From assembly GCA_021646415.1 (NCBI GenBank), contig SOEU01000002.1, forward strand, positions 310,001 through 374,000: 64,000 nt of DNA, read 5' to 3'. The notes under the pieces were generated by a model, which did not search any database, was not told the DNA's origin, and saw only the letters and a program-made list of their open reading frames with translations. Shown here in pieces: positions 1-64,000 of the stretch (positions are counted from its first letter, which is position 1; each line of letters begins with the position of its first letter). The translations under genes were made by a program, and so were the position numbers. The DNA comes from Candidatus Brocadia sp. Its GTDB lineage: Bacteria > Planctomycetota > Brocadiia > Brocadiales > Brocadiaceae.

Positions 1-404
1 CATCTGGATGGGTCCTTCCCTTTAAAATAAGACACTTTTGTTGCCGTCTTTCCTTCTCCTTTTATTTTTTCTACTTTCCCACCGATAAACTCCTCCTTGA
101 GGATCGCTTTTTTTGGCCATTTCTCATCTGAAATTTTCTCACGCATTTGCGGCAATGAATAGACGAGTTCCCCACCGTTCGTTATAAATATGTTTCCCCC
201 AAAAGTATTTGCAAAAAATGCTACTCTTTCATCCATCTGTTGTTCATTGGCGATGAAAGGAATTTGGAGTCTTTGCGTTTTTTGCATAAATGCTGCTTTT
301 GATGGTTTGTTTTTATCCTTCTGTTCATCCGGAAAAAATGGCGGAAAAAACACTGCCACAACAAGTACCGATCCAAATAAAAAAAGTTTATTCCCCCGGT
401 TCAT
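1..404 (-). CDS. Secreted SBBP/DUF7948-type protein, N-terminal part
   Basis: The reverse strand is open from an ATG at 404 to the window edge, giving 134 residues with no stop. A strong ribosome binding site (AAAGGAGG) lies just upstream at about 416-423. The first 25 residues form a signal peptide or signal anchor (MNRGNK, then hydrophobic FLFGSVLVVAVFF). The following sequence has IPFIANEQQMDERVAFFANT and ends with TKVSYFKGKDPS. These resemble the domain (DUF7948) that opens large secreted proteins carrying SBBP beta-propeller repeats, where the family shows N-x-GQ-x-D-x-R-V and YFxGxDPS motifs. The repeats themselves would lie beyond the window edge. The gene is divergent from psd. The family call is by pattern memory; the open frame and start are seen directly. 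Confidence 0.7.
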   Translation of the reverse strand, partial: MNRGNKLFLFGSVLVVAVFFPPFFPDEQKDKNKPSKAAFMQKTQRLQIPFIANEQQMDERVAFFANTFGGNIFITNGGELVYSLPQMREKISDEKWPKKAILKEEFIGGKVEKIKGEGKTATKVSYFKGKDPSR

Positions 405-535
405 ATTTTTACCATCCTCCTTTCAACAAGTTTCAATCATAATCGGAGAAATATCATATCAAATATTTTATGGAAAAACAGGACTTTTCTGGTATATATA
501 TTCCATTTGCCCTTACATGAAAGAGAAATAACTTT

Positions 536-1201
536 ATGAGCATCCCATTGACAAAATACGGAATCAGGGAATTAATGATCTTTGGTATTCCCTGCGTTGT
601 TGGAACAGGAGTCTCCATTGTAGTATTTCCATGGATTGTCCCTATTCCATTATTTTTTTTGGCCTTCTTGCTGAATTTCTTTCGCGACCCGAAGAGAGAT
701 ACCCCGCAAGGTGCAGAATTGGTAATCTCCCCTGCAGATGGAACCGTATCTCATATCGTACCAGTCTTTGAAGAAAATTACCTGAAATGCGATACGACAA
801 AGATCAGTATCTTCATGTCGGTGTTGAATGTGCATGTGAACCGTGTACCTGTACATGGCCGTGTCGAGTTCATAAAACACACAAAAGGCAAATTCCTGGA
901 TGCCAGGGACGATGAGTGTTTCATCAGCAATGAAAACAATCTGATGGGCTTGTCTCTAATGGGAAGTCATAGAAAGATCGCAGTAAAACAAATTGCGGGC
1001 AAAATCGCCAAACGTATCGTATGCGCCTGTAAGGTAGGGGATATTTTTGAGCAGGGACAGCGATTCGGCATGATCAAATTTGGTTCACGGGTGGAGGTCT
1101 TTGTTCCCAATTCAGTTCAGTTTGAAGTGATGGTCAGGATAGGGGAAAAAGTGACGGCAGGAAAGACCATACTAGGGAGAATATACGATAGTAACCAATA
1201 G
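536..1201 (+). CDS. psd: Phosphatidylserine decarboxylase proenzyme, short form
   Basis: This 221-residue protein is a short (PSD-A type) phosphatidylserine decarboxylase, which makes phosphatidylethanolamine at the inner membrane. Two N-terminal membrane segments (about residues 14-30 and 34-49) precede the catalytic part. SPADG (65-69) and NVHVNR (about 98-103) carry the expected Asp and His region. KFGSRVEVF contains Gly183-Ser184, the self-cleavage site that creates the pyruvoyl cofactor on the small chain. The length fits the short family (about 200-220 residues), not the long E. coli form. The ATG at 536 has only a weak A-rich upstream site (AAAGAGAAATAA). An archaetidylserine-type substrate cannot be excluded from sequence. 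Confidence 0.93.
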   Translation: MSIPLTKYGIRELMIFGIPCVVGTGVSIVVFPWIVPIPLFFLAFLLNFFRDPKRDTPQGAELVISPADGTVSHIVPVFEENYLKCDTTKISIFMSVLNVHVNRVPVHGRVEFIKHTKGKFLDARDDECFISNENNLMGLSLMGSHRKIAVKQIAGKIAKRIVCACKVGDIFEQGQRFGMIKFGSRVEVFVPNSVQFEVMVRIGEKVTAGKTILGRIYDSNQ

Positions 1202-1206
1202 TTTAT

Positions 1207-1357
1207 TTATGCATAGCGTCATTAATCAGATACGAATCCCCGTTTTCACGGGGACAAGCATGTCATTCCCGCGGAAGCGGGAATCCAGAAAAATACTGGA
1301 TTCCGGGTCAAGCCCGGCATGACAGACAGTTGTAAACTTATGTCGCTATGTATAGAA
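1207..1357. repeat. Composite palindromic intergenic element (REP/MITE-like)
   Basis: The gap between psd and ribE is nearly filled by nested inverted repeats. At 1261-1324 a long hairpin pairs TGTCATTCCCGCGGAAGC... with ...GGTCAAGCCCGGCATGACA around AAAAATA; the inner part pairs ATCCAG with CTGGAT. A small hairpin CCCCGTTTTCACGGGG precedes it. Imperfect outer arms (TTATGCATAGCG and CGCTATGTATAG) bound the unit. The TCATTCCCGC...GGAATCCAG type of palindrome is widespread in bacterial genomes. No coding function is visible. Confidence 0.75.
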
Positions 1358-1423
1358 CCGCAGTGAAAAAATGCAAAATTTTTATTATGAATTCTTCCTT
1401 TTGAATTCTAACAAATAATATTT

Positions 1424-2068
1424 ATGTTCACCGGCATAATCGAACATTTGGCATCAGTAAAAAACTTGTCTCTGAAAGCAGGGGGGGGCGAACTGTTTTT
1501 AGATTTTTCGGGCTTTTATGACGACCTTACGTTGGGAGAAAGTATTGCCATTAATGGAGTATGTCTCACGGTGAAAGAGATTTCGGGCAAGATTATAAGC
1601 TTTGATGTATCCAGTGAAACTTTGAAAAAAACCACACTGGGGAATTTACGCTACGGAGAAAATGTCAATATTGAAAGGGCGTTAAGGGTGAGTGACAGAA
1701 TAGGGGGACACTTTGTTACGGGTCATGTGGATGGTACAGGCGTCATAAGAGTGAAAAAAGAATCTGCCGATCAATGTACCGTGTCCTTTTCGGTCGAGAA
1801 AAAATTTACCGATATGATGATTGAAAAGGGTTCTGTTGCCATAGACGGCATCAGTCTTACAATCGTTGATCTTTTGGATGGCGCTTTTTCTGTGGCATTA
1901 ATCCCTTATACATTATCCTCGACTACCCTGGGATTCAGGAAGGCAGGGGATCCGGTGAATATCGAGATTGACACGATGGGGAAATGGATCAAAAAACTTT
2001 TGGCAAATATGCAAGAGAAAAAGGGCAGTATTACTCAGGAGCAATTGATGGAACAAGGGTTTCTGTAA
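1424..2068 (+). CDS. ribE: Riboflavin synthase, alpha subunit
   Basis: This 214-residue enzyme dismutates two molecules of 6,7-dimethyl-8-ribityllumazine to riboflavin. It begins with the diagnostic MFTGIIEH and consists of two lumazine-binding barrels: residues 1 to about 97, with INGVCLTV, and about 98-195, with GHFVTGHVDG and IDGISLTIVD. The paired (N/D)G(V/I)(C/S)LTV motifs mark the two repeats. The length matches the family (200-215). No other riboflavin genes are adjacent, so it stands alone between palindromic repeats. The start is fixed by the conserved N terminus. Confidence 0.96.
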   Translation: MFTGIIEHLASVKNLSLKAGGGELFLDFSGFYDDLTLGESIAINGVCLTVKEISGKIISFDVSSETLKKTTLGNLRYGENVNIERALRVSDRIGGHFVTGHVDGTGVIRVKKESADQCTVSFSVEKKFTDMMIEKGSVAIDGISLTIVDLLDGAFSVALIPYTLSSTTLGFRKAGDPVNIEIDTMGKWIKKLLANMQEKKGSITQEQLMEQGFL

Positions 2069-2139
2069 TACGGTACACAGCTGTACAGAAATGTATTACA
2101 AAGGTCTCTACGGGTTTTAATAATATCATACCAAGGCGT

Positions 2140-2168
2140 GGCACAGACAAACTTGTTTGTCCGTGTGG
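2140..2168. repeat. Palindromic repeat, GGCACGGACAAAC family, copy 1
   Basis: The sequence CACAGACAAAC-TT-GTTTGTCCGTG forms a near-perfect palindrome in the gap between ribE and the next gene. Close copies occur at 4881-4902 and 24128-24155 in this window, so it belongs to a dispersed family. Confidence 0.75.
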
Positions 2169-2285
2169 AATGTGGATAAAGGTATCAGAACTTGCATGCT
2201 GTTTTAAACGTATGGTTCAATCTGCAAGATTGAACCAGCAGAAACAAGGGTGTATATAAAAACCCTGTAGTCAGAGGAAAACTTA

Positions 2286-2663
2286 GTGAAGAGACCTTGG
2301 GTTGCAATTATTTGGTTTGGTATTTGGGGTCTTTTTCAAGCTTTTGCTGTTTCCATGGTTGTAACTGGAAATTGGAAGAAACCTGAGGCCTTTCCAAGGG
2401 AAGCATATAAGGCTCTTATATACCCTGATATGCTTTTTATTCCGCTTTACCTCGTAACATCAGTTCTTCTTTCATGTCGGCATTGGCTTGGTTATACGTT
2501 GGGCCTTATTTCTGGAGGAGCGGTTATTTATGTTATGATATATCTACTGGCATTATCGGGATTAAAAGGAATTGAAAACCTCATATTTGATAGTATATTC
2601 CTGTTTATCAATATAGTTTCGGTATTGCAAATTGTTAATAGATTTTGTATTCGTGAGAAGTAA
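2286..2663 (+). CDS. Small four-helix membrane protein of unknown function
   Basis: I do not recognise this 125-residue protein. It starts at a GTG preceded by AGAGGAAA at a reasonable distance. Hydrophobic stretches at about residues 6-26, 47-66, 68-92 and 98-117 suggest four membrane helices, with a short charged tail ending CIREK. The second loop contains WKKPEAFPREAYKAL. It ends two bases before the ATG of the following methyltransferase-like gene, so the two are probably co-transcribed. Nothing in it points to a transporter or enzyme family. Confidence 0.75.
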   Translation: MKRPWVAIIWFGIWGLFQAFAVSMVVTGNWKKPEAFPREAYKALIYPDMLFIPLYLVTSVLLSCRHWLGYTLGLISGGAVIYVMIYLLALSGLKGIENLIFDSIFLFINIVSVLQIVNRFCIREK

Positions 2664-2665
2664 GA

Positions 2666-3361
2666 ATGGGGTTTACGCTGGATAAAGTTGTTCCATGGGG
2701 TCGTTCGTTTGAAGAGTACGTCAAGATGTTTGGCATGACCGACGAAGACCTTAAATTACGGATATTGGGTTGCAGTGATGGGCCTGCCAGCTTTAATAGT
2801 GGGATGAATAAACGTGGTTACATTGCTATTTCAATTGATCCCATTTACCAATTTGATGCTAAACAAATAGAGAAACGGATTCAGGAAACGTATGACGATA
2901 TTATAGAGCAGTTGCATGAGAACAAGGGGGACTACATTTGGAACACGATTAAGTCAGTTGGGGAGCTAGGCCAAGTGCGCATGTCGGCTATGCGTGAGTT
3001 TCTTGCTGATTATGAGAAGGGAAAACAGGAGAGGCGATATCTAGCTGAAAGTTTGCCATCACTTCCATTTGGGGATGGTCAGTTTGACCTTGCATTGTGT
3101 TCTCATTTTCTTTTTTTATACACAAAGCAGCTATCATTTGAATTCCACCGTACAGCCATAGCAGAAATGATTAGGGTTGCAAAGGAAGTGCGGATTTTTC
3201 CATTGCTTGACCTCGAAGGGCTGCCTTCACCCTATGTGGATGAAATCACGGAGGGGTTACAGCGTGGCGGGTACGCGGTGGAGGTTCAAAAGGTGCCATA
3301 TGAGTTTCAACGTGGTGGAAATCAGATGATAAGGATCAGGGCATCTAACTTTGTGCAGTAG
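2666..3361 (+). CDS. SAM-dependent methyltransferase-like protein
   Basis: This 231-residue protein has a Rossmann-type methyltransferase layout. LGCSDGPASFN near residues 34-44 matches the SAM-binding glycine motif I, ISIDPIYQ follows as the acidic strand 2, and LPFGDGQFDLALCSHFLFLYT (about 134-154) resembles motif IV. The C-terminal third has the usual RVAKEVRIFPLLDLEG strand. The glycine loop (GCSDGP) is unusual compared with the common GxGxG, so the substrate and even activity are uncertain. It sits two bases after a small membrane protein gene. Confidence 0.75.
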   Translation: MGFTLDKVVPWGRSFEEYVKMFGMTDEDLKLRILGCSDGPASFNSGMNKRGYIAISIDPIYQFDAKQIEKRIQETYDDIIEQLHENKGDYIWNTIKSVGELGQVRMSAMREFLADYEKGKQERRYLAESLPSLPFGDGQFDLALCSHFLFLYTKQLSFEFHRTAIAEMIRVAKEVRIFPLLDLEGLPSPYVDEITEGLQRGGYAVEVQKVPYEFQRGGNQMIRIRASNFVQ

Positions 3362-3428
3362 TCGATATGGTGAACCGTACGACCGAACTTGACTTCAGTC
3401 GTACCAGTATTTGATTCCAAAAGCAAAT

Positions 3429-4439
3429 ATGAAAAAAAACAAAAAATCTAAATTACTGATCGGGATAACGATGGGTGATCCCTGTGGGATCGGACCAGAG
3501 ATTATCTTAAAGTCGTTAAAAGCTCCAGCTATCAGAAAGATTGCCAATTATGTTATCATTGGCAATAAGAACGTGTTTGAGCAAGCGGCAGGGTATTTAA
3601 AAATACCCTTAAAATATCGCATAATTTCCCATATATCAGAAACGGAGAACTCAAATCAAACAGTTTCGTTGTTATCTATAAATAATTTTAAGTCGAGACT
3701 TATGAAACAGAAGAAGCCCACTGCTGAAGGCGGAGAATTATCGGTACAATGCGTGCTCAGGGGAATCAATCTCGCCATGAGCGGGCACATTGACGCCCTC
3801 GTTACAGCACCGATTTGCAAGGAGGCCATCCATCTCGGTGGATATGGCTACCCCGGCCATACAGAAATACTCAAAATTTTTTCTGGTGCTGAGCGTGTCG
3901 TTATGCTGATGGCGGGTGGAAAGCTAAGGGTGGCCTTTGTGACCACACATATTGCCTTAAAAGACGTACCGCAGTCAATTACCTTAGAAGATATTTTGGG
4001 GACAATAATCATCAGCAATAACAACCTCAAACAGTATTTTGGTTTAAAAAAGCCCAGGATTGCTGTTTGTGGTTTAAACCCCCATGCAGGAGAGGAAGGT
4101 ATTTTCGGAGACGAGGAAAGGAAGGTTATTATCCCTGCAGTTGAAAAGGCAAAGAAAAAGGGCATATTATGTGATGGTCCAGTCTCAGCCGATACGATAT
4201 ATTATAAGGCACTGAAAGGTGCTTATGATGCGGTTGTAGCCATTTATCATGATCAGGGTGCAATTCCCCTGAAGTTGCACGCCTTTGAGACCGGGGTAAA
4301 CATTACCCTGGGTATTCCTTTCGTACGCACATCACCCGACCATGGTACTGCTTATGACATTGCGGGTAAAGGTATTGCCAATCCCCATTCCATGATGGAG
4401 GCTATAAAAATGGCAGTGAGAATGGTAAGATGCAGTTAA
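3429..4439 (+). CDS. pdxA: 4-hydroxythreonine-4-phosphate dehydrogenase
   Basis: PdxA oxidises 4-phosphohydroxy-L-threonine in the DXP-dependent pathway to pyridoxal phosphate. The protein opens with LLIGITMGDPCGIGPEI, the family signature. It carries the metal-binding histidines in YPGHTEIL, NPHAGEEG and YHDQGAIPLK, and ends with TSPDHGTAYDIAGKGIANP. I chose the ATG at 3429 (337 residues, including the stop-excluded body MKKNKKSKLL); a TTG six codons upstream at 3411 is also open, and neither has a strong ribosome site. A short hairpin (GTACGAC...GTCGTAC, about 3378-3405) lies upstream. Confidence 0.95.
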   Translation: MKKNKKSKLLIGITMGDPCGIGPEIILKSLKAPAIRKIANYVIIGNKNVFEQAAGYLKIPLKYRIISHISETENSNQTVSLLSINNFKSRLMKQKKPTAEGGELSVQCVLRGINLAMSGHIDALVTAPICKEAIHLGGYGYPGHTEILKIFSGAERVVMLMAGGKLRVAFVTTHIALKDVPQSITLEDILGTIIISNNNLKQYFGLKKPRIAVCGLNPHAGEEGIFGDEERKVIIPAVEKAKKKGILCDGPVSADTIYYKALKGAYDAVVAIYHDQGAIPLKLHAFETGVNITLGIPFVRTSPDHGTAYDIAGKGIANPHSMMEAIKMAVRMVRCS

Positions 4440-4467
4440 CCACGGAAACACAGAAACACAGAGGAAA

Positions 4468-4827
4468 ATGTTTGTAAAAGACTTGAAAAATTGCAAAGAA
4501 TTTATCGCCGGAGACAATGCAGTCCTTCGCGAACTTCTGCATCCTGATAAGGAGGATTTAAAGCTTCGCTACAGTTTAGCACATGCAGTTATTAAACAGG
4601 GCGAAACTTCATACCGGCACAAATTAAAGCACTCAGAGGTATATTTCATCCTGGAAGGGAAAGGAATGATGTATATTGATAATGAGTCTGTAGAAGTTCG
4701 CCCGGGCCAGGCCATTTATATCCCACCGAATGCAATACAATGTATGAAAAACATCGGACATGACGATTTAAAATTTTTGTGTATTGTTGACCCGGCCTGG
4801 CGACCAGAAGATGAAGAGGTGCTATAA
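4468..4827 (+). CDS. Small cupin-domain protein
   Basis: A 119-residue single-cupin protein. The first cupin motif is seen as SYRHKLKHSEVYFILEGKG (about residues 49-67), with two His and one Glu placed as metal ligands, and the second as GQAIYIPPNAIQCMKN. The usual fourth ligand, a His after IPP, is replaced by Gln, so metal binding may be altered. A good ribosome site (GAGGAAA) precedes the ATG. Proteins of this type often bind sugars or act as isomerases or sensors; no specific role can be assigned here. It follows pdxA by 28 bases and may share its transcript. Confidence 0.85.
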   Translation: MFVKDLKNCKEFIAGDNAVLRELLHPDKEDLKLRYSLAHAVIKQGETSYRHKLKHSEVYFILEGKGMMYIDNESVEVRPGQAIYIPPNAIQCMKNIGHDDLKFLCIVDPAWRPEDEEVL

Positions 4828-4880
4828 ATTAGTTGATAGTTATAAAAAGCTAAAAATATAAATAAATCCCATTTTTGGAT

Positions 4881-4976
4881 CACGGACAAACATGTTTGCC
4901 GTTCGACTGGCCATTCGACAGGCTCAGGGCGCAGCACCGTGCATGGTGAGCATGTCGAACCATCACGACGAAGTCC
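4881..4976. repeat. Two adjoining palindromic repeats upstream of rsmA
   Basis: Bases 4881-4902 hold CACGGACAAACATGTTTGCCG, a copy of the GGCACGGACAAAC palindrome also found at 2140 and 24128. It runs directly into 4900-4976, which starts CGTTCGACTG, contains ATTCGACAGGCTCAGG and ATGTCGAAC, and ends CACGACGAAGTC. The ends of this second part recur as shorter forms at 5997-6024 and 34176-34201. The region is open in the rsmA frame, which gives a false N-terminal extension if the first ATG is used. Confidence 0.75.
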
Positions 4977-5002
4977 ATGCCGCCAATTATAACAAAGCGA
5001 TT

Positions 5003-5944
5003 ATGCCACAAAACGAAATAGACTTTATCCCTCACACACCGGCCGTACTGAAACAGATTTTCAGCCGCAGGGGAATTACTCCCAGCAAACGGTTTGGTCA
5101 AAATTTTCTCATTGATCAGAATATCCTATTATGCATTCCTGATATTGCAGACCTGAAGGAAGATGACGTTATACTGGAGATAGGCACGGGAACAGGGGGG
5201 TTGACCAGATTATTGGCCTCCGGGTCCCGGCATGTATTTACGGTAGAATTGGACAAAAAGTTATTTGAACTCTCATCTGACATATTAAAATTTTATACAA
5301 ATATTACCCTTGTTAATACCGACATCTTAAAAACGAAACACGAACTGAATCCGGATATTATATCTTTGGTGCTCAATTGGCTAAAGGAGCACAATCAACC
5401 CCGGATAAAAGTAGTTTCCAATCTGCCATACAATATCAGCACACCCGTGATTATCAACCTCCTGGAAGGTGATTTGCCTATCGATTTGATGGTGATGATG
5501 CTTCAGAAGGAGATTACAGAGCGTATGACGGCAATTCCAGGCACACGGGAATATGGCATATTATCGGTAATTACCCAGTTGTTTTCAGAAGTAGCAGTCG
5601 TGAAGACTTTACCCCCGGAAGTATTCTGGCCAAGACCGGAGGTTCATTCGTCCCTTGTTAAGATAGTTGTCCACAAAGAGAAGTACGCAGACAGAATAAC
5701 AGACTATCCATTTTTCAGAAAGATCATTTACGCCATATTTACTTCCCGGCGCAAGATGTTGATAAATAGTCTTGAAAACTTAAACTTACCCAAAATTTCA
5801 AGGGAAAACCTGAAGGGGATTATGAAAGATATGCAACTGGATGAGCGAATAAGGGGAGAATGTCTGGGTGTTGATCAACTGATCTATCTTTCAGATGCCA
5901 TCGTAAGCTTAAAAACATCCCTGATGAAAATTCCTGAAAAATAA
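5003..5944 (+). CDS. rsmA: 16S rRNA dimethyladenosine transferase RsmA/KsgA
   Basis: RsmA dimethylates two adjacent adenosines near the 3' end of 16S rRNA during small-subunit assembly. The 313-residue protein has the conserved N-terminal RFGQNFLID, SAM motif I ILEIGTGTGGLT and the catalytic motif IV NLPYNIS, with RPEVHSS and FTSRRKML toward the C terminus. The frame is open 37 codons further upstream, but that part is made of palindromic repeat sequence. I therefore start at the ATG at 5003 (MPQNEIDFIP), although its ribosome site is weak. Confidence 0.94.
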   Translation: MPQNEIDFIPHTPAVLKQIFSRRGITPSKRFGQNFLIDQNILLCIPDIADLKEDDVILEIGTGTGGLTRLLASGSRHVFTVELDKKLFELSSDILKFYTNITLVNTDILKTKHELNPDIISLVLNWLKEHNQPRIKVVSNLPYNISTPVIINLLEGDLPIDLMVMMLQKEITERMTAIPGTREYGILSVITQLFSEVAVVKTLPPEVFWPRPEVHSSLVKIVVHKEKYADRITDYPFFRKIIYAIFTSRRKMLINSLENLNLPKISRENLKGIMKDMQLDERIRGECLGVDQLIYLSDAIVSLKTSLMKIPEK

Positions 5945-5996
5945 CCGACAGTACAAGCTATTCTTTTTAGCCCCTGCCAAATCAGAGGCACAAAAT

Positions 5997-6024
5997 CGTT
6001 CGACTGAGCGCTCACGACGAAGTC
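5997..6024. repeat. Palindromic repeat, CGTTCGACTG family
   Basis: CGTTCGACTGAGCGCTCACGACGAAGTC lies between the convergent rsmA and HD-protein genes. Almost the same sequence, two bases shorter, occurs at 34176-34201, and the ends match the longer unit at 4900-4976. GAGCGCTC at its centre is a perfect palindrome. Confidence 0.75.
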
Positions 6025-6163
6025 CGAAACTCGAAAACAACTTCAAAATTACAAATTCAAATGTTACAAATCTCGTTTCCAATTTCTATCATCTGATATG
6101 AGGATTTGTTTCGGTTTTTGATATTCGAATATTTCAACTCTCTATTCATCCAAAATCCGGATT

Positions 6164-6832
6164 CTACCGATAAGGTATCGACGAAGTGACGTTTACCTTT
6201 ACGTCAAACGTACACCTAAGAAGTTTAGCGGCACGGCGACAGGCAACCATGCGGGCGGTAAAGATCTCAAAGTACTCCACCATATCTGAGATTTCCTTGT
6301 CAATATCGAGTACAAGAGTAATTGTCCTGTTTTGAGTATTCATGAGAAGCTTGGATTTTGTTACGGCATAATTGACCCGGTCATGAATATCAAATTTAAT
6401 CTCCTTTCGACTTCTCACCCTCGACCGATGGACATCGGATTTATCTGCAATAATGAGTGCAGCTGATACCGGGCTTACAATATCACAAAAGCCTTCATCG
6501 TGATTTCCTACCGCACTCATGACAAGAACCCGGTCTTCCACAGGCATGTTTAGCTCTTTCAAAAATTGACCCGCTAAGTGTGCGCTGTGCTCCGGATGCG
6601 AATGGCGGCTAATCACATTTCCGATGTCATGGATATATCCGGCAATAGCTGCAAGCTCACAGGTGTTTGCATCGTATCCGAGTTCTTTAAGAATTTTCCG
6701 TGCATTCTTGCCAACATAATTTCCATGGCGTTCTCCGTGCTCTGTATAACCGATTACTCCCAGAAAGTCATTTGCTTTTTTTATATATACTTTAACGTCC
6801 GGATGTTTCTTGATCTGTTCTAATGTAATCAT
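6164..6832 (-). CDS. HD-domain metal-dependent phosphohydrolase
   Basis: A 222-residue HD-superfamily protein. The metal-binding pattern is visible as H...GERHG, then AGYIHDIGN with the HD pair, HSHPEHS and GNHDEG, followed by ALIIADKSDVHRSRVRSR. The last 60 residues are a separate alpha/beta part (TLVLDIDKEISDMVEYFEIF). I chose the ATG at 6832 (MITLEQIKKHPD); an upstream in-frame ATG at 6859 would overlap the end of cysS by 19 bases. It is the last gene of the minus-strand run with cysS. The substrate is unknown. Confidence 0.85.
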   Translation of the reverse strand: MITLEQIKKHPDVKVYIKKANDFLGVIGYTEHGERHGNYVGKNARKILKELGYDANTCELAAIAGYIHDIGNVISRHSHPEHSAHLAGQFLKELNMPVEDRVLVMSAVGNHDEGFCDIVSPVSAALIIADKSDVHRSRVRSRKEIKFDIHDRVNYAVTKSKLLMNTQNRTITLVLDIDKEISDMVEYFEIFTARMVACRRAAKLLRCTFDVKVNVTSSIPYR

Positions 6833-6840
6833 ATTTTTTC

Positions 6841-8322
6841 TTATTTTGTTTTTTTCCATGTAGTACCATCCGGTTTATCATCGAGGGCGATGCCTATTTC
6901 TGAGAGTTTGCTACGGATGAAATCAGACAATTGCCACTGTTTTGCCTTCCGGAGTTCATTGCGGGTGTCAATGAGAACTTTCATAATGTCTTCAGTTGTT
7001 TTATCTTCTACTTGCCAACTGAATGTGAAGGTTGTAGTCAATGTTTTAGGTTTAAGCTCAATTATACCCAGGATATCTCCCCCGAGTTCCTGATACAGTT
7101 TATCAATGTCTTCCAGGCATTTTTTGCTTAGCTCCTGACCAGAGTTTAATAAGGTATTTACGTCTTTTGATAGATCAAAAAGAACGGCAATAGCGCCGGG
7201 GGTATTGATATCTTCGTCCATTGCCTCAAGGAATCTCTTTTTATATTTTTCCAATTTTTCGTAAATTTCACCCGGTGCTGAACCGTCCTTCGCATATTCT
7301 AACCGCTCCCGCAGGTTTTTGACTGCATTGTACATGCGCTCCAGTCCTTTATTGGCTGCATCCAACGCTTCGCTGCTATAATCAAGGGGACTGCGATAAT
7401 GGGTAGTGAGGATAAAGAACCTTATCGTTAACGGGTGGTAACTCTTGAAGGCATCCTTGAGGGTAATAAAGTTACCAAGGGATTTTCCCATTTTTTGACC
7501 ATTTACGGTGACCATGTTATTGTGAATCCAGTATCGTACAAAAGGCAAATCGTTTGCTGCCTCACTCTGTGCGATTTCACATTCATGATGAGGGAAGGTG
7601 TTTTCAAGTCCTCCCCCGTGAATATCCAATGTCTGCCCCAGGTATTTCATGGACATGGCAGAACACTCAAGATGCCAGCCGGGAAAACCTTCCCCCCATG
7701 GACTTTTCCATCGCATGATGTGGCCAGGCGCTGCCTTCTTCCAGAGTGCAAAATCGGAGGGGTTTCTTTTTTCAGGATTGATTTCTAATCGGGCACCAGC
7801 CTCAAGCTCCTCCTGTTTTCTCCCGGAGAGTTTTCCATATTCCTTGAATTTCTGCACATCAAAGTACACAGAGCCATTCGATACGTAGGCATATCCTTTC
7901 TCAATTAACCTTTCTACGAGTTCAATTTGCTCAGGAATATGAGCCGTTGCCCGTGGTGAGATATCAGGTCGTACGTTATTGAGGGCATCCATGTCCTCGA
8001 AATAGCTTCGCGTGTATATTTCGACAAGTTCGGCAGGTTCTATACGTTCCCTTTGCGCACGTTTCAGTATCTTGTCTTCACCCGTATCAGCGTTGTCTGT
8101 CAGATGACCGACGTCTGTAATGTTCTGTATGTAACGCACTTTGTAGCCCAGATATCGGAGATAACGAACTATCACGTCAAAACTAACGTAACTCTTGGCA
8201 TGTCCGAGATGCGGATGATCATACACCGTAGGACCGCACACATACATAGTAACGTAACCTTCATGCAAAGGGGTGAAAACTTCCTTCTGTTTCGTTAATG
8301 AATTGTAAAATTTTAGTGTCAT
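6841..8322 (-). CDS. cysS: Cysteinyl-tRNA synthetase
   Basis: A complete class I aminoacyl-tRNA synthetase of 493 residues that charges tRNA-Cys. The HIGH-type motif is HPHLGHA, preceded by the metal-binding CGPTVYD. Further zinc ligands are seen in WHLECSAM and HHECE, and the KMSKS motif is KMGKSLGNF. The C-terminal anticodon-binding helices follow. The frame opens 17 codons upstream, but the conserved MTLKFYNSLTKQKE fixes the start at 8322. The closest upstream gene is the Uma2 nuclease, 41 bases away. Confidence 0.96.
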   Translation of the reverse strand: MTLKFYNSLTKQKEVFTPLHEGYVTMYVCGPTVYDHPHLGHAKSYVSFDVIVRYLRYLGYKVRYIQNITDVGHLTDNADTGEDKILKRAQRERIEPAELVEIYTRSYFEDMDALNNVRPDISPRATAHIPEQIELVERLIEKGYAYVSNGSVYFDVQKFKEYGKLSGRKQEELEAGARLEINPEKRNPSDFALWKKAAPGHIMRWKSPWGEGFPGWHLECSAMSMKYLGQTLDIHGGGLENTFPHHECEIAQSEAANDLPFVRYWIHNNMVTVNGQKMGKSLGNFITLKDAFKSYHPLTIRFFILTTHYRSPLDYSSEALDAANKGLERMYNAVKNLRERLEYAKDGSAPGEIYEKLEKYKKRFLEAMDEDINTPGAIAVLFDLSKDVNTLLNSGQELSKKCLEDIDKLYQELGGDILGIIELKPKTLTTTFTFSWQVEDKTTEDIMKVLIDTRNELRKAKQWQLSDFIRSKLSEIGIALDDKPDGTTWKKTK

Positions 8323-8363
8323 GGTTTCATTTCTTAAGATTTCAAATATTTTCTGATAGTACG

Positions 8364-8927
8364 CTACGCACAAAATATATCCATTAATCCTATCTTTAAG
8401 CCTTTTAGCAAAGGGGATTCGAGGGTATTGCCTTTGCCGTATGCCTTATAAATCTGATAGGTATTATCCTTCAGGGTGTAAATCTCTATCTCTTCGCCTT
8501 CCGGAATTACTATCCAGTATTCCTTTACACCAAATTTCGCATACAGTTTTTTCTTTAGCACCATGTCCCTGTATGCGCTGTTCTCCGAAATTATTTCTAT
8601 TACGAGGTCGGGTGCACCCTGGACATTCTTCTCCCCAATAATGCCTATTTTATCCTTTGAAATGAATAGTATGTCGGGTTGAACTACATTTTCATTATCA
8701 AAATACACATCATATGGCGCATCAAAGAGTTCACCGAGTTTATTTTCCGTTATAAATTTTTCAAGGATAAATTCAAGCCTTCTTGAAATTCTTTGATGAT
8801 TCGTAACCGGAGATGGTGTCATAAGTAATTCTCCATCGATAAGTTCATATCTCTTGTCATCTGAGATTTTGCAATAATCCTCGTAGGTATATTTTTTTAT
8901 TTTCTTCTCGGCAGCAATTTGTGCCAT
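8364..8927 (-). CDS. Uma2-family (DUF820) putative restriction-type endonuclease
   Basis: A 187-residue protein of the Uma2 family, with a PD-(D/E)xK nuclease fold. YTYEDYCKISDDKRYELIDGE opens the domain. The core residues are seen as VQPDILFIS, DLVIEIISE and MVLKKKLYAKFGVKEYWIV. The start at 8927 (MAQIAAEKK) has a clear ribosome site (AAGGAG, 9 bases away) and is preferred over an ATG six codons upstream. Such genes are often found in many copies in cyanobacteria and planctomycetes, and their cellular role is unsettled. It lies between gltX and cysS on the same strand. Confidence 0.88.
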   Translation of the reverse strand: MAQIAAEKKIKKYTYEDYCKISDDKRYELIDGELLMTPSPVTNHQRISRRLEFILEKFITENKLGELFDAPYDVYFDNENVVQPDILFISKDKIGIIGEKNVQGAPDLVIEIISENSAYRDMVLKKKLYAKFGVKEYWIVIPEGEEIEIYTLKDNTYQIYKAYGKGNTLESPLLKGLKIGLMDIFCA

Positions 8928-8983
8928 AATAAATCTCCTTACCAAATGATTTATTCGGATGAACTGTTATGACGGCTGAATAG

Positions 8984-10429
8984 TTACTTTTTCACCAAAA
9001 GAAATCGTTCGATCCGTTTATTGCATGTATTAATACCCAAAATATTGGCAATACTATACAGTTCCGGTCCGTGTTCTCTACCAGTTAAGGCGATACGGAC
9101 AGGCATATAAAGCCCTTTACCATTTACCTTTGTTTCTTTTTGCACTGCCGTTAACGCCTCTTTAAAGATTTCAGGAGAGAGGGCGTCCAGTTTTTGGAGT
9201 TCCCGGTAAAAGGACAAGAGGACCGATTGCGATATCTCCGACGATAAAAATTCAATATGTTTTTCACTGACGACAGCATCCTTGAAAAAGATATCAACCT
9301 CCTGAACAATTTGAGACATACAGGATATGTTGTTTCTCACTGCATCTATCATCAATCTCAATTGAGCCCTGTCAATTTTGTTTTCATCCGTAGAAATGAA
9401 ACCGGCGGCTTGCAGGTAAGGTATCGCCAGGCTTGTAAGCCTTTCTAAATCTGCTTCACGGATATATTGCCCGCTCAACCAATCCAATTTTTGCTGATCG
9501 AACACAGAGGATGCCTTACTCATAGTGCCTATCTCAAATGTGTCGATGATATCGTCAATCTTAAACTTCTCCTTTTTGTCCCTGGGTGCCCACCCAAGAA
9601 GTATCATATAGTTGAGGAGTGCTTCCGGTAAGTAACCCAATTTACGGTATTCCGAAAGAGAAAATGCCCCGTGTCGTTTACTCAATAAGGTGCGGTCTGC
9701 ACCCATGGTGAGTGACAGATGGGCAAATTGCGGAGGTTTTCGATTTAAGGCATGAAAAAGCAATATATGACAGGGTGTATTTGATAAATGATCTTCTCCA
9801 CGGATAACGTGGGTGATCTGCATCAGGGTATCATCCACGGCAACGGCAAAGTGGAATGAGGGTGTTCCATCTGACCGCATAATCACAAAATCTCCAACCA
9901 GGCTCATATCAAATTGGCATGTGCCTCGGATCAGGTCGTCGAATACCAGTAATTCTTCTGGTACTCTAAAACGAATGGTAAAACTCAGACCTGATGTTTC
10001 AAACTCCTTTTTTTGCCTGTCGGTCAGATCACGACAACGGTTGTCGTACCGGGGAGGGTTCCCGGTTAGTCTGGCTATCTGTCTGCGTTCTTCCAATTCT
10101 TCAGGGGTACAATAACAACGATACGCAAGACCTTTTTTCAAAAATCTCTGGCAGATGTCATAATAGATATGCAAACGTTCTGATTGTAAATAGGGACCGT
10201 GCTGACCTCCCACATCAGGTCCTTCCTGCCATGTCAATCCCAGCCAGTCCAGGTCTTCGATAAGTTGGTCCATGTACTTTTTCTCAGAGCGGGCAACATC
10301 GGTATCTTCGATCCTTAGGATAAAAGTGCCTTTATGCCGTCTTGCAAATAACCAGTTGAAAACGGCCATGCGCGCATTTCCGATATGTAAGAGCCCTGTA
10401 GGCGAAGGTGCAAAACGAACTCGTACCAT
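8984..10429 (-). CDS. gltX: Glutamyl-tRNA synthetase
   Basis: A full-length (481-residue) class I synthetase that charges tRNA-Glu, and tRNA-Gln too if the organism lacks GlnRS (not testable here). RFAPSPTGLLHIGNAR contains the HIGH motif and LLSKRHGAFSL the KMSKS-type motif. YRCYCTPEELEE and the insertion typical of bacterial GltX follow, and a C-terminal all-helical anticodon-binding region closes the protein. The start is fixed by the conserved MVRVRFAPSPTG. It sits in the minus-strand run between a frameshifted small gene and the Uma2 gene. Confidence 0.96.
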   Translation of the reverse strand: MVRVRFAPSPTGLLHIGNARMAVFNWLFARRHKGTFILRIEDTDVARSEKKYMDQLIEDLDWLGLTWQEGPDVGGQHGPYLQSERLHIYYDICQRFLKKGLAYRCYCTPEELEERRQIARLTGNPPRYDNRCRDLTDRQKKEFETSGLSFTIRFRVPEELLVFDDLIRGTCQFDMSLVGDFVIMRSDGTPSFHFAVAVDDTLMQITHVIRGEDHLSNTPCHILLFHALNRKPPQFAHLSLTMGADRTLLSKRHGAFSLSEYRKLGYLPEALLNYMILLGWAPRDKKEKFKIDDIIDTFEIGTMSKASSVFDQQKLDWLSGQYIREADLERLTSLAIPYLQAAGFISTDENKIDRAQLRLMIDAVRNNISCMSQIVQEVDIFFKDAVVSEKHIEFLSSEISQSVLLSFYRELQKLDALSPEIFKEALTAVQKETKVNGKGLYMPVRIALTGREHGPELYSIANILGINTCNKRIERFLLVKK

Positions 10430-10479
10430 ATGTTAATATTTAGCGATATTTGATAAATCGATATTTAATATCAAAATAT

Positions 10480-10768
10480 TCAACTATACTGCAATATCTT
10501 GAGGTCTTGTATAGCAAAGGTAAATGCTACAGTGAAATCTGTGAATGGCAGAGGTTGCTTATCTATTGTACCGTTCGGGTGAATTAGGTCTTTATGAGCA
10601 AAACCATGAGATGTATCGTATCTCACTATATTTCTCCAGTCATTAATAATAGGCTTCATACTGGACGGCAAATTTGATTATCTTGCCCTTTTCTTTACAG
10701 GCTGTAACTCTTAATCGATCTTTTTGGTCTGGCGATAACGTGACTGTGAAACGTAATTCCTTTAACAT
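10480..10768 (-). pseudogene. Frameshifted small DUF7718-like gene
   Basis: From an ATG at 10768 the reverse strand reads MLKELRFTVTLSPDQKDRLR and on to KFAVQYEAYY before a stop. Reading continues one frame over from about 10671 with IINDWRNIVRYDTSHGFAH, KDLIHPNGTIDKQPL and an end at 10480. The phrase VQYEA...W..IVRYDTSHG..H.DLIHP.G is continuous in related small proteins (DUF7718-like, by memory). This is therefore one gene of about 95 codons split by a single frameshift near 10665. It could be a real pseudogene or a sequencing error. Confidence 0.6.
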
Positions 10769-10791
10769 AATATCGCATTGTATTTCGTAAT

Positions 10792-11877
10792 TTACTTACC
10801 CCTGGAATAGCCAGTCCAAAGGTACATAGGTCTGGTATCACCCCGTTCTTGTAATTGAGAAATATCCAGCCTTATCGTATTATTTTGGAAAATTTTTCCG
10901 GACATTAGGCCAAAAAGATCGGCTAATCCGTAATGTTCTTCATATCTTACGATAGTCGCTTCGGTAAGTCTCGCCAATTTTTTAGTTAACGCAATGGCAT
11001 CTTCCGGATAACCTAATTGATCGACCAATCCCTTATCGAGGGCCTGTTTGCCGGTATAGATTCTTCCATCAGCAATCTTTTTTACCTCTTCGATATCCAG
11101 GTTCCTCCCCGTGGAAACCACTTTTACGAACTGCATATACATTTCATCGATGATACCTTTTAAAACGGCTGCTTCGTCTGCTGTCATCTGTTTCAATGGA
11201 GAGCCGATCTCTTTTAGATTACCGGAGGCAATGGAATTATCCTTTATGCCATACCGATTAATAAGTTCCGCCACATTGATGAGTGGCATAATTACCCCAA
11301 TACTCCCTGTGATTGTCGTGGGATGCGCAACGATGGCATCAGCTGCAGAGGAGATGTAATATCCGCCGGAGGCAGCAATGTCCTGCATGTAGACGACAAC
11401 CTTTTTCTGTGTCTCCGCTTTAAATTTTGTAATCTGATTGTAGATAATGTCGCTAGCCGTAATACCGCCACCAGGGCTGTCTACTTCTAACAGAATGGCT
11501 TTTACATGGGCATCATCGGTGGCTTGTTCCAATTGTTGTTTCACGACCTCGACTATGCTGGGTTTTTCTATAAACAGACCCTCTGCCGATTCATTACTCA
11601 ATATGCCTTTGATGGGAATTATGGCAATCTTGCTCTCTCCGCTTCCCCCGACAACAGTTTCAAAGACTTGTTTCTTGTCTTTTGTTGCAGTGCTCGTAAT
11701 GAGCGCCTTGCTGAGGACAAGAGAACCGATAAAGAGCATGAATAAAAAGAGCGTACATAAAAAAAAGAATGAGGCTAGTCCAACGGCAACCCAGAAACCA
11801 GCGCCTCTGCTCTTCTTGATGTATATGGGTTGCAATCCCGCCTCTGGTGGGATATTGTCATGTTGTGTATCTGTCAT
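10792..11877 (-). CDS. sppA: Signal peptide peptidase SppA, short (67K-less) form
   Basis: A 361-residue serine protease anchored in the inner membrane by one helix (about residues 27-57), which clears cleaved signal peptides. The catalytic Ser170 lies in QDIAASGGYYIS and the general-base Lys222 in ASGNLKEIGSP. VDSPGGG (about 132-138) is the conserved oxyanion region. The size fits the single-domain SppA found outside enterobacteria. The gene ends 24 bases before the frameshifted small gene and starts 10 bases after ubiX. Confidence 0.92.
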   Translation of the reverse strand: MTDTQHDNIPPEAGLQPIYIKKSRGAGFWVAVGLASFFFLCTLFLFMLFIGSLVLSKALITSTATKDKKQVFETVVGGSGESKIAIIPIKGILSNESAEGLFIEKPSIVEVVKQQLEQATDDAHVKAILLEVDSPGGGITASDIIYNQITKFKAETQKKVVVYMQDIAASGGYYISSAADAIVAHPTTITGSIGVIMPLINVAELINRYGIKDNSIASGNLKEIGSPLKQMTADEAAVLKGIIDEMYMQFVKVVSTGRNLDIEEVKKIADGRIYTGKQALDKGLVDQLGYPEDAIALTKKLARLTEATIVRYEEHYGLADLFGLMSGKIFQNNTIRLDISQLQERGDTRPMYLWTGYSRGK

Positions 11878-11886
11878 AAACCCTCT

Positions 11887-12507
11887 CTACCTCCCTTCCT
11901 TCACTGCACTGATACATTCTTCACCGTGCCATTCCGGAATGAGCATATGTTTTATAGCCAACGCATCCAATATCTTAGCCACTACAAAATTCACCTGATC
12001 ATCCGCAGTTTTAGGCTTATGATAAAATCCGGGCATGGCTGGCAATATACATGCCCCGATGGAAGATAATTTTAACATAGCTTCCAGATGAATGGAAGAT
12101 AATGGTGTTTCTCGCGGCACCACCACAAGTTTTCTCCCCTCTTTAATAGTTACACTTGCTGCACGTTGAATAAGATTATTTGAAATACCGTGGGCAATAG
12201 AGCACAGGGTATTCATACTGCAAGGGACAATGCACATTGCCTTAATGGGGTATCGGCTACTGGCAATTGCCGCACTAATGTCTGAATTGCTATGATAGGT
12301 GATATTGTCTGCTGTGTAACCCAAAAGTTGCACAAGATCCGGGTGGTTACGGTCTAAATCAACTCCTAATTCATGCTTAATAACCAGGGCTGCGGCATCC
12401 GATATTGATAGGTGGATATTGCATTCCTTTCTGCAAAGGATTTGTATGAGACGCTGACCATAGATTACCCCACTTGCCCCTGTAATGCCAACAATAATGT
12501 TTTCCAC
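11887..12507 (-). CDS. ubiX: Flavin prenyltransferase UbiX/Pad1
   Basis: UbiX makes prenylated FMN, the cofactor for UbiD-type decarboxylases, from FMN and dimethylallyl phosphate. The N-terminal IIVGITGASGVIYGQRLI is the flavin-binding signature, and the region around RETPLSSIHLEAMLKLSSIG carries the conserved prenyl-phosphate contacts. I prefer a GTG start at 12507 because a strong ribosome site (AAGGAG) lies six bases before it; the in-frame ATG six codons upstream (12525) would place that site inside the gene and overlap the CPBP gene. No ubiD lies in the window. Confidence 0.9.
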   Translation of the reverse strand: MENIIVGITGASGVIYGQRLIQILCRKECNIHLSISDAAALVIKHELGVDLDRNHPDLVQLLGYTADNITYHSNSDISAAIASSRYPIKAMCIVPCSMNTLCSIAHGISNNLIQRAASVTIKEGRKLVVVPRETPLSSIHLEAMLKLSSIGACILPAMPGFYHKPKTADDQVNFVVAKILDALAIKHMLIPEWHGEECISAVKEGR

Positions 12508-12517
12508 ACAAATCTCC

Positions 12518-13225
12518 TTAGACATGAAAAGGCTTCAGCACGGAAAGCACGTCATAGATAGCATGTGTATAAACAGCGATACCCAATCCCCGGAACAGAA
12601 AGATAGCGGATAAAAATATTCCCGCTAACAACCGGAACATAAAACTTGTATATGTAAAGCTGTCGCTTAAAGTCCCCACATAGTGCATGCTGGTAAATAT
12701 GAGAGCGCCCAAAATAATACTTACTATTGCACCAATGGGTTTATTTATCTTTAATAGGGTCACAAATAGATAATATAATATTGACAGGAGAAGGAGCCGA
12801 AATACAATTTCCTCATAAACCCCTGCGCCAACAGAAAGAATAATTCCCATCCACATATTCGTGGAAAAAGGTTTTGCCAGTACATAAGGGAATAATACCT
12901 TATAAACAACGAATCCCAACGCATAACCCATACAAAGGGCATAGACCATACTTTCGACAACCATGGGGATAAATATCCGGAAATTTAAGCGGTATTCCTT
13001 TTCTATATAAAATACCGATACAACCAAAAAGGCAATAACGAGCGAATTAAATATCAAAGAACCATTTTTGCCAAATAAAAGCAGAGGAGTCTTAACGATG
13101 ACATCAGCAGTATTTTTAATACTTGCCCCCTGCAGAGCAATCCCTACTTCATATAAAACCAATAGGGGCAGGATAAACAAAAAACTATTGGCCAGGCTCT
13201 TTGAACGATGGAAATACGAATTCAT
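12518..13225 (-). CDS. CPBP-family intramembrane metalloprotease
   Basis: A 235-residue polytopic membrane protein of the CPBP (CaaX protease and bacteriocin-processing) family. The catalytic motifs sit in membrane segments: YEEIVFRLLLL carries the paired glutamates and arginine, TSMHYVG supplies a histidine, and HAIYDVL the final H...D. About seven hydrophobic segments are visible. Substrates of bacterial members are mostly unknown. It is the first gene of the minus-strand run toward ubiX and sppA, and its promoter should lie in 13226-13470. Confidence 0.88.
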   Translation of the reverse strand: MNSYFHRSKSLANSFLFILPLLVLYEVGIALQGASIKNTADVIVKTPLLLFGKNGSLIFNSLVIAFLVVSVFYIEKEYRLNFRIFIPMVVESMVYALCMGYALGFVVYKVLFPYVLAKPFSTNMWMGIILSVGAGVYEEIVFRLLLLSILYYLFVTLLKINKPIGAIVSIILGALIFTSMHYVGTLSDSFTYTSFMFRLLAGIFLSAIFLFRGLGIAVYTHAIYDVLSVLKPFHV

Positions 13226-13473
13226 TTACATTAACAGCTTTGCCATGAAGAATATCACAGAGGAGAGCCGGAGTCCCCAGCAATGATAAGAAAATAGTTA
13301 CAGGAGGAAATATTCATGTCTTTTGGTAAAACAAAGGTTTAAAGGGGTTTGAAAAGATGTGAGGTTAGTATAGCAGCCAATCTGCGGGGTGTCAATAAAG
13401 TTTCAAAAACTCTGAAAACCGTAGACAGCGGGAAAGATTCTTCTGACTATTGCGGTTTTAAATCAAAAAACAT
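13226..13473. other. Intergenic region between divergent genes
   Basis: Part of a 365-base gap between the divergent CPBP and bifunctional-nuclease genes. I see no gene, tRNA or repeat in it. It must hold the minus-strand promoter of the CPBP-ubiX-sppA run, but no convincing -35/-10 pair was found on that strand. Confidence 0.5.
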
Positions 13474-13501
13474 TTGACAAAAGGGGCTGGTGTGCTAAAA
13501 T
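13474..13501 (+). promoter_or_regulatory. Sigma-70-type promoter of the bifunctional nuclease gene
   Basis: A perfect -35 box TTGACA (13474-13479) and a -10 box TAAAAT (13496-13501) are separated by 16 bases. They lie about 85 bases before the start of the downstream gene. Confidence 0.7.
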
Positions 13502-13590
13502 TTCAGCTAGTTTGCCCATTTTGCCCATGTGCGGAATAGCATAATAGCAGCCGCATGTATAGAATTGTCGCTTGAACGAAGGGGATGGTT

Positions 13591-13998
13591 ATGATTCCTA
13601 TGGAACTCTCAAAGATTATCATTACTGAGACAAGCGATCATCAGATTATTGTCCTCAAAGAAAAGGAAGGACAGCGAAGTTTTCCGATTGTTATTGGACT
13701 CCATGAAGCATGGGCAATTGATCGGGCAGTAAAAGGGATTACCACTCCGCGTCCTTTAACGCATGACCTAATCAGCAACATCATCGAAGGCCTGAGTGCA
13801 GGAGTGGTAAGAATTATTATTAGTGACTTAAGGAATAATACTTTTTACGCAAAGATTATATTGCAGCAAAGCGGCTCAACGGTAGAAATCGATTCCAGGC
13901 CTAGCGACGCTATAGCACTTGCAATGCAAAAAAATACACCGATCTTTGTGGCCAAAAAGGTTTTAGAGGAAGTTTGCAAATCGGAAGATGCGTTTTAA
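13591..13998 (+). CDS. Bifunctional nuclease family protein (DUF151)
   Basis: A 135-residue protein of the DUF151/BFN family, named for a plant member with DNase and RNase activity. The conserved core is visible as LKEKEGQRSFPIVIGLHEAWAID, then RPLTHDLI and DSRPSDAIALA. I start at 13591 because GAAGGGG sits six bases upstream; an ATG two codons earlier (13585) overlaps that site. Two tRNA-Ser genes follow on the same strand. The bacterial role is not established. Confidence 0.9.
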   Translation: MIPMELSKIIITETSDHQIIVLKEKEGQRSFPIVIGLHEAWAIDRAVKGITTPRPLTHDLISNIIEGLSAGVVRIIISDLRNNTFYAKIILQQSGSTVEIDSRPSDAIALAMQKNTPIFVAKKVLEEVCKSEDAF

Positions 13999-14028
13999 AC
14001 CTGTTTCCGACAGTTCAGAAAAAAATGA

Positions 14029-14118
14029 GGAGGGATGGCCGAGTGGACTATGGCGGCAGTCTTGAAAACTGCTGGAGGCGTGAGTCTCCCGTGGGTTCGA
14101 ATCCTACTCCCTCCGCCA
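14029..14118 (+). tRNA. tRNA-Ser (anticodon TGA)
   Basis: A 90-base class II tRNA with acceptor GGAGGGA paired to TCCCTCC, discriminator G and encoded CCA. The anticodon arm GCAGT-CTTGAAA-ACTGC gives anticodon TGA, reading UCA. A long variable arm and the T-arm GGGTTCGAATCC are present, as expected for tRNA-Ser. Confidence 0.95.
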
Positions 14119-14268
14119 TGTATCTTATCTTTACAGAATTCCGCTTTTCATTGCATATGGTATTGCTAAAGTAAATTCAGAAAACCACGAATATCCACTA
14201 TTTTACAAAGCGAGGATATTTGTGGTTATTTTATTTTAAAATATTTCTACACTAAATACCCAAAGAAC

Positions 14269-14361
14269 GGAGAGGTGGCTGAGCGGCTGAAAGCGACGGT
14301 TTGCTAAACCGTTGTAGAGACAAAATCTCTACCCCGGGTTCGAATCCCGGCCTCTCCGCCA
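14269..14361 (+). tRNA. tRNA-Ser (anticodon GCT)
   Basis: A 93-base class II tRNA with acceptor GGAGAGG paired to CCTCTCC, discriminator G and encoded CCA. The anticodon arm ACGGT-TTGCTAA-ACCGT gives anticodon GCT, reading AGU and AGC. The long variable arm (GTAGAGAC...TCTCTAC) is clear. It lies 150 bases after the other tRNA-Ser. Confidence 0.96.
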
Positions 14362-14444
14362 TGTATTTGTATGATATACAGCTTTTGCTACAAGCAAATA
14401 ATTGCAAATACAAAATATCTCAATACTCTCACTGCGTCATCTCA

Positions 14445-14939
14445 ATGAAGATCGGAATCCTCGCAGATACGCATGACAATATCGCTGCTATTCAAAAGGC
14501 TGTTTGTTTTTTTAATGCACAGGATCTAAAATATGTCATTCATGCCGGAGATTATGTCGCTCCATTCTCCTTAAAAAAATTAATGAAGCTAAAGGCAAAG
14601 TTTATAGGAATATTTGGAAATAATGATGGTGAGCGGAAGGGGTTGATGAATGTTTGCAAAAATATTCATGAGCCGCCTTATGACCTCCTTTTAAACGGCA
14701 AACATATTCTGGTCACTCATATGATGGAGAGTCTTTCAAAAAGATCAACGAAAAATACGGATATCATCATCAGTGCCCATACGCATGTCCCTGAAGTTAA
14801 AGAAGGGAGACCTTTGCATGTCAATCCTGGTGAGTGCGGTGCGTGGTTATATGGAAAGAGTACTGTTGCAGTGCTAGACCTTGAAACATTCCGTGCTGAG
14901 ATTATTGACCTTTCATCTGTATCTTTGGATAAAGGTTAG
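14445..14939 (+). CDS. YfcE/MJ0936-type metallophosphoesterase
   Basis: A 164-residue calcineurin-like phosphoesterase. The metal-binding motifs are ILADTHDN, HAGDYV, GNNDGE, VTHMM and SAHTHVP, followed by VNPGECG. This is the compact family whose members hydrolyse model phosphodiesters; the natural substrate is unclear. The frame is open back into the tRNA-Ser gene, so the start is placed at the ATG at 14445 (MKIGILADTHDN), where homology begins. It ends two bases before the PEGA lipoprotein gene and is probably co-transcribed with it. Confidence 0.93.
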   Translation: MKIGILADTHDNIAAIQKAVCFFNAQDLKYVIHAGDYVAPFSLKKLMKLKAKFIGIFGNNDGERKGLMNVCKNIHEPPYDLLLNGKHILVTHMMESLSKRSTKNTDIIISAHTHVPEVKEGRPLHVNPGECGAWLYGKSTVAVLDLETFRAEIIDLSSVSLDKG

Positions 14940-14941
14940 AA

Positions 14942-15400
14942 ATGTCCAGACAATTTTCAAAACTCGTTCTTGTTACCATTATGTGCTGTTTCATGAGCGG
15001 TGCAGCGCTCTGTGGGTGTGTATTACGTACCCTCACGATTGATTCCGAACCTCCAGGTGCTATGGTCTATTTGGATGATGAGCCAATTGGTGAGACACCT
15101 GTAACAACAACATTTACCTATTATGGAACACGAAAGGTTACTTTGGAAAAAGTTGATACGGAAGGCAGGCTATTGTATGAAAGAAAGATTGCCTATGAAA
15201 AGATCAAACCACCTTTCTATCAGATTTTACCGCTAGACTTTTTCTCTGAAATAGTGTTACCCATGAAACTGAAGGACGAACATTACTTCACCTATCAGTT
15301 AGACCCTTTAAAGCGGCTACCCAAACAAGAACATCAGGAAATGGTCATTCAAAATGCTGAAGAATTACGTGAACGGTTAAGGATGCCCGTTGCCCGTTAG
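14942..15400 (+). CDS. PEGA-domain lipoprotein
   Basis: A 152-residue exported protein. The N terminus is a signal peptide (LVLVTIMCCFMSGAA) ending in LCGC, a plausible lipobox that would anchor the protein to a membrane through Cys26. Residues about 30-66 form a PEGA domain: LTIDSEPPGAMVYLDDEPIG followed by ETPVTTTFTYYGTRKVTL. The rest is hydrophilic. PEGA domains are surface-exposed beta modules of unknown ligand. The end overlaps the convergent nitroreductase gene by four bases. Confidence 0.85.
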   Translation: MSRQFSKLVLVTIMCCFMSGAALCGCVLRTLTIDSEPPGAMVYLDDEPIGETPVTTTFTYYGTRKVTLEKVDTEGRLLYERKIAYEKIKPPFYQILPLDFFSEIVLPMKLKDEHYFTYQLDPLKRLPKQEHQEMVIQNAEELRERLRMPVAR

Positions 15401-15900
15401 ATGGTATGAACTATTTCCTCCAAAGGTTTGCGATAAGTCGGTTCTGGGATATGTAAGGGATATCCAACCGGTGTCAACGCCAGAGGCTCAATTTCTGGAG
15501 GCAGATTCAGTATGGATTTTACGAGCAGTACCTTAAACGCCGCAACCCAACAAGTAGCCAATCCTTCTGCCGTTGCAGCAAGGATGAGATGGTCCATAGC
15601 AATCGTGGCATCAACATCACCATAGTTTTTCCCGTCGCTTCGCTTCCACGCCCTTTCTGGGATACTGCAGGCACAGATAATTACCGGTGCTGTATAAAAC
15701 CATTCTTCATCGTAGGCCTTTTTTAATTGTTGCTTTATTTTTTCATCCTTAATAACGAGAAAACAGATGGGTTGTCTATTGGCAGCACTGGGGGCAGAGA
15801 GTGCCGCTTCCAATATCCGCCTTAGCTTTTCCTCTTCAACGGGTTTTGATTTATACGAACGGACACTCCGCCTTTTCTTTATAACTTCATAAATATCCAT
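15397..15900 (-). CDS. Nitroreductase-family FMN oxidoreductase
   Basis: A 167-residue protein of the nitroreductase superfamily, which binds FMN and reduces nitro or quinone compounds with NAD(P)H. MDIYEVIKKRRSVRSYKSKP is the N-terminal FMN-phosphate signature, LSAPSAANRQP contacts the flavin, and TAEGLATCWVAAF and VGYPLHIPEPT follow as in the family. The length is on the short side but complete. A good ribosome site (GAGAGGAAGGG) precedes the ATG. The physiological substrate cannot be told. Confidence 0.9.
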   Translation of the reverse strand: MDIYEVIKKRRSVRSYKSKPVEEEKLRRILEAALSAPSAANRQPICFLVIKDEKIKQQLKKAYDEEWFYTAPVIICACSIPERAWKRSDGKNYGDVDATIAMDHLILAATAEGLATCWVAAFKVLLVKSILNLPPEIEPLALTPVGYPLHIPEPTYRKPLEEIVHTI

Positions 15901-15920
15901 GTACCCTTCCTCTCAAAATT

Positions 15921-16196
15921 CTACAATCTTCCAACGATTAAGCTTTGCATACACACGATCTTAATGTTCCCGATATTTGCAAACCTTAATAAATCCTTGG
16001 AAGTAATAATTCCCTTTTCAATAAGATAGCGGAAAAATACCATTTCCGAAGAGCTATTCTTTATTATTGTACCATTAATATCGAATATAGCCGCCTTTTT
16101 CACATGGTGGATTCTACTACGTACACGAATGCCTTTCAATAAAAATTTGTTTAAATTAATAACGCTTTTCGCATACAAGAGGTTGATTAATTGCAT
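15921..16196 (-). pseudogene. Truncated HAD-type phosphatase remnant
   Basis: The frame reads KKAAIFDINGTIIKNSSSEM, then VFFRYLIEKGIITSKDLLRF, the opening of an HAD-IB family hydrolase, and stops about 55 residues later. Motif I should be DxDGT; here the second Asp is Asn (DINGT), which would remove the acid/base residue. Motifs II to IV are absent. The 31 residues upstream of the match show no recognisable signal. This is best read as a decayed gene fragment. Confidence 0.65.
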
Positions 16197-16293
16197 ATAT
16201 TTATCAAAATCCTAAGTGGCCATAAAAAAAGCAGTTAAATTCCAACGGATTGTACTCATTTTAAAAGGACATACAAAATGTTGTGTTTTATTC

Positions 16294-16321
16294 TTGACAA
16301 AGTTTTTTTTTATGATATAGA
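16294..16321 (+). promoter_or_regulatory. Sigma-70-type promoter
   Basis: TTGACA (16294-16299) and TATAGA (16316-16321) are separated by 16 bases that include a run of T. It is placed to drive the transcript containing the perfect Shine-Dalgarno site at 16376 and the NrdD-like gene at 16533. Confidence 0.6.
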
Positions 16322-16375
16322 TATATACCGTCTGATGTACAATATATGGTAATGAAGTTGATAATTATCTTAAAA

Positions 16376-16487
16376 GGAAAAGGAGGTGATCGAAAAAAAC
16401 GTACTTTTAAGGGATACAGAAGTTGTAAATAACCAAGGGCTTTATAGTGGAAAAACGATGGTACTCATAAAAAGCAGTTATCGTTAA
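16376..16487 (+). other. Perfect anti-16S Shine-Dalgarno block and possible 33-codon leader ORF
   Basis: AAAGGAGGTGATC (about 16377-16390) is fully complementary to the last 13 bases of bacterial 16S rRNA. No ATG lies at the right distance. A GTG inside the block (16386) opens a 33-codon frame ending at 16487 (MIEKNVLLRDTEVVNNQGLY and so on), but its spacing from the site is wrong. The block may be a ribosome-loading or leader element for the gene at 16533. Confidence 0.35.
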
Positions 16488-16532
16488 GTTGTAAAAGGAT
16501 TACTGAAAAATGCATAAAGGAGATATGGAGAA

Positions 16533-16928
16533 ATGACAACAGCAATACTGGAAAATCCTATGGTAGGGGAGAGGATTGGCAGCAAGGAAGACATACAGTT
16601 GTTTATTGAAGAAAAGTTGAATGCCTTTGATGCGGCAGTTGAAGGCCATGAGTTTTTAGAGATAGATGGTGACATCCCGGGAAATACACCCAAAGAGGAT
16701 TGTCTTAAAATTATTAATCACAAATTAGAATGTGCATTTGCCATAGATGTGGATTCGGTGATCAGGCAAGATTTAGAATCGGTTATTCATGCCCTGGAAA
16801 CGGGAATCACCACCCGCCTCTACGGGGTTACCCGTATCGTAGGATATTATAGCCGGGTATCTAACTGGAATAAGTCGAAAATTGGTGAATTACATGATAG
16901 GCATATGGGAAAATATTCAGTACGGTAA
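16533..16928 (+). CDS. Stand-alone NrdD C-terminal-like protein
   Basis: A 131-residue protein whose last 35 residues (TRIVGYYSRVSNWNKSKIGE) resemble the C-terminal tail of class III anaerobic ribonucleotide reductase, which carries the glycyl-radical loop. The catalytic domain is absent, and the zinc-binding CxxC pairs that normally precede this tail are missing; only two cysteines, far apart, are present. The N-terminal part (GSKEDIQLFIEEKLNAFDAA) is not recognised. A ribosome site (AAAGGAGATATGGAG) precedes the ATG and a strong terminator follows, so it is a well-defined single-gene unit. A role as a glycyl-radical spare part is only a guess. Confidence 0.7.
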   Translation: MTTAILENPMVGERIGSKEDIQLFIEEKLNAFDAAVEGHEFLEIDGDIPGNTPKEDCLKIINHKLECAFAIDVDSVIRQDLESVIHALETGITTRLYGVTRIVGYYSRVSNWNKSKIGELHDRHMGKYSVR

Positions 16929-16972
16929 ATATAAACAAAGGTAGTTTTCTCCCAAGGACCCCTTTGTAAAAA

Positions 16973-17015
16973 GAGCCATTGCGGTGTACATATTACTGCA
17001 ATGGCTCGTTTTTTT
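16973..17015 (+). terminator. Rho-independent terminator
   Basis: A perfect 10-base-pair stem GAGCCATTGC / GCAATGGCTC with a 15-base loop is followed by GTTTTTTT. It lies 45 bases after the NrdD-like gene and also separates it from the convergent universal stress gene. Confidence 0.9.
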
Positions 17016-17041
17016 GTCCCAAAAGATACTTACTAATAAAT

Positions 17042-17500
17042 TTAATTTGTATCTGGAAGCGGGGGTGGCATTCTAACCGTAAGTACAGGACAGGCGGCTT
17101 TTCTCACTACCTTTTCTGCTACGCTGCCCATCACAATATGAGAAAGTCCTGTTCTGCCGTGAGTGCCAATCACTATAATATCCGCACCAATTTCTGCTGC
17201 AGCATTAACAATCTCATGAAACGGCACCCCTTTCACTACAATCGTTTCTACGTCTAAGACGTCCGTTGTACCTTCTGGCAAACTTCTCATCAAATCTTCA
17301 CGGATTTTAGACATGTCAATCTCAGTAATTTTATACGGGCTGAATTTGTATATTTCTGTATCATACAAACGGGTGTCTATCACGTGCATGAGGTATAATT
17401 TTGCCTCGTCCTTTAATGCCAGAGAAATAGCATATTTCAAGGCAAGATACGAACATTCGGAATGGTCTACGGGGCATAGTATCTTTTTTAATATAATCAT
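17042..17500 (-). CDS. Universal stress protein (UspA family)
   Basis: A 152-residue Usp-fold protein. It begins MIILKKILCPVDHSECSYLA, and the ATP-binding loop is GTHGRTGLSHIVMGSVAEKV near the C terminus, the G-2x-G-9x-G(S/T) pattern of nucleotide-binding members. The start at 17500 has a strong ribosome site (AAGGAG) and is preferred over far-upstream codons that lie inside amrS. It follows amrS by 22 bases and may be co-transcribed. Confidence 0.93.
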   Translation of the reverse strand: MIILKKILCPVDHSECSYLALKYAISLALKDEAKLYLMHVIDTRLYDTEIYKFSPYKITEIDMSKIREDLMRSLPEGTTDVLDVETIVVKGVPFHEIVNAAAEIGADIIVIGTHGRTGLSHIVMGSVAEKVVRKAACPVLTVRMPPPLPDTN

Positions 17501-17522
17501 GAGATCTCCTTTTCCTTTTGTG

Positions 17523-18533
17523 CTACATGCCAATACCGTCAATGATTGTGTTACATGCTGGACATCTTGAGTTGATGATGTTGCTCTCGATGATCTGATA
17601 TCCATATCTTTTGATAAGGACCTTTTTGCATTTATAGCAATAGGTATTTTCACCTCCCTCGCCGGGTACGTTACCTTCGTAAACATAGCGCAGACCCACC
17701 TCAAGGCCAATTTCTCTGGCCATCCTGAGCGCGCCCACCGGGGTTGGTGGTTTTTCTATCAGCCTATATTTTGGGTAAAAGCGGCTCACATGCCAGGGAA
17801 TTTCAGGTCCAATACTCTTTATAAATTCTGCAATCTGTCTCAACTCAGGCTCTGAATCGTTAATTTCAGGAATGATCAGGGTGGTAATTTCTATCCAGAT
17901 ACCCATCTCTTTATAGGAACGGATGCAATCGAGCACCTGTTCCAGCCGTGCGCCACAGAGCATTTTGTATGTTTCATCAGAAAAGCTTTTTAAATCTATA
18001 TTGGCGGCATGAAGATACGGCTTTATTGTTGTCAGGGCCTCACGTGTGATATATCCATTTGTTACGAATATATTTTTAATGGCTTTCCCGGAGGCTATTT
18101 TTGCGATTTCATACGCATATTCAAAGAAAATGGTTGGTTCCGTATAGGTATAGGCAATACTCTTGCATTGATAACCCAAGGCATCTTCAACGATCTGTTC
18201 CGGCGCAACATCTCTTCCCACGATCTGGTCATGACCCCTCGGTAGTTGAGAGATCTCATAGTTTTGACAGTTCAGACACCTGAAGTTGCACCCTACTGTT
18301 GCAACGGAAAAGGCGGTACTACCCGGATAAAAATGGTAAAGGGGTTTCTTCTCAATAGGGTCGATATTCTCAGAAATGAGTTTTCTATAAACAAGGGAGT
18401 AGAGCGTGCCGCCATGGTTTTCTCTGACCCGGCAAATGCCCTTTTTACCGTCATCAATGACACAGTGATGACGGCACAGATAGCACTTTACCTTGCTATC
18501 CCCAAGTTTTTCAAAAAACATCGCTTCTTTCAT
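17523..18533 (-). CDS. amrS: AmmeMemoRadiSam system radical SAM enzyme
   Basis: A 336-residue radical SAM protein of the AmrS type (related to pyruvate formate-lyase activases). The cluster motif is CNFRCLNCQN (CxxxCxxC). An N-terminal CYLCRHHC and a C-terminal pair CYKC/CPAC give additional cysteine clusters. TEPTIFFEYAYE and NIDLKSF are typical of this subfamily. The system is named from co-occurring AmmeMemo genes; no AmmeMemo partner gene is visible here, so the substrate is unknown. Confidence 0.9.
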   Translation of the reverse strand: MKEAMFFEKLGDSKVKCYLCRHHCVIDDGKKGICRVRENHGGTLYSLVYRKLISENIDPIEKKPLYHFYPGSTAFSVATVGCNFRCLNCQNYEISQLPRGHDQIVGRDVAPEQIVEDALGYQCKSIAYTYTEPTIFFEYAYEIAKIASGKAIKNIFVTNGYITREALTTIKPYLHAANIDLKSFSDETYKMLCGARLEQVLDCIRSYKEMGIWIEITTLIIPEINDSEPELRQIAEFIKSIGPEIPWHVSRFYPKYRLIEKPPTPVGALRMAREIGLEVGLRYVYEGNVPGEGGENTYCYKCKKVLIKRYGYQIIESNIINSRCPACNTIIDGIGM

Positions 18534-18712
18534 AGGGTTTTATATTACCGTTTTTTGTTCATTCTGGCAAGTTTTTAATCACGTTTATGTATTTGTGTCC
18601 TGTAAAGAAGGATCCGGGATAAATTTCTGCTAAACTATTTTTTAATTGTTCCGATAAATAATTTATAGTAAGTTTTACATTAATTTATGAAGAATTCTAG
18701 AAATGTTTTATC

Positions 18713-18741
18713 TTGAACTGAATCTAAATATTTAGTATAGG
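18713..18741 (+). promoter_or_regulatory. Sigma-70-type promoter of the pseudopilin gene
   Basis: TTGAAC (18713-18718) and TATAGG (18736-18741) are separated by 17 bases and lie about 40 bases before the ATG of the pseudopilin gene. Confidence 0.55.
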
Positions 18742-18783
18742 TATAGAACGAGATTAATTCAATCCAAAAAGGAGGATTTAGTT

Positions 18784-19404
18784 ATGAAGAAGAAAAAGGG
18801 AAGTGCAGGTTTTACATTAATAGAGTTGTTGGTCGTAATTGCCATAATCGGTATCCTTGCAGGTATTTTGTTACCGGCATTGACCAGGGCGCGCGAATCA
18901 GCACGCAGGACGCAGTGCGCTTCTAACCTAAAACAGATCGGTTTGGCCCTTAATATGTACGCCAACGACAATGCTGAGGCCTTCCCTACGGGCGGTGCTA
19001 CAGGAATGGAATCACTGGGAAAACTTTATGATGCGTATATTACTGATAGAAAAGTCTTTAAATGTGCGAGTGATAGTGCTGTTTCAGACACAACCACGAC
19101 AGGTGTTTTAGGTTTGAGTGCAACAGATATTACAACCTTTACAACAGCAAGATGTAGTTATGGTTACGATGTTAACCATACAGCGGGAAATGACCCAGGT
19201 GTGGCTATCGCAGCGGATGCAAAGGGCACTGGTACTACACTTTCAGACAATCACAATCAAAAAGGGCAGAATGTGCTTTATATAGACGGTCATGTGGAAT
19301 GGAAAGGTACTAGCACGTGCGGCTTTTACAACGGTTCAACGTATGATGATATTTATACAAGTACGGGTACAGGTGCAGGAACAGATACTGCAATATTGCA
19401 ATAA
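18784..19404 (+). CDS. DUF1559-like type II pseudopilin
   Basis: A 206-residue exported pilin-like protein. Its N terminus is a class III signal: [20 protein letters not shown], to be cut after Gly by a prepilin peptidase, with the conserved Glu5. The body carries [20 protein letters not shown] and, near the end, [10 protein letters not shown], the H-x-G-type DxDGHV motif common in planctomycete pseudopilins. A strong ribosome site (AAAGGAGG), a promoter and a terminator make it a single-gene, probably highly expressed unit. It is separate from the minor-pilin cluster at 28-39 kb. Confidence 0.9.
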
Positions 19405-19427
19405 CTCGCCCTGTTTTATGCTTATTT

Positions 19428-19463
19428 AAAAAGGGTAATATTCTTCTTGATATTACCCTTTTT
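19428..19463 (+). terminator. Rho-independent terminator
   Basis: AAAAGGGTAATAT pairs with ATATTACCCTTTT around a short loop and is followed by T-rich sequence. It lies 24 bases after the pseudopilin gene. Confidence 0.88.
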
Positions 19464-19561
19464 CGTTTTTGTGTGATTACTCAGCGATTAGCAGAAAAGT
19501 ACATCTGAGTAATCTATATTCAATAATAATTTATAATTGCCAACTGCCAACTGCCAACTGC

Positions 19562-20365
19562 TTACAACACCTCATTCATACTGCCACTCCGATATCCTTC
19601 CATATCGATCGTGACGTATTTATAACCGATTTCCTTGAATTTCTTGACAAGGTTTTTACGCTTGCCATTCTGTAAGAGTGCAGGGATATCTTCTGGCGGT
19701 ACCTCAATTCGTGCAATGGTGTCGTGGTGTCTGACACGGAATTGTTTCAGTCCGATACTCCTCAGGTAATTTTCCGCTGCGGCAACGATCGCCAATTTCT
19801 CCTCGGTAATTGAGTTTCCATAGGGAAACCGGGAAGACATGCATGCATAGGGGGGTTTGTCCCAGTTGGAAAGTTTCAGATATTTCGAAATCTCACGTAT
19901 ATCCGACTTTCTCAATCCGCTTTCTTTTAAGGGACTGCGCACGTCAAGTTCCTTCGCTGCATCGAGACCAGGTCTATACTCGCCCGTATCGTCCAGGTTC
20001 GCGCCATCCGCAACGTTTTTGTAACCCTTTTCCCTGGCAATTTCTTTGAGCTTTCCAAATAGTTCCGATTTACAGAAATAGCATCGGTTGGGCGGGTTTT
20101 GGGCAAATCCCTCGATGCCCAGTTCGCTGGTATCGATGGTCATGTGGGAAATGCCAATTTCTTTTGCAATCTTCCTGGCCTCTTCGTATTCATATGCGGG
20201 ATACGTCTCCGACCGCGCAGTTACTGCAAGGGCTCTGTCCCCAAGTACATCATAACAAACCTTCGCCACGAGGGAGCTATCCACGCCCCCTGAAAAGGCC
20301 ACCACAACGCTTTCCAGGGTTTTTATAGTATCCTTTAATTTTTTCAGTTTTTCTTCTGTATCCAT
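19562..20365 (-). CDS. larE: LarE-type ATP-dependent sulfur transferase
   Basis: A 267-residue PP-loop ATP pyrophosphatase. The loop is AFSGGVDSSLVAK. In LarE a cysteine of the enzyme gives up its sulfur to build the nickel-pincer cofactor; the matching Cys is seen in PPYACMSSRFPYG, and CYFCKSELF adds two more cysteines. No larA, larB or larC lies nearby, so the target may differ; NadE/GuaA-like relatives are the alternative. It is followed on the plus side by pseudopilin DNA and preceded, 42 bases away, by nadA on the same strand. Confidence 0.88.
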   Translation of the reverse strand: MDTEEKLKKLKDTIKTLESVVVAFSGGVDSSLVAKVCYDVLGDRALAVTARSETYPAYEYEEARKIAKEIGISHMTIDTSELGIEGFAQNPPNRCYFCKSELFGKLKEIAREKGYKNVADGANLDDTGEYRPGLDAAKELDVRSPLKESGLRKSDIREISKYLKLSNWDKPPYACMSSRFPYGNSITEEKLAIVAAAENYLRSIGLKQFRVRHHDTIARIEVPPEDIPALLQNGKRKNLVKKFKEIGYKYVTIDMEGYRSGSMNEVL

Positions 20366-20407
20366 ACGTCTTTCTTTGCGCCCCTTTGGCGTCTTTGCGG
20401 TGAATTA

Positions 20408-21313
20408 TTACGACAAATCAAGCATTTTTTGGATAGCCACCCGAGCCTTCGCCGCAATATCATCAGGTACCTTTATCTGATAAACGAGGTCCTCCAAAGA
20501 CCACAATACCTTTTCCAAACTGATAAGTTTCATATTGGAACAATCGGCAAGGTGTGTAATAGCATAAAATGCTTTTTGCGGATTCTCTTTTTTTAAACGG
20601 TGGAGAATACCCGTCTCTGTGCCAATGATAAATTCTTTAGTATCCGTTTCTTTGCAATATTTGGCAATGCCGGTAGTGCTGGCAACATGGTCTGCCAATG
20701 CGATCACATCCTGTGTGCATTCAGGGTGAACGACGACCTTGGCGTTAGGGTGTGCAGCCTTCAATTTAATAATATGTTCTGCCAATATCCTGTGATGGGT
20801 AGGGCAGAATCCTTCCCAAAGTATCATAGGTCGATTCAGTTTGGACGATACATAGCCTCCAAGACTCTTGTCTGGTATAAAGAGGATTTCCTGGTCTTTG
20901 GGAATTGATGACACAATTTTCATTGCATTGGAAGAAGTGCAACATATGTCACTCTCTGCCTTTATAGCAGCCGTACTATTTACGTAACAAACAACTTTGG
21001 CATTCGGATGTTCTTTTTTCTTTATCCTGAGTTCTCTCAGGGTTACCATGTTGGCCATGGGACAACCCGCATGCTCATCGGGCAATAGTACCATTTTATC
21101 AGGACAGAGGATAGAAGCCGTCTCAGCCATAAAGTGAACACCGCAGAATACAATTATGTCCGCCTGTGTCTTTGCAGCCTTCTGGGAAAGTCCTAGCGAA
21201 TCGCCTGTAAAGTCTGCTATATCCTGCACATCCCCTCTTTGGTAGTTATGCGCAAGGATAACCGCATTCCTTTTTTTCTTTAACTCATTGATTTTATCTA
21301 TTATAGTAGACAT
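20408..21313 (-). CDS. nadA: Quinolinate synthase
   Basis: NadA condenses iminoaspartate with dihydroxyacetone phosphate to quinolinate, the first pyridine of NAD. The 301-residue protein has the family signature AVILAHNYQRGDVQDIADFTGDS (read in two parts) and the three cysteines of the 4Fe-4S cluster placed in DEHAGCPMANM (or the adjacent ILCPDK), VHPECTQDV and LADCSNMKL. The length matches the short NadA type. nadB and nadC are not in the window. Confidence 0.95.
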   Translation of the reverse strand: MSTIIDKINELKKKRNAVILAHNYQRGDVQDIADFTGDSLGLSQKAAKTQADIIVFCGVHFMAETASILCPDKMVLLPDEHAGCPMANMVTLRELRIKKKEHPNAKVVCYVNSTAAIKAESDICCTSSNAMKIVSSIPKDQEILFIPDKSLGGYVSSKLNRPMILWEGFCPTHHRILAEHIIKLKAAHPNAKVVVHPECTQDVIALADHVASTTGIAKYCKETDTKEFIIGTETGILHRLKKENPQKAFYAITHLADCSNMKLISLEKVLWSLEDLVYQIKVPDDIAAKARVAIQKMLDLS

Positions 21314-21425
21314 GGTGAATAATTTTGTTCGTTTTCATAAATTATGATAAGCTAATCATAACAAAGCATAAATTGTTTTTAAATACTTTTTTAAAAATTC
21401 TGTAAAACTTTTAAACCGTTTTTTC

Positions 21426-21454
21426 TTGACAATAAAAAACCTATTTGATACCAT
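21426..21454 (+). promoter_or_regulatory. Sigma-70-type promoter of the tRNA-Val / thrS operon
   Basis: A perfect TTGACA (21426-21431) and TACCAT (21449-21454) are spaced by 17 bases. The expected start of transcription is about 60 bases before tRNA-Val, and thrS follows without a visible terminator. Confidence 0.7.
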
Positions 21455-21524
21455 AATTTGACCTAAGTATGATATTCTTAAAGATTTCGGGAGATGCGTG
21501 TCATTACCGGGGGTTAAATACTTA

Positions 21525-21601
21525 GGGCGATTAGCTCAGTTGGCTAGAGCGCTTGCTCGACAAGCAAGAGGTCACTGGTTCGAGCCCAGTATCGCCCACC
21601 A
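21525..21601 (+). tRNA. tRNA-Val (anticodon GAC)
   Basis: A 77-base tRNA with acceptor GGGCGAT paired to ATCGCCC, discriminator A and encoded CCA. The anticodon arm CTTGC-TCGACAA-GCAAG gives anticodon GAC, reading GUC and GUU. D-loop AGCTCAGTTGG and T-arm GGTTCGAGCC are standard. Confidence 0.96.
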
Positions 21602-21654
21602 TTAATTTTTGTTAAACGTATATTCCGAAATTTCGATAAATAAGTTTTAGGATC

Positions 21655-23577
21655 ATGGTTAAGATCACATTACCTGACGGGACAAAAAAGGAGTATAAGG
21701 ATAATATAACCATTGGTGAGGTTGTCAGCAATATAGGTATCCGCCTTGGTGAAAGGGCGTTAGCCGGAAAGGCTAGCGGTGTTCTTGTAGACCTTAGTTA
21801 TCCCATAAAAGAAGATATTTCCTTATCGGTAATTACTGACGATACAGAAGAAGGTATGGAAATCCTTCGCCACAGTACAGCCCACATTATGGCGCAGGCG
21901 GTCAGCAGACTTTTCCCCGGCGTAAAGCTTGGTATAGGTCCTACCATTGAAAATGGATTTTATTATGACTTCGGCCTCCAGCACAGCTTGTCTGAAGAAG
22001 ATCTCAGGAAGATTGAAGAAGAAATGGCAAAAATTATCCGCGAGGATATTGTATTCAAAAGAATGGAATTACCTCGCGATGTAGCCATACAGAAGATGGA
22101 AGCCATTGGTCAGCCTTTTAAAGTAGCACTTATTAAGGATATCGAGGACGACACCGTATCTTTTTACACACAAGGAGATTTTGTGGACTTGTGCCGAGGT
22201 CCGCATATTCAGAGGTCAAGCAAGGTTAAGGCATTCAAACTCCTCAGCGTAGCGGGTGCTTATTGGCGTGGGAAAGAAACGAATCCCATGTTACAGCGTA
22301 TTTATGGGACGGCGTTTTTTACCCAGACAGAGCTTGACAAATATTTAAAATTCCTGGAAGAGGCGGAAAAGCGTGACCATCGGAAAATTGGGAGAGATTT
22401 AGATCTTTTCAGTTTTCATGAAGAAGGTGGGTCTGGTTTAACCTTTTGGCATCCAAAGGGCGCCAGGATACGTAATATTATTGAGAATTTTTGGAGAGAA
22501 GAGCATTTCAAGAGGGGATACGAAATTCTCTACAGCCCCCATATTGCAAAGATCAATTTATGGAAGACCAGTGGTCATTGGAATTTTTACCGTGAAAGTA
22601 TGTACTCACCAATAGAGGTTGACGGGCATGAATATATCCTAAAACCCATGAATTGCCCTTTTGCGGTGCTTATATACAAAACAAAACTTCACAGTTACCG
22701 GGATCTGCCTTTGCGGTGGGGGGAATTGGGAACTGTGTATCGATATGAGCGGTCAGGCGTCTTACATGGATTATTGCGTGTACGCGGATTTACCCAAGAC
22801 GATGCCCATATATTCTGCACCCCGGATCAATTAGAAAATGAAATCCTGGGAGTAATTGAACTGGCTCAGTTCATGTTGTCAAGTTTTGGATTTAAGGAAT
22901 ATGAGATAGAATTAAGCGTGCGGGGTAAGGGAGAAAAGGATAAGTATATAGGCCGGGACGATGTTTGGGATCATGCCGAAAATGCCTTAAGGATTGCCCT
23001 CGACAAAAAAGGACTAAAGTATACACGGATGGAGGGAGAGGCAAAGTTTTATGGCCCGGCGATCGATATTAAGGTCAAGGATGCTATAGGGCGTGGGTGG
23101 CAGGGGCCTACAATTCAGGTTGACTTCAACCTTCCGGAAAGATTCGATGTCAATTATGTTGGCCCGGATGGTTTTCATCACCGGGTGGTAATGGTTCATC
23201 GCACAGTCCTGGGGGCTATGGAACGGTTTGTGGGTTGTTTGATCGAACATTATGCAGGTGATTTCCCCTTGTGGATTGCACCAATTCAAATGAGGATATT
23301 ACCCATTACTGATGCGCACATAGAGTATGCAAAAAAATTACAAACTCAGTTGCTTATGAAGAATTTTAGGGTAGAATGTGATACGAGCAATGCCAAAATT
23401 AATTATAAGATACGAGAAGGTACGCTGGAGAAAATTCCTTATTTACTGGTAGTAGGTGACAAAGAAATAGAAGGTGGCACCGTCTCTGTGAGAAGCAGAA
23501 AAAAGGGAAATGAAGGGGTAATGGCAATTGAAGATTTCATAAAAACCGTGGAATCTGAAATCAGAGAGAAAAGATAG
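21655..23577 (+). CDS. thrS: Threonyl-tRNA synthetase
   Basis: A 640-residue class II synthetase with the full domain set: TGS domain (about 1-62), the editing/SAD domain with RHSTAHIMAQ and DLCRGPH, the catalytic core with motif 2 RYERSGVLHGLLRVRGF and motif 3 VMVHRTVLGAMERF, and a C-terminal anticodon-binding domain. It edits mischarged Ser. It follows tRNA-Val and leads the infC-rpmI-rplT-pheST block, an old and widespread gene order. Confidence 0.97.
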   Translation: MVKITLPDGTKKEYKDNITIGEVVSNIGIRLGERALAGKASGVLVDLSYPIKEDISLSVITDDTEEGMEILRHSTAHIMAQAVSRLFPGVKLGIGPTIENGFYYDFGLQHSLSEEDLRKIEEEMAKIIREDIVFKRMELPRDVAIQKMEAIGQPFKVALIKDIEDDTVSFYTQGDFVDLCRGPHIQRSSKVKAFKLLSVAGAYWRGKETNPMLQRIYGTAFFTQTELDKYLKFLEEAEKRDHRKIGRDLDLFSFHEEGGSGLTFWHPKGARIRNIIENFWREEHFKRGYEILYSPHIAKINLWKTSGHWNFYRESMYSPIEVDGHEYILKPMNCPFAVLIYKTKLHSYRDLPLRWGELGTVYRYERSGVLHGLLRVRGFTQDDAHIFCTPDQLENEILGVIELAQFMLSSFGFKEYEIELSVRGKGEKDKYIGRDDVWDHAENALRIALDKKGLKYTRMEGEAKFYGPAIDIKVKDAIGRGWQGPTIQVDFNLPERFDVNYVGPDGFHHRVVMVHRTVLGAMERFVGCLIEHYAGDFPLWIAPIQMRILPITDAHIEYAKKLQTQLLMKNFRVECDTSNAKINYKIREGTLEKIPYLLVVGDKEIEGGTVSVRSRKKGNEGVMAIEDFIKTVESEIREKR

Positions 23578-23604
23578 TTTTAACTTTTTCGGAGGAGATT
23601 ATAC

Positions 23605-24102
23605 ATTTCACAAGACTTAAGAATTAACGAACGGATCCGTTCGTCTACGGTACGGTTGATAGACGAGAATGGTGTGCAGGTCGGGGTAATTAGCAAGGAA
23701 GAAGCTATTGCAAAGGCAAAAAGTGTGGAACTCGACCTTGTGGAGGTTGCCCCGGAGGCAGACCCACCTGTCTGCCGGATCATGAATTATGGCAAGTTTA
23801 AGTATAAACAAAAGAAAAAGTCGCATCAGAAGCAACATGTAGTTCAACTAAAGGAATTAAGACTGAGACCAAAGACAGGTGAACATGATATACAAACAAA
23901 GATTCGTCAGGCTAGGAAATTTTTAGAAAATAAAGACCGTGTTCTCATCAGTATGATGTTTAAAGGAAGGGAACGCGCTCATACAGAGTTAGGCAATGAA
24001 ATCTTAAAACAAGTTGCCGATGCGCTCGAGGACATAGCCAAAGTAGAAAAGGATAGGATATCGGATGATCGTAGAATGGGAATAATCTTGTCCCCTAAGT
24101 AA
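23605..24102 (+). CDS. infC: Translation initiation factor IF-3 (ATT start)
   Basis: A 165-residue IF-3 that binds the 30S subunit and checks start codons. Both domains are present: N-terminal LRINERIRSSTVRLIDENG and EVAPEADPPVCRIMNYGKFKY, then the C-terminal LRPKTGEHDIQTKIRQARKF and MMFKGRERAHT. No ATG, GTG or TTG suits the conserved N terminus. An ATT at 23605 lies seven bases after a strong GGAGGAG and gives ISQDLRINERI. AUU starts are known for infC in other bacteria and allow IF-3 to repress its own translation, so the same control is likely here. Confidence 0.93.
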   Translation: MSQDLRINERIRSSTVRLIDENGVQVGVISKEEAIAKAKSVELDLVEVAPEADPPVCRIMNYGKFKYKQKKKSHQKQHVVQLKELRLRPKTGEHDIQTKIRQARKFLENKDRVLISMMFKGRERAHTELGNEILKQVADALEDIAKVEKDRISDDRRMGIILSPK

Positions 24103-24127
24103 AGATTAAAGATTAAAGATAAAATTA

Positions 24128-24155
24128 GGCACGAACAAACAAGTTTGTCCGTGCC
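24128..24155. repeat. Palindromic repeat, GGCACGGACAAAC family, copy 3
   Basis: GGCACGAACAAAC-AA-GTTTGTCCGTGCC is a near-perfect 28-base palindrome between infC and rpmI. A short tandem of TAAAGAT (three units) precedes it. The hairpin lies within an operon and could affect rpmI translation or transcript stability. Confidence 0.75.
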
Positions 24156-24199
24156 ACCCTCAAATCAGCATGAATTCTGTTAATATGGAGGTTTTATAA

Positions 24200-24397
24200 A
24201 TGCCAAAGCTAAAAACCCATAAAGGGCTTAAGAAACGAATAAAAATTAGTGCAAAGGGCAAGGTCAAGAGATCGAAAGCCGGAAAGGGCCATCTGCTGTC
24301 AGGAAAATCAGGAAGGCGAAGGGAACATTTGAGAAAAAAAGAAGGGGTCTCACCCGCCTTCAATAAGACCATGACGAGGGCATTACGAGGGTCTTAA
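24200..24397 (+). CDS. rpmI: Ribosomal protein bL35
   Basis: A 65-residue, strongly basic large-subunit protein starting MPKLKTHKGLKKRIK and containing GKGHLLSGKSGRRREHLRK, the bL35 signature. A ribosome site (ATGGAGG) precedes the ATG. It sits in its normal place between infC and rplT. In other bacteria rpmI and rplT are repressed by bL20 binding to the leader; the leader here is short and holds a palindromic repeat. Confidence 0.96.
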   Translation: MPKLKTHKGLKKRIKISAKGKVKRSKAGKGHLLSGKSGRRREHLRKKEGVSPAFNKTMTRALRGS

Positions 24398-24435
24398 GGT
24401 AAATTTTAAATTTTTTTATATGAAAGAGTTGTAAC

Positions 24436-24789
24436 ATGCCAAGAGCAACAAAAGGTTGTGCAAGAAAAAGATCGAGAAAAAGATTATTGAATAAAACGGA
24501 AGGTTATTGGGGTGGAAGAGGAAATTTGTATCGCAAGGCCATGGAAACGTATATCCGTGCCATGGCCTTTTCGTTCCGGGATCGGAAGGCGCGTAAAAGA
24601 AAATTTAGAGAACTATGGATTTCCAGAATTAGCGCTGCGGTCAGAGAACGCGGTATTTCTTATAGCCATTTCATTCGTGGATTAATCAAAGCCAAAATAG
24701 ATTTAAATAGAAAGATGTTGGCTGAGATGGCCGTCAATGACAAGCCTGCTTTTGATAAATTAGTCGAACAGGTAAAAGCGGTAGTCTGA
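24436..24789 (+). CDS. rplT: Ribosomal protein bL20
   Basis: A 117-residue basic large-subunit protein needed for early 50S assembly. It begins MPRATKGCARKRSRKRLLNK and contains YRKAMETYIRAMAFSFRDRK and LWISRISAAVRERGISYSHF, all typical of bL20. Full family length. A terminator lies about 95 bases downstream, before pheS. Confidence 0.97.
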   Translation: MPRATKGCARKRSRKRLLNKTEGYWGGRGNLYRKAMETYIRAMAFSFRDRKARKRKFRELWISRISAAVRERGISYSHFIRGLIKAKIDLNRKMLAEMAVNDKPAFDKLVEQVKAVV

Positions 24790-24884
24790 AACTTTGATCG
24801 ATAATGGTAAGACATCGCTTCCGCCACACAAGTAATTACTGAGCTGTCTCTCCCGTTCATGTAATGTTGTATCTCTAAAATATG

Positions 24885-24940
24885 AGGCACGTCCTTTTCC
24901 GGTAGTTTGCCAGAATAGAAGGAGCGTGCCTGTGTTTTTT
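24885..24940 (+). terminator. Terminator or attenuator between rplT and pheS
   Basis: AGGCACGTCCTT (24885-24896) pairs with AAGGAGCGTGCCT (24919-24931), leaving one bulged base, and is followed by GTGTTTTTT. It lies 23 bases before the pheS ATG. It ends the ribosomal transcript or attenuates entry into pheST. No leader peptide rich in Phe and no T-box element was found. Confidence 0.75.
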
Positions 24941-24962
24941 ATGCTTTTATAAACCCATCTGC

Positions 24963-25979
24963 ATGTTAGATACGTTAGAAGAGATAAAAAGAAATTTACA
25001 AGAAGAAACCAAAGGTATTAGTACCCTGAAAGGGGCGGAACAGCTCAAGATAAAATACCTGGGAAGGAATGGTGGTGTCAATGATCTCATGAAACTTATT
25101 CCAACACTGCCAGTTGAAAAACGCGCCGCATTTGGGCAACAGATCAACGCTCTAAAGATTGAAATTACGGACATAATAGAAGGGCTTATTAAAAAGTTCT
25201 CATCAGAAGCAATTCCAAAAGTTACAAGTGAAATATTCGATGTTACTTTGCCGGGGAAACGCCCCTCTCTAGGAAAAAGGCATCCGCTTACTCAAACAAT
25301 TGACGATATTAAAGAGGCCTTTGCCCGATTGGGTTTCGATGTGGCTTACGGCCCGGAAGTGGAGTTAGAGTATTACAACTTTGAGGCATTGAACATTCCA
25401 TCCGATCATCCCTCTCGCACGGATTTCGATACTTTCTACATCAAAGACGATATTCTTCTCAGAAGTCAAACATCCACCGTTCAAATTCGTATCATGGAAA
25501 AACAAAAACCACCCATTCGTATTATTGCGCCAGGCAGGGTTTACAGGCCCGATACCGTTGACGCCAGACACTCATTTATGTTTCATCAGGTGGAAGGTTT
25601 GTTAGTGGATGAAGGGGTGAGCTTTGCGGATCTGAAAGGGGTACTGAACCAATTTATTAAGACCTATTTCGGCCAGAATATTCAGATGCGTTTCAGGCCG
25701 TCATTCTTTCCTTTTACCGAACCGAGCGCCGAGGTTGATATTTCGTGTTCTCTCTGTGGAGGCAAAGGGTGTAATGTATGTTCTTATAGTGGATGGGTTG
25801 AAATATTAGGGGCTGGTATGGTCGACCCAAATGTACTCAAGGCCGTACATTATGATGGAGAAAAGTATACAGGCTTTGCATTTGGAATGGGTGTCGAACG
25901 GATCACCATGCTGAAATATGGTATTTGCGACATTCGTCTCTTCTATGAAAATGACATACGTTTTTTATCTCAATTCTGA
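24963..25979 (+). CDS. pheS: Phenylalanyl-tRNA synthetase alpha chain
   Basis: A 338-residue class II catalytic subunit. The N-terminal coiled coil (about 1-90) contacts tRNA-Phe. The core shows HPLTQTIDDIKEAFARLGF, motif 2 in APGRVYRPDTVDARHSFMFH (split here) and HQVEGL, then FFPFTEPSAEVD and motif 3 FGMGVERITMLKYGI. A CSLC/CNVC cluster (SCSLCGGKGCNVCSYSGW) lies before motif 3. pheT starts seven bases after the stop. Confidence 0.97.
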   Translation: MLDTLEEIKRNLQEETKGISTLKGAEQLKIKYLGRNGGVNDLMKLIPTLPVEKRAAFGQQINALKIEITDIIEGLIKKFSSEAIPKVTSEIFDVTLPGKRPSLGKRHPLTQTIDDIKEAFARLGFDVAYGPEVELEYYNFEALNIPSDHPSRTDFDTFYIKDDILLRSQTSTVQIRIMEKQKPPIRIIAPGRVYRPDTVDARHSFMFHQVEGLLVDEGVSFADLKGVLNQFIKTYFGQNIQMRFRPSFFPFTEPSAEVDISCSLCGGKGCNVCSYSGWVEILGAGMVDPNVLKAVHYDGEKYTGFAFGMGVERITMLKYGICDIRLFYENDIRFLSQF

Positions 25980-25986
25980 ATTGTAA

Positions 25987-27990
25987 ATGAAAATCACCTA
26001 TAACTGGCTAAAAGAATATGTCTATTTTTCCCTGTCACCACAGGAACTGGCCGATAGGTTGACCAGCGTGGGATTGGTAGTTGCCGACATTAAACCTGTA
26101 GAAGACGATTTTTGTCTGGACATAGAAGTTACTTCCAATCGTCCCGATTGCCTCGGAATTACTGGTATTGCACGTGAAGTGGCGGCAGCGGTGGGAGGAA
26201 GCCTGCACTTCCCGGAAACACCTTTTGTAACCGCAAATACCGAGATATCAAAATTTATTGATATCGCCGTTGAAGAACCGATACTGTGTCCCCGCTATAC
26301 GGCCCGGGTAATTCGCCAGATAACCGTGGGACCTTCCCCGGAATGGATACAAAAGAGGCTGAAGTGCATCGGTCTTCGACCTGTAAACAACATCGTAGAC
26401 ATCACCAATTATGTGATGATGGAAACAGGGCAACCCCTCCACGCCTTTGATCTGGACAAGCTAACAGAACAAAAAATTATTGTAAGAAAAGCCAGAAGCG
26501 GAGAAGAAATTGTTGTCATCAACGGAGCCAGACGGGCGCTTTTTCATGACATGTTGGTCATTGCGGACGGCAGGCGGCCTGTTGCCGTTGCTGGTATTAT
26601 GGGTGGCAAGGAAACAGAAGTTTCCGAATCAACCAGAAACATCCTCCTGGAATGCGCACAATTCGAGCCAAGACAAGTACGGCGTACGTCCAGGGCATTG
26701 GGCATTGCTTCAGATTCCTCATATCGGTTTGAAAGGGGTACGGATCCCGAAGGTGTAGACCGTGCATCCCAAAGGGCCGTAAAGCTTGTCAAAGACTATG
26801 CGGGTGGAGAAATTGCCGATGGCGCCATTGATATAAGAACAGGGAGGCATGAAACAAAAAAAATTACCCTCCGCATGGAACGGCTTCACAAAGTTTTAGG
26901 GGTGGAAATAAAAAGAGACGTTGTTATAGATATTTTAAAAAAGCTTCAATTTAACATTCTCAATGATATCGGCAACTTCATTGATCTTGAGGTGCCGAGC
27001 TTTCGAGGGGATGTCTATCGTGAAATTGACCTGATTGAAGAGGTGGCCAGGATTTACGGGTATAATAATATTCCGACAAAGACTTCTATCACTGTCCGTG
27101 GCAGTGCAAAGAATAAGTACGAGATTGTCGAGGATACTATTCGTCAGTTTCTAACCGGCCTTGGTTTTTATGAAGTCAAAACTTTTAGCATTGTTGATAT
27201 CTCGCCATTACAGTCCGTGAATCTGTGGTCAGATAGGGTGGGTATCGATATTGCCAACCCACTGAGACAGGAAGAAAGCCGTTTGCGGACCTCTTTACTA
27301 CCGAGTCTTATCAATACTAAACGATATAACGTGGCACATGGTACCGAACAGGTAAAAATCTTCGAAATCGCTAACATTTACCTTGCAGGAAATAAACTAC
27401 CACAAGAAAAGACCTGTCTATCCATCCTGGCGGATACAGATTTTTTGACTTTAAAGGGAATAGTCGAATCTCTTTTGCTGAACCTCGGCATACCTCTAAA
27501 GCAGGAATGGACAGGCTTTAACGAATCCAGACTATTTATGGATAAAAGGGCAGCGAGTATTCAAATGGATAATACCGCCCTTGGATATCTTGGAGAAGCC
27601 AGCAGAGAATTGGGATTCAAAACGTTATCCTGTTTAGCGGAAATAGATCTGAATTTATTGATTGAAAAGTCAAATTTCGCCAAAAAATATCAAAACATAC
27701 CACAGCATCCCCCTGTTTTCCGTGACCTTGCTATCATTGTCGATGAGGAGGTGACATGGTCGTCTATCGAAAAATGCATCACAGAAACAAAGGCAGCTTT
27801 TTTGAAGGAAACGAATTTCTTTGATGTATATCGTGGAAAACAGATACCAGCAGGAAAAAAGAGCATCGCCTTTAACCTCTGTTTTCAAGCCCCAGACCGA
27901 ACACTAAAAAGTGAAGAAGTCGATAGCGCCCAGCAAATTATTCTCGATACCCTTCATAAAACCCTCGGTGCCGAATTAAGAAAAGCATAA
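25987..27990 (+). CDS. pheT: Phenylalanyl-tRNA synthetase beta chain, short form
   Basis: A 667-residue structural subunit with the B3/B4 editing domain (about 115-370 with VVDITNYVMMETGQPLHAFD-type sequence), the B5 domain, a core-like region and the C-terminal ferredoxin-fold anticodon-binding domain (HPPVFRDLAIIVDEEVTW). The usual bacterial protein is about 790-800 residues. Here the sequence goes from MKITYNWLKEYV and LTSVGL directly to IEVTSNRPDCLGI, so the EMAP-type tRNA-binding insertion of about 110 residues is absent. This short form is known in some lineages. Confidence 0.96.
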   Translation: MKITYNWLKEYVYFSLSPQELADRLTSVGLVVADIKPVEDDFCLDIEVTSNRPDCLGITGIAREVAAAVGGSLHFPETPFVTANTEISKFIDIAVEEPILCPRYTARVIRQITVGPSPEWIQKRLKCIGLRPVNNIVDITNYVMMETGQPLHAFDLDKLTEQKIIVRKARSGEEIVVINGARRALFHDMLVIADGRRPVAVAGIMGGKETEVSESTRNILLECAQFEPRQVRRTSRALGIASDSSYRFERGTDPEGVDRASQRAVKLVKDYAGGEIADGAIDIRTGRHETKKITLRMERLHKVLGVEIKRDVVIDILKKLQFNILNDIGNFIDLEVPSFRGDVYREIDLIEEVARIYGYNNIPTKTSITVRGSAKNKYEIVEDTIRQFLTGLGFYEVKTFSIVDISPLQSVNLWSDRVGIDIANPLRQEESRLRTSLLPSLINTKRYNVAHGTEQVKIFEIANIYLAGNKLPQEKTCLSILADTDFLTLKGIVESLLLNLGIPLKQEWTGFNESRLFMDKRAASIQMDNTALGYLGEASRELGFKTLSCLAEIDLNLLIEKSNFAKKYQNIPQHPPVFRDLAIIVDEEVTWSSIEKCITETKAAFLKETNFFDVYRGKQIPAGKKSIAFNLCFQAPDRTLKSEEVDSAQQIILDTLHKTLGAELRKA

Positions 27991-28023
27991 TGATTATTGA
28001 AATGCCTAAAACATTAAATTCAG

Positions 28024-28521
28024 TCATTTAAGGCACAGCAAAATACTGCAAACTGTTTTAGCGTCTTTAATCTCACCTTTCTTTACCATCACCACTGCAT
28101 CACTCAGCTTGACGTGTACAATACCTTTGATTGATTCATCCATTTGATAATTTGTTTGGGTTTTAACAAGATTGGTTGCCTTAAAGAGATGCATTGTCTC
28201 ACTTAAGATACCAGGCGAGGGATAAAGAACTATGAGGGGTTCGAGGGTGCCTGCTCTGTAGCCAGTCTCCTCTTCTAATTCACGCCTTGCACACACATCG
28301 AATGTTTCGCCCTGATCAAGTGTGCCGGCAGGAATTTCGTAAATGGTCTCCTTGACGGCATGTCTGTATTGCTGGATAAGAATGATTTCATTTTCGGAAA
28401 TAAAAGGAATAATGGCGGCCGAACCGGGATGTTCAATGACCTCTCTCATTACCGCCCTTCCATCATCCAGCACAATTTCATCTTTTCTGACATTTATTTT
28501 TTTACCAGAGTAGATAATCAT
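28024..28521 (-). CDS. NUDIX hydrolase (ADP-ribose pyrophosphatase type)
   Basis: A 165-residue NUDIX protein. The box is GTLDQGETFDVCARRELEEETGY, matching Gx5Ex7REUxEExGU (quoted in parts: GTLDQGETFD and RELEEETGY). IPAGTLD before the box and the LYPSPGILSETMHLF stretch after it fit ADP-ribose pyrophosphatases. It probably cleaves ADP-ribose to AMP and ribose 5-phosphate, protecting against free ADP-ribose. It ends the minus-strand run after the pilin genes, 22 bases away. Confidence 0.9.
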   Translation of the reverse strand: MIIYSGKKINVRKDEIVLDDGRAVMREVIEHPGSAAIIPFISENEIILIQQYRHAVKETIYEIPAGTLDQGETFDVCARRELEEETGYRAGTLEPLIVLYPSPGILSETMHLFKATNLVKTQTNYQMDESIKGIVHVKLSDAVVMVKKGEIKDAKTVCSILLCLK

Positions 28522-28543
28522 AAAAATTCCTTATAAAAGTAGT

Positions 28544-30232
28544 TTAATTGACTTCGCGCCAGGATACTATTTTGTAACTCGTTGGATTTCCTACGGCCAT
28601 ATTCTTCAGGGTTTCATCGTAGTGGAAATCTCCGCTTGAGGCTATGTTAACATATTTTCCCCTGACTGCGCCATAGAGGTCCACACTAGAAGTGATACTA
28701 ATTGCGGCTCGTGGGGCATATATGGCTGCATATACGTCTGAACTTGAAGTCAGGGTAACCTTGTAGTCACTATTATCAGCAGAAGTGGCGGAAGACCAGA
28801 GAAAGAAGTTTGCCGGCTTTTTGTCATTTGCAGCATTTATTTTACCGGATGAACCGACACTTGTTATACCGGTAACGTATGCAGTTAGTTTTGCGCCGCT
28901 GGCAAGTACAAGATCGGAACTGCTGCTAAAAGTAAAATTTCCATTTATGTATAGCGTAACATTTCCCGTTATTATCAATCGAGAACTTGAAGTAACACTC
29001 AAACTACTGAAATAATATTTCTTACTTTCTCCAGCAACCCCGAGTGTGTAACTATTGCTGCTGCCAATGGAAAAGGAATGGGTAAAAATATCATAATAGA
29101 AAGAGCTTAATTCCCCATTATCATTACCGGACGTTATCGGTGCCGCATTGTCATTGAAAAAGGCAGAGGTATCTGATGGATCACAATCCGTAGTTGGCAC
29201 ACCAGGATAACCAGAATAACCAGTGTAACTTTGAGTGACGGTTCCTGAAACAGAAGACCCGCTATTAATGCTTACGATGCCGCCCGCGGTTGCATTTCCT
29301 AAAATATCAGAACTACTGGACAGTTCGATATTTCCCACGGTAATGGCATTCCCATCAATTTGTGAACTGCTACTCATGGCTATATTCCCGGTTGCATTCA
29401 CGTTTCCATAAATCCTGTTGCTACTTTCCATGGTAAGACTCCCGCCCGTATTTACGTTCCCGAGCACCTTAGAACTGCTATTCATTGCTATATTCCCGGT
29501 TGCATTGGCATCTCCGTTAACCTGAGCGCTGCTATTTATTATAAGATTTCCTGTCGAATTGGCGTCTCCTTTAATAACGGAACTACTTGCAATGGTAATA
29601 TTTGCTCCGGCATTGGTAGTGCTGATATTACCATAATTTCCGTGCGTTTGGCTTTCATATGTTCCATTATCAGAATTATAACTATCCGTGACAATAGAGC
29701 TTGACGCATACACGCCGTCACACCCAAGCAGCGAGTCATGAAAAATAGAATCATACGTTAAGGAAAATACCGTTTCTAATACTTTTTTTGAGGAAGAACT
29801 CGTGCCAGTACAGGTAATTATATACAGAGGGTTGCCGTTTGAATCATTTACCACATTTCCTCCGCTCACTACATGCTTGAGGGTAAAGCTATTATTAAAA
29901 GCACTCGATGAATAGGTTGATGTCCCATTCCAATTTGGGTCTGTTTTTGAACCGTTATCCGATATGGTACCATTTAATAAACGGTTAATGCCATCATGTA
30001 TCCCTGCCTCTGCTGAATAAAATGCCTGCACACTTGTCTTGTAATTGCTGCTGATCTTAATATCGGTAGTAGTGGTGATAACCGCCGTAGTTCCCACCAG
30101 TGACAAAATGGCTATTAAGGCGAGGACAACAATGAGGATTATTCCCTTTTCATCTCTATATGTTGGCACTATCCTTACTATTTTTGATTGCCATTGAGAA
30201 TTCATGCCTTTTTTCAGTAAATCTCTCTCCAT
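28544..30232 (-). CDS. PilX-like protein with 18-residue beta-solenoid repeats
   Basis: A 562-residue protein. Residues about 29-80 match the PilX N-terminal region: DEKGIILIVVLALIAILSLV, then TDIKISSNYKTSVQAFYSAEAG, as in the minor pilins that help type IV pilus assembly. Residues about 210-333 hold seven 18-residue repeats of the form GNIxMxSSSxIxGNxNAT, like the beta-helix of bactofilins or polymer-forming proteins. The C-terminal third (VTLYINGNFTFSSSSDL and GSSGKINAANDKKPANFFLW) continues the Ser-rich beta pattern and resembles the region seen after PilX domains in other bacteria. The ATG at 30232 overlaps the upstream gene by 19 bases; an ATG at 30205 is possible. Exposed at the pilus tip or cell surface, by inference. 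Confidence 0.82.
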   Translation of the reverse strand: MERDLLKKGMNSQWQSKIVRIVPTYRDEKGIILIVVLALIAILSLVGTTAVITTTTDIKISSNYKTSVQAFYSAEAGIHDGINRLLNGTISDNGSKTDPNWNGTSTYSSSAFNNSFTLKHVVSGGNVVNDSNGNPLYIITCTGTSSSSKKVLETVFSLTYDSIFHDSLLGCDGVYASSSIVTDSYNSDNGTYESQTHGNYGNISTTNAGANITIASSSVIKGDANSTGNLIINSSAQVNGDANATGNIAMNSSSKVLGNVNTGGSLTMESSNRIYGNVNATGNIAMSSSSQIDGNAITVGNIELSSSSDILGNATAGGIVSINSGSSVSGTVTQSYTGYSGYPGVPTTDCDPSDTSAFFNDNAAPITSGNDNGELSSFYYDIFTHSFSIGSSNSYTLGVAGESKKYYFSSLSVTSSSRLIITGNVTLYINGNFTFSSSSDLVLASGAKLTAYVTGITSVGSSGKINAANDKKPANFFLWSSATSADNSDYKVTLTSSSDVYAAIYAPRAAISITSSVDLYGAVRGKYVNIASSGDFHYDETLKNMAVGNPTSYKIVSWREVN

Positions 30233-31542
30233 TTGATTACTTTTAGTGGTTGATTAATCAGGGCATTTTCTATCTCACAGCTATCATACTTTACAGTTAC
30301 TTGGCCATTTGTGGAATCGGTTTGGGAGGAATCGCCGGAGAAAATTGCTCCAGATATAATTATCCCTGTACCACCTCCATTCATTTTAATTTTGCCGGTA
30401 ACCAAGATTAATCCATTCCAGTTGAAGTTACCTCCCAGTTCTAAATCACCCTCTACTAATAAAATTCCAAAACCAGTTACATTATTTAATTTTAACTCAG
30501 CCATATTTGCGTAGCAGGTAACAAAATTGCTTGCATCCCCATAGTTAGTGCCACTTTGATCTTCGGTTATTGTTATTGTAGCATTATCTTTCATTACCTG
30601 TATGTATTCCTCGACGTTTATAACTAATGTACCACTTTCCACCGGTGATGGTGGATTCCCAGTATATGTAGGATTCCCCCCTCCTCCCATCGAACCATTA
30701 GTGTAAATTGGTGGAAGGGATGAATTTACTGAGCAAGTATCTGTACCATAGAATTTTCCAGAGCTACCATTTATTGTTACACCGCCCTTTGAATAAAAAG
30801 GAGCAAATATGGGAGGACCTGGGTAACAAACCACTTCAATTTCAATCTTGTTCAAACTGCTCCCGCTATACCCGTATGCAGTTATGATCTCCACGGGTTT
30901 ATATTTTGCCAGCGGTGAGTTTGAAGTAAATTGAACTGCGGTTGTAGCCAGCGAGTCTTCGTATCCATAGTAGACAATGTTGCCCGGCAATTCAGCAGTA
31001 TGGGTTGCCTCGTCTTCATCTTTGTCATCATAATGGAGCGATGTAGTAGTATGGCCTGCCTGTTCGGCATCATATTCCCTCTTGTGTCTCATTTTAACCC
31101 AATATGAGATATCAGTTTGAAGACTATTTGCTACTATAGCTTTATTTGTATGATCGATAGGGTTATGCTTAGGGATATAGTTTTCATAATTAGCGTTGTA
31201 ATCTGGATCATCAGAGGTCTGCCAGGAGTTTGACGTCAGGATATAAGCTGACCACTTTGGATTGGGACTTGCTGCAGTATCTCCTGTATAAGTGTTAGCC
31301 GAGGATGAACCTCTGAGTCGTGCCCTCGCCTCTTCTGTTCCCGCCTGTGCTGCATAGAGCGCCTGTACGCTGGTCTTGTAATTGCTACTTATTTTAATGT
31401 CAGTATTAGTTGTTACAACAGAAACAATTCCCACCAACGCCAAAACAGTCACGAGCGCAAGAACGGCAATAAGGACTATTCCACTTTCAGCTGCGTATGT
31501 TAATTTCATATGTAAATTTTTTGATTGACGTTTTAAATTCAT
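30214..31542 (-). CDS. PilX-like minor pilin protein
   Basis: A 442-residue paralogue of the downstream protein, with the same N-terminal region: AAESGIVLIAVLALVTVLAL then TDIKISSNYKTSVQALYAAQAG. The next 150 residues contain a His/Asp/Glu-rich patch (HYDDKDEDEATHTAE). The C-terminal part (FGILLVEGDLELGGNFNWNG then LILVTGKIKMNGGGTGIIIS) has short beta repeats. It lacks the seven-fold repeat of its neighbour. The two genes overlap, which points to translational coupling and a shared complex. Confidence 0.8.
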   Translation of the reverse strand: MNLKRQSKNLHMKLTYAAESGIVLIAVLALVTVLALVGIVSVVTTNTDIKISSNYKTSVQALYAAQAGTEEARARLRGSSSANTYTGDTAASPNPKWSAYILTSNSWQTSDDPDYNANYENYIPKHNPIDHTNKAIVANSLQTDISYWVKMRHKREYDAEQAGHTTTSLHYDDKDEDEATHTAELPGNIVYYGYEDSLATTAVQFTSNSPLAKYKPVEIITAYGYSGSSLNKIEIEVVCYPGPPIFAPFYSKGGVTINGSSGKFYGTDTCSVNSSLPPIYTNGSMGGGGNPTYTGNPPSPVESGTLVINVEEYIQVMKDNATITITEDQSGTNYGDASNFVTCYANMAELKLNNVTGFGILLVEGDLELGGNFNWNGLILVTGKIKMNGGGTGIIISGAIFSGDSSQTDSTNGQVTVKYDSCEIENALINQPLKVIKWREIY

Positions 31543-31596
31543 ACAAATTATTCAATATAATTTTAAGTAACTACAGTTCAGCAAAAATAGAATCGT

Positions 31597-32187
31597 TTAA
31601 TAACCAAGATTTACCGGAGTTACAAGAGAAGTCAGCGTACCGTAACTATAGCCAAAATCAGGATCATTTTTGGCAGTCCTTCCTCTTATTGTAATCTCTA
31701 TCTGACGAATACTGGATGCCGTACTTGTAGCAACGCCATCACTATCGTAGTAAGAGAAGTTAAGTGCCTCAATATTCTCGGCGAGTGTTTGAGATTCGGT
31801 TTCCGTGTTCCTCCAGATTTGGCGAGGATAAGTCGCATCACTGGCGTTATAATACCGATAGGTTATGTCTTCATACGAGCCAGTAGTCATCCCATTGCCA
31901 TCAAGATCTGCCAATATTTGAAGCAATTCCGTTGTATGGGTACCAATTCCTGTAAAACCTGCACCGGATGGGTCATATCCGGCCATCCTGATTTCTCTCA
32001 CCATCATATCTGTGGCGGCACGGATATTTTGCTGCATCTCAGTAACCTGTTCCTGAAAGCTATATGATTTACGTTGAACATTAAGCATACTGACTGCCAC
32101 ACCCATAAGGATCAAGCTGATTGCAAGACCGATCACTAATTCAACAAGCGTAAAACCACGTTCATTGCTTTTCTGTGAGTAAGACAT
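31597..32187 (-). CDS. PilW-like minor pilin
   Basis: A 196-residue prepilin. KSNERG/FTLVELVIGLAISLIL is a class III signal peptide with cleavage after Gly and Glu5 of the mature protein. The body carries QEQVTEMQQNIRAATDMMVREIRMAGYDP, the PilW-type helix and loop. I start at 32187 (MSYSQKSN), with AGGA ten bases upstream; an ATG at 32208 would overlap pilV by 11 bases. PilW-type proteins join PilV and PilX in the initiating tip complex of type IV pili. Confidence 0.85.
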   Translation of the reverse strand: MSYSQKSNERGFTLVELVIGLAISLILMGVAVSMLNVQRKSYSFQEQVTEMQQNIRAATDMMVREIRMAGYDPSGAGFTGIGTHTTELLQILADLDGNGMTTGSYEDITYRYYNASDATYPRQIWRNTETESQTLAENIEALNFSYYDSDGVATSTASSIRQIEITIRGRTAKNDPDFGYSYGTLTSLVTPVNLGY

Positions 32188-32197
32188 TATCTCGTTC

Positions 32198-32572
32198 CTA
32201 TTTTGCAAGAATAGTTTTCAATTCAACTTTATGGATTGACGTTGTAGTTCCCGGATTCCAGTACACTTTAACGTCAATGGTTTTTGTATTCGTGCCCGGA
32301 GTATCGGGCTGCACAATTGCCTCCAAATAATAATCAGTATAGACTGTATAAGTTCCTAATACATTATCGTAACCTATCCCTTTAAAATATTCTATCTTGT
32401 CCTGTGCCAAGGTTGTTGCAGTGGTAACCATTTTGCTATGCGCATTACCTTTTATCACTATGGCTGTCAAACTCATTACGGCAAACAATCCGATGGCGAT
32501 AATGGCTATCGCTAGTATAACCTCTATCATCATAAAGCCTTTATCATGGTGTAATTTCAAAGTATTTTGCAT
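32198..32572 (-). CDS. PilV-like minor pilin
   Basis: A 124-residue prepilin. The signal region HHDKG/FMMIEVILAIAIIAIG has the cleavage Gly and the Glu5 of the mature protein. TTLAQDKIEYFKGIGYDNVL matches the short helix after the membrane part in PilV proteins, and the end (KVYWNPGTTTSIHKVELKT) matches their beta region. It directly precedes pilW. A mobile element separates it from the gspH/fimT-like gene upstream. Confidence 0.83.
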   Translation of the reverse strand: MQNTLKLHHDKGFMMIEVILAIAIIAIGLFAVMSLTAIVIKGNAHSKMVTTATTLAQDKIEYFKGIGYDNVLGTYTVYTDYYLEAIVQPDTPGTNTKTIDVKVYWNPGTTTSIHKVELKTILAK

Positions 32573-32683
32573 GATTATTGAAGTTTATTGGTTCTTCCGA
32601 CTTTTGTGTGGGTAGAATACCCACTGTTATGGAAATTTACAAAAAAGTCACCACAATACAACTAATGTTAAAATACGAATTCT

Positions 32684-33346
32684 TTTAGCCCCATTAGGGG
32701 CATATAATACTAGGCAGGCAATTTATTGCCTGTGCTTTAATAATATAAAAAATTAGTCCCGTAGGGACGATTGGATTGTACCTTAGTCTTTATCCCCACA
32801 TATATTTTTCATCAAAATCTATCTTATTTTTTCTAAGAAATTTTAAATATTCATCATGAAAGCTTTCCTTACTATGATGTTTCTCTTGATTTTCAATATA
32901 TTTCTTCGTTTCATCTACATTTGAAATACCTATGCTAAAAGCACCATACCCTTCTTGCCATGAAAATAGTCTCAGTTCTGAAAACGTCTCGTGAATCCAC
33001 TTTGATGAACCACCTTTGATAAATTGAATTGCCTTTGCAATCGAAGTGGTTGAATCCGATGACAATAAAATATGGATATGGTTGTCTGTGCCTCCAATAC
33101 AAAGGACTTTCAAACCATTCCCCCTTGCAATACCACACATATAAGGATAGAGTCGTTCACGAAGTGAAGAAGAAAGCCAAGATTCACGATTTTTTGTGCT
33201 AAAAACTGTATGAATAAGAATATTTATATAGGTGTTTGCCATAGATAATCCTTTATGCCCGATCGTCCCTACGGGACTTTATTTTTATATACCTATAAAC
33301 AGGCAATAAATTGCCTGCCTATGAACATTTTTCCCCTACGGGTTAA
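32684..33346 (-). mobile_element. IS200-like REP-transposase element with inverted palindromic arms
   Basis: The transposase gene at 32790-33242 is bounded by two inverted copies of an approximately 86-base arm (32684-32771 and 33262-33346). Each arm contains two hairpins: AGTCCCGTAGGGACGAT next to the gene, and CAGGCAATTTATTGCCTG (inverted as CAGGCAATAAATTGCCTGCC) further out, then a C/G-rich end (AGCCCCATTAGGGGC; CCCCTACGGG). This layout fits a REP-associated tyrosine transposase with its hairpin substrates. The element sits in the minor-pilin operon between pilV and the fimT-like gene. Confidence 0.8.
32790..33242 (-). CDS. REP-associated tyrosine transposase (TnpA_REP, IS200 family)
   Basis: A 150-residue single-stranded DNA transposase of the Y1 HUH family. 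The metal-binding HxH is seen in GTDNHIHILLSS (about residues 52-63), and the nucleophile should be the Tyr in VDETKKYIENQEKHH. It opens MANTYINILIHTVFSTKNRE, as in the family, and is full length with no lesions, so it may be active. The hairpins flanking the gene are the likely substrates. Such proteins spread or maintain REP palindromes. Confidence 0.92.
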   Translation of the reverse strand: MANTYINILIHTVFSTKNRESWLSSSLRERLYPYMCGIARGNGLKVLCIGGTDNHIHILLSSDSTTSIAKAIQFIKGGSSKWIHETFSELRLFSWQEGYGAFSIGISNVDETKKYIENQEKHHSKESFHDEYLKFLRKNKIDFDEKYMWG

Positions 33347-33408
33347 AGTAATTATAATAAGTTTTTATAGCCACACTATTTTCTGAAGACTCAGTTTATT
33401 TAAACACG

Positions 33409-33867
33409 TTACTCTATCTTGACTTGCTTGACCTGACCCGTAATAACAACTTCTACCTTTTTTTGTCCGTGAGAATTTGTAAGGGTTATAACAGGTAAAT
33501 TCGATGCATTCCCCCTGGGATTGAAAACGGGGTCGTTCGTTGAAATAAAAGTTACATCGCGATATTCATCTTGAATATCTTTTATCACCGTCAATTCTCC
33601 ATCGTCAATATTGCCGTTATTATTGTCATCATCCAGAATCTTATACCGATGATTGTCTTCTAAAAAAAATATCCTAAATTGATTATTCTGGCTGATTGCC
33701 TGCATTCTTGCCCACATCAGATCACCCATAATTTGTCTGGTTGCCCCGCTTAACCAAATTGATGGTTTCATGCTGACATAGACAGGAATAGCAATTCCAG
33801 CTGAAGTAGCAATTATGGCTACAGCCACTATCATCTCAATGAGGGAGAACCCCTTTTGGTTATACAT
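33409..33867 (-). CDS. GspH/FimT-type pseudopilin
   Basis: A 152-residue prepilin. YNQKG/FSLIEMIVAVAIIATS is the class III signal with cleavage after Gly and Glu5. LSGATRQIMGDLMWARMQAISQN is typical of GspH/FimT, and an acidic loop (LDDDNNNGNIDDGE) may bind calcium, by analogy with other pseudopilins. It is the first minor-pilin gene after the pilC/pilB genes, with a 382-base repeat-rich gap before it. Confidence 0.87.
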   Translation of the reverse strand: MYNQKGFSLIEMIVAVAIIATSAGIAIPVYVSMKPSIWLSGATRQIMGDLMWARMQAISQNNQFRIFFLEDNHRYKILDDDNNNGNIDDGELTVIKDIQDEYRDVTFISTNDPVFNPRGNASNLPVITLTNSHGQKKVEVVITGQVKQVKIE

Positions 33868-34249
33868 CTTTAGATGTCCTATTTGTTTTTATAGTACAAT
33901 GATTTTGCAAAAGATAATAGTTCACCGCAGTCATCATGCCGCTTTTGCGGCACCCTGAAACCATGAAAATATTTTAGATGTTTCGGTGAGTCCTCTCACC
34001 GAAACAAAATAACATGGAAATGTACATACGTCTCGGTGTGGGGACACACCGAAACATCACGGCGTCGCTTAATAAGAAATTTTTGAGCCAGAGGGCGCGG
34101 AGAACGCAGAGAAACAAATAAAAAGGGGAAAATCCGCACAATATTTTCTGTTTACCCTCTAAAACTTTCTGCGATCGTTCGACTGAGCTCACGACGAAGT
34201 CTCGGCGTTCTATGCTGTGGGCTGAACTGTTACTGCAAACAAAAATAGG
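33868..34249. repeat. Repeat-rich gap with three palindromes
   Basis: This 382-base gap between the fimT-like gene and pilC has no coding sequence. It holds two related hairpins with four-base loops: TGTTTCGGTGAG-TCCT-CTCACCGAAACA (33979-34006) and TCTCGGTGTG-GGGA-CACACCGAAACA (34031-34056). A third repeat, CGTTCGACTGAGCTCACGAC (34176-34195, to 34201), belongs to the family also seen at 4900 and 5997. Confidence 0.75.
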
Positions 34250-35506
34250 TTATTGGCCGCCAATGCCCTGCATCAATTTTATCAGTGGTACAAACATGGC
34301 AATCACGATGAAACCAACCGATCCACCAAGAAATACAATCATAATAGGCTCTATCAGGCTGACCATTGCCTCTACAGCCCTGTCCACTTCGTCGTCATAA
34401 TTATCCGCCACCTTTGTGAGCATTTTATCCAATTCCCCTGTTTCTTCTCCCACCTCCACCATATTGACTACCATCTCGTTGCAAATCTTAGAAGCGCGCA
34501 AAGGCTTCGTAATACTTTCTCCGCTACGGATACTGTCGTGGACATGCTGGATGGCTTGCGCCATAGCCGCATTTCCTGAAGCCTCCTTGACATTATTGAG
34601 TGCATCCAATATGGGTACCCCACTGGAAGTCAGAGTAGCAAGCGTACGGGTAAACCTCGAAACGGTAGATTTATTTATAATCGTCCCAAAGATAGGCAAT
34701 TTAAATTTGGTTTTGTCTATTAACAACCGTACTTTTTTTATCTTTCCTGCAATCTTATAGAGTACAAAAGCACCAAAAGGTACAGAAGGGATAAACATCC
34801 ATTGAGTCTTTAAAATCATGCTAAAGGTAATGAGCATTTTGGTAGGAGTAGGTAGCTCCAAATTCAATTCATCAAAAATCTTTGCAAAATTTGGTATGAT
34901 AAAAATCATGAGGCCGATTAAAATACCTGCGGCAACAATCGCAACAACGGTGGGATATATCATGGCGCTGATTATTTTTCTGACAAGCCGCTCTATTTTT
35001 TCACGGAAATCAGCTAACCGCTGTAAAATAACGTCCAGTGAACCACTCACCTCTCCGGCCCTTACAATATTAATATACAGTTTATCAAAAACCCTTGGAT
35101 GTTTTGCAAGCGCTCCGGAGAGGGTGTTCCCTCCCTCAATATCTTCTATGACTTTTAATGTTGTTTTCTTTAGTAACCCTTTCTTCATTTGAGATGCGAG
35201 TATCTTTAAACCGCGTATGATGGGCAGACCTGCGTCCTGGAGCGTTGATAGTTGACGCGTAAAAACGGTTAATTCTTTCGATTTAACCCCACCCAAAGAG
35301 ATCGATATCTCCCCGCGCTTTTTGGAAGGCATGTTTGTGGCGGATATTTCACCGGATTTCTGGCGAACGTGGACCTCTTTCATACCAGTGGGATAGTAGC
35401 CCAACCCACGTATCTTCGCAATCGCCTCATCTGATGTGGGTGCCTCAATTCTGTCCTTTACAGTCTTTCCTCTGTTATCAACGGCATTATATTGAAAAAC
35501 AGCCAT
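34250..35506 (-). CDS. pilC: Type IV pilus / T2SS inner-membrane platform protein PilC/GspF
   Basis: A 418-residue polytopic protein that anchors the assembly ATPase and the growing pilus at the inner membrane. It has an N-terminal soluble part (FQYNAVDNRGKTVKDRIEAP), then two GspF domains, each beginning with a helix bundle (FTRQLSTLQDAGLPIIRGL and FTRTLATLTSSGVPILDALN), and three membrane segments. The ATG at 35506 has a perfect GAAGGAG seven bases upstream. It lies downstream of the two PilB-type ATPase genes on the same strand. Confidence 0.93.
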   Translation of the reverse strand: MAVFQYNAVDNRGKTVKDRIEAPTSDEAIAKIRGLGYYPTGMKEVHVRQKSGEISATNMPSKKRGEISISLGGVKSKELTVFTRQLSTLQDAGLPIIRGLKILASQMKKGLLKKTTLKVIEDIEGGNTLSGALAKHPRVFDKLYINIVRAGEVSGSLDVILQRLADFREKIERLVRKIISAMIYPTVVAIVAAGILIGLMIFIIPNFAKIFDELNLELPTPTKMLITFSMILKTQWMFIPSVPFGAFVLYKIAGKIKKVRLLIDKTKFKLPIFGTIINKSTVSRFTRTLATLTSSGVPILDALNNVKEASGNAAMAQAIQHVHDSIRSGESITKPLRASKICNEMVVNMVEVGEETGELDKMLTKVADNYDDEVDRAVEAMVSLIEPIMIVFLGGSVGFIVIAMFVPLIKLMQGIGGQ

Positions 35507-35732
35507 TGGCAAACTCCTTCAATTTTGGTTTAAAGATTAAAAATCTTTATCCACGATTTATCATTATATGTGAGTCAAGTTTTCGATGTTGGATGGTCAA
35601 ATGACTGCATGGTTATTAACCACACAAACATTTAACCTTATAGCCATTTATTCATAGAAGCATTTCAATGAAACCTTGCATATTGTTTTTAACTGATCTG
35701 GGGTTTCGCCTTGCAAGTCTCTTACCGTAAAA

Positions 35733-37475
35733 TTACACTAACATTGTTTCCCTTACAACTTCCTGAATCGTTGTTAATCCGTTCTCTATTGCCATTAATC
35801 CACTCTCCCGCAAGATCTTCATTCCATTTTTTTTTGCCGTCATTCTAATTGTGTTTGTATTTGCGTGTTCGGTAATCAACCGTCGTATTTCGTTGTTTAT
35901 AACCATGATTTCAAATATTCCTATACGTCCCTTATAGCCTATTTTATTACAATTATTACAGCCTTTGCCCCTGAAAAACTTTTTCCCTGTAACATCTACC
36001 TTTGTAAGATTGAGTTCCATTAAAGACTCTTCTGAAGGCTCGTATTCCTCCCTACAGGATACACAAATCTTACGTACTAACCGTTGACTAATAACAACCT
36101 CTACCGTAGCAGCAATCAAATACGGTTTAATGCCCATGTCAATTAAACGAGTTACCGTGGTAGGGGCATCATTGGTATGCAGCGTACTGAAAACCAGATG
36201 CCCCGTTAACGAGGCTTGTATGGCAATTCTGGCTGATTCTTCATCCCGTATTTCACCAACCAGAATAATGTCAGGATCTTGTCTTAAAATTGCCCTCAGA
36301 CAATTTGCAAAAACAACGCCGATAGACGGATTTATCTGTACCTGAATGAGACCATCAATATTATATTCAACGGGATCTTCCGTAGTAATAATCTTTGTGC
36401 CAACATCGTTTAAATAATTTAATGCTGCATACAAGGTTGTTGTTTTTCCCGAGCCGGTTGGACCTGTAACAAGGATTATTCCGTTTGGTTTATTCAGTAA
36501 TTGGCACATTAATTTCAGTTCTTCAGAATTCAATCCTAAGGTATCCAGATTAAGCGATACAGCCGATTTATTCAGCAGACGCATGACAATGCTTTCCCCG
36601 TATTTCGTAGGGAGTGTGGAAACCCGCATGTCTATGGGCGTTCCACCAACATTTAATTGAATGCGTCCATCCTGAGGTAATTTGCGTTCGGAAATGTCCA
36701 TACCCGATATGACCTTTATTCTTGAAGTAATCGGTATCCCTAATTGTCTTGGCGGAGAAATCTTCTCGTAAAGCACGCCATCTATCCGGTACCTGACCCT
36801 AAATCCGTCTTCAAAGGCTTCAAAATGGATATCGCTGGCCTTGTTCAAAACGGCATCCAAAAACATAAGACCAACCCACTTCTTTACAGGAGCAGCATCA
36901 GCCATCTTCCTGAGTTCTTCAATATCAATATACTCTCCATTGATAGTTTCCGGACAAGACGTGTCCTTTTTAAATTCTGATAATAATTGTTCCACAGATT
37001 CATGCTTTTTTGGATAATACTTCTCCAAGGCACGAAGAACCTCATCTCTGTTGCAAAGGACAGGTTTTATCGAATACCTGAGTAGTAATCTCAGATCATC
37101 TATGGTTTCAAAATTTAAGGGATCTTCCTGAACGACAGTGAGGATATTGTCTTTAAAGCCTACGGGAATTATACGATACAGATGAACGATGGCATGTGGT
37201 ACCAGATGAATAATTTCTTCCGGTATTTCCATGTTTTCAATGGTTACAATCTCTAACCCCAGGTGCTCGCTCAATGTCTGCATAATCTGCTTATTGGTTA
37301 CGTAATGAAGACTGACCAGGATGTCACCAAGCAAGCCACCTCGCTGTTTTTGAACAAGCAATGCTTCCTGGATCTGGTCTTCCGTAACAAATCCTTTGTC
37401 TTTCAATAACTGCCCTAAGAGCCTTATCTTTGCTCCTGTCTTTAAATCTATCTTTTTGTTCTCTTGTATCTGCAT
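35733..37475 (-). CDS. pilB: PilB/GspE-type assembly ATPase, copy 2
   Basis: A 580-residue hexameric ATPase that drives pilus extension. It has a MshEN-type N-terminal domain (LLKDKGFVTEDQIQEALLVQ), then the catalytic part with Walker A GPTGSGKTTTLYAAL, Asp box TEDPVEYNIDG, Walker B DIILVGEIRD, a His box (GHLVFSTLHTNDAP), and a zinc cluster CVSC/CNNC. All key residues are intact. I start at the ATG at 37475. The sister gene lies 38 bases upstream. Confidence 0.93.
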   Translation of the reverse strand: MQIQENKKIDLKTGAKIRLLGQLLKDKGFVTEDQIQEALLVQKQRGGLLGDILVSLHYVTNKQIMQTLSEHLGLEIVTIENMEIPEEIIHLVPHAIVHLYRIIPVGFKDNILTVVQEDPLNFETIDDLRLLLRYSIKPVLCNRDEVLRALEKYYPKKHESVEQLLSEFKKDTSCPETINGEYIDIEELRKMADAAPVKKWVGLMFLDAVLNKASDIHFEAFEDGFRVRYRIDGVLYEKISPPRQLGIPITSRIKVISGMDISERKLPQDGRIQLNVGGTPIDMRVSTLPTKYGESIVMRLLNKSAVSLNLDTLGLNSEELKLMCQLLNKPNGIILVTGPTGSGKTTTLYAALNYLNDVGTKIITTEDPVEYNIDGLIQVQINPSIGVVFANCLRAILRQDPDIILVGEIRDEESARIAIQASLTGHLVFSTLHTNDAPTTVTRLIDMGIKPYLIAATVEVVISQRLVRKICVSCREEYEPSEESLMELNLTKVDVTGKKFFRGKGCNNCNKIGYKGRIGIFEIMVINNEIRRLITEHANTNTIRMTAKKNGMKILRESGLMAIENGLTTIQEVVRETMLV

Positions 37476-37513
37476 AATCAAGCTATTTCATTACTTTAAA
37501 GGCTTTGTTTGTG

Positions 37514-39265
37514 CTAATCTTCTATTCCCGTGATCCTAAACACCTCTTCCAGAGTGGTTTTACCATCTTTTACCTTTCTCAACCCATCTTCTCTTAGTGT
37601 TGTCATTCCCAGTGTTCTGGCGACCTCCCTGATATCATTTGTTGTAGCCATTCGGTAGGCCATATCTCGTAAAGTTTCATTCATATCTACCAGTTCGTAG
37701 ATACCCATTCTGCCTCGATACCCTATATTATTGCAGTTCTTGCAACCCTTTCCTTTATAGAATGAAAAATCTTTCAGGGTTTCTGTCTCAAATCCCATTT
37801 CTAACAATTGTTCTGGGGTATATTGAACGGGTTCCTTACAATTTGTACAAATCACCCTGACCAAACGCTGAGCCATGATACCCTGCAAAGACGTAGCGAC
37901 AAGAAAGGGTTTTATACCCATATCAATCAGTCTCGTTATGGCAGAAGGGGCATCATTGGTATGGAGAGTACTGAGTACAAGGTGTCCTGTCAGGGCTGCT
38001 GCAATGGCAGTATCGGCTGTTTCGATATCGCGGATCTCACCAACAAGGATAATATTTGGATCCTGACGGAGCATGGTTCTTAAAATAGTAGGAAAATTAA
38101 AGCCGATCTTTTCATTTACCTCCCCTTGATTAACGCCCGGAAGGGTATACTCCACAGGATCTTCCGCTGTAATAATCTTTGTGTCAGTTTTATTCAGTTC
38201 GTTTATAGCAGCATATAAAGTAGTTGTTTTGCCGCTTCCCGTAGGGCCGGTAATCAGCACTATGCCATGCGGTCTTTTGATAATGGAATAAAATAGCCTA
38301 TAATCATTTTCACAAAATCCAAGATTTTTTAAATTTATCAGGATTGCCGATTTTTCAAGGAGGCGCATGACCACGCTTTCTCCATAAATAGACGGCAGGC
38401 AAGATACACGAACATCCAACTCTTTGCCTGCATGTCTGAGACTGATGCGCCCGTCTTGCGGTCTTCTCTTCTCTGAGATATCAATATTCGCCAGTATTTT
38501 AATTCGGGAAATAATAGAATCCTGAAGATGTTTCGGAAGAACATCCACCTCCTGGCATACGCCATCGATACGGTATCGTATGCGCAATCTATTGGAAAGG
38601 GGTTCTACGTGAATATCGCTGGCGCGGGAGGCAACGGCTTTATTGATAATCAAAGAAACCAGTTGGATAACAGGACCTTCATCTTCAACTGCTTTCGCCT
38701 CCCCATGTGGCTTATCTGTCTGTTCAACCTCTCTCTCGCCGACAGGTGTTTCACGGACTGTGAGTTCCTTCAGCAGGGTATCAACGGTTTCACAAGGTTC
38801 CATTTCAAAACATTTACGGATAGTGTTCTTTATGGTGTCTGGTGGGGCAAGAACGCATTTGATATCCGCATTAAGCATAAAGCGCAGATTGTCTATAAAT
38901 CCAATGTCTGGCGGACTACTTACGGCGAGAGTAATGTTACCGTTATTTTTTGAAACAGGCACAATACCATGTTTCTTTATAAGTGATACTGGCAACAAAT
39001 ATATCATTTCCGGAGATATTATGGTTTTATCCAAATCGATTACCGGTAAATCATATTGGGCTGCCAGACATTGAATGATGTCTGAATAAGTCGTATATCC
39101 CAGGTTAACAAGAACCTCTTCAAGTTGAATAGCTTCTTTTTTCTGGATTTCCCTTGCCTTATCCAGTTGTTCCTCGTTGATAATACCACCATTCAACAAG
39201 GCATATTCTGTCTGATGGGAGTGATTATTTGTGTTAAATTTGCTTGAAATATACTGTTTTGACAT
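37514..39265 (-). CDS. pilB: PilB/GspE-type assembly ATPase, copy 1
   Basis: A 583-residue assembly ATPase with the same architecture as its neighbour: MshEN N-terminal domain (ALLNGGIINEEQLDKAREIQ), Walker A GPTGSGKTTTLYAAI, Asp box AEDPVEYTLPG, Walker B NIILVGEIRD and zinc cysteines CTNC/CKNC. The two are clearly paralogous but diverged most in the N-terminal third, so they may serve different pilus systems or form a mixed hexamer. It is the first gene of this minus-strand cluster and diverges from cobT across 144 bases. No PilT retraction ATPase is in the window. Confidence 0.93.
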   Translation of the reverse strand: MSKQYISSKFNTNNHSHQTEYALLNGGIINEEQLDKAREIQKKEAIQLEEVLVNLGYTTYSDIIQCLAAQYDLPVIDLDKTIISPEMIYLLPVSLIKKHGIVPVSKNNGNITLAVSSPPDIGFIDNLRFMLNADIKCVLAPPDTIKNTIRKCFEMEPCETVDTLLKELTVRETPVGEREVEQTDKPHGEAKAVEDEGPVIQLVSLIINKAVASRASDIHVEPLSNRLRIRYRIDGVCQEVDVLPKHLQDSIISRIKILANIDISEKRRPQDGRISLRHAGKELDVRVSCLPSIYGESVVMRLLEKSAILINLKNLGFCENDYRLFYSIIKRPHGIVLITGPTGSGKTTTLYAAINELNKTDTKIITAEDPVEYTLPGVNQGEVNEKIGFNFPTILRTMLRQDPNIILVGEIRDIETADTAIAAALTGHLVLSTLHTNDAPSAITRLIDMGIKPFLVATSLQGIMAQRLVRVICTNCKEPVQYTPEQLLEMGFETETLKDFSFYKGKGCKNCNNIGYRGRMGIYELVDMNETLRDMAYRMATTNDIREVARTLGMTTLREDGLRKVKDGKTTLEEVFRITGIED

Positions 39266-39409
39266 ATAAAATCTGTAATAACTGTTTTTAAAATATCTGT
39301 ATTTTCAACTCCTTTAAATAGTATACTAATCAACTATTATTATCGGTCATATTTGAAAAAACTTTAATCAAGGTTATTGGTATAACTTCTTTATTACAGA
39401 AACTTTATA

Positions 39410-40471
39410 ATGAAACTACTAAAACATACCCTGGATCATATAGAAGAGGTTCACTTGGATCCCCATGGTGAAATTGCATCAAAATTTAAAACATTTGCCA
39501 TACCAAAAGGTAGTCTGGGGAGACTGGAAGAGCTGGCAACGATATATGCAACCATAAAAGGCGGTGTAAATTGCAAAATAAACCATAAGAAAATATTTAC
39601 CATGGCAGGTGACCATGGTGTTGTGGAAGAGGGTGTCAGTGCCTTTCCGCAGCAAGTCACCGGACAAATGGTACGGAATTTTATAGAAGGGGGGGCCGCT
39701 ATTAATGTCCTTACACGTCATATCGGTGCGAGGGTGATTGTGGTTGACTGCGGGGTTGCATCACAAGTTGAAAAGAATCCTTCTTTAAAGATAAAGAAGG
39801 TTGGCTTTGGTACAAAGAATATGGCTTTTGGCCCCGCAATGTCAAGAGAAGAGGCAGTTCGGTCTATTGAGGCTGGTATTGAATTGATTGAGGAAGAACT
39901 TGAAGAAGGGATTGATATTGTTGGTACGGGAGATATGGGGATTGCCAATACGACCCCGAGCAGCGCCATACTTGCTGTTTTAGGCCAAATGGATGCTGAT
40001 TCGGTAACAGGCCGGGGAACGGGTTTGGATGAAGAGTCGTTCCAGAGAAAGATTCGTGTAATAAAAAAGGCAATCGATACGAATCAACCGAATCCTCATG
40101 ATCCGATAGACGTACTGGCGAAGGTTGGCGGGTACGAGATTGGCGGACTTGCTGGTTTGTGTTTAGGCGCGGCTCGTTATCGTATTCCAGTAATTCTGGA
40201 TGGTTTTATTTCGACGGCTGGCGCCCTGATAGCCCATGCGATCGAGCCAAAAGTAAACAAATACCTTATAGCCTCCCACGTTTCAGCAGAAAAGGGACAC
40301 GGGATAATGTTGAAGCTATTGAACAAAATCCCATTATTCGATTTAAACATGAGGCTCGGTGAAGGAACCGGTGCCGCTTTGGGTATGAACCTGGTAGAAG
40401 CAGGAGTAAAATTATTAACTGAAATGGCCACATTTCATGAAGCCGGGGTTTCAGAACCACACATACCATAG
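39410..40471 (+). CDS. cobT: Nicotinate-nucleotide--dimethylbenzimidazole phosphoribosyltransferase
   Basis: CobT makes alpha-ribazole phosphate, the lower-ligand precursor of cobalamin. The 353-residue protein has KGSLGRLEELA near the start, TMAGDHGVVEEGVSAFPQQVT as the signature, and the catalytic Glu region LGEGTGAALGMN near the end. Full family length. It stands apart from the other corrin genes at 46-50 kb. Confidence 0.96.
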   Translation: MKLLKHTLDHIEEVHLDPHGEIASKFKTFAIPKGSLGRLEELATIYATIKGGVNCKINHKKIFTMAGDHGVVEEGVSAFPQQVTGQMVRNFIEGGAAINVLTRHIGARVIVVDCGVASQVEKNPSLKIKKVGFGTKNMAFGPAMSREEAVRSIEAGIELIEEELEEGIDIVGTGDMGIANTTPSSAILAVLGQMDADSVTGRGTGLDEESFQRKIRVIKKAIDTNQPNPHDPIDVLAKVGGYEIGGLAGLCLGAARYRIPVILDGFISTAGALIAHAIEPKVNKYLIASHVSAEKGHGIMLKLLNKIPLFDLNMRLGEGTGAALGMNLVEAGVKLLTEMATFHEAGVSEPHIP

Positions 40472-40549
40472 AAGGATAGAGTATTGCGTTTCATAAAAAC
40501 ATTTACAGATTTAGATTTTTAAAATATGTTTCTCTAGAAAGGAGTCACC

Positions 40550-41035
40550 TTGTCCAACAAACAGTGGAGCACCCCACCAGCAATGCAGATCGACCCACAG
40601 AAAACCTACCATGCAACAATTGAGACCAGCAGGGGTACGATTAAAATAGAGTTATATCCAAAATACGCCCCCAAAACGGTCAACAACTTCGTCTTCCTAG
40701 CCCAAGAGGGATTTTATGATGGTGTATCATTTCACCGGGTGATCAGCAACTTCATGATTCAGGGTGGTGATCCCACCGGCAGTGGGAGAGGCGGACCTGG
40801 ATATAAGTTTGAAGATGAAGTAAAAGGCAATCCCCTGACCCATGACACCGGTGTGATTTCGATGGCCAATGCCGGTCCGAACACGAACGGCAGCCAATTC
40901 TTTATTACACACTCGCCGCAGCCACACCTCAACGGCATGCATACAGTCTTTGGTAAAGTGGTCGACGGCCAGGATGTTGTCAATGCAATTCGCCAGGGGG
41001 ATATCATGACGAAGGTTACAATTAGTGAGAGTTGA
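40550..41035 (+). CDS. Cyclophilin-type peptidyl-prolyl isomerase
   Basis: A 161-residue cytoplasmic cyclophilin with no signal peptide. The active-site elements are [19 protein letters not shown], then [20 protein letters not shown] and [15 protein letters not shown]. The start is a TTG at 40550 with a perfect AAAGGAG five bases upstream. It catalyses cis-trans isomerisation of Xaa-Pro bonds during folding. Confidence 0.95.
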
Positions 41036-41290
41036 AAGGCGTTCAACCGACAAAAAACCAGGAGCACTGAGATTTCTCCAATATTTATAGTATTACCCTT
41101 TAAAACTTCTTTTTGTGTAAGTTTTCTATCGCTACAGCAAATCTATTTTGGTATGAAGTAGTGGAGTAATGGATTACAGGAATTATCTTCACAGCACTAC
41201 TCCACCACTCCATGGTAAAAATTTTTGTTGCGGCTATGCGTGCGCCGGGAGACCGCACGCCTGTTGTTCATTGTGGGCAAGAAAAAAAAC

Positions 41291-41716
41291 ATGATCCGGA
41301 TTACACGCACTATTTCAATTGATGAGGATGAAATTCGGCTGGCATTCATTCGCTCTTCTGGTCCCGGAGGACAAAATGTCAACAAGGTTGCTACGGCCGT
41401 GCAACTTCGTTTCGACGTGCACAACTCTCACTCCCTTCCTGGTGATGTCCGCGAACGTCTGGTTCGCCTCGCTGGTAAGCGTATTACCGAAGATGGTGTA
41501 CTCATCATAAACGCTCAGCGGTTCCGCACGCAAGAACGTAACCGTCAGGATGCGATTGACCGCCTGATTGAATTGATTCACAAGGCTGCTGAAAAGCCGA
41601 AACTTCGTCGTAAAACAAGGCCTACGTCTTCTTCGAAAAAGCTTCGTTTGGAATCCAAGCGCCACAGGGGTGAGACAAAACGCACGCGACGGCCTATTCT
41701 CCGTTCTGAGGACTAA
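41291..41716 (+). CDS. arfB: ArfB/YaeJ-type ribosome rescue hydrolase
   Basis: A 141-residue class I release-factor-like protein that rescues stalled ribosomes by peptidyl-tRNA hydrolysis. The GGQ motif is in SSGPGGQNVNKVATAVQLRF. The C-terminal tail is rich in Lys and Arg (KLRRKTRPTSSSKKLRLESK), as needed to enter the empty mRNA channel. I start at the ATG at 41291 (MIRITRTISID). Codon use is richer in CGT/CGC and GC than in most neighbours, like the adjacent selenoprotein gene, which may indicate transfer. Confidence 0.92.
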   Translation: MIRITRTISIDEDEIRLAFIRSSGPGGQNVNKVATAVQLRFDVHNSHSLPGDVRERLVRLAGKRITEDGVLIINAQRFRTQERNRQDAIDRLIELIHKAAEKPKLRRKTRPTSSSKKLRLESKRHRGETKRTRRPILRSED

Positions 41717-41805
41717 GGGATTTGTGTAATTACATTGCAAATTAGGTCTTCAGCTACTTTTTGAATTAGGCCTTCGGCGACTTATAAATACAAATTTTCC
41801 TGACA

Positions 41806-41881
41806 GGAGTCCACCCCCCTTCATCCCCGCCAGCGGGGGACAATTGGCTGTCCCCCTCAGCGGGGGGATTAAGGGGGAGGA
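41806..41881. repeat. Palindromic C/G-rich intergenic repeat
   Basis: A long stem: CCCCCTTCATCCCCGCCAGC at one side and GCGGGGGGATTAAGGGGG at the other, with an inner hairpin GGGGGACA-ATTGGC-TGTCCCCC. This type of palindrome is common in genomes of many phyla. It lies between arfB and the selenoprotein gene. Confidence 0.75.
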
Positions 41882-41965
41882 AATTTTTGTTTGAAATTCC
41901 TAAAAATAAATTTATAAAATCAGCAAAAAAGCACTATTTATCATCGGTACTGAAGGAGATACGTC

Positions 41966-42715
41966 ATGGGTGAACTGAACGAGTTTACTATTCCAGTGCG
42001 GTTGTTTCTTAAGGCATATCCGTGGCGACGGATTGATCCGGTTCCATGGGTGCCATTGAGCAAACCGCTCAGCAGGTGCCGGTTAGCCCTGATTTCCAGT
42101 GCAGGTTTCGTACTCCCCAATCAGGCCCCATTCGACGAATCTATTCGCGGGGGTGATCCGGGTTTTCGTGAAATCCCGAATGACACTAACGTTGCAACTT
42201 TGGTTGACACGCATCGAAGCGAATCCTTTAATCACTCCGGGATACGCCAGGATCCAAACCTTGCCTTTCCAATCGACCGGGTGAATGAACTTGTGAAGAC
42301 AGGACGCATAGATTCAGTAAATCACCGGCATATTTCCTTTATGGGCTCGATCACAGCGCCAGGACGTTTGATACAATATACGGCACCTGAAGTAGCACGA
42401 TTGCTGATAGATGACGGTGTCGATGCAGTTCTCCTGGTTCCGGTCTGACCGATGTGTAACCAGACCGTGGGTCTGATTGCGGCAGAACTGGAGCGGCAGG
42501 GAATCTCAACAGTAGCAATCCAACTCTTGCGGGAGGTTGCAGAACGCGTACGCCCACCACGTGCCCTGTTCGTGCCATTTCGCCACGGCTACCCTCTGGA
42601 TACACCAGGAGACTCAAAGCGTCAACATGCAGTCCTGGAAACAGCCCTACGGCTTTTCGAGGAACCATTACTCAAACCACCCGTCCTGATTGATTTCCGT
42701 CAGGATGGAGGATGA
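41966..42715 (+). CDS. GrdB/PrdB-family selenoprotein read through an in-frame TGA
   Basis: A 249-residue protein in one frame interrupted only by TGA at 42446-42448 (codon 161). Upstream it reads DDGVDAVLLVPV; downstream it goes on with PMCNQTVGLIAAELERQGIS in the same frame. The family (selenoprotein B of glycine/betaine/sarcosine/D-proline reductase) is often cysteine-containing at this position (VPVCPxCxQxVGL), so TGA replaces the redox Cys to give U-P-M-C. A SECIS-like hairpin begins 8-12 bases after the TGA. The full length, clear GGAG ribosome site (before 41966) and intact C-terminal end (FVPFRHGYPLD) argue against decay. Reaction and substrate are unknown for this small stand-alone type. 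No sel genes lie in the window. Confidence 0.85.
42456..42480 (+). promoter_or_regulatory. Putative bacterial SECIS element
   Basis: CAGACC (42461-42466) pairs with GGTCTG (42470-42475) around the loop GTG. The stem extends downward through A-T, A-T, T-G and G-C pairs with one C-A mismatch (42456-42460 with 42476-42480). The loop starts with G and lies 18 bases after the TGA, within the window known for bacterial SECIS elements (roughly 16-37). Confidence 0.6.
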
Positions 42716-43082
42716 CTTTTATTGCCGGGATTAAATCAGGTTTTCGGCAGCAGCACAAATTACAACTTTCCCTTCCTTAACGGGTAATGTCATTGAATTA
42801 AGCGAGAGAGTGTTTCTCTTCTGGGCAAAGCCCGAAGGGCTGGCAGGGTATAGCCCAGGGCGTCAGCCCTGGGATAAGGATTTAATAATATTTTTAGCCC
42901 TGAAAGGGCGACATATTATCTTAATTCAATGACATTGCCCTTGATGTGAGGGGTAGGGGAGGGTGATCAGCCGTTCTCCTTCACCCTAGCTCCACCTTGT
43001 CTCCCCATTGAGCGGGAGAAACTAATTGTTTGATGTCTAAGCATGGACAGAAGAAGCATGAACATCCAGAAGAGAGTTTTTT
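42716..43082. repeat. MITE-like element bounded by 21-base inverted repeats
   Basis: Within this 367-base gap, 42782-42940 is bounded by GGGTAATGTCATTGAATTAA and its inverted copy TTAATTCAATGACATTGCCC, differing at one base. Inside are several hairpins (GGGCAAAGCCCGAAGGGCT; GCCCAGGGCGTCAGCCCTGGG; AGCCCTGAAAGGGCG). No coding sequence. The rest of the gap has a G-rich block (GAGGGGTAGGGGAGGGTG) and nothing else recognisable. Confidence 0.72.
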
Positions 43083-43640
43083 GTGACTAATAGACTTGTA
43101 AAGTCCCGTTTGCTTCTCATTCTGTTTTTATTTTCAAGTAGCTTGCTTGCATGCAATAAAGCCAAAACCACTGAAAAGCAAACAGAGACATTGGCAGAAA
43201 GTAATTCCAAGGTTTTTGACAAGAAGGGGACATCCATGCCTGAGAAAATAATCAAAAGCGACGAAGAGTGGAAACGGATACTTACACCGGAACAATATAA
43301 GATCACCAGAAAAAAAGGAACAGAACCACCATTTACAGGCAAATACAACAATTTTAAAGAAAAGGGGATATTTCAATGTGTCTGTTGTAGCAATGATTTG
43401 TTCAGGTCAGAGGCAAAATTCGATTCCGGAACAGGCTGGCCAAGCTTTTGGGAGCCGATCTCTGAACAAAACATTAAAACGACTACGGACACAAGCTTTG
43501 GTATGACAAGAACAGAAGTTTCGTGCGGCCGGTGTGATGCGCATCTTGGACACGTATTTAACGATGGCCCGCCACCAACCGGGCTCCGCTATTGCATCAA
43601 TTCTGCTTCACTCAATTTTGTTAACAAAAAAGACGAATAG
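43083..43640 (+). CDS. msrB: Lipoprotein methionine-R-sulfoxide reductase
   Basis: A 185-residue MsrB with a lipoprotein signal peptide: [17 protein letters not shown] has the lipobox LLAC, so the enzyme is probably anchored outside the inner membrane. The catalytic domain (about 55-180) has the zinc CxxC pairs CVCC and [15 protein letters not shown], and the active Cys in [13 protein letters not shown]. It is a Cys form, not a selenoprotein. The start is a GTG at 43083. It likely repairs oxidised methionine in envelope proteins. Confidence 0.93.
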
Positions 43641-43686
43641 TAAACGTATAGCTAAAATTCTTAGAAAGAGATAGTCGGAGCATGAT

Positions 43687-44238
43687 ATGTCCAAAAAAGT
43701 ATTGGTTCCCATTGCCGATGGTACGGAAGAAATAGAGGCAGTGTGCATCATTGATGTCTTACGGCGGGCAGGTGCATCAGTAACTGTCGCTTCTGTTGAC
43801 AAATTGCAGGTCACTGCATCTCGTGGGGTGAAATTAGTTGCTGATATACTCATTGCAGATTGTGTGAATGGCACCTATGATTTAATTGCCTTGCCTGGTG
43901 GTATGCCCGGGGCGGAACACCTGCGTGACTCGAAGGATTTGGAGAAAATCTTAAAGCGTCAACAGCTGGATGGACGATTGTATGCGGCGATCTGTGCCTC
44001 TCCGGCAGTTGTACTTCAGCACCACGGTCTTTTGGGTCAACGTCGAGCAACCTCTCATCCTAACTTTATCCAACAACTCGAAGATACCAGTGCTGCGGAA
44101 ACACGCGTAGTCGTGGACGGTACGTGCATCACCAGTCGTGGACCGGGGACTGCTCTGGAGTTTGCATTAAAATTGGTAGAGTTGCTCTATGGCGAGCCGA
44201 AAGCAAGGGAAATTGCACAAGCAATGATTGTTGCCTAG
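43687..44238 (+). CDS. DJ-1/PfpI-family protein (YajL-like)
   Basis: A 183-residue DJ-1 superfamily protein. VPIADGTEEIEAVCIIDVLR contains the conserved Glu, and the nucleophile Cys is in YAAICASPAVVLQ. The end ARDIA-type (AREIAQAMIV) is usual. Members act as glyoxalase III or repair glycated groups; the exact activity is disputed in the family. It follows msrB by 46 bases, so both may act in oxidative or carbonyl stress. A ribosome site (GGAGCATGAT) precedes the ATG. Confidence 0.9.
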   Translation: MSKKVLVPIADGTEEIEAVCIIDVLRRAGASVTVASVDKLQVTASRGVKLVADILIADCVNGTYDLIALPGGMPGAEHLRDSKDLEKILKRQQLDGRLYAAICASPAVVLQHHGLLGQRRATSHPNFIQQLEDTSAAETRVVVDGTCITSRGPGTALEFALKLVELLYGEPKAREIAQAMIVA

Positions 44239-44577
44239 GTGATTTTGAACTATAGATTTTGCATAAAAAAGAAGTTTTTACAATGGAATACTATGATTCA
44301 GTGGAATAAAAAATTCAATCTTATATCTAAAATATCTTTCGGGTTTCAGAGTAGCGCTGCCTATTCTGTTTGACATCCGCTATGTCATAAAATACCATGA
44401 AGGTAATTATAGAAAAGATAAAAACAGATGTTACGTTTTAAGAATATAGAATAGTAAGTGTCTCGCCAAGAGATAGGCTGATCAAACATAAGCAGGGATA
44501 AATAGTGTTTGTACCAATTCTGTTGAAGGTCGTTTTTTTACGTTTCTAAAGGCTCCAGTGAGGCAACCATCAGTCCG
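44239..44577. repeat. Gap with diverged direct repeat (copy A)
   Basis: No gene is seen in this 339-base gap. Bases about 44355-44420 (GCGCTGCCTATTCTGTTTGA and on to AATTATAGAAAAGATA) are repeated, with changes, at about 45012-45080. Another part, AAGTGTCTCGCCAAGAGATA (44456-44475), resembles AAGTGTCTTGCCAGGAGGCA at 44993-45012. The repeats share the block ATGTCATAAAATA.CATG, placed before two different genes, so they may be promoter or operator regions. Confidence 0.6.
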
Positions 44578-44982
44578 ATGAAAAAACGTTTGAAACCACA
44601 GATTTCTGGCAATGCAATTCATCAGATTATTTATATACTCTTTTTTATGCTTTTACCACTGAAAACAGTTTCGGCTGAAGTGTATCTTATGACGGTAAGG
44701 GCTTATGATAATTGCAAAAAATGCACGGGGAAAACTCCAAGGCATAAAGCCTATGGAATAACCAAAAGTGGAAAAGTAGCCTCGCACGGTACCGTTGCTG
44801 TGGACCCGAAGATGATAGCGCTTGGAACAAAGTTAAAAATAGAAGGGTTTGGGAACAAGGTTTTCAGGGCAGAAGACGTTGGCAAGGCGGTCAAAGGGAG
44901 ACGAATAGAGATATGGATGGAATCGCACAAAAAGGCCTTGCGATTTGGCAAGAAAAGGTTACGCGTATTTGTCATGAAGTAG
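44578..44982 (+). CDS. Exported 3D-domain protein
   Basis: A 134-residue protein with a signal peptide (IIYILFFMLLPLKTVSA, cut before EVYL) and one 3D domain. The double-psi barrel is visible as SHGTVAVDPKMIALGTKLKI and FRAEDVGKAVKGRRIEIWME. The first Asp pair is kept, but the third catalytic Asp of MltA-type lytic transglycosylases (usually RIDIW/Y) is Glu here. A CxxC (NCKKCTGKTP) occurs before the domain. Peptidoglycan cleavage is possible but unproven. It lies between two diverged copies of one repeat. Confidence 0.85.
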   Translation: MKKRLKPQISGNAIHQIIYILFFMLLPLKTVSAEVYLMTVRAYDNCKKCTGKTPRHKAYGITKSGKVASHGTVAVDPKMIALGTKLKIEGFGNKVFRAEDVGKAVKGRRIEIWMESHKKALRFGKKRLRVFVMK

Positions 44983-45009
44983 TAAAAATATGAAGTGTCT
45001 TGCCAGGAG

Positions 45010-45082
45010 GCAGGCCGCTGATTCTGCTTGGCACCAGCGATGTCATAAAATAACATGGCGACGATTATAGAATAAAGATATC
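45010..45082. repeat. Diverged direct repeat (copy B), upstream of the HtrA-like gene
   Basis: GCAGGCCGCTGATTCTGCTT followed by GGCACCAGCGATGTCATAAA and ATTATAGAATAAAGATA parallels the region at 44355-44420. The TTGGCACCAGCGATGTCAT part is close to a sigma-54 -24/-12 element but has GT in place of the -12 GC, so it is only a weak match. Confidence 0.5.
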
Positions 45083-45133
45083 AATAGGCGCTAAGAAAAA
45101 AATTTTCGCATTTTTCAGAAAAGAGGCACTCAA

Positions 45134-46240
45134 ATGAATAAGAAACATCAAAAATTAATACCGTTAGTTATTGTTTTTTTTACTTTGATATCCTTAAGCA
45201 GGACGAATTTGTCATTATCGAAGGAAAAAATAGGACTTCGGCATGTAACTCCGGCCCCTGGTAAATTGAGTGAAGATGAACTTGCAACGATAAAGGTGTT
45301 CAAAACGGCCTCCTCTTCGGTTGTTTATATTACGAACAGACAAGTACGCAGGGATTTGTTTACCCTCGATATCTTTAAGATTCCACGAGGTTCGGGGTCC
45401 GGATTTGTCTGGGATGAAAAGGGCCATGTCGTAACAAACTTTCATGTGATTTATGAAGCGAACGAGGTGGACGTAACGTTGCATGACGGTTCCGTATGGA
45501 CAGCTCGCCTTGTAGGTGCCGATCCTGACCATGAGGTCGCGGTATTAAAAATCGATGCCCCCCCATCAAAGTTAAAACCAGTAATGATTGGCAGTTCCTC
45601 GAATCTTGAGGTTGGGCAAAAAGTGCTGGCGCTCGGTAATCCGTTTGGATTGGATTTAACCCTGACAACGGGCATCATAAGCGCTTTGGGTCGGACCATT
45701 GAGTCAATGACCGGACGAACCATCTTTGACGTTATACAAACAGACGCTGCCATTAACCCAGGGAATTCTGGTGGACCTCTGCTTGATTCCTTTGGCCGAA
45801 TCATCGGAATGAATACGTCAATTTTGAGCGCTAGTGGTACCAGCGCAGGTATTGGGTTCGCCATTCCTGTAGATACAATAAATCGGATAGCTTCTCAACT
45901 AATTGTAAAAGGTAGAGTAGAACGTCCCGGACTGGGAATTACCCTTATACCAAGAAATATTGCTGCACGTTTCGGAATACAAGGGGCGATTATCATGGAA
46001 GTTTTCCCCGGAAGTGCAGCTTATAAAGCTGGTTTACAGGGTACTATCTGGAGTAGAACCGGAAGTGTCATATTGGGCGATGTTATTGTTGAGATTGAAG
46101 GGGTAAAGCTTAATGAACCGGATGATTTGATTAGAGAAATATCCCGTTATGAGGTAGGTGACAAAATCAGAGTCAAGATTTTGCGTGGCGAAAACATTAT
46201 CGAAAAGAATATTGTGCTTGAAGCTGTCGATGTTCAATGA
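45134..46240 (+). CDS. HtrA/DegP-like trypsin-type serine protease
   Basis: A 368-residue exported S1C protease with one PDZ domain. A signal peptide covers about residues 1-30. The catalytic triad is His in VVTNFHVIYE, Asp in DPDHEVAVLK and Ser in INPGNSGGPLLD. The PDZ domain follows (RPGLGITLIP, ITMEVFPGSAAYKAGL-like, GDVIVEIEGVKL). DegS and DegP differ in PDZ number; one PDZ suggests a DegS-like role, but a membrane anchor versus cleaved signal cannot be told. Probable envelope quality control. Confidence 0.92.
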   Translation: MNKKHQKLIPLVIVFFTLISLSRTNLSLSKEKIGLRHVTPAPGKLSEDELATIKVFKTASSSVVYITNRQVRRDLFTLDIFKIPRGSGSGFVWDEKGHVVTNFHVIYEANEVDVTLHDGSVWTARLVGADPDHEVAVLKIDAPPSKLKPVMIGSSSNLEVGQKVLALGNPFGLDLTLTTGIISALGRTIESMTGRTIFDVIQTDAAINPGNSGGPLLDSFGRIIGMNTSILSASGTSAGIGFAIPVDTINRIASQLIVKGRVERPGLGITLIPRNIAARFGIQGAIIMEVFPGSAAYKAGLQGTIWSRTGSVILGDVIVEIEGVKLNEPDDLIREISRYEVGDKIRVKILRGENIIEKNIVLEAVDVQ

Positions 46241-46257
46241 TTGCTTTAAATAGTGAA

Positions 46258-46968
46258 TTAATGCCGCACTTGCTTCACGATTAATACTGACATGTAGCCC
46301 CTTCCGCTGCCCTTTAACGATACGACGTCACAAGTAAGATAGGCGTCTTTTTGCCCGATATAAGAGGCGAATAAGGCATTTCCAGAAAGCTTCATCTCTT
46401 CCAGTAATTGAATCACCTCGTCCAGCTTCTTGGCCACCTTCATCAGAATAACTGTATCAAATGCTTCTAAGATGGGACGCAATTCCGTAATGTCCTTTGG
46501 TACGGGAACCACTGCCAGCTGCTCGTCGCCCGTCAATAGTGGATAATTGGCCATACATGCAGCGGCATTATATGAGGTAATACCGGGTATTGTATGTATG
46601 ACGTGTTCTGGCAGCATGGCGCTTAAATGACGCAGCAAATATATATAGGTACTGAATGTCATGGGATCACCCAAGGTTAGATAAGCTACATCGCATCCTT
46701 TTGCAACTTCGGCATGAACCTCTTCTGCGGCTTTAAGCCAGGCGGTATTGAGTATGGATTTGTCCTTTGTCATAGGGTAGACCTGTTCGGTTACCCTTTT
46801 CCCTCTTACATAATCCTTAACGATCTCTAATGCTAAACTATCTTCTTTCGTATCAGATTTCGGGACAAAGATACAATCTACCTTTTGAATGGTATGAATC
46901 GCCTGTAGTGTAAGGAGTTCGGGATCTCCGGGACCCAATCCAATGCCGTAGAAGTTACCAGGTTCCAT
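46258..46968 (-). CDS. cbiL: Precorrin-2 / cobalt-factor II C20-methyltransferase
   Basis: A 236-residue SAM-dependent tetrapyrrole methylase that methylates C20. YGIGLGPGDPELLTLQAI is the N-terminal glycine motif, VAYLTLGDPMTFSTYIYLLR the second conserved block and IPGITSYNAAA the third. The split between CbiL (cobalt, anaerobic) and CobI (aerobic) is by context; CbiD next door favours the anaerobic route. It starts one base after cbiE ends. Confidence 0.94.
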   Translation of the reverse strand: MEPGNFYGIGLGPGDPELLTLQAIHTIQKVDCIFVPKSDTKEDSLALEIVKDYVRGKRVTEQVYPMTKDKSILNTAWLKAAEEVHAEVAKGCDVAYLTLGDPMTFSTYIYLLRHLSAMLPEHVIHTIPGITSYNAAACMANYPLLTGDEQLAVVPVPKDITELRPILEAFDTVILMKVAKKLDEVIQLLEEMKLSGNALFASYIGQKDAYLTCDVVSLKGSGRGYMSVLIVKQVRH

Positions 46969-46969
46969 T

Positions 46970-47614
46970 TTAATATTTTTTTATAATCACTACAGATGCG
47001 CCGTTTGTTTTTAAATGTGCCGCTGAGACTAAATCTGTCTCACGAACAGATTCTTCAGGAAGGGAAAGATTTTCGCACACGAACAGCTGTCTCTCCTGGA
47101 TTCCGCTTTTTAATAACTGCCGGGCAATAACGGCAGGCGTATTTTCACGGTCCGTTAGAATTCCAACCTTCCCATGTTCTCTGACTTTTTTAATGAGTTG
47201 GGCATATTCGTCATTTCTTCCGTGCAAACTAACAAAACAGGCGTCATCCCAGCTTTCCCCAACGGCTGCAAAGGCTAGCTGTATGCTGCTAATTCCAGGA
47301 ATAATTGTGCAAGATTCACGACCCAGCTTCTTTACAATCGTTTTTGCATAACTGAAGAAACACGGATCACCACTCACCAGAACCACAACCTGTTTTTTAG
47401 CACTCCAGTCGGCAACCTTTTTTACCAGGACACTATAATTCTTCTCTAAGATTATTTTTTCTGCATCTACACCGGGAAAAAGCTTTAATAAGCGTCGGCT
47501 TCCCACGAGGATATCTGCCTTTTTAATGTTGTAGAGGGCTTTCGGTGAAATATAAGCCTTTAATCCCGGTCCGCACCCTACGATAATGACCTTGTTTTTG
47601 TAAGATTCAACCAT
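46970..47614 (-). CDS. cbiE: Cobalt-precorrin-7 C5-methyltransferase CbiE
   Basis: A 214-residue tetrapyrrole methylase. IIVGCGPGLKAYISPKALYN opens the fold, VVVLVSGDPCFFSYAKTIVK and IPGISSIQLAFAAVG follow. It acts with a CbiT domain, which is not fused here (the protein ends after the methylase fold) and is not in the window. The ATG at 47614 overlaps the end of cbiD by 37 bases, which suggests translational coupling. Confidence 0.9.
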   Translation of the reverse strand: MVESYKNKVIIVGCGPGLKAYISPKALYNIKKADILVGSRRLLKLFPGVDAEKIILEKNYSVLVKKVADWSAKKQVVVLVSGDPCFFSYAKTIVKKLGRESCTIIPGISSIQLAFAAVGESWDDACFVSLHGRNDEYAQLIKKVREHGKVGILTDRENTPAVIARQLLKSGIQERQLFVCENLSLPEESVRETDLVSAAHLKTNGASVVIIKKY

Positions 47615-48933
47615 GATTGAGCACTATCGGAAATACCTATAATTGCACCTTTCATATCAAATAAAATTACGCCAACCTCTATTGTGGAGAACGGCTGTTT
47701 AGCCCGGTAAAATTCGAGTACCTTTGCTTCAACCCTCTCTGCAACTTCATCCATTATAAACATACATTGATAATCTCTTAATAATTCAACAATTCCTTCT
47801 ACCGTTGAAACCTCTTTCAGCCGGTTAAATATTTCATTTGGTAGAGGGGAACTTTCAAAGGTAGTATTCCCTTGTAAGGTATTCTCGCTTTCATCGAGTT
47901 CACTTATAGGGGCCGGGTTTCTCACTTCGGGCTTCTGTCCCCTGCCCCCCGATTCCTGATCCCCATTTTGTACCTGCGGCTCTATAGTAGTACTTTGTAA
48001 AAACTTCTTTTTTTGGAAAGTTTTTACCTCCCCTGCATCCCCGCCTTGCGAAGGAGGGGAAAGAGGGGTGGTCAATTGGTTGTGACAATGCTGAATGATA
48101 ATATCAATGAGAATATCATTTGCAGGTTTTGAGACGGCGCTGTGTGTATGAAAATCACCACGTAACAACTTTACCAATTTACCCGGATGCCCTGCGAGAA
48201 TGATCTTCTTAAAGCGCCTTTCTCGGGCTGCGTCCAGCATAAAACCAACAAAATTGCTTATCTGAATGATCTGGTCTTTGGGGATGTTTACCAGATTTAA
48301 TATGGCGCGCTCACCCAGACTGCCCGGCACCAGCGCTACCGTTTCGTATCCAATTCCCTTAGCAATATCAAGTCCGCACAGTAAAGAGGTCTTGTAGGCG
48401 TCTTCTGACATGGGTTTCACAATCCCTGTGGTTCCAATGATTGAAATCCCGCCAATGATGCCGAGCTTTGGATTAAATGTCTTCTCTCCTAAAACCTTTC
48501 CATTGGGTACTGAGATTATAACCTTTGCTCCTGCGCTATTACCAATAACTCCTCTGACCGCATTCTCAATCATGCTTCTCGGTACAGGGTTAATCGCCGC
48601 ATGACCCACAGGTACCTGCAACCCTGGCTTTGTCACCCGACCCACGCCTTCACCACCATCAATTTCAATGGTTTCGCTAAAAGCCTGAACAACCCGTGCA
48701 TACACCATACATCCGTTCGTCACATCCGGGTCATCTCCGGCATCTTTCTGTACAGCACAACATGCCGTATTGTCTGATAATTGCTTATCGAGTATTTTAA
48801 GCTTAATTTTAATACCTGCCGGGGTATCGATTTCTACTTCATCAGGAATGTTCCCCTTAAATAACCCGATTGCAGCCGCCTTGGCCGCAGCAGTGGCGCA
48901 ACTTCCCGTTGTGTAGCCAAATTGTAAAGGCAT
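47578..48933 (-). CDS. cbiD: Cobalt-precorrin-5B C1-methyltransferase CbiD, with insertion
   Basis: CbiD methylates C1 in the anaerobic cobalamin pathway. The protein starts with MPLQFGYTTGSCATAAAKAA, the family signature, and shows DDPDVTNGCMVYARV, VGVGRVTKPGLQ-like and GNSAGAKVIISVPNG blocks, then ILAGHPGKLVKLLRGDFHTH. It is 451 residues, whereas the family is usually about 360-380. The excess is a segment at about residues 281-367 (TTPLSPPSQGGDAGEVKTF and GGRGQKPEVRNP) with the look of translated intergenic repeat. The final conserved part (EVSTVEGIVELLRDYQCMFI) resumes after it, and the frame is intact. Confidence 0.93.
   Translation of the reverse strand: MPLQFGYTTGSCATAAAKAAAIGLFKGNIPDEVEIDTPAGIKIKLKILDKQLSDNTACCAVQKDAGDDPDVTNGCMVYARVVQAFSETIEIDGGEGVGRVTKPGLQVPVGHAAINPVPRSMIENAVRGVIGNSAGAKVIISVPNGKVLGEKTFNPKLGIIGGISIIGTTGIVKPMSEDAYKTSLLCGLDIAKGIGYETVALVPGSLGERAILNLVNIPKDQIIQISNFVGFMLDAARERRFKKIILAGHPGKLVKLLRGDFHTHSAVSKPANDILIDIIIQHCHNQLTTPLSPPSQGGDAGEVKTFQKKKFLQSTTIEPQVQNGDQESGGRGQKPEVRNPAPISELDESENTLQGNTTFESSPLPNEIFNRLKEVSTVEGIVELLRDYQCMFIMDEVAERVEAKVLEFYRAKQPFSTIEVGVILFDMKGAIIGISDSAQSWLNLTKTRSLS
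47830..48090. repeat. Repeat-derived segment inserted in frame in cbiD
   Basis: CCCCGCCTTGCGAAGGAGGG (48039-48058) followed by a short spacer and GGTGGTCAATT is almost the same as an intergenic repeat at 58806-58842. The adjoining part contains an inverted repeat (AAAAACTTCTTTTTTTGGAA / GTTTTTAC) and a G-rich run. In cbiD it encodes about 85 extra residues without breaking the frame. Confidence 0.65.
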
Positions 48934-49210
48934 AAATAATTTTTTAAAAATTTATTTAGATCCTAAATTCTTAAAGTCATAAATACACATTAACGGTAAA
49001 AATATCTTATCAGTATTTATGACAGAAAAAAAGAAATAAATAATGAAATGCCTTATCGTGACAAGCGGGGACGTTTGTCCTATTAATTATGATGGATGGT
49101 GGATTTGATATTATCATGGTAAATCCGAAAATTTTTTTGGTAGTAGGCCAATCGTTCCCGGTTGACATATGATTGTTCCTTTCTCTTTTCTCCTCACGTA
49201 TCCCTTCCTG

Positions 49211-50230
49211 TTATTTTCCTCGTTGTTCTTTGGCCAACGTTATAATAGCGTTTACAATCGACACTGCCACGGCGCTTCCACCCTTCCGGTTGGTGTTGGT
49301 TATGTAAGGTATGGGAATATCCTTTAACGCATGTTTTGCCTCGACTGCCCCTACAAAGCCCACAGGAATACCAACTACCAGGGCGGGTTGTGCTAATCCT
49401 TTTTTTATCAGGTCAATAAGCTCAAATAAGGCAGTGGGGGCATTTCCAATAGCCACAATACCGTCTTTCATCTCATCGATGGAATGTTGCATAGCCACGA
49501 TGGCGCGGGTCTTACCCAAGCGTTTAGCCTCGTCAGTAATGGATCTGTCCGAAATCTTACAAACGATTTTGCCCCCAAATTTTTCAACAGGGCTCTTACT
49601 GATTCCAGACTTCACCATATTTACATCCGTAACAATGTTTTTACCACTTCTTAATGAGTGAATGCCCGCTTCAACTGCCCTGGGATGGAAAACCAAATTA
49701 TATGCATATTCTGTATCACCCGTAGCATGGATAGCGCGTTGGATAATTGGTCTGTGCAGTTCGGGTACTGACTCCAAATCGACCAGGTTATTTATAATTT
49801 CAAAACTTTCGTCAACGATCGCTTGCGGTTGTTCGATACGCTGCCTGCTCCCATACTGTTTTTCTATCAACACTTCATGAATACGGTCAGCCGCAATGAG
49901 GGCAATTCGCTCATCAGCGCCAATATTGTTAGAATAGATAAACTCGACGTGAGGATATTTCTTCTTCTCGATTTCCAGCATTTCCGGGATGTCTTTATAG
50001 ACGTGATTCCCTTTAAATAACAAGAGGGGCATTACTACAATACGATTCGCTCCACTTTCCACGGTTTTTTTTACAACTTCAGGGAATCCTGGCTCTGCCA
50101 ATTGCAGAAAGGCGGCTTCTACGATATCCCATCGGTTCATCGCGCGGAGCATCTCTGTCACCTTAAATAATCCGTCGTTGCCGCTACTCAATTTACTGCC
50201 ATGCGAAATTAATATTACACCGGTCTTCAT
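49211..50230 (-). CDS. CbiX-CbiC fusion: sirohydrochlorin cobaltochelatase / precorrin-8X methylmutase
   Basis: A 339-residue two-domain protein. Residues 1 to about 125 are a CbiX-type chelatase: VILISHGSKLSSGNDG with the active His and VMPLLLFKGNHVYKDIPEML with the second. Residues about 135-335 are CbiC: SFEIINNLVDLESVP, VIQRAIHATGD, and NAPTALFELIDLI, PALVVGIPVGFVGAVEAK. It thus joins an early step (cobalt insertion) with a late one (methyl migration to C12). cbiD follows 277 bases downstream. The fusion is complete, with no stop. Confidence 0.92.
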   Translation of the reverse strand: MKTGVILISHGSKLSSGNDGLFKVTEMLRAMNRWDIVEAAFLQLAEPGFPEVVKKTVESGANRIVVMPLLLFKGNHVYKDIPEMLEIEKKKYPHVEFIYSNNIGADERIALIAADRIHEVLIEKQYGSRQRIEQPQAIVDESFEIINNLVDLESVPELHRPIIQRAIHATGDTEYAYNLVFHPRAVEAGIHSLRSGKNIVTDVNMVKSGISKSPVEKFGGKIVCKISDRSITDEAKRLGKTRAIVAMQHSIDEMKDGIVAIGNAPTALFELIDLIKKGLAQPALVVGIPVGFVGAVEAKHALKDIPIPYITNTNRKGGSAVAVSIVNAIITLAKEQRGK

Positions 50231-50314
50231 ACTTTCCCTTCTGTTATTAGACAGGATTTACAGGATATTTTGATTTCATTTATCTAACCTATTTTATACA
50301 ACTAGTCCCATTTT

Positions 50315-50476
50315 TCACAATTTTAAGACTTTTCTCTTAAATTCCAGTTTTTCTTTGCCGAAATTTAAAAGTATACCAACTTCTTTATTAACGGCTTTGA
50401 GATAATTAACCAATTGTACTTCATGAATTTTATTCAGATTCTCTATAATCTTCTCTGTTAAGTCTCCGTAAAGCAT
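50315..50476 (-). pseudogene. GxxExxY-protein remnant with internal deletion
   Basis: A 53-codon reverse frame reads MLYGDLTEKIIENLNKIHEV, then QLVNYLKAVNKEVGILLNFG and KEKLEFKRKVLKL. Full GxxExxY proteins (about 125 residues) start LxxELTxxII and end HxxQLxNYLKAxxxxVGLLLNFG. Here the two ends are joined and the middle, with the GxxExxY motif itself, is missing. It lies in the 373-base gap between the cbiX-cbiC and dus genes; nothing else is seen in that gap. Confidence 0.65.
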
Positions 50477-50603
50477 TTACTATTTGATAATCTTACAAAA
50501 TTACTTGTTTTAATTCTCAGTATTATCTTGTCTATCCTGTCAATCCTGTCTAAATGAAAATACTAAAAATCCGTGTTCATCAGCGTCCACAATGAAATAA
50601 TAA

Positions 50604-51575
50604 TTACGCAGCCACATGTTTCTGAATACGGTCAAAATGAGATGCAATAAGATCGATAATTTCTTCAGAACTATTGCAGGTTACAAGACGTGGGCGCAAT
50701 TCCGTTGCGTTAGGCATGCCCATAATATACTTGATTGCATGTTTACGGAAAAGGATAATACCGGTATCACTTCCATAGTATTCCAGCATATGCGATAAGT
50801 GTCGCCGGATAATTTCTATCTTATCGAAATGTGCAATCTGATCCCTGTCCTTACGTTGAAAAATCCAGGGGTGACCTATTGCGGCCCGTCCAATCATCAC
50901 CCCATCGCATCCTGTATTCTTTTTCATTCGTTCGATATCAGCCACACACTTTACATCTCCATTTCCAATTACCGGGATCTTTACAGTCTGCCTGATTTCA
51001 GCAATTGCATCCCAATTAGCCCTGCCGTTAAAGAATTGCGATCTCGTTCGGCCGTGAACGGCTATAAGAGAGGCGCCGTTGTCTTCAAGAATCCTGACGA
51101 CCTCCAGGTAATTATGTGATTTGTCATCCCATCCCAGTCGAATTTTACCTGTTACGGGGACCCGGAGAGTCTTTGAGAGTTTATGAAAAATGCGACCGAT
51201 CTTGGCAGGATTTTTCAGGAGTCCCGCTCCGGCACCTTTGCCGGCTATATCCGATACAGAACAACCCATATTAACATCAATGATGTCTGGTCCCAGCGTC
51301 TCTATTGTTTGACAGGCCTCGGCGATCCTGTCTTCGTCATTACCTAGAATCTGAAAGATGACAGGTCTCTCTCCTGGCCTGAAATCAAGGAGTTTGAAGG
51401 TCTTTTTGTTTTTCCAGAGTATCCCCTCCATGGAAATTACTTCTGTGTAACTCATTGCCATACCAAATTCCCGGCAGATAAGCCGAAACGGAATATCTGA
51501 AAAACCGGCCATAGGGGAGAGAATCAAGTCCCCATATATGGGAATATTTCCTACAGAGAAACTGGGATTCATCAA
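50604..51575 (-). CDS. dus: tRNA-dihydrouridine synthase
   Basis: A 323-residue flavoenzyme that reduces uridines in the tRNA D-loop. LSPMAGFSDIPFRLICREFG is the N-terminal FMN region, IDVNMGCSVSDIAGKGAGAG contains the catalytic Cys, and AVHGRTRSQFFNGRANWD and IGNGDVKCVADIERM follow. It belongs to the DusB-like branch by general match. The usual NxGCP is NMGCS here, which is a minor difference. Standalone gene between a pseudogene and hypE. Confidence 0.93.
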   Translation of the reverse strand: MMNPSFSVGNIPIYGDLILSPMAGFSDIPFRLICREFGMAMSYTEVISMEGILWKNKKTFKLLDFRPGERPVIFQILGNDEDRIAEACQTIETLGPDIIDVNMGCSVSDIAGKGAGAGLLKNPAKIGRIFHKLSKTLRVPVTGKIRLGWDDKSHNYLEVVRILEDNGASLIAVHGRTRSQFFNGRANWDAIAEIRQTVKIPVIGNGDVKCVADIERMKKNTGCDGVMIGRAAIGHPWIFQRKDRDQIAHFDKIEIIRRHLSHMLEYYGSDTGIILFRKHAIKYIMGMPNATELRPRLVTCNSSEEIIDLIASHFDRIQKHVAA

Positions 51576-51767
51576 CGCACCTTACGTTTGTAAAAAGAGT
51601 ATCAATACTAACGCTTACTGAAGTATTTTTAATAAATCATTATAACATAGAGATGATAAATATCATTTATTTTTTTTGTAACTATTTGGCCAAACGAAGT
51701 AATCACGAAAAAAATTCTGAAACACATATAGAATGACAAACCAAAGTGGATTCTTTCTTTTTCACGG

Positions 51768-52778
51768 TCAACATATTCTGGGAAGTTGGTCACCTACGAG
51801 CATATCAATAATCCTCGTTCCCCCAATCACAGTTTTTAAACACACCTTGCCATGTGAATCTCCAACGACCTCTCCAATAATTTCAGCATCTTTGCCCAGA
51901 TCGTCTTCCCTGAGTATATCACGTATCCTAACAGCATCATCGGCTGAGGCAACAATTACCACCTTTCCTTCATTGGCAATATAGAGGGGGTCGTATCCCA
52001 GTATCTCGCATAACGCCCTTACGCTATCGTTCATAGGAATGCTTTGTTCTTCGATTACGATACCGTATTTTTGTGGATTTACTATTTCATTCAGCGTGGT
52101 TGCAAGACCTCCCCGTGTGGGGTCTCTCATGAATTTTATATTTGCACCTGAAGCGATTAGCTTGCAAATCATGCTGGATAGGGGGGCGCAATCGCTTTGA
52201 ATCAAGGGATTAAAACCCAGAGATTCTCTCTCGGAAAGGACTGCTAACCCGTGGTCTCCGATCGTACCGCTCATGATTATCTTATCGCCTATTGTAATGG
52301 ATGATGGGGAAAGATTTGCCCTGTCATCGACAATCCCTATCCCGCAGGTATTAATATAGAGATTATCAGCACTGCCTTTCTCAACAACCTTTGTATCACC
52401 GGTTACAATATCAACACCAGCTCCTGTTGCTGTTTCCTTCATAGAACGTACGACCTTCTCAAGCAGCGACATCTCAAGGCCTTCTTCTATAATAAACCCT
52501 GCCGAAAGGAACGTCGGTCTTGCCCCCACAACGGCTAGGTCATTAATAGTACCGCTAACCGCAAGTTTTCCAATGTCCCCGCCGGGGAAAAATAGTGGCT
52601 TAACAACATAAGAGTCTGTCGTGAAAGCCAATTTCATGCCGTTTAATTGTAAAAGTGCGGAGTCACTTAACTGAGAAAGGGCTACGTTATTGAAGTTTGG
52701 TAAAAAGAGTTGCTTGATAAGCTCATGAGTTAATTTCCCACCGCTGCCATGTGCAAGTGTTATCTTAGTATTTTTCAT
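51768..52778 (-). CDS. hypE: Hydrogenase maturation factor HypE
   Basis: A 336-residue ATPase that dehydrates a C-terminal thiocarboxamide to thiocyanate, the source of the cyanide ligands of NiFe hydrogenase. ITLAHGSGGKLTHELIKQLF opens the protein, FTTDSYVVKPLFFPGGDIGKL follows, and the protein ends in PRIC, with the required C-terminal Cys. I start at the ATG at 52778; a TTG three codons upstream is possible. It lies 109 bases after hypD on the same strand, with a palindrome between them. Confidence 0.96.
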   Translation of the reverse strand: MKNTKITLAHGSGGKLTHELIKQLFLPNFNNVALSQLSDSALLQLNGMKLAFTTDSYVVKPLFFPGGDIGKLAVSGTINDLAVVGARPTFLSAGFIIEEGLEMSLLEKVVRSMKETATGAGVDIVTGDTKVVEKGSADNLYINTCGIGIVDDRANLSPSSITIGDKIIMSGTIGDHGLAVLSERESLGFNPLIQSDCAPLSSMICKLIASGANIKFMRDPTRGGLATTLNEIVNPQKYGIVIEEQSIPMNDSVRALCEILGYDPLYIANEGKVVIVASADDAVRIRDILREDDLGKDAEIIGEVVGDSHGKVCLKTVIGGTRIIDMLVGDQLPRIC

Positions 52779-52804
52779 TTTTAGCAAAAATTATGAATAA
52801 AATT

Positions 52805-52837
52805 AACCCTGTCAGGGTTTTAAGCCCTGACAGGGTT
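52805..52837. repeat. Palindrome AACCCTGTCAGGG / CCCTGACAGGGTT
   Basis: A perfect 13-base-pair stem with a seven-base loop lies between hypD and hypE. The same stem sequence, with a three-base loop and one mismatch, forms the core of the element at 57582-57736. It has no run of T on the minus strand and is not a standard terminator. Confidence 0.75.
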
Positions 52838-52886
52838 GACTCACGAATTTCGTGCATCGGATTTTGCCTTTATCGCCTTATTCGGG

Positions 52887-54029
52887 TTACGTTTCACCAT
52901 ATTTGTACCATGCGGCACATGTTCCTTCATTTGAAACCATACATGCACCTACTGGATGCTCAGGATTACAAACCTTCTTGAAAAGTTTGCATTCGGATGG
53001 CATTTTTATACCTCTCAAGATATCACCACAGATACAGCCATTTATTTCGGATTTCGGATTTCGGATTTCTGGATTAATCCGAAATCCGAAATCCGAAATC
53101 CGAAATACCGAGAGGGCATCATACGTTGCGTAAACACCTCTTAATTTAAGGCCACTTTTCGGAATAAGCCCAAGTCCGCGCCATTCAACATCGCAGGGCT
53201 CAAAAACCCTTTCTAATAAAGAAAGTGCCTTCTGATTCCCGTCCTCTCTTGCTACCCGTGAATATTGAATTTTGACACTTGCCTCCTTCTTTACAATTTG
53301 CTCAATGAGCATGTATATTCCAAGCAATATGTCTAATGGTTCAAAACCTGCGATTACACAAGGAATATGAAATTCCTGCGCTATAAACTCATATGGTCTC
53401 GATCCGATAATGGTGCTTACGTGTGCCGGACATAAAAATCCATCGAGATCCAAATCTCTATCTTTTAGAAGTGCCTGCATAACTGGTGGCATTACCTTAT
53501 GTGCTGTAAGAACAAAATAGTTTTTTAATCTTCTCCGCTCCGCTTCAATAATCGATGCTGCAATGGTTGGCGCAGTGGTCTCAAAGCCTATAGCCAGGAA
53601 TACGATTTGTTTATCCGGATGCTTCTCCGCCAGACGTAAAGCATCAAGGGTAGAATAAACCACTGCAACTGCTGCCCCTTTAGCTCTTTCCTTTTCAAGG
53701 CTCGAAGAAGACCCGGGGACCTTCATCATATCCCCAAATGTGGTTACCAGTACTTCCTTTTCTGAAACAGAACGTGAATTTGTTTTCTGTACCATTGCTA
53801 TGGCAGTGTCTATATAACTCGTAGAAGTAACACAAACGGGACACCCGGGCCCGGAGAGTAATCGCAGATTTTTGGGGAGCAGATTTTTAAGTCCATACCG
53901 GTATATTGACATGGTATGGCTGCCGCATACCTCCATAACGGTAATCCTGTCGTGACCTTCCACAAGGGAAGCAATTTTTTTGGATATGCCCGCTGCAACA
54001 GTCCCGTTACGAAACTCATCAATGTATTT
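52887..54029 (-). CDS. hypD: Hydrogenase maturation factor HypD, with 21-codon insertion
   Basis: HypD is the iron-sulfur scaffold that, with HypC, assembles the Fe(CN)2CO unit. The 380-residue protein has VMEVCGSHTMSIYRYG, LLSGPGCPVCVTS and, at the end, CKLFKKVCNPEHPVGACMVS. Between GVYATYDALSV and NGCICGDILRGIKMP lies FRISDFGFRINPEIRNPKSE, encoded by a palindrome at 53045-53107 and not expected in the family. I start at 54029 (MKYIDEFRN); a further 20 open codons upstream come from repeat sequence. Confidence 0.94.
   Translation of the reverse strand, partial: KYIDEFRNGTVAAGISKKIASLVEGHDRITVMEVCGSHTMSIYRYGLKNLLPKNLRLLSGPGCPVCVTSTSYIDTAIAMVQKTNSRSVSEKEVLVTTFGDMMKVPGSSSSLEKERAKGAAVAVVYSTLDALRLAEKHPDKQIVFLAIGFETTAPTIAASIIEAERRRLKNYFVLTAHKVMPPVMQALLKDRDLDLDGFLCPAHVSTIIGSRPYEFIAQEFHIPCVIAGFEPLDILLGIYMLIEQIVKKEASVKIQYSRVAREDGNQKALSLLERVFEPCDVEWRGLGLIPKSGLKLRGVYATYDALSVFRISDFGFRINPEIRNPKSEINGCICGDILRGIKMPSECKLFKKVCNPEHPVGACMVSNEGTCAAWYKYGET
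53045..53107. repeat. 63-base palindrome inside hypD
   Basis: TTCGGATTTCGGATTTCGGA followed by TTTCTGGATTAATCC and then GAAATCCGAAATCCGAAATC forms a long inverted repeat built of GGATTTC units. The length is 21 codons, so the hypD frame is kept. The sequence is of the type usually seen between genes. Confidence 0.8.
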
Positions 54030-54403
54030 CATAGAAATATCAATGTTTGTATCGATACAAAAATAACCCTCACCCAGACCCTTCCCCAAGAAAGGTGAGG
54101 GTATTTTCCCTCCCTTAACGAGGGGGATAGGGGGTGATATAGTATAATGTTCTTTTGTGAGCCATTTATTGATTTTACTTTTAATCTCAGCCGATTCAAG
54201 GCAATTTCATATTGTTTATTCTAGTGTATTTTTGTATAGTTTTATTGCGCGTGTTAATATCAGCAGTGAAGATCATGTATGCTGAGCACTGAAATAATAG
54301 ACACGGTGGAATACGGTTATAAAATTTGTAACTTGCTGATTTTCATAGATTTCTTAGTGTACTCTGGGGGTAGTTTTTAAAAATACTCAGGACGGGGGGA
54401 GAT
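54030..54403. other. Intergenic region with palindromic repeat
   Basis: A 374-base gap between the divergent hypD and 72-residue genes. Bases about 54060-54143 hold a repeat: ACCCTCACCCAGACCCTTCC, CCAAGAAAGGTGAGGGT and TTAACGAGGGGGATAGGGGG. It is read in the hypD frame as MGKGLGEG, a false extension. The remainder is AT-rich, with no clear promoter. Confidence 0.6.
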
Positions 54404-54622
54404 ATGAGCAAAAATTTATATGCAATTGTAGACGGGGAGGTACATCCATTCAATTGTTACAAGATTTACACCGAACTAGACACCGTCGTTGCGTATGCCA
54501 ACACGGAAGAACATGCAATGGAGTTGGCAACTATGTATGAGCACGGAGAGATTGAGCCAGGCGCTTTTCATTGCAACAAATGCGGTGGGACGCATATGGT
54601 ATTGCAGGAAAGTGGAGAATAA
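54404..54622 (+). CDS. Small protein with C-terminal CxxCGGTH motif, unknown function
   Basis: I do not recognise this 72-residue protein. It starts MSKNLYAIVDGEVHPFNCYK and ends with HCNKCGGTHMVLQESGE. The CxxCGG could bind zinc or mark a redox site, together with Cys18. The middle (NTEEHAMELATMYEHGEIEP) is acidic and probably helical. A ribosome site (GGGGGAGAT) precedes the ATG. The VapB-like antitoxin gene begins 19 bases downstream, and both may be on one transcript. Confidence 0.7.
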   Translation: MSKNLYAIVDGEVHPFNCYKIYTELDTVVAYANTEEHAMELATMYEHGEIEPGAFHCNKCGGTHMVLQESGE

Positions 54623-54641
54623 TTTACCACTGGGAAATACG

Positions 54642-54854
54642 GTGAGAACAACAATAAACATAGAAGATGAATTGCTTGATAAGGCAGCGAAGTTGACCGG
54701 TAGTAAAGAAAAGACGTCTCTGGTCAGGCTCAGCCTCGTAGCTCTTATCACTGGGGAAAGTGCCAGGAGACTTACGAAACTGGGGGGAACTGAAAAGAAA
54801 TTAGAGATAATATCCCGTAGAAGAGCGGCAGGCACATACGATGGTTCATGTTGA
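54642..54854 (+). CDS. Orphan VapB-type antitoxin
   Basis: A 70-residue protein with a GTG start (MRTTINIEDELLDKAAKLTG). SKEKTSLVRLSLVALITGES and ARRLTKLGG follow. This is the VapB (PF09957-like) antitoxin pattern, a ribbon-helix-helix DNA-binding strand plus helix and a C-terminal tail. VapC would normally start right after it, but here the next gene, overlapping by 14 bases, is a membrane transporter. The tail (RRRAAGTYDGSC) may be altered. It appears to have lost its toxin. Confidence 0.82.
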   Translation: MRTTINIEDELLDKAAKLTGSKEKTSLVRLSLVALITGESARRLTKLGGTEKKLEIISRRRAAGTYDGSC

Positions 54855-55920
54855 CACTTATTCACTTCTCAAGAATGGCTTGAAAGAGAGAGTAAAGGAT
54901 TTGTCTCCAGCCTATTTCGCAATGGTCATGGCTACAGGTATTATTTCCCTTGCAGCCCACTTGCTAGGGATGCCATTTATCGCTTTTGCCCTGTTCTGGC
55001 TGAATATCATCGTTTATTTGGTCTTATGGTTCTTAAATGTGCTGCGAGTCATTTGGTTCAGAAGCCTGTTCTTCAGCGATATGGTCGACCATAAACGGGG
55101 TCCGGGTTTCTTCACGTCCATTGCCGGATCCTGCGTTCTCGGTAGCCAGTTTGTGTTGATCTCAGGGAACTACCGGGTAGCAATATTTTTATGGATTCTG
55201 GGAATCGTCCTTTGGATAGCTTTGACCTACACCATTTTTACCGCATTTACCATTAAGGAGAATAAGCCACTTCTGGACGAGGGCATTACCGGTGCGTGGC
55301 TGCTTGCTGTCGTTTCCACCCAGTCGATCTCTGTCCTGAGCGCCCTCATAGCATCACACTGGGAACAACCGTATAAGCTTGAGGTAAATTTCTTTGCCCT
55401 GTCCATGTGGTTGTGGGGCGGCATGCTTTACATCTGGATGATTTCCCTTATTTTCTACCGTTACACGTTCTTCAGGTTTTCTCCCGGTGACCTGACGCCA
55501 CCTTACTGGATCAACATGGGCGCAATGGCCATCTCCACGCTTGCCGGTTCTCTGTTGATTATCAACTCTCCTGACGCTCCATTCCTTCGGTCGCTGCTCC
55601 CCTTCCTGAAGGGTTTCACGGTATTTTTTTGGGCGACCGGGACGTGGTGGATCCCCATGCTTTTTATTCTGGCTGCGTGGAGGTATGTCTACAAGCGATT
55701 CCCATTGAAGTACGATCCCTTATATTGGGGAGCGATCTTTCCTCTGGGCATGTATACCGCTTGTACATTCCAGATGGCTCAGGCGATGGAACTGGAATTT
55801 CTGCACGTGATTCCGCGCTACTTTGTGTATATCGCATTGTCGGCCTGGCTGGCCGCCTTCGCCGGACTGGTTTACTTACTTGTGGGTCGCCTGATCGCTT
55901 TCATACATAAGCACAACTGA
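54841..55920 (+). CDS. TDT-family transporter (TehA/Mae1/SLAC1-like)
   Basis: A 359-residue protein with about ten membrane helices of the tellurite-resistance/dicarboxylate transporter family. SPAYFAMVMATGIISLAAHL is the first conserved helix, GPGFFTSIAGSCVLGSQFV and WWIPMLFILAAWRYVYKRFP further ones. Members move malate, sulfite or tellurite-related anions, or act as anion channels (SLAC1). Base composition is more GC-rich than the neighbours. Overlap with a toxin-less antitoxin gene and flanking broken genes suggest arrival by transfer. Confidence 0.88.
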   Translation: MVHVDTYSLLKNGLKERVKDLSPAYFAMVMATGIISLAAHLLGMPFIAFALFWLNIIVYLVLWFLNVLRVIWFRSLFFSDMVDHKRGPGFFTSIAGSCVLGSQFVLISGNYRVAIFLWILGIVLWIALTYTIFTAFTIKENKPLLDEGITGAWLLAVVSTQSISVLSALIASHWEQPYKLEVNFFALSMWLWGGMLYIWMISLIFYRYTFFRFSPGDLTPPYWINMGAMAISTLAGSLLIINSPDAPFLRSLLPFLKGFTVFFWATGTWWIPMLFILAAWRYVYKRFPLKYDPLYWGAIFPLGMYTACTFQMAQAMELEFLHVIPRYFVYIALSAWLAAFAGLVYLLVGRLIAFIHKHN

Positions 55921-56132
55921 TTAAAAGAAAGCCAAAAGGGGTCACTTATACGCCGCCCACGGTGGTTTTGCCGAAAATGAGGCAAAACAATGCAATAATG
56001 ATAACAATTCAACCTTCTTAAAGAGTGGCAACAATTAGATATGCAAAGTGACAAGACCCCGCCAGATGTCAGAAAATTGGAAATGTTAGAAAAGGAAATT
56101 GAAAATTTAATAGGTTACCGCAATAGATAATA
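55921..56132. other. Degraded sequence after the TDT gene
   Basis: No intact gene. A 29-codon frame (56041-56130; MQSDKTPPDVRKLEMLEKEI) is too short to support. It is the first part of a 750-base gap of decayed DNA that continues into the pseudogene at 56133. Confidence 0.5.
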
Positions 56133-56591
56133 ATGGCCAGGAAGAAAAAGAAGAAATCCTTGCTTCCGGGCCACAAGCGTATGAAAAGGGAGTGAAGACT
56201 TCAAGCTGCGAGACATTGGCTTCCCAAATACGAAGGGAGAATATTTTAAAAGGCTATAAGAACCATTTTGGGGTGGATTGACTCTGTGCTATAACAGAAC
56301 GACAAATGTTGGACGTTAAACTCGATCCTTCTTATGTTGCAAAAATAAAACAGTCCGTGGAGAATCAAATCAAATCAAATCAAAGCAAGGCAGAATAGGA
56401 AGCAGGAACAATTTGTGCATAAACATTGCGAAAATTCAGATGAGACATTTGCTTATATCGCGGGTTGTACTCCTGCCGTCTTCCCATACGGTATCACATG
56501 GGAAGAAGTGAATGAAGAAGCGCTGTATTTGGACAACATAGACGGCCTATTAGAGAGATTGGAAGACAATGAAGACCGTTGTCAAACTTAG
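56133..56591 (+). pseudogene. Multiply frameshifted conserved hypothetical gene
   Basis: Reading from 56133 gives MARKKKKKSLLPGHKRMKRE then stop. Other frames carry on with LKGYKNHFGVD, LDPSYVAKIKQSVENQIKSN, and finally ETFAYIAGCTPAVFPYGITW and EEVNEEALYLDNID to a stop at 56591. The order of blocks matches one family of about 150-residue basic hypothetical proteins with an FVAGYTPxGxPYGxTWEE-like end (by memory). At least three frame changes or stops are needed to join them, so the gene is dead. No ORF above 60 codons covers it. Confidence 0.6.
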
Positions 56592-56669
56592 CGCAGGCAT
56601 TGAAGCAATGGATTTCCAGTGATTTGAAAGACGACGCAGATCTGAAAAGATCGTATCCTTCTTGTATTT

Positions 56670-57350
56670 TTAAGGATTATATACGAATTTTTCCTCCAGA
56701 TATTTTGGGTTAAATTGATAATCATTTCCCCTCTGTATCTCAAACACCCTTTTCGCATGGTTCATAAATTGTTCATCCTCGTCTCGCAGGTTATCAATTA
56801 ATTCCTGAGCACTGCCGGTTAACCATTTTGAGCATACCTGCAAGTCGGCTAATCCCTTCTTACGCAAAACGACTGCAGTTTCATACTCCTTTACATATGC
56901 TTCATCTGGTATTTTCAGAAATTCCGATATTGCAAAACCAGAATGTGCTATTCCTGCCCTGAAGTGTGCCGTAGCCAACTGAGCATCTTTTGCCATCTCT
57001 GAATATGGCATACCCTCAAGAATAGTTAATAGTTCATCTGCCTTTTCATCTATCGATTTACACAAGGATGCAAGGTTTAGATTAAAATAAAGACGTGCAA
57101 CATTATTTCTATTCTCAAGGTCTTGAATGTATCTTTCATTTCCAGAGGAAATAGAACCCTGTACTGTGCTAAAGGCTAATCCACAAAGAGTTTCAACTCC
57201 GATCATGGATGGTGTTATCATCTTTAATATTGTCTGGTTAGGTGCTGTAGAGTCCGTTATCCGATGCAAAACCAAACCACCGATAATCGTTACTATCAAA
57301 GTTATTACTACAAAACTGCTATTCACCTTTTTTCCTATTGTCAACCACAT
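56670..57350 (-). CDS. Single-TM protein with chemoreceptor-like N terminus
   Basis: A 226-residue protein. The start at 57350 (MWLTIGKKVNSSFVVITLIV) has a ribosome site (AAGGAGAAA). One membrane helix (about 11-30) is followed by an extracytoplasmic helical part of about 190 residues with no second helix. The N terminus (IGKKVNSSFVVITLIVTIIG) looks like that of methyl-accepting chemotaxis proteins, but the HAMP and signalling domains are absent. It may be a shortened sensor or a stand-alone ligand-binding protein. Flanked by pseudogenes and a MITE. Confidence 0.7.
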   Translation of the reverse strand: MWLTIGKKVNSSFVVITLIVTIIGGLVLHRITDSTAPNQTILKMITPSMIGVETLCGLAFSTVQGSISSGNERYIQDLENRNNVARLYFNLNLASLCKSIDEKADELLTILEGMPYSEMAKDAQLATAHFRAGIAHSGFAISEFLKIPDEAYVKEYETAVVLRKKGLADLQVCSKWLTGSAQELIDNLRDEDEQFMNHAKRVFEIQRGNDYQFNPKYLEEKFVYNP

Positions 57351-57581
57351 ACATTTTCTCCTTTTTTCCGGAGTTTTTGCTACAAGAAAAATCTTGTTTA
57401 GTTTAACGACATTAATTATACATGTTAAGATATTCTCAAGTATTCCCATGTATTCTAGAATATTCAATAGCTGTCTAAAGTATTCAATATAGGCTTAAGC
57501 TTAAGTATTATCGGAAGATTTGGAAAAATATTTAGATCTGGACTGTTGACAATATCTTAAACAACAGATTTAATACGAAGG

Positions 57582-57736
57582 TTTAAATGGGAGCATTCCC
57601 GATTTTTTGTAACTGTTCATGGGGGCAGGACGACACAACTCTGACAGGGTTCTAAACCCTGTCAGGGTTAACACTCTGCAACATTTCACCAAAACCAGCA
57701 GAAATCACAAAAAATCGGGAACGCTCCCAGTTTAAA
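57582..57736. repeat. MITE-like element with about 29-base inverted ends
   Basis: TTTAAATGGGAGCATTCCCG through TTTTTTGT at 57582-57610 is mirrored by ACAAAAAATCGGGAACGCTC through CCAGTTTAAA at 57707-57736. The arms differ by one base and one small gap. The centre carries the AACCCTGTCAGGGTT palindrome (57637-57669) shared with 52805-52837. At 155 bases with no coding sequence it fits a miniature inverted-repeat element. Confidence 0.78.
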
Positions 57737-57811
57737 TTTGAATGAAAATCAACTATAGAATGTTTACTGTCCGGAGGCGATCATTTTTAATATGCAGAAA
57801 GGAGAAGAAAC

Positions 57812-58759
57812 ATGCCTTGTCGTATGACAGTTTTATTATGTTTGCTGGGTTTGTTCATTACGGAAATAGCCTAAGGTTTTGCGCACGAAGAAAAAATCCA
57901 TCAAATCAAGGGGAATACATCTACGAGTGAGCTATTAAAAACACCGCTTGAACATCATGGTATAAAAAGAAATCTTGGATTTCTAAATTTTTTTGAGGGG
58001 TGGCTTACACCCGGCAGACGTGTGAAGAAACCGAATTCAAGGCGCCGAGAGTGCCACTTTTGCGCATTACGCCGGCATTCTTCAAAAGGGAAGTTCGCTT
58101 TAACTATATTTATATAGATGACGAACATCATGGTGAAGCGGATGTCAATGAGTTTGCATTTGCCTTAGAATTGCCTCTTACTCTTCGTTTCAAGGTTGAT
58201 GTTGAGCCAAAGGTACTGCATGTCAATACCGTTGAAGATACCGATAATGTAGGATTTGGTGATACCAGGATTGCTCTGAGAGCCATGCTTGTTGAGAATG
58301 ATAGGGTATCGTTATCTACAGGTTCCTTAATCAATATTCCCACCGGTGATGAGGATCGTGAGTTGGGTGATGGAATAACAACTCTCGGTCAACAACTTGC
58401 CTCCTGGATAGACCTGGGACATCTCATAAGTCTCCATACCTTTTTGGGTGTGGATGTTCCCACAAGTGGAAACAACAAAGAAGATGCCGATATGGATTTT
58501 CTTTACGGCGCAGCGGTATCAAAAACTTTTACCATACACAAAAATCCTGTTTTGCATGGTATTACGCCTTTTATTGAATTAAACGGGCATAAGGGGTTTG
58601 GATTGGATGAAGAAGAACAATATTTCGTCGATCTCCTGCCGGGGGCTTCGATGGGATCTTTGCCAGGAACTTTGTGTGCTTGCAGGGTATGAATTACCCT
58701 TAAATGGTTCAGAAGAGTTTAATAAGCGCGCGTGGTTCAGCATTATAAAAGATTTTTAG
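57812..58759 (+). pseudogene. Broken outer-membrane transporter-like gene
   Basis: A start at 57812 with ribosome site GGAGAAGAAA gives MPCRMTVLLCLLGLFITEIA and then TAA (57872). The same frame continues as GFAHEEKIHQIKGNTSTSEL and on to GWLTPGRR; reading then shifts near 58000 to RVPLLRITPAFFKREVRFNY and a long body with SLINIPTGDEDRELGDGITT; a second shift near 58650 leads to LAGYELPLNGSEEFNKRAW and a stop at 58759. The body matches porin-like proteins annotated as transporters. One stop and two frameshifts break it. Confidence 0.75.
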
Positions 58760-58805
58760 TTTTTTTCTCCTTTTTTAAAAAGACAAGTTTTTGCTTTCCC
58801 TTTGT

Positions 58806-58842
58806 CCCCTCCTTGCGAAGGAGGGGAGTAGGGTGGTCAATT
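58806..58842. repeat. Intergenic repeat, CCTTGCGAAGGAGGGG family
   Basis: CCCCTCCTTGCGAAGGAGGGG followed by AGTAGGGTGGTCAATT, almost the same as the sequence inserted in cbiD at 48039-48078. It lies between the broken transporter gene and cysC. Confidence 0.75.
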
Positions 58843-58929
58843 TGGCTACGATTGCGCGTGACAGAGATATTTGAATTGTTAGTTAAAGAAGTGAATCCAA
58901 CCTACCTGTATTACATCCAGCCACATTCC

Positions 58930-59541
58930 TCAAAACTTCACATACCCCTTTCCCTCAAGATAATTTAATACTATCCTCGTTGATTCCTCAACGGTCATCT
59001 TTGAGGTGTCGATCATCAACTCAGGATGCAAAGGCTCTTCATACGGTGCTGATATGCCGGTAAATTCCTTGACTTCGCCTGCGCGTGCCTTTTTGTAAAG
59101 CCCTTTTGTATCACGCTGTTCACAGACCTCAAGGGGACATTTTACATAAATCTCTACAAATTCCCCATCTTTCAGGAGTTTCCTGACATTGTCCCTGTCC
59201 TGTCTGTATGGCGATATAAAGGCCGTTATGGTTATCATATTTGCATCCGTAAACAGCTTTGCCACCTCGCCAATGCGCCGAATATTTTCCGTACGGTCTT
59301 CGGGTGAGAAACCAAGATTTTTATTGAGACCGTGACGAATATTGTCACCATCAAGTATATACGCCAGATGTTTATTTTCAAGGAGGGCATGCTCAAGCTC
59401 AACCGCAATTGTTGACTTTCCCGAACCTGACAGGCCTGTGAGCCAGATGGTTACCCCTTTTTGTTTCATGAGTTTGATTCTATCGTCTTTGGTAATTTTG
59501 CCATGATGCCATTTGATATTGGTAGCCTTTTGCACTGTCAT
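58930..59541 (-). CDS. cysC: Adenylylsulfate kinase
   Basis: A 203-residue kinase that makes PAPS from APS. Walker A is WLTGLSGSGKSTIA, followed by LDGDNIRHGLNKNLGFSPED, the APS-binding loop, and NIRRIGEVAKLF. Full length, with no fused ATP sulfurylase. A strong ribosome site (AAAGGAGATGAC) precedes the ATG. No other sulfate-assimilation gene is in the window; it may also serve sulfation of cell-surface sugars. Confidence 0.95.
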   Translation of the reverse strand: MTVQKATNIKWHHGKITKDDRIKLMKQKGVTIWLTGLSGSGKSTIAVELEHALLENKHLAYILDGDNIRHGLNKNLGFSPEDRTENIRRIGEVAKLFTDANMITITAFISPYRQDRDNVRKLLKDGEFVEIYVKCPLEVCEQRDTKGLYKKARAGEVKEFTGISAPYEEPLHPELMIDTSKMTVEESTRIVLNYLEGKGYVKF

Positions 59542-59770
59542 GTCATCTCCTTTTATAAGTATTAATGCGTCAAATAAAAACTTCTAAAACTCTATAATTT
59601 TGACTATCACAACTATGCTTCAAAACAGGTCTTTTATATTATTTTTAAAGTTTTGAATATTATATGAACTTGTCTGAAAATGCAAACTATTTTCCTGCTT
59701 TATACAAAGGATATGGCAATACAGGTTTCTAAGGTATTTAAACATGCGGCATATCTCAGTAAAAAAATCA

Positions 59771-59983
59771 TTATTGCAAAAAACTTTCAAGCAATGCGAT
59801 CGTTTCAGCCGCCTCTTTTTCATCTAACTTTTGAATAGCATAACCTGCATGGACGATCACATAATCACCAACCTTTACATCTTCTAAAAGCTGAAGCCCG
59901 ATCTCCTTTTTCAGGCTGCCAAGTTCGACCACACCGGTGATGCCATTATTTTTAATAAGTTTCATGGGAACTGCTAAGCACAT
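59771..59983 (-). CDS. hypC: Hydrogenase maturation chaperone HypC
   Basis: A 70-residue HypC/HupF protein starting MCLAVPMKL, with Cys2 as the iron-binding residue, and GDYVIVHAGYAIQKLDEKEA toward the end, as in the family. It delivers the Fe(CN)2CO unit from HypD to the large subunit. Its ATG overlaps the end of hypF by 10 bases, so the pair is translationally coupled. hypD and hypE lie 6 kb away on the same strand. Confidence 0.96.
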   Translation of the reverse strand: MCLAVPMKLIKNNGITGVVELGSLKKEIGLQLLEDVKVGDYVIVHAGYAIQKLDEKEAAETIALLESFLQ

Positions 59984-62286
59984 GTCTTACACCTTTCGCT
60001 GGCAATAACTGCCTGTCCTAATGAGATACCCCCATCGTTGCATGGGATTTTTTGATGGAAATATACCTTGAAACCGTTTGAACAGAGTTCACGGATAAGC
60101 CGGCTGGAAAGGAAATTGTTTTGGAACACTCCACCCGACAGAACGACGTCGTTTAAACCCAGGCAGCCACGGAGTATTGTGCACACCTGAAGTGCCGTAT
60201 TTACTATAGTATTGTGAAATTTCGCAGAAATTACCGAATTTGCAGTCTTAGATTTCAGATCATTTACTATATGTTCAATAATTTGCCACCATTGAACGAT
60301 GTGCAAGGGCATGCTGAAGCGTGCCCCTTCAATGACATCAATATAAAACGGGTAGCTTCCAGTCTCATATTCATCCGCAATTAATTCGAGTTTTATTGCA
60401 GCTTGACCTTCGTAGTTAACGGAATGCTGCAAGCCAAGTATTGAAGCCACACTATCAAAGAGCCTCCCCATGCTTGATGTTAACGGTGAATTAATACGGT
60501 GTGACAGCATCTTAAAAAGTATTGCTAAGTTTTTCTTTGCTTGCGCAGCAAACTGGAGAGGAGGAAGGAGGGAGGACTGTGAGATAGCATCACCATAAAT
60601 TTGATAAAGATACGAAAGAGCCATACGCCATGGTTCTTTGATTGCTTGTTCTCCGCCGGGCATGGGCACATAATCAAGGTAACCAACCCTTTCGTAACCT
60701 GAAAGATCCGCAATGAGAAATTCCCCTCCCCACAAGTTGCCATCGTCTCCGTATCCTAATCCGTCAAATGCCACACCAATAACCTTATGGCTAATGCCAT
60801 TCTCAGCCATACCGCTTACAATATGGGCATGGTGGTGTTGAATTCCTATTTTTAAAATATTGTCGCTCTGAGTAAGGGCATATTTGGTGGAAAGGTATTC
60901 CGGATGAAGGTCGTATGCAATTATCTCCGGCTCTATGGAAAAAAGATCTTTGTAATGTTCGATACTTAACTCATAAGAGTGTAAGCTTTCTGTATTTTCG
61001 AGGTCTCCTATATGATGACTTATAAAAGCATGGTTTCCATGTGCCAGGCAGAATGTATTCTTCAGAAATGCCCCGCAGGCAAGGATAGGTCTTGTAATAG
61101 TGTATTGCAGTCTTAGTGGAAATGGTGCATAACCTCTCGATCTGCGGATGATCGTTTCTTTATCTTCGTTTACTCTTACAACCGAATCGTCACATCTTAT
61201 AAAGATTTCACGATCATGCATGAGGAAATAGTCTGCAATACCTTTGAGCCTTGCGAAGGCACTTGAGTCATTATAAACGATTGGCTCATCGCGCATGTTT
61301 CCACTTGTCATCACGAGGGGAAGTCCTGATTCATTTAGTAACAGATAGTGAAGGGGGGTGTAAGGCAGCATTACACCAAGATATTTATGCTCAGGGGCAA
61401 CTTCTGGGGAAAGCGCACAACGGCCCGTTTTTCTCAGCAGCACGATAGGTTTTTGTGCCGATAATAAGAGAGTCTCTTCCTTGCCATTCATGTGGCAAAA
61501 CTGCCTTATAGTCCCGATGTTTTCCATCATTACGGCAAATGGTTTGTCATTTCTGTTCTTTCTTTTCCTCAGCAGAGAAACAGCCATGCTATTCATTGCG
61601 TCACAGACCAGATGGTATCCCCCAATCCCTTTCACAGCAACAATCTTTCCCTCTTTCAGAAGGGTGCAAACAGTAGAAAGGGGGTCGAGTGTATGCACTT
61701 TCAAGCCTTTGCTACTGTATAATGTTAGCTGAGGACCACAAACAGGGCAGGCATTGGGCTGGGCATGGAACCTTCTATTTTGGGGATCATAATACTCCTT
61801 CCTACAATCCGGGCACATAGTAAAACTTGACATCGTTGTATTGGCCCTGTCATAAGGGGTATTTTTTATAATAGTAAAACGGGGGCCGCAATTGGTACAG
61901 TTAATGAAGGGGTAACGATAACGCCGTTCTGTCGGGTCGTGCATTTCATTGAAACAATCCTGACAGATCGAAATATCGGCAGAAACTATCGTAGTATCGC
62001 CTTCTTTTATAGCACTTTCTTCGATGACAAATTCTTTGTAACCTTTTGGAGGAAATGACCTATAGCGGATGTCTTCAATAATAACGTGGGGAGGTGGTGA
62101 TTTCATAAGGTGGTCAAGAAATTCTTTTATAGATTCATTACGGCCTTCGACATCTATGAAAACACCGTTTGTGTCATTTTGTACAAAACCAGCTAATGAA
62201 AACTTTGTAGCGAGATTATAGATAAAAGGACGAAACCCTACCCCTTGAACAAGACCTCTGACAGAAATTTGTATTCTTTCCAGCAT
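59974..62286 (-). CDS. hypF: Carbamoyltransferase HypF
   Basis: A 770-residue protein that transfers a carbamoyl group to the C-terminal Cys of HypE. Four parts are visible: an acylphosphatase domain (about 1-90, VRGLVQGVGFRPFIYNLAT), two zinc motifs (CQDCFNEMHDP and CTNCGPRFT; CPDCRKEYYDP and CPVCGPQ), a YrdC domain (KGIGGYHLVCDAM) and a Kae1-like domain (HHHAHIVSGMAENGI, GVFQNNFLSSRLI). It is complete, with no frame break. hypC follows directly. Confidence 0.96.
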   Translation of the reverse strand: MLERIQISVRGLVQGVGFRPFIYNLATKFSLAGFVQNDTNGVFIDVEGRNESIKEFLDHLMKSPPPHVIIEDIRYRSFPPKGYKEFVIEESAIKEGDTTIVSADISICQDCFNEMHDPTERRYRYPFINCTNCGPRFTIIKNTPYDRANTTMSSFTMCPDCRKEYYDPQNRRFHAQPNACPVCGPQLTLYSSKGLKVHTLDPLSTVCTLLKEGKIVAVKGIGGYHLVCDAMNSMAVSLLRKRKNRNDKPFAVMMENIGTIRQFCHMNGKEETLLLSAQKPIVLLRKTGRCALSPEVAPEHKYLGVMLPYTPLHYLLLNESGLPLVMTSGNMRDEPIVYNDSSAFARLKGIADYFLMHDREIFIRCDDSVVRVNEDKETIIRRSRGYAPFPLRLQYTITRPILACGAFLKNTFCLAHGNHAFISHHIGDLENTESLHSYELSIEHYKDLFSIEPEIIAYDLHPEYLSTKYALTQSDNILKIGIQHHHAHIVSGMAENGISHKVIGVAFDGLGYGDDGNLWGGEFLIADLSGYERVGYLDYVPMPGGEQAIKEPWRMALSYLYQIYGDAISQSSLLPPLQFAAQAKKNLAILFKMLSHRINSPLTSSMGRLFDSVASILGLQHSVNYEGQAAIKLELIADEYETGSYPFYIDVIEGARFSMPLHIVQWWQIIEHIVNDLKSKTANSVISAKFHNTIVNTALQVCTILRGCLGLNDVVLSGGVFQNNFLSSRLIRELCSNGFKVYFHQKIPCNDGGISLGQAVIASERCKTCA

Positions 62287-62776
<490 letters not shown>

Positions 62777-63131
62777 ATATAGTTATAAATATTTGACAGT
62801 ACAGGTTACCATAGAGAATGCTGAAAATGCAGAGATTGAAATTGAGAGTTTGTGTGGTTGAGAAGATGCAAAACACAATTATTATCCTTACATCTTCCAT
62901 GCCGTTTCTTTGTGTTCTTTTGCGCTCTCTGCGGCGATTTGAATCAATATTATATATTACAAATTCCAAATTGCAAAGCAATTCTTTGCGTGAAAGTTCA
63001 GCTAAATTACGGCTACATGGTTATGGTTTTGATGCCAGTTTCATGCATCGCCCTCGTGGGATAATATTTACTGTTAAAATTACCTTTGGGGTTGACATAC
63101 CTAAAGACCTCTGCTAATCTAATTCACACAT
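62777..63131. other. Intergenic region without visible features
   Basis: A 355-base gap between tRNA-Ala and the M50-like gene. I see no gene, terminator or repeat in it. It must hold the tRNA-Ala promoter on the minus strand. Confidence 0.5.
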
Positions 63132-63893
63132 ATGATTTATTTTTCACTAGCTATCGGTCTTATTCTTGTCATTTTCCTCAGTTTTGCAACTTGTGGACTA
63201 TGGACGAAATATACCAATAACAAGATGGTTAAAGGATTTCTTTTCCCTGGTACAATCGTACATGAACTCAGCCATGCGTTGTTGTGTCTTATCACGGGAA
63301 CAACTATTAAAGAACTGAATTTGTTTACATCCAATAATACGGGGATTAAATACGACAAGCCAAAGGTCCCTTTTCTCTTCGACTTCATGATTGCTTCAGC
63401 GCCAATTTTTGGTTGTGCGTTTTTTATCTTTTTTATATCAAAGATACTCTCCAACCCTATCCAGATCAATAGCACATTTCCCCAGGAAATTCAGTTTACG
63501 TTCGAGGGGTTTTTCGACCTGATACGACATTTGCTTGATACCGTATGGGTCACATTTAATACCTTTAAGGATCACCTCCATATAAAAAATATACGCCACA
63601 TCTTCTTCGTATTGACTATTATTATTTTTGCGGTTTCTATGGCACCTCACAAACAGGATATCAAACATCTTGTCCTTGGAGTTGGTATTCTTTCATTGAC
63701 TTTCTTCTTCCTTGAAAAAGTTGGTATACGTTTATTAAAATACAAAGAATGGGATTTTTTTATAAAGGAATTATGGGGGATTACCACCCTTTCGATCTCT
63801 GTACTTGCAACCCTGCTTTTTATTACTTTAACGATAATGGGTTTTATCAAAGGATACAGGTTAACATTTGGGCACAAAGGTTCGAGTAAATAA
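63132..63893 (+). CDS. M50-like membrane metalloprotease or related protein
   Basis: A 253-residue protein with about six membrane segments. FLFPGTIVHELSHALLCLITG contains HELSH, the HExxH zinc motif, within a membrane helix (about 39-59), as in the M50B site-2-protease-like proteins. The usual second motif (NxxPxxxLDG) near the C-terminal part is not seen, so the catalytic set may be incomplete or differ. It is co-directional with no close neighbour. Function is unknown. Confidence 0.75.
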   Translation: MIYFSLAIGLILVIFLSFATCGLWTKYTNNKMVKGFLFPGTIVHELSHALLCLITGTTIKELNLFTSNNTGIKYDKPKVPFLFDFMIASAPIFGCAFFIFFISKILSNPIQINSTFPQEIQFTFEGFFDLIRHLLDTVWVTFNTFKDHLHIKNIRHIFFVLTIIIFAVSMAPHKQDIKHLVLGVGILSLTFFFLEKVGIRLLKYKEWDFFIKELWGITTLSISVLATLLFITLTIMGFIKGYRLTFGHKGSSK

Positions 63894-63905
63894 TCCGGAA
63901 ATAAT

Positions 63906-64000
63906 TTATTTTGGCAGTTTTTTTACAGCAATAGGCCACGTGTACATTGCAAAAAACGCAAGAGGGGTTTGCCGGATTTCATTCCCCCACACCAGTGAGG
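63906..64000 (-). CDS. C-terminal end of an unidentified gene (partial)
   Basis: The reverse strand is open from the window edge and reads SLVWGNEIRQTPLAFFAMYT then WPIAVKKLPK before a stop at 63906. The last residues look like the end of a protein with a membrane or hydrophobic strand, but 30 residues are too few to name it. It would converge with the M50-like gene. Confidence 0.4.
   Translation of the reverse strand, partial: SLVWGNEIRQTPLAFFAMYTWPIAVKKLPK

Follow-up and report, generated by a model that had tools for sequence, protein, structure and literature searches.

The window analysed here, a 64,000-nucleotide stretch of DNA from Candidatus Brocadia sp., contains a gene at positions 41966–42715 (Table 1) that almost certainly encodes a selenoprotein, with the UGA at 42446–42448 read as selenocysteine. 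Judged from its sequence, the product consists of one domain and is related to PrdB and to the C-terminal half of GrdB, and the gene appears to join, as a stand-alone PrdB-like member, a selenoprotein family that was first noticed in ocean metagenomes.

Table 1. Features of the selenoprotein gene and its surroundings, in window coordinates.
Feature	Position	Strand	Remarks
ArfB-type ribosome-rescue hydrolase, upstream neighbour	41225..41716	+	Same place in two other Brocadia genomes
Shine-Dalgarno-like AAGGAG, 7 nt 5′ of the ATG	41953..41958	+	From sequence
Predicted stand-alone PrdB/GrdB-like selenoprotein CDS	41966..42715	+	249 aa; ATG at 41966, stop TGA 42713–42715
TGA, predicted to be read as selenocysteine 161; opens UPMC	42446..42448	+	TGA at this aligned position in 16 distinct sequences, TGC in L011
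Cys164, proposed resolving cysteine of U-x-x-C	42455..42457	+	Invariant in eight-sequence alignment including PrdB
Bacterial SECIS-like hairpin, CAGACC-GTG-GGTCTG	42461..42475	+	12 nt 3′ of the TGA; fold and covariation
Element with 33-nt terminal inverted repeats	42770..42952		Inside the ~340 bp insertion between the selenoprotein gene and msrB
msrB, peptide-methionine (R)-S-oxide reductase with lipobox-like signal sequence	43083..43640	+	206 bits

The TGA is the sole in-frame interruption of a 249-codon frame that is free of frameshifts, and residues 1–249 of the read-through product align without gaps with a relative at 82% identity, bearing out the original prediction of a frame that is open but for this codon. 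The product contains ...LLVPV-U-PMCNQTVGL... and has no evident signal sequence. Between the window gene and L009, dN/dS is 0.21 on the 5′ side of the TGA and 0.11 on the 3′ side; the part that follows the TGA is therefore under purifying selection. A pattern search gave five relatives, and searches with tblastn and profiles placed related genes in 22 planctomycete genomes beyond the window’s own (392 were searched). The closest named relative comes from a Candidatus Brocadia MAG with the same gene order, so the source is very likely an anammox planctomycete; within the genus the gene is found in just 3 of 11 genomes.

The TGA occupies one and the same codon of the alignment in all 16 distinct sequences that bear it: the window’s, those of other Brocadia and other Planctomycetota, one from Acidobacteriota and one from a Chloroflexi MAG. 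The nearest relative that lacks it (L011, from Verrucomicrobiales) has TGC at this position, within the motif VPVCPVCNQT, in agreement with the earlier claim that the TGA falls where homologues have the cysteine of VPVCPxCxQ. Any in-frame stop could in principle be a sequencing artefact or arise by simple nonsense mutation, in which case this would be a pseudogene, and one other Brocadia copy does appear to be damaged by an internal deletion; however, the presence of the same TGA in independently assembled genomes from several phyla, accompanied by a covarying SECIS hairpin, renders that explanation exceedingly improbable. The damaged copy (G006; L055 6263–6755 on contig C190) lacks residues 39–116 and has an apparent frameshift; it could be a decaying gene or an assembly error.

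At residue 161 the remaining relatives have Cys, except for Asn or Asp in one clade and Ala in one row of the alignment. The Asn/Asp clade, which is planctomycete (L095, L097, L100 and L105), retains the second cysteine (PANxxCNQT). The fold can therefore dispense with the redox pair, which counts against the redox reading, and these proteins may do a different job.

The hairpin downstream of the TGA has a 6-bp stem and matches bacterial SECIS elements in its geometry. Taken alone, the window’s hairpin shows a modest gain in stability over shuffled sequences (z −1.96). Across the 16 distinct Sec sequences, 87.5% of the stem cells hold standard pairs, compared with 25–42% in slid controls. Five of the six stem pairs have changed on both sides among these sequences, as in the compensatory stems CACACT/AGTGTG (L013), CAGTCC/GGACTG (L090) and CGTTGC/GCAACG (L103), and the covariation score was reached by none of 500 shuffles. 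If the codons of QTVGL are varied synonymously, the complete stem arises in only 3–4% of the possible codings. The hairpin is missing from non-Sec relatives: in 10 of them the helix is 40% paired, with no excess over shuffles. Against the hairpin, pairing at its register is poor (2–4 of 6) in three Sec members (L093, L096 and L101).

The host genome (3.81 Mb in 42 contigs, with the assembly 99.96% complete) encodes tRNA-Sec (67.8 bits), SelA (554 bits) and SelD (366 bits), the last with an in-frame TGA of its own at the active site (TCGG-U-AGKI). This machinery, together with the relatives and the covarying hairpin, upholds the reading of UPMC as a selenocysteine redox motif. The broader claim that the organism makes selenoproteins is likewise supported, with selA, selC and selD all present and a qualification for selB: although SelB is present in 9 of 10 congeners, a profile search, a query with the protein of a congener and a comparison of synteny all failed to find it in the 42-contig assembly. 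The apparent SelB matches were EF-Tu-sized proteins, IF-2, LepA, TypA and EF-G-sized proteins.

If SelB had recently been lost in this lineage, the UGA would be a true stop and the gene a relic yielding a dead 160-aa fragment. The near-completeness of the assembly favors such a loss, as does the fact that a region homologous to the selB flank of the congener G005 is retained here, in rearranged form. On the other hand, SelA, tRNA-Sec and the TGA-bearing SelD are intact, selection has preserved the sequence that follows the TGA, and the surroundings of selB vary among the congeners read. Furthermore, 11 of the 12 other related genomes tested that are without SelB also lack SelA (the exception, G017, is just 85% complete), implying that the Sec trait is lost as a block. 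We thus regard a recent loss of SelB as improbable. Most likely its absence is an assembly gap and the gene is present, because this genome has SelA and a selenocysteine-type SelD, SelA and SelB co-occur, and the congeners have SelB. Several relatives, for example G004, G018 and G020, lack SelA and SelB alike, and the Sec trait is therefore patchy in the Brocadia family.

The original prediction had labelled the protein a GrdB-family member. That label holds at the level of Pfam, where the read-through protein scores 38.5 bits against GRDB (PF07355), above the gathering threshold of 22. The nearest named family, however, is PrdB (TIGR04483, 121.9 bits) and not GrdB: the profiles of GrdB and its kin score 41–57 bits, and the GrdB-type alignment starts only from about position 200 of the profile onward. 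Even the PrdB match lies below the curated cut-off of 300 bits; for comparison, Enterococcus PrdB scores 453. In an alignment of eight sequences that contains a true PrdB, positions 161 and 164 (Sec/Cys) are invariant, with VPxUPxCxQ in the window protein against GGxGTCHR in PrdB. A maximum-likelihood tree puts the window protein in a clade with support of 100/99 that comprises 10 Sec members and one Cys member and is distinct from PrdB.

No PrdA/GrdE-type partner (PF09338) was found in the window’s genome or in 32 other genomes of the family, and the same search returned six matches in an Enterococcus plasmid carrying prd genes, which served as positive control. The gene thus stands alone, outside any grd or prd cluster, as had been predicted. 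Since the partner is missing, pyruvoyl-dependent D-proline reduction and the glycine reductase cycle are both unlikely, and we rejected an amino-acid reductase function. The best named match and the shared U/CxxC position would fit the PrdB of a D-proline reductase or the GrdB of a glycine reductase-type complex, but the low score, the missing partner, the different motif and the distinct clade make either identity very unlikely.

The structure model (pLDDT 86) has UPMC opening a helix (162–177) just after a strand (154–158). Thiol oxidoreductases likewise carry their redox motif at the start of a helix that follows a beta strand. Searches of the PDB by sequence and by fold returned no solved structure resembling the protein, we found no function for stand-alone members in the literature, and in the other genera read, outside Brocadia, no recurrent gene neighbour named a pathway. 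We consider it somewhat probable that the protein is a thiol-dependent selenol reductase, a mechanism that we infer. The UGA would be decoded as selenocysteine under the guidance of the hairpin, with tRNA-Sec, SelA, SelD and a presumed SelB; the selenol at 161 would act as nucleophile on a small substrate, Cys164 would resolve the intermediate to give a selenosulfide, and thioredoxin-type donors would regenerate the enzyme. The substrate could plausibly be an oxidised sulfur compound, a peroxide or an electrophile: without PrdA/GrdE there is no pyruvoyl Schiff-base route, and the substrate is therefore probably different from those of the amino-acid reductases. The account as a whole, a selenoprotein with this proposed mechanism, is in our judgment very probably the best explanation.

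The gene order ArfB–selenoprotein–MsrB is kept in three Brocadia genomes. MsrB, with its lipobox-like LLAC, is probably a lipoprotein methionine-R-sulfoxide reductase. The stop of the selenoprotein gene and the start of msrB overlap (ATGA) in the two other Brocadia genomes, as is typical of translationally coupled genes. The insertion that lies between the two genes in the window (42741–43085) is missing from those genomes with overlapping flanking genes; it has 33-nt inverted repeats (42770–42802 and 42920–42952) and looks like a MITE-type element.

As a refinement of the selenol reductase proposal, the protein might act together with the lipoprotein MsrB encoded next to it in the repair of methionine sulfoxide; it could, for instance, supply electrons or reduce small thiols that have become oxidised. 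The overlapping start and stop codons and the conserved gene order speak for such a partnership, which we nevertheless consider unlikely: msrB does not recur beside the gene in the other genera read, the lipobox would put MsrB outside the cytoplasm, and in the window the insertion splits the two genes. With no neighbour recurring in the other genera read, the link to MsrB is a weak hint confined to the genus. More broadly, it is possible, though we suggest it only tentatively, that the window’s clade forms a new functional family with other members from Planctomycetota, Acidobacteriota and Verrucomicrobiota. Its members would be selenol reductases that need no partner: descended from the amino-acid reductase fold, they would act on a substrate of their own in anammox and other bacteria and, in Brocadia, be tied to methionine-sulfoxide repair.

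Our literature searches on anammox bacteria or Brocadia combined with selenoproteins or selenocysteine yielded no report of a selenoprotein gene; the present work documents such a gene in anammox bacteria together with its recoding signal. It also supplies genome context for abundant environmental selenoproteins that were named proline reductase on sequence only. Annotation pipelines that halt at the TGA would break the gene in two, and its active site would be lost. With no partner present, what stand-alone PrdB-like proteins reduce can be tested directly.

Among known systems, PrdB, the Sec subunit of D-proline reductase, is similar in being a single domain of ~240 aa with Sec/Cys-x-x-Cys at the same place, and annotated PrdB proteins are 27–36% identical to the window protein. 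PrdB differs in its GGxGTCHR motif and its prdA partner, whereas the window protein has VPxUPxCxQ, no prdA, a separate clade and a sub-cut-off score. In the excerpted text of a 2026 review, PrdB is described solely as a proline reductase subunit (PMC13188914). GrdB and FarB (protein B of glycine reductase and its counterpart in the fluoroacetate system; PMC10838667) share a homologous C-terminal region and a Sec motif; unlike the 249-aa window protein, which has no PF09338 partner, GrdB is ~430 aa long, with a GrdE-type partner and an STUG motif. A further group is that of the stand-alone Cys proteins annotated as “glycine/sarcosine/betaine reductase selenoprotein B family protein”, for example on Roseomonas and Haematobacter plasmids, which belong to the same family, carry VPNCPxCxQT and have no surrounding reductase cluster, but which have Cys rather than Sec, are longer, are 28–33% identical and fall in another clade.

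The original prediction also described the family as one otherwise known from amino-acid reductases. The kinship stands, but the novelty was overstated, since PrdB-type UxxC selenoproteins had already been reported to rank with the commonest ones, with 42 sequences from the Sargasso Sea (PMC1088965) and 235 from the GOS data (pfam07355; PMC2398784). Those proteins, which we liken to ours by their description, have Sec in UxxC, belong to pfam07355 and are numerous in the open ocean. They are anonymous fragments called PrdB, whereas the window gene comes with a record of partner absence, with SECIS covariation, with its gene context and with an anammox genome.
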